IMG/VR virus record: IMGVR_UViG_3300042731_002906 | Location: 1 to 30,068 of that record | Length of the DNA: 30,068 bases | Source: a virus | Strand: one strand, 5' to 3' | Shown: in pieces, positions 1-30,068 of the stretch | How the letters are laid out: each line of letters begins with the position of its first letter | How positions within the stretch are numbered: the first letter of the stretch is position 1 | Notes under the pieces: generated by a model | What the model saw: the letters and a program-made list of their open reading frames with translations, nothing else | Databases searched by the model: none | Told to the model about the DNA's origin: nothing | Made by a program: the position numbers and the translations under genes

Positions 1-56
1 GCACAGTTAAGAAAGCCTATCAACAAATTAAGAAAATGGCTCCAGAGGACAAGTAA
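1..56 (+). CDS. 3' end of an upstream gene, product unknown
   Basis: An open frame enters from the left edge and ends with TAA at 54-56. Only 17 residues are visible (TVKKAYQQIKKMAPEDK), basic and probably helical. The next gene starts at the base after the stop, so this is the last part of a gene in the same transcription unit. Too little is present to name the product. Confidence 0.6.
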   Translation, partial: TVKKAYQQIKKMAPEDK

Positions 57-527
57 ATGACAGTAAAATACGGTGAAATGGTAAATCTAGTAAACAGTAC
101 TATCAGCATTGATCAGTACAAACCTAAAATTGGAGAAGCCAACGAAACTGTAGTAGTTGCGTTTGAAGTAAGTCAAGAAGGTGCAGCTAGCGATCTCAGC
201 AACCTAATTGAAACAGATGTAACAGACAGTCTTGATGTTGATGTCAGTCAAGGACCCAATAACAATGGCAACTATTTGGTATTTGTTGAATTTACCAGAG
301 ACAAAAAACTACACAACAACATTATGGAAATAATGAAAGTAGTAAGCAATGTAACTGAAATTACAGAATGGAAGTACAGCTATTACAAAGGTGATGATAG
401 CAAAGAACTTACTGAAGAAAATTTAAGCGAAACAGTTCTTGACAATCAAGAACAATATGTGCTAAAGTATGCACAGCCTAAAACCAATGAGGACCTTGAC
501 AGAGTCAAACATCTTGCAGGACTGTAA
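57..527 (+). CDS. conserved hypothetical protein (156 aa)
   Basis: This is a 156-residue acidic, soluble protein with no signal peptide, membrane segment or Cys. The start directly follows the stop of the upstream gene and the TAA stop overlaps the ATG of the IF-1 gene by one base (TAATG), so the genes are translationally linked. The middle (about residues 30-110) alternates beta-like stretches (VVVAFEV, YLVFVEF) with a helix ([10 protein letters not shown]), suggesting a small alpha/beta fold. I do not recognise the family; a position beside lysis and chaperone genes does not define its role. Confidence 0.8.
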
Positions 528-745
528 TGGCTAAAGAAGAGGTTCTTACGTTTGAAGGCACTGTCGTTGAATGCTTACCAAATGCGTTTTTTAGAGTAAA
601 GTTTGAAAACGAACATTTAGTAACCGCCACCATTAGTGGTAAAATGCGTAGGCACAATATCAACATACTGTTGAATGATCGTGTAGACGTAGAGATGACA
701 CCATATGACCTTGAAAAAGGCAGAATCGTTTATAGGCACAAATAA
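527..745 (+). CDS. infA: translation initiation factor IF-1
   Basis: The 72-residue product matches bacterial IF-1 over its whole length and has exactly the length of E. coli IF-1. Diagnostic stretches are the MAKEE start, [19 protein letters not shown], the [10 protein letters not shown] segment and the ending [15 protein letters not shown]. It is a single OB (S1-like) fold. Bacterial IF-1 binds the ribosomal A site of the 30S subunit and acts with IF-2 and IF-3 in start selection. All domain residues expected for ribosome binding appear intact, with no truncation or frameshift. It overlaps the previous stop by one base and is followed after two bases by the spanin gene, so it is firmly embedded in a phage operon. 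A phage IF-1 could supplement or replace host IF-1 or bias initiation toward phage mRNAs; that is inference. Confidence 0.95.
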
Positions 746-747
746 TT

Positions 748-1233
748 ATGGTACACAGAATTTACCTATTGATAATTGTAGCAGGTGTTCTAGGCGTTGT
801 AGGTTGGTTTGGGTATCAATACTATGTTGAGACACAAACAGCTATTAGGCAACTCACAGCCAACAATGCAAAACTAGAAACTGCATTACAAACTACTCAG
901 ACATCATTTGACACTTATCGTGAAAATGTTGAAAGAGAAATCGAAGAATTCAAAGCAGAGCTAGTAAGACAGCAACATCTCAATGACGAGCTTGGTGCTA
1001 ACTTAAAAGCTGTGCAAGAAGCAAACCAAAAGATTGCTGGACTGTTGGCAAATACTGACATTATCAAAAACAGTCTAGCAGATCCTAACCTCAGTGAAAG
1101 TATGATAAATGAACAAGTTGATTTATTCTTTGGCGCTATCGGCTGTGCTACTGGCGGTGAGTGCTTGCTCCCAGATCCCACCCGTGAAGGAGATAGTAAC
1201 AGCACCAGTGGTAGTGGAAACACCGGAGATTGA
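748..1233 (+). CDS. inner-membrane spanin (Rz-like)
   Basis: This 161-residue protein has one N-terminal membrane segment (about residues 4-24) preceded by a short basic end, then a long coiled-coil-like periplasmic region (about 28-108), and a Ser/Gly-rich C-terminus with two Cys (133 and 139). This is the architecture of an i-spanin, type II in the inner membrane. The identification is strengthened by the overlapping lipoprotein gene in the +1 frame (1109-1495), the classic Rz/Rz1 arrangement. Spanin pairs bridge the periplasm and fuse inner and outer membranes in the last step of lysis of Gram-negative hosts. I see no sequence similarity to lambda Rz; the call rests on architecture and context. 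The endolysin lies far away (25901), so lysis genes are dispersed as in many T4-like phages. Confidence 0.8.
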   Translation: MVHRIYLLIIVAGVLGVVGWFGYQYYVETQTAIRQLTANNAKLETALQTTQTSFDTYRENVEREIEEFKAELVRQQHLNDELGANLKAVQEANQKIAGLLANTDIIKNSLADPNLSESMINEQVDLFFGAIGCATGGECLLPDPTREGDSNSTSGSGNTGD

Positions 1234-1495
1234 TGCACCTACTATACGCATTGTTCCGAGACCCGATCCCGTTGAATTAAAAAATGCTGATATTGTAGTT
1301 GTTACAGAAGGCAATCTAGATGATGTGATAGCTCGAATCAAAGGAGAGCAAGGCGAGTTTGTGTTGTATGCTATGACTGCACAAAGTTTTGAAGGGCTTG
1401 CACTAAACTTTGAGCAAATCAAAAAGTTTATCGAAGAGCAAAACGCTGTAATACTTTACTACGAAGAAGCAGTTAAACCTAAAGAAAATGAGTGA
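1109..1495 (+). CDS. outer-membrane lipoprotein spanin (Rz1-like)
   Basis: The 128-residue product starts with a lipoprotein signal peptide: basic MNK, a hydrophobic core and the lipobox VSAC, giving Cys20 as the acylated residue. Ser at +2 fits outer-membrane sorting. The mature part is Pro-rich at first (residues 24-56), as in o-spanins, followed by an alpha/beta region and a helix ending LALNFEQIKKFIEEQNAVI. The gene begins 125 bases inside the i-spanin gene in another frame, and its stop region overlaps the DnaJ start by 8 bases. It is longer than lambda Rz1 and extends well beyond the i-spanin gene, so it is an overlapping rather than fully embedded pair. Confidence 0.8.
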   Translation: MNKLIYSLALSAVLLAVSACSQIPPVKEIVTAPVVVETPEIDAPTIRIVPRPDPVELKNADIVVVTEGNLDDVIARIKGEQGEFVLYAMTAQSFEGLALNFEQIKKFIEEQNAVILYYEEAVKPKENE

Positions 1496-2330
1496 TCCTT
1501 ATAATATTCTCGGCGTTGGTCGTAATAGTACTGACGCCGAGATTAAAAGTGCATATCGTAAATTAGCCAAGCAATATCATCCAGATATTGGGGGAGATCA
1601 ACAACGGTTCGCTGAGATTACAAATGCATATGATCAAATAAAAGACCAAGACAGTCGTCAAAATTTTGACAATGGACCGTCAAATTTCCAACAGTCGCAT
1701 TCTGCAAACAGCTTCAATATGAATTTTGGAGCAGACTTTGATGACGTGTTTAACAGTATGTTTGGAGAACAATTTAGACAACAACGTCCACATCGAACTT
1801 ACAGAGAACAGCAACGAGCCAATATCAATGTAACTGTACACATAGCATTACAAGACGTATTCAACAGTGCAGAAAAGAATATCAATATAACCATGCCCAA
1901 TGGTATGAGCAAACCTGTAAAAATAAAGATACCGCCGGGTGCGCAGTTAGGTGATCGTGTAAGATATCAAGGCATGGCACCAGACGGAAATGATTTGTTA
2001 GTAACATTTGCAATTAAACCAAACACTGCATTTGAAATAGACGGTGATAATCTTATTAAACGTTTGAACATAAGTCTCAAAGAAGCAATGTTAGGAACAG
2101 ATAAAATTATAGAAACTCTTGACAATAGAAGTATTAAGTTACATATTAAAAGTGGCACACAAAGTGGAACTAAATTGAGAATACCAGAAAGCGGATTGCC
2201 AAGACGCAACAAAAACAATGGCGATTTGCTAATAGAAATAAAAGTTAAAATACCAAGTATAGTAGCTGAAGAAAGTTTTGGTAAACCATTTGAACAGGTA
2301 CTTATAGAACAGCTAAGTAACAGTAAGTAA
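1488..2330 (+). CDS. DnaJ-family (class B) co-chaperone
   Basis: Residues 3-65 form a J domain with the HPD tripeptide at 31-33 and the helix II motif AYRKLAKQYH, needed to stimulate Hsp70 ATPase. A Gly/Phe/Asn-rich linker follows (about 66-100), then two beta-sandwich substrate-binding domains of the DnaJ C-terminal type (about 110-270) with KIKIPPGAQLGDRVRYQG and NGDLLIEIKVKIP. The zinc-finger CxxCxGxG repeats are absent, so this is a CbpA-like class B protein of normal length (280 aa). It overlaps the o-spanin gene by 8 bases and precedes the ClpA-like gene by 10. It presumably recruits host DnaK to phage proteins; no DnaK gene is visible here. T4 and lambda are known to depend on chaperones for head assembly or replication, but the client here is unknown. 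Confidence 0.92.
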   Translation: MSDPYNILGVGRNSTDAEIKSAYRKLAKQYHPDIGGDQQRFAEITNAYDQIKDQDSRQNFDNGPSNFQQSHSANSFNMNFGADFDDVFNSMFGEQFRQQRPHRTYREQQRANINVTVHIALQDVFNSAEKNINITMPNGMSKPVKIKIPPGAQLGDRVRYQGMAPDGNDLLVTFAIKPNTAFEIDGDNLIKRLNISLKEAMLGTDKIIETLDNRSIKLHIKSGTQSGTKLRIPESGLPRRNKNNGDLLIEIKVKIPSIVAEESFGKPFEQVLIEQLSNSK

Positions 2331-2340
2331 CGGAAACACA

Positions 2341-4581
2341 ATGAACGACAGAATTGAAAATATTGTAGAAAAAACATTTAGGCTTAGTAAAGACTATAAG
2401 CACCAATATGTACAAATAGAACATTTGTTGGCTGTGATATTGGACAGTGAAGAAGTTGAAGATATATTCTTAGACTTTGGTGTTGAAGCCAAAGAAGTAA
2501 GTCGCAGTATATACGAGTACTTGGAAAAAGAACTTGAAACGCTAGAAGATGAATCAGCTGATCCAAAAAAGACTGTGATGCTGGAGCGAGTGTTTCATAG
2601 AGCATTCACACAAGCATTGTTTAATGGTCGTAACAATTTAGATCCCAGAGATTTGCTGATCAGTATACTCAGTGAAAAAAATACTCCTGCAACATACATG
2701 TTGAGTATGTATGGTATTACCAGAGAAAATGTAGTAAATTATATCAGTGATACTGATGCTAACAATGAGAATGTTAGCACTAAAAATACACCTAGCAAGC
2801 AAGAACGTATACTTAAAAAGTATTGTGATAATTTAAATGAACTAGCTGGTGCTGGTGATGTAGATCCAATAATTGGTAGAGAAGAACAACTGGAACAACT
2901 TGTACAGACTGTTGCACGTAGAAAGAAAAACAATGTAATATTAGTAGGAGAAAGTGGAGTTGGTAAAACAGCTATTGCTGAAGGACTTGCATATCTAATC
3001 AACGAAGGACATGTTCCGGAAATTATTCAAGACAATACAATATACAGTTTGGATATAGGAGCATTGTTAGCAGGCACAAAATTCAGAGGAGATTTCGAAG
3101 AAAGGATCAAAGAAGTTCTAGAAATCCTGGAAAGCAGAGACAAGACAATCCTCTTTATTGATGAAATACACATGATTATGGGTGCTGGCAATGCAGGGCA
3201 AGGCTCAATGGATGTAGCCAATCTATTGAAGCCAAGTTTACAAAAAGGAAAACTACGCTGTATTGGCGCAACAACATATGATGAATACAGAGAACATTTT
3301 GAAAAAGACAAGGCACTGAATAGAAGATTTTACAAAGTAGATGTGCCAGAACCCAGTGTAGAAGATGCTAAACGCATCGTTACAAATAGTATTCCAGCAT
3401 ATGAATTGTATCACGAAATTGCATTTGACAAAGAAGCATTGCACGGTGCTGTAGATCTTACACATCAATACTGGCACAATAGATTCTTACCTGACAAAGC
3501 ATTTGATGTATTGGATGCGGCGGCAGCTAGACAGAGATTGTTGCCACAAGAGGCACGTAAATCAGTGCTTGAATTAGATGATATCAGATATGAAGTTGCC
3601 AAACTTACACGTATTCCTGTGGATCAACTAGTGCTCACCAGAGATAGTGAGTACAAAAAAGAGCAACAAATTGATATCGAAAAAGCAATTACAGCTAAAG
3701 TATTTGGACAAGACGAAGCTGTAGAAAGACTAGCAGACAGCATTTATATTGCCAAAGCTGGTCTTAAAGATCCTAGCAAGCCTGTGGGTTGTTATTTGTT
3801 TACAGGTCCTACAGGTGTTGGTAAAACTGAAACAGCCAAACAGCTCAGTGATATCATGAGTATGGAACTACTGCGTTTTGATATGAGCGAATATCAAGAA
3901 CGACACACAGTTGCTAAACTTATTGGTGCACCACCGGGCTATGTAGGATACAGTGAAGGCGGCACTGGCAGTGGATTGTTAATTAACAAACTAGAAGAAA
4001 ATCCCAACTGTATTCTACTACTAGATGAAATTGAAAAGGCACACCCAGATGTAAGCAATGTGTTGTTGCAACTAATGGACAACGGTATGGTAACATCAAG
4101 TGATGGTAAAACTGTTAGTGCAAGAAACTCTATTGTTATTCTTACATCAAACTTGGGCGCAAGAGATGCTGAAAAACATGGTATCGGGTTTGGTGCAAAT
4201 AGTACCAACGAAGATGCACAGCAAGATGCTGTTAAAAGTTTCTTTGCTCCTGAGTTCAGAAACAGACTGGATGCAGTAGTACAATTTAAGAAATTAAACA
4301 AATCACTGATGCACAATGTAACACGCAAGTTCTTGGATGAACTATATGACATGCTTATGGAACGTGCTATCGAATTACAGTACAATGATCAAGTAATTGA
4401 ATGGCTAACACAAAAAGGATTTAGTGATACAATGGGTGCAAGACCAATGGCAAGAGTTATTAATGAAAAAATTAAAAAACCATTGGCTAAGCAAATATTG
4501 TTTGGTAAAGACATCGACACAATAATTTTGACAATAGAAAACAATGACATCAATATCTCAACAAATACGGTCCAGACCTGA
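2341..4581 (+). CDS. ClpA-like two-module AAA+ unfoldase
   Basis: The 746-residue protein has a Clp N-terminal repeat domain (about 1-140), then two AAA+ modules. Module 1 has Walker A GESGVGKT (203-210), Walker B LFIDE (271-275) and the pore motif GTKFRGDFEER. Module 2 has Walker A GPTGVGKT (489-496), Walker B LLLDE (559-563) and the GYVGY pore loop (533-537). There is no long coiled-coil M domain between the modules, which separates it from ClpB. An IGF tripeptide at 615-617 lies where ClpA and ClpX have their ClpP-binding IGL/IGF loop. Length and motifs are complete. It should unfold substrates with ATP and could feed host ClpP; no phage ClpP is visible here. It follows the DnaJ gene closely, and its end overlaps the next gene by 38 bases. 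Confidence 0.95.
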   Translation: MNDRIENIVEKTFRLSKDYKHQYVQIEHLLAVILDSEEVEDIFLDFGVEAKEVSRSIYEYLEKELETLEDESADPKKTVMLERVFHRAFTQALFNGRNNLDPRDLLISILSEKNTPATYMLSMYGITRENVVNYISDTDANNENVSTKNTPSKQERILKKYCDNLNELAGAGDVDPIIGREEQLEQLVQTVARRKKNNVILVGESGVGKTAIAEGLAYLINEGHVPEIIQDNTIYSLDIGALLAGTKFRGDFEERIKEVLEILESRDKTILFIDEIHMIMGAGNAGQGSMDVANLLKPSLQKGKLRCIGATTYDEYREHFEKDKALNRRFYKVDVPEPSVEDAKRIVTNSIPAYELYHEIAFDKEALHGAVDLTHQYWHNRFLPDKAFDVLDAAAARQRLLPQEARKSVLELDDIRYEVAKLTRIPVDQLVLTRDSEYKKEQQIDIEKAITAKVFGQDEAVERLADSIYIAKAGLKDPSKPVGCYLFTGPTGVGKTETAKQLSDIMSMELLRFDMSEYQERHTVAKLIGAPPGYVGYSEGGTGSGLLINKLEENPNCILLLDEIEKAHPDVSNVLLQLMDNGMVTSSDGKTVSARNSIVILTSNLGARDAEKHGIGFGANSTNEDAQQDAVKSFFAPEFRNRLDAVVQFKKLNKSLMHNVTRKFLDELYDMLMERAIELQYNDQVIEWLTQKGFSDTMGARPMARVINEKIKKPLAKQILFGKDIDTIILTIENNDINISTNTVQT

Positions 4582-5278
4582 CTTTAAACTGAACACCAAA
4601 GTATTTTACAAAAAGCACACTTGGAGAGTTGCATTCTTTCAACCTGAGTGGCGTGAAAAGAATAGAATACAGATTCAAGAAGCATGGTATCGTAATAGAA
4701 AAATCACACAGTATCTAAGTGAAAATGAAAACACACATTGGAAAACAAGAGCCGATAGTTTTTACTTTGTTTATTTGACTAGACCTGACAGGATACCAGA
4801 GCTGTTAGATCAATGGGGAGATAGTGTTGTAGAGATAATAGGCCCTATCAATGAACGACACCAAGACATCATGCTTGCTGATCTACAAGTCGTTACTAGA
4901 AAAAAACTTTGGTACAACAAATACAGATACAAAATCAGCAGTCAACGACACGGTCAAACAGATCAAGAAATATTTGAAGAGATGCAGGAATTTTGTCATG
5001 ACTCATTTGAACCTGGCACGTACAAGTTAAGTGATACATTTAGACGAGCCAGCAAAGAATTTCAAAAACGCATGATGAAAACAATGAAAAAATACAGTTC
5101 ATTAAATGGTTATCCGAATATTCAAAGCTCATTGTTTGGATACAGAACCTTTATGCCTTACACTGCTACAGGCAGTATCTATCTTGAAAATCACGATGAT
5201 GTTGTAACACTGCACATGATGTACAAACAATACATAACTACCAGTCAAAAAGTAATCACCTTCGACGAATTGGAATAA
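4544..5278 (+). CDS. conserved hypothetical protein (244 aa)
   Basis: A 244-residue soluble protein rich in aromatic and basic residues, with no membrane segment. The start lies inside the end of the ClpA-like gene (38-base overlap), and no better in-frame start gives an N-terminus compatible with the frame. The sequence has an N-terminal beta-like part (TKVFYKKHTWRVAF) and a C-terminal part (YLENHDDVVTLHMMYKQYI) resembling unnamed proteins I associate with marine T4-like phages, but I cannot assign a function. A late promoter octamer starts at its stop codon, marking the end of the first unit. Confidence 0.8.
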   Translation: MTSISQQIRSRPDFKLNTKVFYKKHTWRVAFFQPEWREKNRIQIQEAWYRNRKITQYLSENENTHWKTRADSFYFVYLTRPDRIPELLDQWGDSVVEIIGPINERHQDIMLADLQVVTRKKLWYNKYRYKISSQRHGQTDQEIFEEMQEFCHDSFEPGTYKLSDTFRRASKEFQKRMMKTMKKYSSLNGYPNIQSSLFGYRTFMPYTATGSIYLENHDDVVTLHMMYKQYITTSQKVITFDELE

Positions 5279-5281
5279 ATA
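5274..5281 (+). promoter_or_regulatory. T4-type late promoter, AATAAATA
   Basis: The octamer AATAAATA differs from the T4 late consensus TATAAATA by one base. It overlaps the stop codon of the 244-aa gene and stands 20 bases before the ATG at 5302. It is one of nine such sites in front of late genes in this window. Confidence 0.6.
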
Positions 5282-5301
5282 TACATAGAAAGGTGATTAC
5301 T

Positions 5302-5469
5302 ATGGCAAAATTAAACGAAGATATGGTTATTATCAAAGTAAGTGAACTACTGAAAGATAGTGACGACACACGAAAAATTCTTGACCAAGATATAGTAAAT
5401 ACTATTGAAGCCGCAGTCCAAGAACTAGTTGGACCTGGCAAATTAGTTGAGATTATACAAGAACAATGA
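5302..5469 (+). CDS. small hypothetical protein (55 aa)
   Basis: A 55-residue ORF starting MAKLNEDMVIIKVSELLKDS and ending VEIIQEQ. It is preceded by the purine-rich GAAAGG about 9 bases before ATG and ends in an ATGA overlap with the next gene, which supports it as a true gene. It is acidic and predicted helical, without Cys or membrane segment. Resemblance to small proteins of marine T4-like phages is likely; function unknown. Confidence 0.75.
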   Translation: MAKLNEDMVIIKVSELLKDSDDTRKILDQDIVNTIEAAVQELVGPGKLVEIIQEQ

Positions 5470-5840
5470 GCGAAGAAATTTTATCACACACCACTGAATT
5501 AAGCTATACAGGCGCCAAAGCCAAAGGAGATGGCTATTACGGAAGCGGAGACGGTCTGCACACCGTTGTATTTTACTTACAAGAGTTTTTGGGTAGAATA
5601 CACATGGAAGGTAGTTTAGTTACTGAACCAACTGAATCAGACTGGTTTGCTATTCCAATTGGCAGTGGCACTGATTATAAAGAGTATACCTCACAAACAA
5701 CCGAAACTGAAGCATTTAACTTTACTAACAATGCTGTATGGGTAAGAGCTAGAGTAGATAGAAGCGCACTAGATCCTGCACCCAGCGAATATAGTCAAGC
5801 ACTACATGGAACAGTGGAAAAGGTTTTATTAAACCGCTAA
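5466..5840 (+). CDS. putative virion structural protein (124 aa)
   Basis: The 124-residue product is rich in beta-forming residues and Gly/Thr/Ser. A central stretch (about residues 21-70, with YYGSGDGLHTVVFYLQEFLG) looks like a jelly-roll or carbohydrate-binding-like beta domain of the kind found in small phage structural proteins. It is cotranscribed with the 55-aa gene (ATGA overlap) from the late promoter at 5274. A virion role is inferred from late expression and composition. A host-surface binding role is possible but unproven. Confidence 0.75.
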   Translation: MSEEILSHTTELSYTGAKAKGDGYYGSGDGLHTVVFYLQEFLGRIHMEGSLVTEPTESDWFAIPIGSGTDYKEYTSQTTETEAFNFTNNAVWVRARVDRSALDPAPSEYSQALHGTVEKVLLNR

Positions 5841-5843
5841 ATA
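5836..5843 (+). promoter_or_regulatory. T4-type late promoter, GCTAAATA
   Basis: GCTAAATA keeps the TAAATA core of the late consensus, overlaps the stop codon of the upstream gene and lies 18 bases before the next ATG. The first two positions deviate from TATAAATA, so it may be a weaker site. Confidence 0.45.
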
Positions 5844-5861
5844 TTAGCGAGAGGACAAGCA

Positions 5862-6185
5862 ATGAAAGCCAGAGAGTTTACAATCAATGTACCGATTAAC
5901 ATCAAGATCAACGGCGACGGAGATCCTGAGATTGATGTAGCAGGCGAACAACCTGAACAAGAAGTGCAGCCTGGTCAAGATGAGCTTGATCCAAATCCAG
6001 TTATGGTACCTCCACTACAACAAAGCATTGAAATGAAAAAAGCAGCTCTTGGCAAAGAGGGTGATGTTATTGATAAAATTACAACGGATCAAGATCAAAG
6101 CGATCCATTAGAAGATATTGATGACGGCAAAAACAAACTAGTGGGAGTAGTGTTCGCTGGAGACGACAGTCATTTAGAGGACTAA
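5862..6185 (+). CDS. acidic small protein with MKAREF N-terminus
   Basis: A 107-residue strongly acidic protein, rich in Asp, Glu, Gln and Pro in the middle (about 18-52), with no membrane segment. Its start, MKAREFTINVPINIKING, resembles the putative capsid-targeting peptides of the genes at 10887-24468, but it lacks the I/L-x-E cleavage-like site. It is preceded by a good AGAGGA ribosome site and a late promoter. An acidic prohead core or internal head protein would fit, by analogy with acidic core proteins of T4-like phages. Function not proven. Confidence 0.75.
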   Translation: MKAREFTINVPINIKINGDGDPEIDVAGEQPEQEVQPGQDELDPNPVMVPPLQQSIEMKKAALGKEGDVIDKITTDQDQSDPLEDIDDGKNKLVGVVFAGDDSHLED

Positions 6186-6189
6186 GCGA

Positions 6190-6852
6190 ATGCCTATTCA
6201 AAAGTTTAACACCAGCGAAAAACGAAACATAGACACAAATAACTTTATTGGTGACAAAGATCGTTTGTTTTTTGATGTTGCTACAAGAACATTTAGATTA
6301 AGTGATGGTGTTACGCCAGGTGGACTAGTGATCAACACTGGAGGCGGTGGTGGCGGAAGTTTGACAGGCATTAATGATTTTACAACTGGTCCTATTATGA
6401 CACTAACAGATGTAAATGTCAACATTGAAAACAGTTTAACAATTGAAAGTGACGAAGGTGTAAATCCTGTAAAAGTTACCAATTACGTGCTGTATGGTAT
6501 AACAACGAACAACACATTTACAGAACTGTTTAGAGATGCAGCCAACACAAGAATAAGTTGTGTAGACTACACAACATACTTTTATGAAGCAGACATTGTA
6601 GCTCGCAACAACACAACACCAGACTATGCGGCATTTAAAATCAAAGGTGCAATAGACATGGGTGCAGGTGCTAGTACTATTGCTATCAACGAACAAAAAG
6701 AAATTGTATATGCAGGAAGCGGTGACAACTACGATGCTGATGTAGTAGCGGATGATACCAATGATGCTATTAGCATAAGAGTAAAAGGCGGCAGTGGCGA
6801 AACATTACGCTGGTGTGCGCTTGTAAAAGTCACAGAAGTGACGCAAAGTTGA
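6190..6852 (+). CDS. fibre-like structural protein with Mtd-N-like N-terminus
   Basis: Residues 24-46 contain a motif (RTFRLSDGVTPGG) typical of N-terminal domains of phage fibre and tropism proteins (GDGxTPGG pattern, Mtd-N-like). A Gly-rich linker (about 51-57) separates this from a roughly 150-residue beta-rich C-terminal domain. The ribosome site AGAGGA overlaps the end of the upstream gene four bases away, so the two are cotranscribed. The gene ends just before a late promoter. A role as a short fibre, collar or decoration protein is likely; the exact location in the virion cannot be read from sequence. Confidence 0.8.
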   Translation: MPIQKFNTSEKRNIDTNNFIGDKDRLFFDVATRTFRLSDGVTPGGLVINTGGGGGGSLTGINDFTTGPIMTLTDVNVNIENSLTIESDEGVNPVKVTNYVLYGITTNNTFTELFRDAANTRISCVDYTTYFYEADIVARNNTTPDYAAFKIKGAIDMGAGASTIAINEQKEIVYAGSGDNYDADVVADDTNDAISIRVKGGSGETLRWCALVKVTEVTQS

Positions 6853-6858
6853 TAAATA
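6851..6858 (+). promoter_or_regulatory. T4-type late promoter, GATAAATA
   Basis: GATAAATA matches TATAAATA at seven of eight bases. It begins at the stop codon of the fibre-like gene and leaves a 54-base leader before the ATG at 6913, longer than for the other late genes. The AGGAGA ribosome site lies at 6900-6905. Confidence 0.6.
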
Positions 6859-6912
6859 AATGTATAAGTTCACAAACTGATGTGAGCGAGAGAAAAATTA
6901 GGAGAAGTTATT

Positions 6913-7167
6913 ATGGCTTTAACAAGTAATGCAGCAACAAGAGCAGGTAATGGTCTTGGTTCAGTAACACAAATCATTTCGGCAGCACCAGCTGACCAAG
7001 CAGCACTAGACGCTTTTGAAAAAGCACTAGGTGCAGCAGGACACACAATTGCAGGTATCGACGGTACACACGGTGGTACAATGCACTTTGCTATCCAAGG
7101 TGGTGGTACAGTTGCTAACCCAACAGGTGCAGAAGCTACAACAGCAATTTGCACATTCGAAGAGTAA
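6913..7167 (+). CDS. small probable virion protein (84 aa)
   Basis: An 84-residue protein rich in Ala, Gly and Thr, with a single Cys near the end (CTFEE). It has its own late promoter and a strong intrinsic terminator (7191-7221), so it is a single-gene unit with a good AGGAGA ribosome site. Its design resembles the next gene (111 aa, 7258): both are short, neutral to acidic, beta/alpha proteins with helix motifs around DAFEKALGAAG versus QTAIQALGATVG and a beta end. I infer they are distantly related small structural proteins made in high copy, perhaps capsid decoration. Family not recognised. Confidence 0.8.
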   Translation: MALTSNAATRAGNGLGSVTQIISAAPADQAALDAFEKALGAAGHTIAGIDGTHGGTMHFAIQGGGTVANPTGAEATTAICTFEE

Positions 7168-7190
7168 GATTTACTCATATCTTTTAGAGA

Positions 7191-7221
7191 AAAAGCAGTG
7201 CTTCATGCACTGCTTTTTTTT
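7191..7221 (+). terminator. intrinsic terminator
   Basis: A perfect 11-base stem (AAAAGCAGTGC, loop TTCAT, GCACTGCTTTT) runs straight into an uninterrupted T-run ending at 7221. It lies 23 bases after the stop of the 84-aa gene and 1 base before the next late promoter. Confidence 0.92.
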
Positions 7222-7222
7222 G

Positions 7223-7230
7223 ACTAAATA
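7223..7230 (+). promoter_or_regulatory. T4-type late promoter, ACTAAATA
   Basis: ACTAAATAC lies directly after the terminator T-run and 27 bases before ATG 7258. The core TAAATAC is shared with the sites at 7639, 8243, 10848 and 25870. Confidence 0.55.
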
Positions 7231-7257
7231 CACGTAGATAATTAGAGGAGAAATTCC

Positions 7258-7593
7258 ATGCCTATTACACGTAATTCAAGTAATACTGTTGACTTTGGAC
7301 ATTTCAATGGTATTGCAGAAGATATCACTATTTTTACAATTGACGGCGGAGCAACTCTTGCAAACGAAACAAACCCAGGTGAAGCAATGGAAGCTATCAT
7401 GGAACTAATTCATGAAAAGTGTACAGTGCTAGCAGTAGGTGCCGAAGATGGCGCAGGCGGTTTTCGTGTTATGTTACAAAACAGCGGATGGACATCAACT
7501 GCACTACAGACAGCAATCCAAGCATTGGGTGCAACTGTAGGAACAAATAACTATGACGCAAGTGGTGCAACTGTAACAGACTTTACATTCTAA
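7258..7593 (+). CDS. small probable virion protein (111 aa)
   Basis: A 111-residue protein with a strong GAGGAGAAA ribosome site, its own late promoter and its own terminator, so again a single-gene late unit. It has a beta-rich start (NTVDFGHFNG), a central helix (EAMEAIMELIHEKCTVLAVG) with one Cys, a second helix (LQTAIQALGATVG) and a beta ending VTDFTF. No domain family recognised. High, late, monocistronic expression suggests an abundant structural protein; this is inference. Confidence 0.8.
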   Translation: MPITRNSSNTVDFGHFNGIAEDITIFTIDGGATLANETNPGEAMEAIMELIHEKCTVLAVGAEDGAGGFRVMLQNSGWTSTALQTAIQALGATVGTNNYDASGATVTDFTF

Positions 7594-7606
7594 GGTTCCC
7601 CCCAGG

Positions 7607-7639
7607 AAAAGAGGGCGCATTTAGGTGCGTCCTTTTTTT
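7607..7639 (+). terminator. intrinsic terminator overlapping a late promoter
   Basis: The stem GGGCGCA/TGCGTCC (7613-7619 with 7626-7632, one G-T wobble) with a six-base loop is extended by A/T pairs and ends in seven T. The last T of the run is the first base of the TATAAATA promoter at 7639, a very compact terminator-promoter joint. Confidence 0.88.
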
Positions 7640-7646
7640 ATAAATA
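7639..7646 (+). promoter_or_regulatory. T4-type late promoter, exact TATAAATA
   Basis: This is an exact copy of the T4 late promoter consensus, followed by CTACT as at 8251. It stands 24 bases before the GTG start at 7671 and anchors the interpretation of the weaker copies in the window. Confidence 0.75.
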
Positions 7647-7670
7647 CTACTAACACAAAGGAACAGTAAA

Positions 7671-8219
7671 GTGACCGATAGACGTAAAATCAAAATGAAG
7701 AGATTCAAAGACACAAGTGGTCCATTTGAGCCAGTATTAGGAGATGGCGAACTTGCTGTTATTGGTTACAATGAACTTAGAATAGGCGATGGTGTAATCC
7801 GTGGAGGTCACTTGTTAGCAGGTGGTACTGTTACTGAAAACGTAACTGTAGAATGTACAGCACTATCCGCAGGATTTACACCACGTGGAAGATTTGGCAC
7901 ACCAGAAGGCGATCAAAGCATAGATCTATACAAAGGAGATGGCAATCCGGATAATGCTTATGATGAAGACCTATACACCTCTAAAGCATATTGGCTAAAA
8001 AATGAGCTAGGAGCAACTGCCGCTATTTCTCTTCCTAGCTGGGCATATCATCTGCATGGTAAAACAATATATGTTCATCAACTTATAGAAGGCGCTCCTG
8101 ATGTTGTTATACACTGGTGGTATTGGGGCTCACAAAAACAAATTACACTAACTGACGCTCAGCCTATTATGTTTGTAGATTTAGGCGGTGGATGGAACGC
8201 ATTTACACCAGCAGTGTAA
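7671..8219 (+). CDS. putative fibre or receptor-type structural protein (182 aa)
   Basis: The gene starts with GTG, chosen because AAAGGA lies eight bases upstream and the late promoter 24 bases upstream; an internal ATG at codon 9 is the alternative. Residues 23-45 (GDGELAVIGYNELRIGDGVI followed by RGG) are an Mtd-N-like fibre motif similar to that in the 220-aa protein at 6190. The remaining roughly 130 residues are rich in Trp, Tyr and His (HWWYWGSQ) and beta-like, suggesting a carbohydrate- or surface-binding domain. A virion location is inferred from late expression. Confidence 0.8.
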   Translation: MTDRRKIKMKRFKDTSGPFEPVLGDGELAVIGYNELRIGDGVIRGGHLLAGGTVTENVTVECTALSAGFTPRGRFGTPEGDQSIDLYKGDGNPDNAYDEDLYTSKAYWLKNELGATAAISLPSWAYHLHGKTIYVHQLIEGAPDVVIHWWYWGSQKQITLTDAQPIMFVDLGGGWNAFTPAV

Positions 8220-8242
8220 GATAGATTATGAACTGCACATAT

Positions 8243-8250
8243 AATAAATA
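8243..8250 (+). promoter_or_regulatory. T4-type late promoter, AATAAATA
   Basis: AATAAATA followed by CTACTAG repeats the context of the exact consensus at 7639. It is 26 bases before ATG 8277, with the ribosome site AGAGGAGAG between. Confidence 0.6.
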
Positions 8251-8276
8251 CTACTAGAGAGCAGAGGAGAGAAACC

Positions 8277-8639
8277 ATGGATAAAAATGGATTCTGGTGG
8301 ATGGCACCTGAATACTTTAGTAGATGGAGACTGTTTCCAAGAGCGTTTATTAGTATGTACATATATTTGTTATATGAAGTGTGTACATGGTTTATGGCGC
8401 TAGCGGAACCAAACAATGCCCAAGCAGGACTAGTAAGTGTAGTCGTAGGTGCAGGAGCCGCTTGGTTTGGATTGTATGTTAACAGTACTAGCACTAAACA
8501 TGCACCTGTAGTAGTGCCACAAACAACGGGTAGTATGCCAACTAGTGAAACTACAACAAGGGTAAATATAGATAGAACAGAAACAATAAGCAGTGATGAT
8601 TCAATGGATGATTTACCGCCACCAAGAAGAAGATTATAA
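8277..8639 (+). CDS. two-helix membrane protein, holin candidate (120 aa)
   Basis: The 120-residue product has a cytoplasmic aromatic/basic N-terminus (MAPEYFSRWRLFPRAFI), two membrane segments (about residues 23-43 and 51-68) joined by a short AEPNNAQAG loop, and a hydrophilic tail ending PPPRRRL. Two-helix proteins with a similar FPR...GLVSVVVGAGAAWFG pattern occur near lysis or structural genes of many phages and resemble small holins. There is no separate holin-like gene beside the endolysin that is clearly better, so this is one of several candidates. The TAA stop overlaps the next ATG by one base. Confidence 0.75.
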   Translation: MDKNGFWWMAPEYFSRWRLFPRAFISMYIYLLYEVCTWFMALAEPNNAQAGLVSVVVGAGAAWFGLYVNSTSTKHAPVVVPQTTGSMPTSETTTRVNIDRTETISSDDSMDDLPPPRRRL

Positions 8640-9196
8640 TGCAAGATTTTTATATTCAACAACGTACAGATAAAACACTCAACGCTGAAGAAATTCAGCG
8701 TTGGTTCTTCACTGTAATGATGCTAGCGCCTGAAGGTGTAGTAGCAGGTGATGATGAAACAAGTCAGTTTATACTAGCAAGTCAAGACAAAGATTTGTTG
8801 TACATTGTACCATTGGTAAGACATCTTACCGCAGATGAAGCAGAACGTATTGTTGAAGGATATATGAGAGTATCAGAACACGATTTTGAAATTGAAACCA
8901 GTAACGTATATCGTGCAGATGCAGACTTTGGACATCCATTTGAAGATGAAATAGAAATGGACGAAGGCGCACAAGATATATTAGAAAAATCGTATGCTAG
9001 ACAAGCACACAACGAGTGGATACAAGAGATGATGAACAAAGGTTATCGTTACGGTATAAACATGAGCGAAAGCCAAAAAACACATCCTGCAATGCGTCCA
9101 TATGATGACTTGCCAACAAACTATAGAAACATGCCCAAGATAAACAATAAACAGTTACTTGATTTTTATAGTTTGAATATCAGCAAATTTTCTTGA
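8639..9196 (+). CDS. RyR-domain protein (185 aa)
   Basis: Residues about 123-178 match the RyR repeat family: HNEWIQEMMNKGYRYG followed by THPAMRPYDDLP, the pattern H-x2-W...GWxyG...HPxLxPYdxL known from ryanodine receptors and from bacterial and phage proteins. The N-terminal about 120 residues are acidic with a helix-rich region and are not recognised. The gene is translationally coupled to the membrane protein before it (TAATG). In phages the function of RyR domains is unknown; nucleotide-derivative binding has been proposed for bacterial relatives. The stop codon overlaps the -35 box of the promoter of the UV endonuclease gene. Confidence 0.75.
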   Translation: MQDFYIQQRTDKTLNAEEIQRWFFTVMMLAPEGVVAGDDETSQFILASQDKDLLYIVPLVRHLTADEAERIVEGYMRVSEHDFEIETSNVYRADADFGHPFEDEIEMDEGAQDILEKSYARQAHNEWIQEMMNKGYRYGINMSESQKTHPAMRPYDDLPTNYRNMPKINNKQLLDFYSLNISKFS

Positions 9197-9221
9197 CATC
9201 TTGAAACATATACGCTATAGT
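9193..9221 (+). promoter_or_regulatory. sigma-70-type promoter (TTGACA-17-TATAGT)
   Basis: A perfect -35 box TTGACA (9193-9198), a 17-base spacer and a near-perfect -10 box TATAGT (9216-9221) lie 33 bases before the UV endonuclease start. The -35 box overlaps the stop codon of the RyR gene. This differs from the late promoters around it and would be read by host RNA polymerase early in infection. Confidence 0.82.
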
Positions 9222-9254
9222 GTATAAAGTAAAAGTATACGGCGGAGCGTATGT

Positions 9255-10358
9255 ATGAATGATTTGAAGTTTACCACAGCAGGTGATTTCTTGAAAGCAC
9301 AAGAAACCCGGCGTATTGGATTTGCATGCAAGTACATGCATCCTGATCAAAATCAACCAAAAAAAGTATTGGAAGAACTACAGCGTCCGCTGAATGAAAA
9401 AGCCACAACTATTACTTGGCTTAACAATCAAACACGAGAAGTAGCAGAGCAACGTTTGTGGGATATCATGGAACACAACGGTGCGGCGGCACTGCGTCTT
9501 GTGGAATATGTTGGAGGATTACCAGATGCACTACGAATGGTACGCCTTGGTTCAAATCAGCTTCCTGCTTATACTCAGCGTGATTGGAGTTATTATTGGC
9601 AGCAATCTGATGTCCAAGCAAGAGCGCAACAACTATATGCAAGAGTGGGTGAAACTGCACGTAACCTTGATGTTCGCTTGTCTATGCATCCTGGTCAGTT
9701 TACTGTGCTGGCAAGTGATAACCCTGATGTTGTAAATAGAAGTATAGAGGAGTTTGAATATCATGCGGATATCATCCGGTACATGGGTTACGGTAAAAAC
9801 TGGCAAGACTTCAAATGTAACGTCCACATCTCAGGACGAAAAGGTCCAGCCGGTATCAAAGACATCCTTCCAAGACTGTCTCCAGAAGCACGAAACTGTA
9901 TCACTATCGAAAACGACGAAATGTCGTGGGGACTCGACGCAAGTTTAGAGCTAAGTAATGATGTTGCACTAGTGATTGACATTCATCACCATTGGGTGCG
10001 AACAGGAGAATACATTGAAGCCAACGACGACCGTGTTAAACGTGTCATTGATAGTTGGCGTGGTGTTCGTCCTGCTATGCATTATAGTATATCTAAAGAG
10101 TCATTATTGGCAGAGCATAGCAGAAGCACACAACCAGCCATGGACGAACTCCTCGCAATGGGCTACAAAAAGGCAAAGCTAAGAGCACACAGCGACATGT
10201 GTTGGAACCGTGCCTGCAACGATTGGGCATTGAGCTTTTGGGATGACTTCGACATTATGGTTGAAGCAAAGCACAAAAACTTGGCTAGTCAACAACTTTA
10301 CGAACAATATCTTTACAGCTATGATCCATTCATGGGTCACAAACTATTGGTGGCATAA
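9255..10358 (+). CDS. uvdE: UV damage endonuclease (UvdE/UVDE family)
   Basis: The 367-residue protein covers the usual TIM-barrel UVDE domain. Metal and active-site landmarks are RLSMHPGQF (H145), NVHISG (H191), ITIENDE (E219), VIDIHHH (D242, H244), MHYS (H276), AHSDM (H312) and MVEAK (E337). UVDE enzymes nick DNA 5' to UV photoproducts and some other lesions, starting an alternative excision repair pathway. The start at 9255 has GGAG seven bases upstream; an ATG four bases earlier gives only a three-codon frame. The gene has its own host-type promoter and its codon choice (more CGT, CTT, GGC) looks different from the flanking late genes, suggesting a separately acquired repair gene. It is useful to a phage of sunlit surface water. 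Confidence 0.95.
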   Translation: MNDLKFTTAGDFLKAQETRRIGFACKYMHPDQNQPKKVLEELQRPLNEKATTITWLNNQTREVAEQRLWDIMEHNGAAALRLVEYVGGLPDALRMVRLGSNQLPAYTQRDWSYYWQQSDVQARAQQLYARVGETARNLDVRLSMHPGQFTVLASDNPDVVNRSIEEFEYHADIIRYMGYGKNWQDFKCNVHISGRKGPAGIKDILPRLSPEARNCITIENDEMSWGLDASLELSNDVALVIDIHHHWVRTGEYIEANDDRVKRVIDSWRGVRPAMHYSISKESLLAEHSRSTQPAMDELLAMGYKKAKLRAHSDMCWNRACNDWALSFWDDFDIMVEAKHKNLASQQLYEQYLYSYDPFMGHKLLVA

Positions 10359-10362
10359 GTAG

Positions 10363-10420
10363 TAGTACGCCCAGTAGGGTTTATGGGGTTCCATCCCCGT
10401 ACCGGCTAGAACCCGGATAG
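10363..10420 (+). other. GC-rich foldable intergenic RNA element, function unknown
   Basis: Between the UV endonuclease gene and the next gene lies a stretch much richer in G and C than its surroundings. It can form CCC-AGTA-GGG (10370-10379), ATGGGG-TTCCAT-CCCCGT (10383-10400), CCGG-CTAGAAC-CCGG (10402-10416), and competing outer stems GTACG/CGTAC (10365-10369 with 10398-10402) or GGGTT/AACCC (10377-10381 with 10410-10414). There is no T-run, so it is not an ordinary terminator. It may be an mRNA 3' stabiliser, a processing site or a leader element of the structural gene at 10444. Confidence 0.5.
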
Positions 10421-10443
10421 GACTTCTATAAAGGAGAAATCAA

Positions 10444-10821
10444 ATGGGAAGACCACTAAACAAAAGAAACCTAGGTGATACAGCAGATGCTGGAAGCCAA
10501 ATCAGTGTAACAGCAGACGTAGACGGTGTTGCTGGTGTAGCTGGATACATTGTAAGACAAAGAGGTAGCAAGCGTTTTGAAGTTACCACAGCCGCAGGTA
10601 CTGCGGTATGCTCTCTTGTAGCAGGTGCTACAACAGGTATTGGTACAATGAACATTAACGTAACAGACAGTGCCGCAGGTACTTACTACGTTAGTAAAAT
10701 TTCTGGCAGAACATGCACAGTTGAACCTAATACAGGGACTGAATTCAGTGCAGGCGACAAAGTTGCTTGGAACAGAACAGGCGCTGTACTAAATGAAAGT
10801 GTCATAATCGACGTTCTATAA
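10444..10821 (+). CDS. conserved marine-phage virion structural protein (125 aa)
   Basis: The start MGRPLNKRNLG and the core IVRQRGSKRFEV with ISGRTCTVEPNTG are hallmarks of a small beta-rich protein I recognise from many marine T4-like phages, where it is annotated as a structural protein. It is Gly/Thr/Ala-rich with two Cys and no membrane segment. The ribosome site AAGGAG lies seven bases before the ATG. No late octamer is seen directly before it; TATAAAGG at 10427 overlaps the ribosome site and is too close. It may be read through from upstream. Confidence 0.8.
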   Translation: MGRPLNKRNLGDTADAGSQISVTADVDGVAGVAGYIVRQRGSKRFEVTTAAGTAVCSLVAGATTGIGTMNINVTDSAAGTYYVSKISGRTCTVEPNTGTEFSAGDKVAWNRTGAVLNESVIIDVL

Positions 10822-10840
10822 TAGTGGAACAATAACTAGC

Positions 10841-10880
10841 ACCCTTGGATAAATACTCGTAACAAAGTATTACCAAGGGT
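10841..10880 (+). repeat. inverted repeat enclosing a late promoter
   Basis: ACCCTTGG (10841-10848) is mirrored by CCAAGGGT (10873-10880), and inner arms AATACT (10852-10857) and AGTATT (10866-10871) extend the stem. The late promoter GATAAATA (10848-10855) lies inside the left arm, and the right arm supplies the AAGGG that could serve as ribosome site for the gene at 10887. Confidence 0.7.
10848..10855 (+). promoter_or_regulatory. T4-type late promoter, GATAAATA
   Basis: GATAAATACTC matches the late octamer at seven of eight bases and shares the following C. It is 31 bases before ATG 10887 and heads the long run of genes with capsid-targeting-like N-termini. It sits inside a hairpin-forming inverted repeat. 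Confidence 0.6.
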
Positions 10881-10886
10881 GTTCTT

Positions 10887-11231
10887 ATGAAGATTTACGA
10901 ATTTACACAAATAGAAGAAAATGAAATCACAGTGGAAGACAATCAAGACTTTCACGAAGAGTTTGGCTATCTAGCATATGCAGATATGTTTGAAGCAGAG
11001 TATCAAGGACGCAAAGTAAAACTAAACAAGCCTATGCGAGGTGACGTAAAAAAGTTCAAAGTCTATGTCAAAAATGCAAAAGGCAATGTTGTTAAAGTAA
11101 ACTTTGGCGATCCTAACATGCGTATCAAAAAAAGCAATCCTGCTAGACGCAGAAGTTTCCGTGCAAGACACAACTGTGATAATCCAGGTCCAAAGTGGAA
11201 GGCACGTTATTGGTCATGTAGAAAGTGGTAA
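10887..11231 (+). CDS. putative internal head protein with targeting-like N-terminus (114 aa)
   Basis: The N-terminus MKIYEFTQIEEN resembles the T4 capsid-targeting peptide, with an I-E-E site at residues 9-11. The middle has a short beta region with VKLNKPMRGDVKKFKVYVKN. The C-terminal about 35 residues are very basic and aromatic with two Cys (SFRARHNCDNPGPKWKARYW, then SCRKW), a module I know from prohead-associated proteins of marine T4-like phages. It is the first gene behind the late promoter at 10848. The basic tail could bind packaged DNA; this is inference. Confidence 0.82.
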   Translation: MKIYEFTQIEENEITVEDNQDFHEEFGYLAYADMFEAEYQGRKVKLNKPMRGDVKKFKVYVKNAKGNVVKVNFGDPNMRIKKSNPARRRSFRARHNCDNPGPKWKARYWSCRKW

Positions 11232-11232
11232 C

Positions 11233-11835
11233 ATGAAGATTGACCAGATAGGCGAAAAATGGAGCAAAAAGTATAAAAAGAGCATTGACTGTGATAACCC
11301 AAAAGGTTTCAGTCAACGTGCCCATTGCGCTGGACGCAAAAAAGCCAACGAAGAACTCACTGACTTTGACAAAGAACAACCAATGAAAAGCACAGTTGCA
11401 GTGCCAGGTTATGGTACTATGAACATTGACACATTAATGAAGAATGTAATTGATCAAACAACAAACCTGTTAAAACAAATGCAACAAGGCACACAAGGTT
11501 TTAGAAATGCAGACTATGAACTAAATCGCAACCGTGTGTTACCAACTAAGATTGCTGCACTGATACAAGCATTAGACGATTTACAAGCAATACGTAGCAA
11601 AGGCGGAGCTCGTAGCAGAAACATTCAGCAAGAAGACGAAGAACAGCAACAAAGACCTCCATTGCCCATTGACATTAGAAGAATTAATGAAGTAATCAAT
11701 CGATTCGAAGGTACAGGAAACTTTACTCCAGAAGAAGCAGATGCAATGCGCAGAGGAATTCAGGGGTTGAGTAGTAGAAGACAAACTGTACATCCTGTAG
11801 AAATACTGCAATTATTAACGGCATTGGTATCATGA
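11233..11835 (+). CDS. putative internal head protein with Cys-His basic segment (200 aa)
   Basis: I place the start at 11233 (MKIDQIGEKWSKK), one base after the upstream stop; a longer frame from 11104 would overlap the upstream gene by over 120 bases. The N-terminus again has an I-x-E site (I6-G7-E8). Residues 13-37 form a basic segment with Cys and His (SIDCDNPKGFSQRAHCAGRK) like the tails of its neighbours. The rest is helical and Gln-rich, with an acidic patch (QQEDEEQQQ) and a helical C-terminus. It overlaps the next gene by four bases (ATGA). Function not known; virion-internal location inferred. Confidence 0.8.
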   Translation: MKIDQIGEKWSKKYKKSIDCDNPKGFSQRAHCAGRKKANEELTDFDKEQPMKSTVAVPGYGTMNIDTLMKNVIDQTTNLLKQMQQGTQGFRNADYELNRNRVLPTKIAALIQALDDLQAIRSKGGARSRNIQQEDEEQQQRPPLPIDIRRINEVINRFEGTGNFTPEEADAMRRGIQGLSSRRQTVHPVEILQLLTALVS

Positions 11836-13064
11836 AGGCAAGACAATTTATATTTGAGCAGCCTAGTCGCAGAGATATTGGTCTTAGTAAACTTGGCGAT
11901 ATACGAAACAAGGTACAAAAAATTCAACCTAAACCCTTGGGCACAGTAGATGCTGACGAACCAGTATATGCACCTAAAGCAACATTTATTGGAACTAAAA
12001 GTGAACTTTGGGATGCACAAAGAGCACGTAGAGCAGAACAAATGGAAAAAAATGGCTACGACAAGGGAGAAATTTGGGCTGCTACAGGAACAATGAGAGG
12101 TCTTGATGGCCGCTGGCGCCAAGAAATCACTGATCATAGTGCAGTAGAAACAGGCTACAGACCTGAAAAATTTGTAAGTCCAGAAAAAATATTTGATCAT
12201 CCTGATTTGTTTAAAGCCTATCCATTCTTAAAGAATGTTAGAATTAAGTTTTATGATAATAGAAATGCTGCCGGTGAAGGTAAACATGAAATGGGCTGGA
12301 CCGATGGCAAAGGTAAAATTGCAATAGGTTTGTATGATAGAGATAACGTAAGTTCTATGCCAACAAAAGACGTTATTGAAACTCTTATACACGAATTCCA
12401 GCACGTAATTCAAGACAAAGAAGGATGGTCACAAGGCGGAAATACAGACAACAGATCATACGATGACTACAGAGCATTAGGTGGCGAAGCTGAAGCTAGA
12501 GAAACTGAAGCTCGTCGAAATTTGACACCTGCAGAAAGAGCAAGGTTGTTCCCCACACCTGGTAGTGACACAGAATATGTAATTATTGATGGTGATAAAA
12601 TACCAAGCGAAAATTACTATGAAGATCCTCCGGTGACTTCAGACTGGTTAATACCAGATCAAGATCCAAATACAAATAATCCTTATAGACCAGCCTTACC
12701 GCCTATACGTCCTAAGGCCACACCGCCAGCTATTAAGCCTAAGCCTAAACCAAGCTATACAGTTTTACCAAACGGAGATATTCAATGGCCCGATGGATCA
12801 ATTTCTCCTAGCTTTGGAACCAAAAAACCAGAAACTGGGTTAGGAACAGCCAAGCCTGTAGATCCTGAGGTACCAGCATATGATCCAAACAAACCTTGGA
12901 TAGTGACTCCCGATGCAAGTAAACCAAATACAACAACAGGAACAGGTAAAGGTGCAGGCAGCGGACAACAAAAACCAGGTTATACACTACAACCTGATGG
13001 TAGTATTCTATGGCCCGACGGCAGTGTTAGTCCTGGATGGAAATCAAAGGTAAAGAAAGTATAA
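11832..13064 (+). CDS. zincin metallopeptidase-domain protein of the polyvalent type (410 aa)
   Basis: After a targeting-like N-terminus (MKARQFIFEQ, I-F-E at 7-9), residues 84-250 match the zincin-like metallopeptidase domain of phage and plasmid polyvalent proteins: TGTMRGLDGRWRQEITD (85-101), the zinc site HEFQH (187-191) followed by VIQDKEGWSQGG, and GGEAEARETEAR (217-228) supplying the third ligand Glu. The C-terminal 150 residues are Pro-rich and contain two copies of a 21-residue repeat (near 308-328 and 383-403; core WPDGS). Such domains occur in large proteins delivered with DNA into recipient cells. Both HExxH and the downstream Glu are intact, so an active peptidase is plausible. 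The target is unknown. Confidence 0.85.
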   Translation: MKARQFIFEQPSRRDIGLSKLGDIRNKVQKIQPKPLGTVDADEPVYAPKATFIGTKSELWDAQRARRAEQMEKNGYDKGEIWAATGTMRGLDGRWRQEITDHSAVETGYRPEKFVSPEKIFDHPDLFKAYPFLKNVRIKFYDNRNAAGEGKHEMGWTDGKGKIAIGLYDRDNVSSMPTKDVIETLIHEFQHVIQDKEGWSQGGNTDNRSYDDYRALGGEAEARETEARRNLTPAERARLFPTPGSDTEYVIIDGDKIPSENYYEDPPVTSDWLIPDQDPNTNNPYRPALPPIRPKATPPAIKPKPKPSYTVLPNGDIQWPDGSISPSFGTKKPETGLGTAKPVDPEVPAYDPNKPWIVTPDASKPNTTTGTGKGAGSGQQKPGYTLQPDGSILWPDGSVSPGWKSKVKKV

Positions 13065-13077
13065 CTGGTGTGTAGAT

Positions 13078-14619
13078 ATGAAGATAAGTGAACTAACAGA
13101 AGCAGGTGTAGGTAAAATAGTCAAAGGTGTAAACACAACACCTGATGTTCAGCCTGGTGAAACAGAACGCCAAGCAGCTAAACTATTTCCTATGAACAAA
13201 GGCGGCAAGCCTCAACCACTACATAAAAAGGCTGCAAAAAACAGTACACCAAACAAACTGTTTAACATGGGTATACCTGAAAATATTAGTCATACTGCAC
13301 AAGCACTCAAGGACAAAGAAAAGAAACTAGGGTTAAAGCCAGGTGATCCAGGATGGTTTAAACTTTGGTTTGACCTTCCGTTGCTCAGAGAAGGCAAAGA
13401 AAGTGAAAGTTATTTGCTGCAACTAGAACGTGACTATGATGCAGACATGCTGATACTACACGTAAAAGACAATCGTACAGGTGCAAGAACAGAAGTTAGA
13501 GGCAAGTTGGGTTATGAAACTGGCAACTACGATCCCAAAGACAAATTACACATAATACTTGACGAAATTGGAAAGGCTGCTAATATTAGTGAGCTAATGA
13601 ACGGAGAAGTTGTTAGTATTAATCCAAAACATCCAGACGGAGAGCGAGCTAAAGAAGTAGCAAGACAATTGACCAGAGAAGATATTAGTACAGTTGACCT
13701 ACAGCAATTAGAAACATTTGCTGACAAACTGTTTGGTAAAGTAGGCATTGATGTAGAATTTACAAGACACTTTTTGGATCGTGTAAACGATATACGCAAT
13801 CAAAAACCAATCACAATGAGCGAACTAACACGTTTGTTCAAACAAGAATACAAACGTTGGGGCAAGCCAATTGCAAAACTAGGACCAGGCGAAGAAGCAG
13901 TAATGAAAGACTTACAAACAGATATTAACTTGCCATTTGCACTGCGTTGGGATAGTGCAAACAATGAGTTGGATTTAATTGCTAAAACTGTGATGCGCAA
14001 AAAAGATTTTAGAACACCCAATCAAGAATTTCCTGTAGAAAATACAGCAGGAAGTCTAGCACAAAAAATCAATTGGGGCGGTCAAAATAAACAACCAGTT
14101 AAAAAGCCTGCTAGTTCTAAGCAAGCCAGCAACAATCAAAACCTAAGTTGGTGGCAGAGACTGCAACAACGTGTAATGGGTGAAGAAGAAATTCAAGAAG
14201 AAACACCATGGGAATACATAGGACGCAAAGCAAGTGTTGCATTCAATGCAGACAGATATGAAAAAGCTGCCAAGTACTTGCACAAAATACTGCTCAGAAA
14301 GCACGAAGAAACTGGCGGTAAATTGCGTCATACATTGGGTTACTATGCACAAATGTTAGCAAGACAAACAGGTGATAAACTTAATTGGAAAGAATTACGA
14401 GATTACTATCTAGCTATTTTTGGTGAACAGTTGTTTGAAAACTTTGCTGATGGTAAAGTAAAAGGTAAATCAAGACCAGGTCGTGTAAAACGTAGTGGTG
14501 CTAGTTGTAAAGGTAGTGTAACAAGTCTTCGTAAAAAAGCAAAAAATAGCAGTGGTGAAAAAGCAAAAATGTATCACTGGTGCGCTAATATGAAAAGCGG
14601 ACGCAAGAAAACCAAATAA
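13078..14619 (+). CDS. large conserved internal protein with Cys-basic tail (513 aa)
   Basis: The start MKISELTEAG has L-T-E followed by Ala at residues 6-9, the best match here to a T4 gp21 cleavage site; a second such site, LLRE-G, is at 102-106. Residues about 224-318 form a module I recognise from marine T4-like phages (FTRHFLDRVNDIRNQKPIT, LGPGEEAVMKDLQTDINLPF, LDLIAKTVMRKKDF), with an alpha/beta pattern. Residues 380-455 are helical. The C-terminal 45 residues are basic with two Cys (C477, C502) and resemble the tails of neighbouring genes. No enzymatic motif seen. I infer a multi-domain virion-internal protein processed during head maturation. Confidence 0.82.
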   Translation: MKISELTEAGVGKIVKGVNTTPDVQPGETERQAAKLFPMNKGGKPQPLHKKAAKNSTPNKLFNMGIPENISHTAQALKDKEKKLGLKPGDPGWFKLWFDLPLLREGKESESYLLQLERDYDADMLILHVKDNRTGARTEVRGKLGYETGNYDPKDKLHIILDEIGKAANISELMNGEVVSINPKHPDGERAKEVARQLTREDISTVDLQQLETFADKLFGKVGIDVEFTRHFLDRVNDIRNQKPITMSELTRLFKQEYKRWGKPIAKLGPGEEAVMKDLQTDINLPFALRWDSANNELDLIAKTVMRKKDFRTPNQEFPVENTAGSLAQKINWGGQNKQPVKKPASSKQASNNQNLSWWQRLQQRVMGEEEIQEETPWEYIGRKASVAFNADRYEKAAKYLHKILLRKHEETGGKLRHTLGYYAQMLARQTGDKLNWKELRDYYLAIFGEQLFENFADGKVKGKSRPGRVKRSGASCKGSVTSLRKKAKNSSGEKAKMYHWCANMKSGRKKTK

Positions 14620-14628
14620 GAGGTAAAC

Positions 14629-15489
14629 ATGCGAATAGCAGTTTTAATTCACGGACAGCCGAGATATCTTGAACAAGGTGCATGGTGGTTTAAAAACCGT
14701 GTATTCCCAGATCATTTTAAAAGACTTAATGTCGACTACTACACTTGTTTCTGGGAAGATGGAAATAAAAATCTTGCCTCAAGGGTGCAAGAATCTTACG
14801 ATCCTATTAAACACAGTCAACACAGTTACGAACGTTGGCGAGATAAAATTGCTGACGAAATTGGATCCTACAATAAAACAAATCCTTTAGTTAACCATAT
14901 CTCACAGACTATTAAAAGTAATGTTATGTTTTGTGATGATCACTACAGCAACTATCAACTAAACTACTGGGGTCAATACATGAGCTGTGGTTTGATTACA
15001 CAGATGGTTGGAGATTTAACAGGTCAATATGATATAGTTATAAGAACCAGAAGTGATGTTGCATTTAACCCAATGAGCGAAGAGATGTGGCTTAGAGCCT
15101 TTCACAACATGGAGAGAAATCCTGTGTTTCATGACAAAATAATGAGTGATTGGTTGTATATTGCAGGCGGCAGAGCATTTGTAGGAGATTTTGCATTCTT
15201 TAGTAAACCTGAAGTTTGGTACAAATTTACCAAAGACATGTACAAAAATTGTGTAAAAATAGCAACAGAAGACTGTCTTCTTTGGTATGATGAAAAATAC
15301 AATGAAGATCAACATATAAGTTTCCCCCATAAAACCTGGACCAATCTCAGTGTACTGAGTAAAACTAATTGGCTTAGTTTTGCAGTTGTTTGGCCTACAC
15401 CATATGCTAGTACACTTATAAGACAAGGCGGAGATATCAGCAGAGAAAATTTCCAAAGTCTTGCTAACCAGTATCACGCCCAACAATGA
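14629..15489 (+). CDS. glycosyltransferase-like protein (286 aa)
   Basis: The N-terminus MRIAVLIHGQPRYLEQG and the later motif QYDIVIRTRSDVAFNP (RTRSD at 139-143) resemble GT-A-type glycosyltransferase-like proteins found in marine phages and large DNA viruses, where an RTRxD or DxD motif binds metal and nucleotide sugar. Several Trp/Tyr-rich stretches follow. It lacks the targeting-like N-terminus of its neighbours although it sits among them, with its own AGAGG ribosome site. It might modify virion proteins or host surface glycans. Family assignment is by motif only. Confidence 0.7.
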   Translation: MRIAVLIHGQPRYLEQGAWWFKNRVFPDHFKRLNVDYYTCFWEDGNKNLASRVQESYDPIKHSQHSYERWRDKIADEIGSYNKTNPLVNHISQTIKSNVMFCDDHYSNYQLNYWGQYMSCGLITQMVGDLTGQYDIVIRTRSDVAFNPMSEEMWLRAFHNMERNPVFHDKIMSDWLYIAGGRAFVGDFAFFSKPEVWYKFTKDMYKNCVKIATEDCLLWYDEKYNEDQHISFPHKTWTNLSVLSKTNWLSFAVVWPTPYASTLIRQGGDISRENFQSLANQYHAQQ

Positions 15490-15504
15490 GTATTTGTGTA
15501 ATAG

Positions 15505-15512
15505 CATAAATA
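15505..15512 (+). promoter_or_regulatory. possible T4-type late promoter, CATAAATA
   Basis: CATAAATA matches the late consensus at seven of eight bases in a short intergenic gap. It ends only five bases before ATG 15518, so a T4-like start site would give an almost leaderless mRNA for that gene, or serve the gene at 15715. Treated as tentative. Confidence 0.4.
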
Positions 15513-15517
15513 AGTGT

Positions 15518-15718
15518 ATGAAGGTACACGAGATCATAAGAGAAACCGTTAGCTCAGGAGGTTTTGGTGCAGGTAGTTTTGCTACAGTTGCAAAGCCCTT
15601 GGGTAAAATGCGTAGACGCAAAGATTCAATCTTTGCTGATAAAAAAACAAAAGCTGATGCTGACGAGCAACAGTTAAATGATCAAGTGTCAAATAAAATG
15701 ATCCGGAGACAACCATGA
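15518..15718 (+). CDS. small putative internal head protein (66 aa)
   Basis: The frame is open from 15461, but I choose ATG 15518 because it gives MKVHEIIRETVSSGG, which fits the targeting-like N-terminus of the neighbours (I-R-E at 7-9) and does not overlap the previous gene. The body contains GGFGAGSFATVAKPLGKMRR, a Gly/Ala-rich then basic stretch common in small late proteins of marine T4-like phages, and an acidic/Gln end. No ribosome site is obvious. It overlaps the next gene by four bases (ATGA). Confidence 0.72.
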   Translation: MKVHEIIRETVSSGGFGAGSFATVAKPLGKMRRRKDSIFADKKTKADADEQQLNDQVSNKMIRRQP

Positions 15719-16170
15719 GATTGGACAAAATAAGCACAGTAAAAGAAGTTGCCAAGCCACAATTGGTAAAAGAAGGCGACACATACAAGGTGCTAGACAT
15801 TAATGGAGTAGAACGCAAAGTGTTTGAAGACATTGACCTAGCAAAACTTTGGATGAAAAAACACAATCCTGAATTAAAGGAAGGCGTAGAGCCAGTACTC
15901 TACACCAGTGAAATCATGGAAGGTGTATTAGATAGCACAGACGAAGATGGATGGATGGCTAAAAGTCAACTGTACAAAATGAGCAAGTATGCTATTGAAC
16001 TACACGGCATGATTGGAGATACAGATAACTTAGAACCTTGGGTGCAAGCAAAACTTACAAAAGCCGCTGATTACCTCGGCGCAGTTAAACACTATATGGA
16101 ATATCTAGCAGTGAATGAATATCCTGTTGAACCTCCAGTAGTAGTGGACGATATGCCAGACGAGATGTAA
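15715..16170 (+). CDS. putative prohead/internal protein with conserved helical domain (151 aa)
   Basis: The N-terminus MRLDKISTVKEVAKP is close to those of the genes at 16183 and 23712 (MRLDELS, MRLDELT), though its cleavage-like site (V-K-E) is weak. The C-terminal part from about residue 80 (GWMAKSQLYKMSKYAIELHG and WVQAKLTKAADYLGAVKHYM) is a helical domain widespread in phages, often seen attached to prohead or internal proteins. The end is acidic and Pro-rich. It lies in tight order with its neighbours; function unknown. Confidence 0.8.
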   Translation: MRLDKISTVKEVAKPQLVKEGDTYKVLDINGVERKVFEDIDLAKLWMKKHNPELKEGVEPVLYTSEIMEGVLDSTDEDGWMAKSQLYKMSKYAIELHGMIGDTDNLEPWVQAKLTKAADYLGAVKHYMEYLAVNEYPVEPPVVVDDMPDEM

Positions 16171-16182
16171 GAGGAATAATCG

Positions 16183-19100
16183 ATGCGCTTAGACGAGCTC
16201 TCAACTGTAATCACTGAAGACGAAACCAGTAGTGTTCAAGTAAACGAATTTGGACGGCAAACTATTGCACTGTCAATGGCAGATCTATATGATATGACAC
16301 TACAATCATATCCAACTATAACAGATCCTGAAACAGGTAGACAGATTGTTCCTCCTGGTTTTACAGAAAAAAGAGTATACGGAATAGGCATCCCTGACGG
16401 AGACGGAAAAGTTGAGCCAGGTAGCATTCATCCACGCATGGTACAAGCATATGATAGTTGGGTAGCCGGCGGTAAAAATCCAGGTCTACTATTAGACGAA
16501 GACGGCGAACTAAGACCTTATGATGAAAACTGGTATCTAGTAGACACTGCTTGGAGACTGGGCGGCGCAGCTTTGGGATTAGCTGATGACATCAGCAAGG
16601 CTGGAGCATATAGTTTTGATGCAGCATACGAAGGTGGGGAAAATGTAACTCAGCTTCTATGGAATGGATTGCTAGACACTAGATATGTAGGGTCAGCTCT
16701 AAGATATGTAGGCGCAGACAAGTGGGAAGATGCTCCCTATGACAAACAAGGAGCAGGCGCACTTAGTTGGCTTACTTCAGATGAAACAACACTTGGTAAG
16801 TGGTCTGAAGCTCTAGAAAACAGAACAGATTTAAGTTATAGAGACCAAGGCGATGCATTTGCAGGCGCTGTTAATAGTTGGCAAGATCTACTAGGATTGT
16901 TTATTGGCGGCGACTCTCAAGCGGCTCTTAGCTGGGCAGGCTTTGGTGCTATGTATGCTACAGAATTACCCAGCACAATATTAGATTACGGTATTCAAGC
17001 AGCAGGGGCAGTAGCTGGTGGCCCAATGGGTTTTGCAATAGCAAATGGAGTGTTGATGTCGTTCAACGGAGCGGAAGCTTCTGGTGCAGCTATTGTTCAA
17101 ATCAAAGACGCTATCGACAGTTCATATGAAAGTGGCGATTTACAAAAAACTGACCAATGGCGCTGGGCTATGGAATTGTCCAGAGAACAACTTGTTTATC
17201 AAGGAGACGTGCCAGAAAGTTCTGAAACACTTTCTGAAATGCAGGTAGCTCAACAGGAAGCACTAGCAAGAGAGATTATAGAAACCAACACTTATAATTC
17301 TGCTGTTTGGAAAGTAGCAGCAACAGCAGCCGCATTAGACACTGCATCAGACAAACTAATATTTGGTAAAATGACATTACCAAGTCCTATCAATCCAATA
17401 GCACAAGCAAAATGGGCTGCTAAATCAATAGGCGGTATAGGCTTTGAAGCTACTGAAGAAGGATTACAAGAACTTTGGGTACAAAAAGGACTAACAGACG
17501 AAAGTGGTGTTTACAGTTATGATGTATCTCAAATTGTTAATGCAGCATGGCAAGGCGGTGTTATTGCAGGTGCTGAAGTAGGAACTGCTAGTGCTATTGA
17601 CACATTAACAACTTTAGCTGGATCTTTATCCAAAAATGACCAAATCTCATCTAAAGATCAAAAAGCAGCTCAAGCAATGTTTAGACAAATGATATTTGGA
17701 TCAGATGCAGGCGATTTAAGAAAAATGTTTGATGTTATTAGATTAGACACAAACATGCTTCGTAATAACGTACTAAATGCAGAAGGCAGACTAGCGTTAG
17801 CTCAACGAGTTAGAGACAGAGGACTAATACTAGACAGAGATCAAAAAGATGAAGATGGCAATTTTATACTAAGCAGACTTCAGCGTATAAGAGTTCGAGC
17901 AGGCGGCACGGTAGAACTAGAAGATGGTCAACGAGTAAGTAATGACATCATTGAAGAAAACAATCGCAACCTTGGATTGATGGAAGTTATCGATTCGATG
18001 ACTTACAATGAAAAATTCAATCGTTATGATGTTGACTTTGAGAGTGAAGAACAAGTATACAAAGCAGCAGAATTATTAGGCATCGATATAGACAAAGAAG
18101 GTTTAGGTTTCTTAGACACAGTTTCAGCAACCACAGGAGGCAAAAGACGTCTCAATCGTGTGATGAAAGACTTAGAAGAAATTTACAAACTAGATATTAG
18201 AATACAACAACGCAGTGACTTAGAAGCACCAAGTTGGGTAGATCTAACTCCTGCACAAAGAGCAGACTATGTAAATTTAGGATATGTAGATTTTAGTGAA
18301 AATTCAGCAAACGGTTCTAGACTTGGACAGCGTTGGACCAGAGATGATATTGATGCAACTACTCAACGTGAAGGCAACTGGGATCAAGTACCTGAAGAAG
18401 TTAAAAATGTAGCAGAGCCTATTAATGCAAGACCAACTCTACAAGGTGAAGGCAACACATTGATGAGAGCTCGTCAAAGTGCAGTTGATGCCTTGGAAAG
18501 TTTCAAAACACAAGCAGAACGTCAATTAGCACAAAAGCAAACAGCATGGGATCGCAGATATGGTGACGATCCAGACAATGCGCCTCGTCCAAGACCAGAT
18601 GAAACAGATGATGATTATCAAAGAAATATGTCAGTGTACAACGGTCAAGCAGGACCAGGTGTTGCACTTAGACAAAGAATAGATCAAATTGACAGCGATC
18701 TCAGGGAAGCACAAGCGGCATGGGATGCAGATTACAGTCGTACACACAATCGAAATGGTACACCTAGAATAACAGCAGGCGCACTTGCAACTTCAGATGG
18801 AAATGTTAGACCAACAGCAGCTGAAGTCGCTGCTGATAACCAAGCAGCCGCAGATGCAGAACAAGGGCAAGGCGATGCAGAATTTGATACAACAATTACA
18901 CCTGATGACTTAACAGGTGATGATGCTCCTGAGCAAGGCGATGATTTAGAAGCTGCACCACAACAAGCACCAGTGGGCACTGATCTTGCTAGAGGTATCA
19001 CAGTTTTCAATACGCAGTACAGAATTGCAGCTGGTGATATGAGTCCAGAAGTACTTGAGCGTACACTTGCAAATCTAGAAAAAACTTATCCAGGTATTAC

Positions 19101-22100
19101 ACAAGAGATTTTACCAAACGGTATTGATAGTTATAGACAAAATCCGCAACAAACACAAGAAGAAATAGCAGAAAATCCTCCTGTTGAACCTCCTGCACAA
19201 CCTGCAACAAAACCTAAAGCAGGCGCAGAAGTTACAATTGATACACAAAAGTATGTGTTCTTGGGACAGATGTGGGCACCTGTAAAGCCAAACGGAGATT
19301 TAGGTAGTACAGGATCAGTGTCGTCGGATTTACAAAGACAATTAACAGATCAAGCACTTGAAAGAACAATACCTACACAACTTTCACCAACTCAAGTAAA
19401 GCCAGAGGACGCTCCAGAATATGTGAATCCAAACAGACCAGATGTGATGGATCAAATTGGTAATTTACCTGACGTATCAACATACGAAGAGGGAAGCACT
19501 GTTGAATATCGCAATGCCAAAGGCGAAACTAGAGAAGCAGAAGTTGTAAGATCTTTACCAAATGGCAATCTACAAGTTACACTAAACGGTGCTACATATG
19601 CTATTACTCCTGCAAATATTGCAGCGGCACAAGTCCCGCCGGTGGGTAGTAATGTTGATGCACAAATGACAGCACCAGTGCAACCAGCAGTTGGTAATAC
19701 TACAGACGATGGCACACCAAACGACACAGGTGCAGAACCTATAACCACACCTAAGGTGCCTGATAGACCAGATGCACTAGAATTACCTAGTCAACCGCAA
19801 ACAGGTGCACCAGCTGCACAAACAACAGCACCAGGTCAGCCAACAACAGATGATGGCGAAGTAAATGACACTGGAGCAGAACCTATAACCACACCTAAGG
19901 TGCCTGATAGACCAGATGCACTAGAATTACCTGCACAGCCTACAAGACCAGAAACACCTGAACCAAGTGATGTTGATGCACAAACAACAGCACCAGGTCA
20001 GCCAACAACAGATGATGGCGAAGTAAATGACACTGGAGCAGAACCAACTACACAGGATGATGATCCTCCGGTTCCGCAGCAACGTCCAGATGCTCCTACA
20101 GATACAAGCACACCACCTACAGTTCCACAAGTACGTCCTGAGCCGCCAGCAACAGGAAGCGGCAGAGGCGACGGAGATGCAGAAGCAGCAAGAAGAGCAG
20201 CTGATGCAGAAGCACGTGAGCAAAGACGTCAACAAGCACAGTTAAAACAAGCTGAGCTTATGAGACAAGCTAAAGAAAGAATGGCGGCGGCTGAACGTGA
20301 AGCTGAAGAAAGAGCTAAGGCACAAGCGGCGGCTGATGCTAAGGCTGCGGCTGCGGCCCAACAAGCAGATGACACTAGTGCTGATGTGCCAGACTTTGCT
20401 ACTCCTGATTCAAGTGTACCTAACAGTGCATTAGACAGACGTGTATTCACTAGTAATGATGGCGATTTTAACACTACAAATGCAAACCTTGACAGAAGTA
20501 TGCCCTATGTTATTCAACCTGTAGTAGGTGCAAGAGACGAAGATGGTAATGTACAAGTAGGCAAAGTATATGGCGATCCTGAACAACTTGCCAGAGCATA
20601 CCCGGGTGCAAAAGTATACGGAGCTCCAACAAATATAACACAACCTAGTATACCTAGTACAAGTCAAGATGCTGCCCAACGTGCCGCTGCACAACAGGCT
20701 GAAAGAGATAAAGCACAAGCGGCAGCTGATCAAAGAGCAGCACAGCAGGCAGAGATAGATGCACAGATTGCACAACAACAAGCAGATCAAGCCGTAGATC
20801 AACAAGTAACACCTGCTGATATGGATGCACTACAAACTCAAATACCTGTAGATCCTAGGGTAACTACAACTGTGCCTGTTGCAACTATGCCAGCGGCAAC
20901 AACAGCCACAACACAAATAAACCCTACAAAAGGTGCTAAAAATCCAAAGCTAAGAGCGCCGGGTGTTCCATTTACAGGCGCAGGCAATACATCCAAAACG
21001 CCATTTAATCCAAATCCAAAAATATTTGGCACAGGTGCGCCTGATTACTTGGATCTTATGGGATATAAAAGTTTTGGTAAAGGATCAGCGGCAGAGTCAG
21101 TTATCAAAGAAAGTGTTAACACTGAACGCAAAATGACCAAAAAAGAAAAATCTAAAGAAGAACGTTTGAAAGATAAGTACGATGATAGCGGTATGAAGGC
21201 GTCAATGAAAAAACAGTATGGGAAAGACTGGAAATCAGTTTACTATGCTACAATTAGGAAAAAGGCTATGAGCAAAAAGACAGAAGGTTATTCAATATTA
21301 CCATCAATTGATAGAAACAAATACCAAACACGCCAAGGATTAGAAGGGCCGTTCCAAACAAAAGCAGGAAAAGTAGTATACTACGATCCAAAAGAAGGTA
21401 GCTACTATGATCCAGATACAGACGTGTATTTGACATATGACGAATGGAAAAAACTTGATGAATTTAAACAAGGAGAACCTGGCATGGGTAACCTCTATGT
21501 TAATCCTAATAGACCACCTTCTTCAAGACAAGCACCAGTTGCTACTGCTCCTCAGCCGACAGCGCCAAAACAATATATGGATAGATTAAGTAGAATGGCA
21601 CAACAAAGTGGCAGCTACGATGATAGCTTTGTCCCTCAGGCACCTAGAGACCCACAAGAGTTTGAACCATATGTAGAACCTAGTTACGAACTAGAGTTGC
21701 CAGACGGTTTACAGCAAAAAATGGACGATATACTTGGTAAACAACCAGAGCCTCGTGGGCCACGTAACATAGACGATATACTACGTGACTTAGATAGACA
21801 ATATGGAACAGGTGACGAGTTTATGCCAAGAGATGAAGATGATATTGGTAATCCTAGACCACCTAGAGATCCAAGCAGTTTTGGCCCAGGCGGACAGCCA
21901 ATTCCAGATCCAACACCTGATCCTGCTCCGTACAGTGAATTACCAGATCCGATGGACGATTTGTTAGGTCCAGACGACGGCGACATTACCCCACCAGATC
22001 CAGAACCAGCACAAGATCCAAACCCTGCAGGAGATGACGGTGCAACTGATATGGAAGGCGAAGGCAAGCCAGGACCAGATGATTTTGAACAAGAAAGATA

Positions 22101-23712
22101 TTTAGATGACAAAGGCACTACATCGAATGTAGGCGTTAAAGGTGCTAGAGGTAAAAAAGAATTTGCTATTGCTACAGTTGGTGGTAAAGAAACCAAAGTG
22201 TATGGCAGTAGAGAAGCACTAAGAGCAAAATATCCTGATGCACCAATATTCAATGCAGACGGAACAAACGAAAGTATTACAATGGACGCAAGAACGAGAG
22301 CAAATAGTATCTTCGAAAGAGCTATACAAGAATTTGACTTTAATCCTCGTGCAGGACACATGGATCAACCAAGCCATCCTCAAAACAGAGGTTTAACAAA
22401 ACAAAAAAGCGGTGCACCTAAAACTAGCATTCGTCCTAAACTGCGTCCAAAAGATTTAGAATTAAAAATGGCAATTGATGCTGCACTGCGTCAAGCAATG
22501 GGAGAAGGTAACCTCACTGAAGAAGAATATAGTTGGTGGGAAAAATTCTTAGGCAAAGACAAAGCTAAAAACAATCCATTTAGAGATAGTGATGGTAAAC
22601 CATTATCACTGGGTGCAAGAGCTTGGCCCGAACCAGGTGAATACGAAGATCCACAAGGCTTCCGTGCAGGCAAGTATGCAGACTATGATATGAGTGATTT
22701 ACCAACAACAAAAACTATCGGCGGTCGTCCTATTGGCATGCCAACAATGAGCCCTGCAGATTTTGATTCAGTTGATAATAAAGACTATACTAAACCTCTT
22801 GATCCATATCAAGGAGTTGAGCCTTGGATGAGTCATGGTGGTCCAACAGGTAAAAAACGCAAGACACCCGAAGGATTTGAAGAAGGCGAATCCAAAGAAA
22901 ACACTTACACAGTGGTTCATGCAAAGCATGGAAAAGAAGTTATCAAAGCAACTTCAAGTTATGGTGCGGCTAAGAAATATGCTCAAATGAAAAAACTAAA
23001 AAGTACAGCAGGAGTCGATGCACATCTGATGGAAGGCCCAATCGATGATCTAAGACGCTGGAACAGAGAAAGAAGACGTAGAGAAAATGTCAAAGGATAT
23101 GCTAACCCAAGTGTTGTTATTCCAAGCATCGAAGACCCTGAAAGAATGTTAGATTTACCAGGTGTAAAACTTGACAGAATTGGTCAAAAGTTTGATGGTG
23201 CAGATGATCCTTACTATCAAGATTCACAGTACAGTATGGATCTACAAACACATGCAGATGATATTCTAAGACGTCAATACCCAGACGGACCGCCCAGTGA
23301 TCCAGATGAACTAGAAAGATATGGATTAGCTAGAGCGGCAGCATATCGAAAAGCACAGTCAGGTGGCACAGGATATCCTCCAGAAAAAAGAACTAAAGAT
23401 GGTTATGTTGTTGATGAAGGCAAGTACGGCAAGAAGAAAAAGAAAAAGAAAAGTAAATATCAGGAGCATATCGACAGAATTATGAGAATCAATGAAAACG
23501 TAAGCATGATGAGAAAGATTGTTGCAGACAAAAGTGCTCTGCCTGTCAAGTTCAAAGACAGTACAATGAAAGTAGACATGACCACAGCTAATATTTTCTT
23601 GCAAGTGTTTGATCAGCAAAAGCCAGAAACACAAGCAAAAATTATTGATAAGATTGAAACTAAAAACGGTTTCTTAAAAATCTTAGACATTATATATGAT
23701 AGGCTAAAGTAA
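16183..23712 (+). CDS. giant putative virion-internal protein (2509 aa)
   Basis: This single uninterrupted frame covers a quarter of the window. It starts MRLDELSTVITEDE (I-T-E at 10-12). Residues about 130-480 hold Trp/Ala/Gly-rich and hydrophobic stretches (near 255-290 and 455-480) that could touch membranes. A Pro/Thr/Gln-rich linker (about 1080-1330) has exact repeats; two Ala/Gln/Glu-rich coiled-coil regions follow (about 1330-1390 and 1505-1545). Small modules are scattered after this: a basic ERLKDKYDDSGMKASMKKQY segment with VYYATIRKKAM (about 1658-1696), a Pro/Asp-rich region (1850-1970), YTVVHAKHGKEVIKATSSYG (about 2243-2262), and a C-terminal domain (about 2436-2509, ending GFLKILDIIYDRLK) known from large marine phage proteins. 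Candidate I/L-x-E sites such as VIKE-S recur. I infer an internal, processed and possibly injected protein. No catalytic motif recognised. Confidence 0.85.
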   Translation: MRLDELSTVITEDETSSVQVNEFGRQTIALSMADLYDMTLQSYPTITDPETGRQIVPPGFTEKRVYGIGIPDGDGKVEPGSIHPRMVQAYDSWVAGGKNPGLLLDEDGELRPYDENWYLVDTAWRLGGAALGLADDISKAGAYSFDAAYEGGENVTQLLWNGLLDTRYVGSALRYVGADKWEDAPYDKQGAGALSWLTSDETTLGKWSEALENRTDLSYRDQGDAFAGAVNSWQDLLGLFIGGDSQAALSWAGFGAMYATELPSTILDYGIQAAGAVAGGPMGFAIANGVLMSFNGAEASGAAIVQIKDAIDSSYESGDLQKTDQWRWAMELSREQLVYQGDVPESSETLSEMQVAQQEALAREIIETNTYNSAVWKVAATAAALDTASDKLIFGKMTLPSPINPIAQAKWAAKSIGGIGFEATEEGLQELWVQKGLTDESGVYSYDVSQIVNAAWQGGVIAGAEVGTASAIDTLTTLAGSLSKNDQISSKDQKAAQAMFRQMIFGSDAGDLRKMFDVIRLDTNMLRNNVLNAEGRLALAQRVRDRGLILDRDQKDEDGNFILSRLQRIRVRAGGTVELEDGQRVSNDIIEENNRNLGLMEVIDSMTYNEKFNRYDVDFESEEQVYKAAELLGIDIDKEGLGFLDTVSATTGGKRRLNRVMKDLEEIYKLDIRIQQRSDLEAPSWVDLTPAQRADYVNLGYVDFSENSANGSRLGQRWTRDDIDATTQREGNWDQVPEEVKNVAEPINARPTLQGEGNTLMRARQSAVDALESFKTQAERQLAQKQTAWDRRYGDDPDNAPRPRPDETDDDYQRNMSVYNGQAGPGVALRQRIDQIDSDLREAQAAWDADYSRTHNRNGTPRITAGALATSDGNVRPTAAEVAADNQAAADAEQGQGDAEFDTTITPDDLTGDDAPEQGDDLEAAPQQAPVGTDLARGITVFNTQYRIAAGDMSPEVLERTLANLEKTYPGITQEILPNGIDSYRQNPQQTQEEIAENPPVEPPAQPATKPKAGAEVTIDTQKYVFLGQMWAPVKPNGDLGSTGSVSSDLQRQLTDQALERTIPTQLSPTQVKPEDAPEYVNPNRPDVMDQIGNLPDVSTYEEGSTVEYRNAKGETREAEVVRSLPNGNLQVTLNGATYAITPANIAAAQVPPVGSNVDAQMTAPVQPAVGNTTDDGTPNDTGAEPITTPKVPDRPDALELPSQPQTGAPAAQTTAPGQPTTDDGEVNDTGAEPITTPKVPDRPDALELPAQPTRPETPEPSDVDAQTTAPGQPTTDDGEVNDTGAEPTTQDDDPPVPQQRPDAPTDTSTPPTVPQVRPEPPATGSGRGDGDAEAARRAADAEAREQRRQQAQLKQAELMRQAKERMAAAEREAEERAKAQAAADAKAAAAAQQADDTSADVPDFATPDSSVPNSALDRRVFTSNDGDFNTTNANLDRSMPYVIQPVVGARDEDGNVQVGKVYGDPEQLARAYPGAKVYGAPTNITQPSIPSTSQDAAQRAAAQQAERDKAQAAADQRAAQQAEIDAQIAQQQADQAVDQQVTPADMDALQTQIPVDPRVTTTVPVATMPAATTATTQINPTKGAKNPKLRAPGVPFTGAGNTSKTPFNPNPKIFGTGAPDYLDLMGYKSFGKGSAAESVIKESVNTERKMTKKEKSKEERLKDKYDDSGMKASMKKQYGKDWKSVYYATIRKKAMSKKTEGYSILPSIDRNKYQTRQGLEGPFQTKAGKVVYYDPKEGSYYDPDTDVYLTYDEWKKLDEFKQGEPGMGNLYVNPNRPPSSRQAPVATAPQPTAPKQYMDRLSRMAQQSGSYDDSFVPQAPRDPQEFEPYVEPSYELELPDGLQQKMDDILGKQPEPRGPRNIDDILRDLDRQYGTGDEFMPRDEDDIGNPRPPRDPSSFGPGGQPIPDPTPDPAPYSELPDPMDDLLGPDDGDITPPDPEPAQDPNPAGDDGATDMEGEGKPGPDDFEQERYLDDKGTTSNVGVKGARGKKEFAIATVGGKETKVYGSREALRAKYPDAPIFNADGTNESITMDARTRANSIFERAIQEFDFNPRAGHMDQPSHPQNRGLTKQKSGAPKTSIRPKLRPKDLELKMAIDAALRQAMGEGNLTEEEYSWWEKFLGKDKAKNNPFRDSDGKPLSLGARAWPEPGEYEDPQGFRAGKYADYDMSDLPTTKTIGGRPIGMPTMSPADFDSVDNKDYTKPLDPYQGVEPWMSHGGPTGKKRKTPEGFEEGESKENTYTVVHAKHGKEVIKATSSYGAAKKYAQMKKLKSTAGVDAHLMEGPIDDLRRWNRERRRRENVKGYANPSVVIPSIEDPERMLDLPGVKLDRIGQKFDGADDPYYQDSQYSMDLQTHADDILRRQYPDGPPSDPDELERYGLARAAAYRKAQSGGTGYPPEKRTKDGYVVDEGKYGKKKKKKKSKYQEHIDRIMRINENVSMMRKIVADKSALPVKFKDSTMKVDMTTANIFLQVFDQQKPETQAKIIDKIETKNGFLKILDIIYDRLK
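19732..19932 (+). repeat. 57-base direct repeat in the giant gene (two exact copies)
   Basis: Copies at 19732-19788 and 19876-19932 are identical over 57 bases, 144 bases (48 codons) apart. They encode AEPITTPKVPDRPDALELP. The second copy overlaps the end of a copy of the 68-base repeat. Identity at every base points to recent duplication. Confidence 0.9.
19816..20045 (+). repeat. 68-base direct repeat in the giant gene (two exact copies)
   Basis: Copies at 19816-19883 and 19978-20045 are identical over 68 bases, 162 bases (54 codons) apart, preserving frame. They encode AQTTAPGQPTTDDGEVNDTG and flanks. A diverged third version (TTDDGTPNDTGAEP) begins near 19695. The linker therefore grows by in-frame tandem duplication. 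Confidence 0.9.
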
Positions 23713-24164
23713 TGAGACTAGATGAATTAACAGTAAAATACGAAGACGAGTATGATACACCAACAACTATTGAGATTGATCAAACAAAGTTTTTGTACAA
23801 TGGTAATCCAATTTCAAACTACGATTGGAATAACTCAGCAAAAGCTATCTTGACGCCAGGTATGCATCAAAAAGCTAAATCATGGGATGAAGTTTATCAG
23901 TATCTATCAAAATTTTTAGACGATCCCAATAAACTACAATCAGCATGCAGACAAGTGTTTGATATGAATGATGAAGGATGCAAAGTAAACGAAACAGTAA
24001 TGGTTTCAGAAGCACAGTTTGATAAGCTAGCAGAGAAAAAAGATGCTTGCTATCACAAAGTAAAAGCTCGCTACAAAGTATGGCCCAGTGCTTATGCTAG
24101 TGGCGCACTAGTTCAGTGCCGTAAGAAAGGTGCTAAGAACTGGGGCAATTCAAAGAAGAAGTAA
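23712..24164 (+). CDS. putative internal head protein with Cys-basic tail (150 aa)
   Basis: The ATG overlaps the stop of the giant gene by one base. The N-terminus MRLDELTVKYEDEYD repeats the targeting-like start using codons different from those at 16183, so the likeness is at protein level. A central helical region (TPGMHQKAKSWDEVYQYL) is followed by a C-terminal module with CYHKVKARYKVWPSAYASGA then LVQCRKKG, a basic Cys-containing domain common in marine phage virion proteins. DNA or RNA contact by this tail is possible. No enzyme motif seen. Confidence 0.82.
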   Translation: MRLDELTVKYEDEYDTPTTIEIDQTKFLYNGNPISNYDWNNSAKAILTPGMHQKAKSWDEVYQYLSKFLDDPNKLQSACRQVFDMNDEGCKVNETVMVSEAQFDKLAEKKDACYHKVKARYKVWPSAYASGALVQCRKKGAKNWGNSKKK

Positions 24165-24165
24165 C

Positions 24166-24468
24166 ATGCTTATTGAAGAAATCTTAGACGAAAACCTACG
24201 TGCTTGGTTTGGCAAGGGCAAAAAAGGCGGTGCTGGCGGTGGTGGCTGGGACCGTTATAATGCCAAAGGCGAGCGTATTGGTAAGTGTGGCGACAGTAAA
24301 AAAGGCGAAGGCAAGCCTAAGTGTCTAAGTAAAAGTAGAGCTGCAAGTTTAAGAGCTAAAGGTGGCAAAAAAGCAATTGCTGCCGCTGTACGTAAAAAGA
24401 GAAGAGAAGATCCAAACAAGAATCGCAGAGGTAAAGCTAAAAACGTAAGCAATACTACTAGAAAGTAG
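24166..24468 (+). CDS. small basic internal head protein, conserved in marine phages (100 aa)
   Basis: I start at ATG 24166, one base after the previous stop, giving MLIEEILDENLRAWF with an L-D-E site followed by Asn at 7-10; an in-frame ATG at 24130 would overlap the upstream gene and lose this start. The rest is very basic and Gly-rich: GKGKKGGAGGGGWDRYNAKG, two Cys (GKCGDSKKGEGKPKCLSKSR) and a Lys/Arg/Ala helix (KAIAAAVRKKRRED). This family is widespread in marine phages; a role in the head with DNA is plausible. It closes the run of targeting-like genes. Confidence 0.85.
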   Translation: MLIEEILDENLRAWFGKGKKGGAGGGGWDRYNAKGERIGKCGDSKKGEGKPKCLSKSRAASLRAKGGKKAIAAAVRKKRREDPNKNRRGKAKNVSNTTRK

Positions 24469-24476
24469 AGGAATGA

Positions 24477-24791
24477 ATGCCTGTGATATTAACTATTGAA
24501 ATTAAAAAATCTGGAGCAAGTTTTTCAAATGTAACAGAAGCACTGGATCAGTTTGGTGCAGATCATGCAGATACATTTGATTCAACTAGTAGACTAGATA
24601 CAATAAATGAAGCACTAGAAGCAGCAAAAGCAAGTGGTGATCTAGTAATAGAATTTGATATTAACAGTACAAATGACGGTTTTATTAAAACTGAAACATG
24701 GACTGATTCAGGTTGGGAAAGCATAATGGACCAACTTACTACATATGCTACACTAAAACCAGAATGGTCAAGAACAGTAACACAAAGTTAA
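24477..24791 (+). CDS. hypothetical protein (104 aa)
   Basis: A 104-residue acidic, soluble protein with an AGAGGA ribosome site overlapping the upstream stop. It begins with a beta-like stretch (PVILTIEIKKSG), then helices (RLDTINEALEAAKASG) and a Trp-containing end. It lacks the targeting-like N-terminus. An ATG four bases earlier is out of frame. Family not recognised. Confidence 0.75.
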   Translation: MPVILTIEIKKSGASFSNVTEALDQFGADHADTFDSTSRLDTINEALEAAKASGDLVIEFDINSTNDGFIKTETWTDSGWESIMDQLTTYATLKPEWSRTVTQS

Positions 24792-24794
24792 CAT

Positions 24795-24971
24795 ATGGAC
24801 ACACATAAGATTTGTACAAAATGCGGACATAAATGTCACTGTGATAGAGTAAACTGTCCAGACTGTATAAATGATGTGTGTGGAATATGCAATTGCAAAG
24901 AAACTATATCCGTAGAAACAGATGCAAGGAAATGGCCCTGGCAAGACAGTGGTGTTGAACACGGATTATGA
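24795..24971 (+). CDS. Cys-rich small protein, probable zinc binder (58 aa)
   Basis: This 58-residue frame begins MDTHKICTKCGHKCHCDRVN and contains nine Cys within residues 7-34, arranged as CxxC-x3-CxC-x4-CxxC-x4-CxxCxC, with several His. The C-terminal part is polar with WPW. The spacing strongly suggests one or two zinc sites (zinc-ribbon or knuckle-like). It starts three bases after the upstream stop and ends one base before the next ATG, which fits a real gene in the operon. Family not recognised; a nucleic-acid or protein adaptor is possible. Confidence 0.72.
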   Translation: MDTHKICTKCGHKCHCDRVNCPDCINDVCGICNCKETISVETDARKWPWQDSGVEHGL

Positions 24972-24972
24972 T

Positions 24973-25569
24973 ATGGATGAAGAAGACTTAGCGTGGTTAA
25001 CCACTGCACCTGAAGATTTGTGGTGTCTTGACAAACTTATACTAGCAAGATATCTTGGTTATACATGTGGTCCTGTTGGAACTCCTGTTCCTCAAGAAGG
25101 ATACTACATGGTACGTCCTTGTGTGAATGCAATGGGTCTAGGTCTTGGCGCACAAAAGCAATACATCAAAGATTCAACAAATCATCTGACTCCAGGACAC
25201 TTTTGGTGCGAGTGGTTCGAAGGCGATCACATAAGCGTAGATTATGATTGGGGTAAACAGTGCCTAGCTGTACAAGGTTTTAAGGCACCAGGAACATTTA
25301 CACGCTGGGATCGTTGGATAAGAGTTGATGATGTAAAAATTAAAATGCCTGCTTTTCTGGGAAGTATACGAGTTAAATACAGTAAGATAAACTGTGAGTA
25401 TATAGGCGGCAAACTAATAGAAGTACACTTGAGACACAACCCAGACTTTCCTGGCAATAGGCAAGAGTACATTCCTGTGTGGCAAGGACAAAACGAATGT
25501 CCTCCCAAAGGATATGAATATGTAGAAGACCCAGATGTACACGGACGTATAGGAGCATGGGTCAGGTGA
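24973..25569 (+). CDS. ATP-grasp-like protein (198 aa)
   Basis: I prefer the start at 24973 (MDEEDLAWLT), one base after the upstream stop; an upstream ATG at 24922 would add 17 residues but overlap the Cys-rich gene by 50 bases. Motifs WCLDKLILARYLGYTCGP, YYMVRPCVNAMGLGLGA, HFWCEWFEGDHISVDYDWG and INCEYIGGKLIEVHLRHNPD resemble an unnamed phage family that looks like a compact ATP-grasp fold (the Arg, Glu and Asn-Pro positions would bind nucleotide and metal). Substrate unknown. The assignment is from pattern memory and is moderate. Its end overlaps the next gene by 13 bases. Confidence 0.72.
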   Translation: MDEEDLAWLTTAPEDLWCLDKLILARYLGYTCGPVGTPVPQEGYYMVRPCVNAMGLGLGAQKQYIKDSTNHLTPGHFWCEWFEGDHISVDYDWGKQCLAVQGFKAPGTFTRWDRWIRVDDVKIKMPAFLGSIRVKYSKINCEYIGGKLIEVHLRHNPDFPGNRQEYIPVWQGQNECPPKGYEYVEDPDVHGRIGAWVR

Positions 25570-25874
25570 ACCAACAACAAAAAACTAAAAAGCAAGCAAC
25601 TTGGTGGTTGTGCTTGGCTAGAGTATTGCCATTGGTAGCACTTGGTGTTATTATTGTGCCTTTGCTAGTAGGTGATGATACATGGTTTCAAGTAGCTATG
25701 TGTGCAGTAATCATTGTGTTCTCTACTTTAGCAATCCTTTGGTGGTATTGGGCTGTTGAACGTGTTGTTACAATGTGGGACAAACAAAAGCAAGTAGAAG
25801 AAACCAGCATTAATATGCTTGCACAACTTAAACATATTCGCAATTTATTAGACGAAATCCGCAAAACAAAATAA
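25557..25874 (+). CDS. two-helix membrane protein with coiled-coil tail (105 aa)
   Basis: After a basic N-terminus (QQKTKKQATWW) come two membrane segments (about residues 18-38 and 44-66) and a helical cytoplasmic tail (KQKQVEETSINMLAQLKHIR then NLLDEIRKTK) that may form a coiled coil. Proteins of this plan are frequent beside phage lysis genes. Here it precedes the endolysin with a late promoter between. It could be a holin or antiholin, or a membrane-remodelling protein. It overlaps the upstream gene by 13 bases. Confidence 0.75.
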   Translation: MGQVNQQQKTKKQATWWLCLARVLPLVALGVIIVPLLVGDDTWFQVAMCAVIIVFSTLAILWWYWAVERVVTMWDKQKQVEETSINMLAQLKHIRNLLDEIRKTK

Positions 25875-25877
25875 ATA
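25870..25877 (+). promoter_or_regulatory. T4-type late promoter, AATAAATA
   Basis: AATAAATAC overlaps the stop of the membrane protein gene and is 23 bases before the endolysin ATG, with TAGGAGT as ribosome site. This gives the endolysin its own late promoter. Confidence 0.6.
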
Positions 25878-25900
25878 CCTATATAAAATAGGAGTACAAG

Positions 25901-26743
25901 ATGAGTACATTTGAATTTGAATTTACTGAAGATATGGTACAAGAGCTATTGCACGGCAATAAAGCGTACCTTGAGTGGTTTGAAGCAATGGAAGAAATAT
26001 TGCCTTACTACGAAATCAATACAGTAAACAGGGTTGCAGGTTTTATAGCACAGTGCGCTCATGAAAGTAATAACTTTAAAGTTACAGAGGAAAACTTGAA
26101 CTACAGTGCCAAAGGATTGAATGCTGTATTTCCCAAGTACTTTGTAAGAGCTGGCAGAGATGCAAATGAATACCATAGACAACCTGAGAAGATTGCAAAC
26201 GTAGTGTATGCAAACAGAATGGAAAACGGTGATACTGCAAGTGGCGACGGATGGCGCTTTCGTGGTAGAGGTATTATCCAACTTACTGGAAGATACAATT
26301 ATACCAAGTTCGGTGAAACACTAGGATACACAGCAGAGCAAGCTATCAAGTATCTCAAAACCAAAAAAGGCGCATTAGAAAGTGCATGTTGGTTTTGGAA
26401 AACAAATGGTCTAAACAAATGGGCTGACAAACAAGATGTTGTTGGCATGACCAAAAGAATTAATGGCGGTACTATAGGATTAGATGATCGCAAGAAACAT
26501 TATGCTCACGCACTCGAAGTGCTAGGCGGTGATTGGACACCTCCTCCATTTACACACAGTACAGTGAAAAAAGGATCAAAAGGAGAAACTGTTAAAGCAG
26601 TACAAGCCGCATTGGGTATAACAGCAGACGGAGACTTTGGCCCAGGCACAGAAGCCGCTGTAATAGCGTGGCAAAAAAGTAGAGGACTAGTACCAGATGG
26701 TATAGTTGGTAAAGCTACACTTGCTGCAATGGGAATCAAATAA
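25901..26743 (+). CDS. GH19-type endolysin with peptidoglycan-binding domain
   Basis: Residues 1-210 form a glycoside hydrolase 19 (chitinase-like) lysozyme domain. AQCAHESNNF supplies the probable catalytic Glu55, with Glu64 in TEENLNYSAKGL nine residues on as in other GH19 endolysins, and DGWRFRGRGIIQLTGRYNY is the family signature. Residues about 222-279 are a PG_binding_1 domain (VKKGSKGETVKAVQAALG, DGDFGPGTEAAVIAWQ). There is no signal peptide, so a holin is required for release. Transcription from the late promoter at 25870 fits lysis timing. The spanin genes are about 24 kb away. Confidence 0.95.
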   Translation: MSTFEFEFTEDMVQELLHGNKAYLEWFEAMEEILPYYEINTVNRVAGFIAQCAHESNNFKVTEENLNYSAKGLNAVFPKYFVRAGRDANEYHRQPEKIANVVYANRMENGDTASGDGWRFRGRGIIQLTGRYNYTKFGETLGYTAEQAIKYLKTKKGALESACWFWKTNGLNKWADKQDVVGMTKRINGGTIGLDDRKKHYAHALEVLGGDWTPPPFTHSTVKKGSKGETVKAVQAALGITADGDFGPGTEAAVIAWQKSRGLVPDGIVGKATLAAMGIK

Positions 26744-26946
26744 TGTTAAGCAAACAATGTAAAGCACACCTAGACGAAGTAGGTGAAACAGGATTACAGC
26801 ATATGACACAAGCCTTTAAGGTGGCTGTAAAACTACAATTGTTGGTTCCTGCACTGATCATACATGGTGTTGCACCACGTTTTTTTACACATACAGCAAC
26901 AGATGTTATGACAAAAATATTGGAGAATCGTCGTGGGATGGATTAA
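26743..26946 (+). CDS. small conserved protein, DUF6356-like (67 aa)
   Basis: The 67-residue product (LDEVGETGLQHMTQAFKVAV, LLVPALIIHGVAPRFFTHTA) resembles a small family of unknown function seen in marine phages and bacteria, with one amphipathic to hydrophobic helix (about 28-45) that may sit at the membrane. It is coupled to the endolysin gene by a TAATG overlap and overlaps the next gene by 14 bases, so it belongs to the lysis-end operon. Confidence 0.75.
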   Translation: MLSKQCKAHLDEVGETGLQHMTQAFKVAVKLQLLVPALIIHGVAPRFFTHTATDVMTKILENRRGMD

Positions 26947-27091
26947 AAAACGTATGAACGAACGCACTACTTGGGATGGTGGTGTACTAGTTGCAATGGG
27001 TTTAATTGCATTGTTTGCAACTAACCTTATCAAGATTGCTGCTATAGCAGCAATTGCTTATGGCGCATGGACTATTTGGAAAGCAGAATAG
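26933..27091 (+). CDS. small membrane protein (52 aa), GTG start
   Basis: The frame starts with GTG at 26933 (VGWIKKRMNERTTWDGGVLV), preceded by GGAG ten bases upstream, and has membrane-like stretches at about 17-30 and 33-48 followed by WTIWKAE. Short proteins with the GWIKKR...TWDG...AWTIWK plan are common in marine phages. It overlaps the gene before by 14 bases and is followed one base later by the next ATG. Confidence 0.75.
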   Translation: MGWIKKRMNERTTWDGGVLVAMGLIALFATNLIKIAAIAAIAYGAWTIWKAE

Positions 27092-27092
27092 T

Positions 27093-27368
27093 ATGTGGGA
27101 AATGATCGAACGCATGGCTAGCGATAGGCTATGGATTTACACTGCACTGGCTGGAAGTGCGTTTGGTGCAATATTCGTTGCATATATCAGTAGTACACGC
27201 ATTGGACTTTGGTTTTACAGTAAAGTAGACAAATGCGTGGACTACCTGGTAGAACGTTGGGGCTGGACTTGGTTGCAACAACCGGAAGACGCATGGCGCC
27301 AACGCTATCCAAAAATTACACAAAAAATAGATGAGCTCGAGGAGCGTATAAAGAAGTTGGAAGATTGA
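27093..27368 (+). CDS. single-pass membrane protein with helical tail (91 aa)
   Basis: Start chosen at 27093 (MWEMIERMASDRLWIYTALA), one base after the upstream stop; the frame is open further upstream, but an earlier ATG would overlap the preceding gene. There is a membrane segment at about 13-35, then YSKVDKCVDYLVERWGWTWL and a charged helical C-terminus (KIDELEERIKKLED) likely to be a coiled coil. Similar proteins occur in marine T4-like phages. Function unknown; a holin or exclusion role is possible. Confidence 0.77.
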   Translation: MWEMIERMASDRLWIYTALAGSAFGAIFVAYISSTRIGLWFYSKVDKCVDYLVERWGWTWLQQPEDAWRQRYPKITQKIDELEERIKKLED

Positions 27369-27709
27369 CACTTTGGGAACGTATTAAGAAAAAGTTAAAC
27401 ATTGACTCTATAGTAGACGTCAGTGTTGATTTGTTTTTAATACTGTTTGATGTGTTAAGCTCGCCTATACTTATTGTAATGCGAGTATTACGTTATGTTA
27501 TAGGCAAGTACATGCTGGATGGCGTGAAAAACAAAATCAAAAAATTATTACACTGGTTAGAAAAAAAGCCACGTTGGGTTAGTTTTGTTGTGATACCGGT
27601 GCTGTTATATATTGTAGCCCACTTATTAGTTCTAATGTGGATATTTGGGCAGGCATTTGGACAATTCATTATGGATCAGTGGGGACACAGTATTGAGGAG
27701 AGTGAGTAG
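27365..27709 (+). CDS. membrane protein (114 aa), TTG start
   Basis: The gene appears to start with TTG overlapping the upstream stop (TTGA), giving TLWERIKKKLNIDS. Two hydrophobic segments (about 17-48 and 70-97) flank a basic helix (KNKIKKLLHWLEKKPRW). No ATG fits near the start, and the purine-rich AAGAAG lies at a reasonable distance upstream. It continues the chain of small membrane genes after the endolysin. Confidence 0.72.
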   Translation: MTLWERIKKKLNIDSIVDVSVDLFLILFDVLSSPILIVMRVLRYVIGKYMLDGVKNKIKKLLHWLEKKPRWVSFVVIPVLLYIVAHLLVLMWIFGQAFGQFIMDQWGHSIEESE

Positions 27710-27889
27710 ATGTGGATATTAATATGGTTAGCAATTTCTGGTCAGAATATTGATCACTATCACATAGGAAACTATGATGATAAAGATGCATGCATAAAAG
27801 GAAAAAGCAATGCATCGGTTTTGGTCACAGGACCTAATCAAAGCGTAGAATGTTTATGGGTTAACACCAAGAAACCTGTTGACAAGTAA
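27710..27889 (+). CDS. small secreted or anchored protein with two Cys (59 aa)
   Basis: The ATG directly follows the upstream stop. Residues 1-10 (MWILIWLAIS) are hydrophobic and could act as a short membrane anchor or signal. The rest is polar with two Cys (28 and 48) that could form a periplasmic disulfide, and the motif CLWVNTKKP. Similar tiny proteins follow membrane protein genes in marine phages. Its 3' end contains the -35 box of the next promoter. Confidence 0.7.
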   Translation: MWILIWLAISGQNIDHYHIGNYDDKDACIKGKSNASVLVTGPNQSVECLWVNTKKPVDK

Positions 27890-27907
27890 CTAAACATAGC
27901 TTATATT
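27879..27907 (+). promoter_or_regulatory. sigma-70-type promoter (TTGACA-17-TATATT)
   Basis: TTGACA (27879-27884), a 17-base spacer and TATATT (27902-27907) form a near-consensus host promoter 29 bases before ATG 27937. The architecture copies that at 9193, with the -35 box again at the end of a late gene. It should drive the early DsbA-like, FNR and DNA polymerase genes. Confidence 0.82.
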
Positions 27908-27936
27908 GTTAAGAATACAAGATAAAGGAGGTATTC

Positions 27937-28197
27937 ATGCCTGTACGTAGTTTTAGCGATAGCGAAATTAATAAACTTAAACAACTTATGAGTGAAGGTA
28001 TTCAAGTAACTGGTGAAGTAGAAACACTCAAAGAAGGTCTCAGAGACACAGTAAAAGCCATTGCAGAAGAAATGGATATGAAGCCAGCGGTGCTTAACAA
28101 AGCAATTAGAATTGCATACAAAAACGAATTTGCACAAGTGCAAGACAGCTTCAGTGCAGTTGAAGAGGTGCTTCAGGCAGTGGGCCGCGATAATTAA
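27937..28197 (+). CDS. DsbA-like phage DNA-binding protein (86 aa)
   Basis: The 86-residue helical protein (SEINKLKQLMSEGIQVTGEV, LRDTVKAIAEEMDMKPAVLN, KAIRIAYKNEF) resembles T4 DsbA and its marine homologues, small double-stranded DNA-binding proteins that help late promoter transcription. Residue pattern and length agree (T4 DsbA is about 89 aa). It has a perfect AAAGGAGG ribosome site and is first in the unit behind the host-type promoter. Its stop overlaps the FNR start by one base. The presence of late octamers nearby fits this role. Assignment is moderate. Confidence 0.7.
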   Translation: MPVRSFSDSEINKLKQLMSEGIQVTGEVETLKEGLRDTVKAIAEEMDMKPAVLNKAIRIAYKNEFAQVQDSFSAVEEVLQAVGRDN

Positions 28198-28901
28198 TGC
28201 TTAACCTAACAGTTACTGAAGTACAACACTATACAGATAAACTGTTTAGAATAAGAACAGAACGACCTCGCAGTTATAGATTTACTGCGGGAGAGTTTGT
28301 TATGATTAGTACATTAGATCCAGAAACACCTAATAGAGCATACAGTTTAACAAGTGGACCGTACGACGATTACTTGGAGTTTTACAGTATCAAAGTACAA
28401 GACGGTCCTCTAACTAGTAAACTACAACATGTACAAGTTGGAGACGAAATATTAGTAAGCGACAAGCCTACAGGAACATTGATACTTGCTAACTTAGAAT
28501 TAGGTGGACACTTGGTAATGATGGCTAGTGGTACAGGTATTGCACCTTTTATTAGTCTGTTACGTGAGCCAGAAACATACGATTTGTTTGACAATATCAC
28601 AGTAACATGGACCACGAGAACACATGCAGAACAAGATTGTTACAGAGACTTTCTCAACGAAATGCCAATTGAATACATCAGCACAGTAACACAAGAACCT
28701 GCTGAATTACATGGACGTATTCAAAAGTTTATGGCTGACGGAACAGTTAAGATTGACAATCCTGAAATACAACGTATAATGTTATGTGGAAGTATAGCAT
28801 TCAACAACGATCTTCGAGATCACTTCACTGCACTAGGATTCAGTGAAGGTAATAGAAAGACACAAGGTACGTTTGTGCAAGAAAGAGCATTTGTTAGCTA
28901 A
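28197..28901 (+). CDS. fpr: ferredoxin/flavodoxin--NADP+ reductase (FNR)
   Basis: The 234-residue protein has the full bacterial FNR plan: an FAD-binding beta-barrel (1-95) with RAYSLTSGP (47-55), and an NADP-binding Rossmann domain with SGTGIAPFISLL (111-122), the TRTHAE segment (140-145) and MLCGS (195-199). The C-terminus GTFVQERAFVS corresponds to the FVVERAFVG type of Rhodobacter and other alphaproteobacteria rather than the E. coli type. It transfers electrons between NADPH and ferredoxin or flavodoxin. It is coupled to DsbA-like and polymerase genes by one-base overlaps. A likely job is feeding electrons to a phage or host ferredoxin-dependent enzyme such as ribonucleotide reductase activation; that is inference. 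Confidence 0.93.
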   Translation: MLNLTVTEVQHYTDKLFRIRTERPRSYRFTAGEFVMISTLDPETPNRAYSLTSGPYDDYLEFYSIKVQDGPLTSKLQHVQVGDEILVSDKPTGTLILANLELGGHLVMMASGTGIAPFISLLREPETYDLFDNITVTWTTRTHAEQDCYRDFLNEMPIEYISTVTQEPAELHGRIQKFMADGTVKIDNPEIQRIMLCGSIAFNNDLRDHFTALGFSEGNRKTQGTFVQERAFVS

Positions 28902-30068
28902 TGTATGTAGACGCACTCATTGATAGAGATAAAGATATTATTCACGTTGTAGAACGTGTAAATGGTAGAAGAGAGTTCAGGGAGTATCCTGCACGTTACT
29001 TGTTCTATTACAAAGACAGTCGAGGTAATTTTGAAAGTATCTTTGGCGACAAACTACAACGTGTGGTAACTACTAGCGGTAAACAGTTCAAAAAAGAAAA
29101 GAAACTGTACAGCAATCAACGACTGTTCGAAAGCGATGTCAATCCAGTGTTTAGATGTTTGGCTGACAACTATTTGGGAGCAGATACTCCTAAACTACAA
29201 CAAGCATTTTTCGATATCGAGGTTGACTTTGACAAAGACAAAGGCTTTGCAGATCCCAGTGATCCATTCAATCCAGTAACAGCGGTCAGTGTACACTTGG
29301 ATTGGATTGGTAAAACTATCTGTTTGGTTTGTAAACCCAAAACACTTACACGAGCAGATGCACAACTTATTGTGGACAGATTTGAGGATACTATTCTCAT
29401 GGACACAGAAGATGAACTGTTGGATACATTCTTACAGTTGATTGATGATGCAGATGTAATGAGTGGATGGAACAGCGAAGGCTTTGATATTCCCTACTTG
29501 GTGAATCGCATAGCAAGAGTTCTTGGCAAAGAACACACAAGACGTTTTTGTTTGTGGGGCAAGTATCCCAACAGACGAGAATTCGAACGCTATGGTAAAG
29601 CACAAGAAACATTTGACACAGTGGGCAGACTGCACTTGGATTACATGGAACTGTATCGCAAGTATACATATCATGAAATGCACAGTTATAGTTTGGATGC
29701 CATTGGCGAATATGAACTTGGTGAACGCAAAACAGAATATGAAGGCACACTGGATCAGCTTTACAACAACGACTTTGAAACGTTTATTCAATACTCCCGA
29801 CAAGACGTTGATCTACTTGTACGCATGGACAAGAAGCTACAATTTATTGACCTAGCAAACGTTATTGCACATGACAACACAGTTCTTGTACAAACAACTA
29901 TGGGTGCGGTTGCTGTTACAGATCAAGCTATTCTCAACGAAGCACACAGTAGAGGACTTATTGTTCCTGACAAGCAACACGACAAAACGCAAAAGCACTA
30001 TCCTCAAGCATGTACAGCGGCTGGTGCATATGTTGCTACGCCCAAGAAAGGCTTTCATGAATGGATTG
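28901..30068 (+). CDS. family B DNA polymerase, T4 gp43-like (5' part, runs off the window)
   Basis: The frame from ATG 28901 (TAATG overlap with FNR) stays open to the window end: 389 residues of an expected 800-900. The N-terminal region and the complete 3'-5' exonuclease domain are visible: Exo I FFDIEVDF (D105, E107), Exo II GWNSEGFDIPYL (D196) and Exo III YSRQDVD (Y298, D302), plus DYMELYRKYTYHEMHSYSLD as in T4 gp43. The palm and thumb lie outside. All proofreading acidic residues are present. It is the phage replicative polymerase, transcribed in the early unit. Confidence 0.95.
   Translation, partial: MYVDALIDRDKDIIHVVERVNGRREFREYPARYLFYYKDSRGNFESIFGDKLQRVVTTSGKQFKKEKKLYSNQRLFESDVNPVFRCLADNYLGADTPKLQQAFFDIEVDFDKDKGFADPSDPFNPVTAVSVHLDWIGKTICLVCKPKTLTRADAQLIVDRFEDTILMDTEDELLDTFLQLIDDADVMSGWNSEGFDIPYLVNRIARVLGKEHTRRFCLWGKYPNRREFERYGKAQETFDTVGRLHLDYMELYRKYTYHEMHSYSLDAIGEYELGERKTEYEGTLDQLYNNDFETFIQYSRQDVDLLVRMDKKLQFIDLANVIAHDNTVLVQTTMGAVAVTDQAILNEAHSRGLIVPDKQHDKTQKHYPQACTAAGAYVATPKKGFHEWI

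Follow-up and report, generated by a model that had tools for sequence, protein, structure and literature searches.

A phage dnaJ–clpA locus and the probable motor of a phage-owned ClpAP protease

Results and Discussion

Analysis of a 30,068-base virus record from a large tailed phage (the whole of which is referred to here as the window) revealed a gene for a ClpA-type unfoldase directly behind a gene for a class B J-domain protein. We consider that this unfoldase probably drives a ClpAP protease that belongs to the phage and usually operates with a phage ClpS, and that a peptide deformylase belongs to the same gene run in much of the lineage. The lineage would then probably supply a protein-degrading machine itself and not just borrow that of the host. 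This reading is preferred because each of the nine named phages tested that have this ClpA also encodes ClpP and ClpS, while control jumbo phages lack ClpS. The window itself, as a 30-kb fragment, is too short to decide between a phage and a host ClpP.

The unfoldase gene (2341..4581, + strand) encodes 746 residues, with E. coli ClpA as the best PDB match (E 4e-204, query residues 2–735) and a match to phrog_4871 at E 2e-251. PF02861, PF00004, PF17871, PF07724 and PF10431 all score above cut-off, which describes an N domain (approximately 2344..2763, + strand; best stretch of PF02861 at residues 14–57) and two AAA+ modules. Both Walker A motifs (K209/T210 and K495/T496) and both Walker B motifs (D274/E275 and D562/E563) are retained, as are the arginine fingers and the pore loops. 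The M domain of ClpB and ClpC is absent, the ClpB M region appearing as a 118-column alignment gap, so that the preliminary description of an unfoldase with both Walker A/B pairs and no ClpB M domain is borne out, and a ClpB-like disaggregase is disfavoured. The ClpA equivalog model TIGR02639 is still the best model by E-value, but its 864 bits lie below the 993 bits that NCBI requires for equivalog naming, which places the protein on a phage branch next to bacterial ClpA and outside the NCBI equivalogs.

Residues I615-G616-F617 (4183..4191, + strand) occupy the column of the ClpP-docking IGL loop of E. coli ClpA (617–619), in the D2 position. Among 90 phage ClpA sequences with a median pairwise identity of 0.47, isoleucine is found in 83, glycine in all 90 and phenylalanine in 84; the pattern [IVL]-G-[FMVY] is universal, and the variants (VGF, LGF, IGM, IGV, IGY, LGM and VGM) are all hydrophobic. 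Although 21% of all ClpA columns match the isoleucine position in conservation, the motif exceeds chance because it falls at the structurally correct position and G616 never varies, in contrast to most of its loop neighbours. The earlier assignment of these residues to the ClpP-docking type of loop thus holds, and docking of ClpP by the window ClpA is well supported as a prediction from sequence.

The J-domain protein (1488..2330, + strand; 280 aa) is of the DnaJ/CbpA type and matches PF00226 (E 8e-19) and PF01556 (E 3e-31), both above cut-off. It is assigned to class B because it combines a J domain containing HPD (KQYHPD) and a DnaJ_C domain with the lack of a zinc finger; across its family (C3), HPD is found in 71 of 73 members and the zinc finger is absent. 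The dnaJ stop codon and the clpA ATG are separated by 10 bases, so the two genes are, as first described, complete and adjacent, with exact coordinates and matching domains.

Both genes belong to a tight run on the + strand, which begins with a virion-protein homolog (57-527; phrog_13138) and a phage-encoded translation initiation factor IF-1 (527-745; phrog_30201; TIGR00008 at 108 bits, cut-off 61), the latter seen 5′ of clpA at 12 of the 81 loci. Next, directly ahead of dnaJ, come two spanin-like (Rz/Rz1) genes that overlap each other (748..1495; phrog_739 and phrog_812, lysis). Behind clpA, and overlapping its end by 38 bases, lies a gene for a 244-aa protein (4544..5278, + strand; family C5), present at this place in 60/81 loci, and then one for a small protein (5466..5840, + strand; family C4) that is conserved 3′ of clpA in 62/81. 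The genes of the run may be co-transcribed, and the gene context points to late expression; a T4-type late promoter sequence, TATAAATA, does not exceed chance frequency within the window. Structure was of no help in assigning a function to the C5 protein, as its AlphaFold2 model is confident (pLDDT 89) yet has no PDB match at E≤0.001 and only phage proteins as relatives in BFVD. The C4 protein is likely the counterpart of gp185 of Pseudomonas phage PA5oct, which is annotated as structural by MS, judging from position and size alone, without alignment. Further downstream, genes for a RyR-domain protein (PF02026; 8639-9196) and a UvdE-like UV endonuclease (PF03851; 9255-10358) are found among structural-region genes. 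Several downstream proteins, one of 2509 aa, share a short MK/MR-x-x-E-F/L-like N-terminus (genes starting at 5862, 10887, 11832, 13078, 15715, 16183 and 23712), which we take to resemble the capsid-targeting signal of T4 internal proteins.

The gene order was compared across 80 related viral loci and the window, 81 in total. A dnaJ homolog of family C3 lies upstream of clpA in 73 of these, and five of the other eight (L018, L031, L049, L055 and L059) are cut by the contig end too near clpA for the preceding gene to be read. A gene for peptide deformylase directly precedes clpA in 51 loci, normally between dnaJ and clpA; three members of this family were tested and all reach PF01327, and the EGC and HExxH-type motifs are kept in 51/51. 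The deposited annotation of Sinorhizobium phage Phosso reads dnaJ-def-clpA, PA5oct and Agrobacterium phage Atu_ph07 have dnaJ-clpA, and in RaK2-type phages and the Vibrio phage clpA stands between structural genes without dnaJ. The deformylase is absent from the dnaJ–clpA position in the subclade of the window (L001–L006 and L013). Its loss there is the simpler interpretation, because the cassette occurs both in Phosso, L016 and L043 and in the main clade of the tree.

Bacterial clpA is arranged differently: in 80 bacterial-labelled loci clpS precedes clpA 74 times and dnaJ is near clpA only three times (L173, L174 and L176), so the dnaJ–clpA pairing is specific to phages. An origin of the pair in a bacterial operon is ruled out by this arrangement, since the three exceptions fall inside the phage clade. 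These three contigs, binned in Pelagibacter, Rickettsiales and Neomarinimicrobiota MAGs, carry a phage-type dnaJ–clpA. Conversely, the record labelled 'Acinetobacter phage MD-2021a' (L091, CAKLQF020000008) resembles a bacterial chromosome, with clpS-clpA beside argC, rpiA and aroF.

In a 65-sequence tree built by a quick method without bootstrap, a branch with SH-aLRT 100 separates the phage ClpA proteins, as a single clade, from those of bacteria; three phage-like contigs from bacterial MAGs lie on the phage side. This clade, together with synteny across 80 viral contigs, rules out host contamination or misassembly. The pN/pS of clpA (0.26–0.28) reflects clear purifying selection and that of dnaJ (0.45–0.58) weaker purifying selection, both figures being rough because synonymous sites are near saturation.

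ClpP and ClpS partners

A genome search for a phage ClpP or ClpS, proposed in the preliminary description, gave a divided answer: neither gene lies within the window, but both were found in 9/9 named phages with this ClpA (eight records titled complete genome; that of the Vibrio phage titled partial, though 349 kb). Each of the two was also detected in 8 of 22 viral contigs, and ClpP exceeded the cut-off in 3 of 40 further, mostly short contigs. ClpS was found in none of eight hand-picked control jumbo phages, and strong ClpP matches among these were limited to phage G and Lak-A1, both of which have another Clp unfoldase. For ClpS, 9/9 against 0/8 corresponds to p ~4e-5 (exact test, 1/24310), although the nine include close relatives and have the real weight of about five lineages. 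Among relatives of the window, ClpP is encoded by the next-nearest ones, L006, L010 and L015, on the same strand as clpA in the first two (~18 kb and ~8 kb upstream, respectively), and a relative at 72% (L002/G002) has ClpS on its 108-kb contig.

All 22 phage ClpP sequences examined keep Ser-His-Asp, and those nearest E. coli ClpP, including those of L006 and L010, retain most of the hydrophobic pocket. In the wider lineage of the window, ClpS keeps its N-degron pocket (N34, D35, T38 and H66) as well as E79 and K84. On the ClpA side, we take E23, E28 and T81 of E. coli ClpA to be putative ClpS contacts, a literature search having given no confirmation of the ClpS–ClpA contact residues. The N domain of the window ClpA keeps two of them, as E27 and T78, and has Q22 in place of E23. 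RaK2-type ClpS has lost K84 and usually H66, and E23, E28 and T81 of the cognate ClpA are changed as well; in SCTP-2, ClpS E79 is replaced by K and ClpA T81 by E. This covariation of ClpS and ClpA residues in RaK2-type phages and SCTP-2 is suggestive only. Against the protease reading stand the erosion of the ClpS pocket in RaK2-type phages, the absence of both partner genes from the window and that of ClpP from the partial contigs of its five closest relatives.

Among 31 genomes or records, leucyl/phenylalanyl transferase (Aat) was found in none, so these phages carry no gene for the known N-degron-making transferase, and methionine aminopeptidase in only one. N-degrons would consequently have to be made by the host transferase or arise through endoproteolytic cuts. 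A DnaK gene, full or split, occurs in only three of the 31, which makes host DnaK the usual partner of the J protein. An intact DnaK gene occurs together with ClpS on only two contigs (G013, 288526-291254; G020, 114741-117476), and there DnaK lies within ~0.7 kb of clpS.

A mechanism is proposed where ClpA would thread substrates through its pore into a ClpP ring to which the IGF loop docks, with ClpS selecting some of the substrates. The neighbouring J protein probably works by bringing in DnaK, which in most of these phages would be that of the host; together they probably keep clients foldable or pass them to ClpA. The leading candidate substrates are proteins bearing N-degrons, or else virion proteins that were processed or left unassembled. 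Tentatively, and with less conviction than for the protease itself, this jumbo-phage lineage may possess its own N-terminal protein-fate pathway, with deformylase, J protein and ClpA encoded in the cassette and ClpS and ClpP elsewhere. If so, the pathway would set which phage or host proteins are degraded in infection, and it could escape control by host adaptors.

The preliminary description suggested that the phage may redirect host proteolysis; on this reading, a phage without ClpP would dock its ClpA to host ClpP and steer it. ClpP is indeed absent from the partial contigs (47–108 kb) of the five closest relatives of the window and was not seen in the large contigs G018, G021 and G009 (180–217 kb), and the IGF motif would suit a host ClpP. 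However, the ClpP-less contigs are probably fragments, and ClpP is present both in the next-nearest relatives and in all of the named phages. We therefore regard this explanation as unlikely; the relatives' own ClpP and ClpS weaken the redirection of host proteolysis, whereas the ClpP docking that it assumed is supported by sequence. A ClpP-independent remodeller or disaggregase, serving virion or tail-fibre assembly with DnaJ and DnaK, would agree with the neighbourhood of the locus, which lies among spanin and virion genes, with the proteins annotated as structural that flank clpA in PA5oct, and with the adjoining dnaJ. ClpB, however, requires its M domain for coupling to DnaK, and the unfoldase has no such domain; the ClpP loop, moreover, is kept in every relative, which makes this role distinctly improbable. 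The other suggestion of the preliminary description, that the pair may serve head assembly, draws on neighbourhood evidence only, from the position of the locus between genes for virion and lysis proteins. Apart from homology to bacterial ClpA, nothing speaks for a passenger gene pair of host origin with no fixed phage role, and the single deep phage clade, the purifying selection and the conserved cassette contradict it so directly that we give it hardly any credence.

A phage-owned ClpAP protease with ClpS is thus the best reading. Because the unfoldase, its docking loop, ClpP and ClpS occur together across a deep phage clade, what had been separate homologs can now be tested as one machine whose parts are defined, and the link to deformylase raises N-terminal processing as a testable question.

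Comparison with known systems

ClpA, DnaJ, ClpP and ClpS have all been listed for Atu_ph07, whose authors found ClpA conserved in most RaK2-like phages (PMC6102473). ClpP, ClpS and ClpA were discussed in a jumbo-phage survey (PMC7824862), and ClpA is among the core genes of moraphages, some of which have DnaJ (PMC12619734). Neither Clp nor DnaJ is treated in the papers on the PA5oct relatives MIJ3 and Callisto or in a 2026 jumbo-phage review. Although several annotations include phage Clp genes, the literature searched yielded no biochemistry or tested function for them; nor, in a search that covered few subscription journals, was there a description of a dnaJ-def-clpA cassette or of a phage deformylase with ClpA or ClpS. 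The conserved cassette may therefore be a new detail beside the four proteins already reported for Atu_ph07.

The window ClpA shares with E. coli ClpA its domain order, the IGL/IGF loop and the lack of an M domain, at 44% identity, but the bacterial operon is clpS-clpA and not dnaJ-clpA. The gene order of PA5oct is conserved, with a virion gene pair, dnaJ (gp187), clpA (gp186), a structural protein and a tail protein, and PA5oct encodes its own ClpP and ClpS; it differs in lacking the intervening spanins and the C5 gene, with 42% identity. Its gp186 (L084) is named 'porphyrin biosynthesis' in RefSeq, probably a transferred phrog_249 label. Phosso, an isolated phage, carries the full dnaJ-def-clpA cassette as well as ClpP and ClpS, and differs from the window (46% ClpA identity) in the deformylase between dnaJ and clpA. 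Atu_ph07 (45% ClpA identity), like the window, has dnaJ (gp293) immediately upstream of clpA (gp292) with no deformylase between them, and it encodes both ClpP (gp676) and a ClpS (gp708) that has lost H66 (genes reported in PMC6102473).
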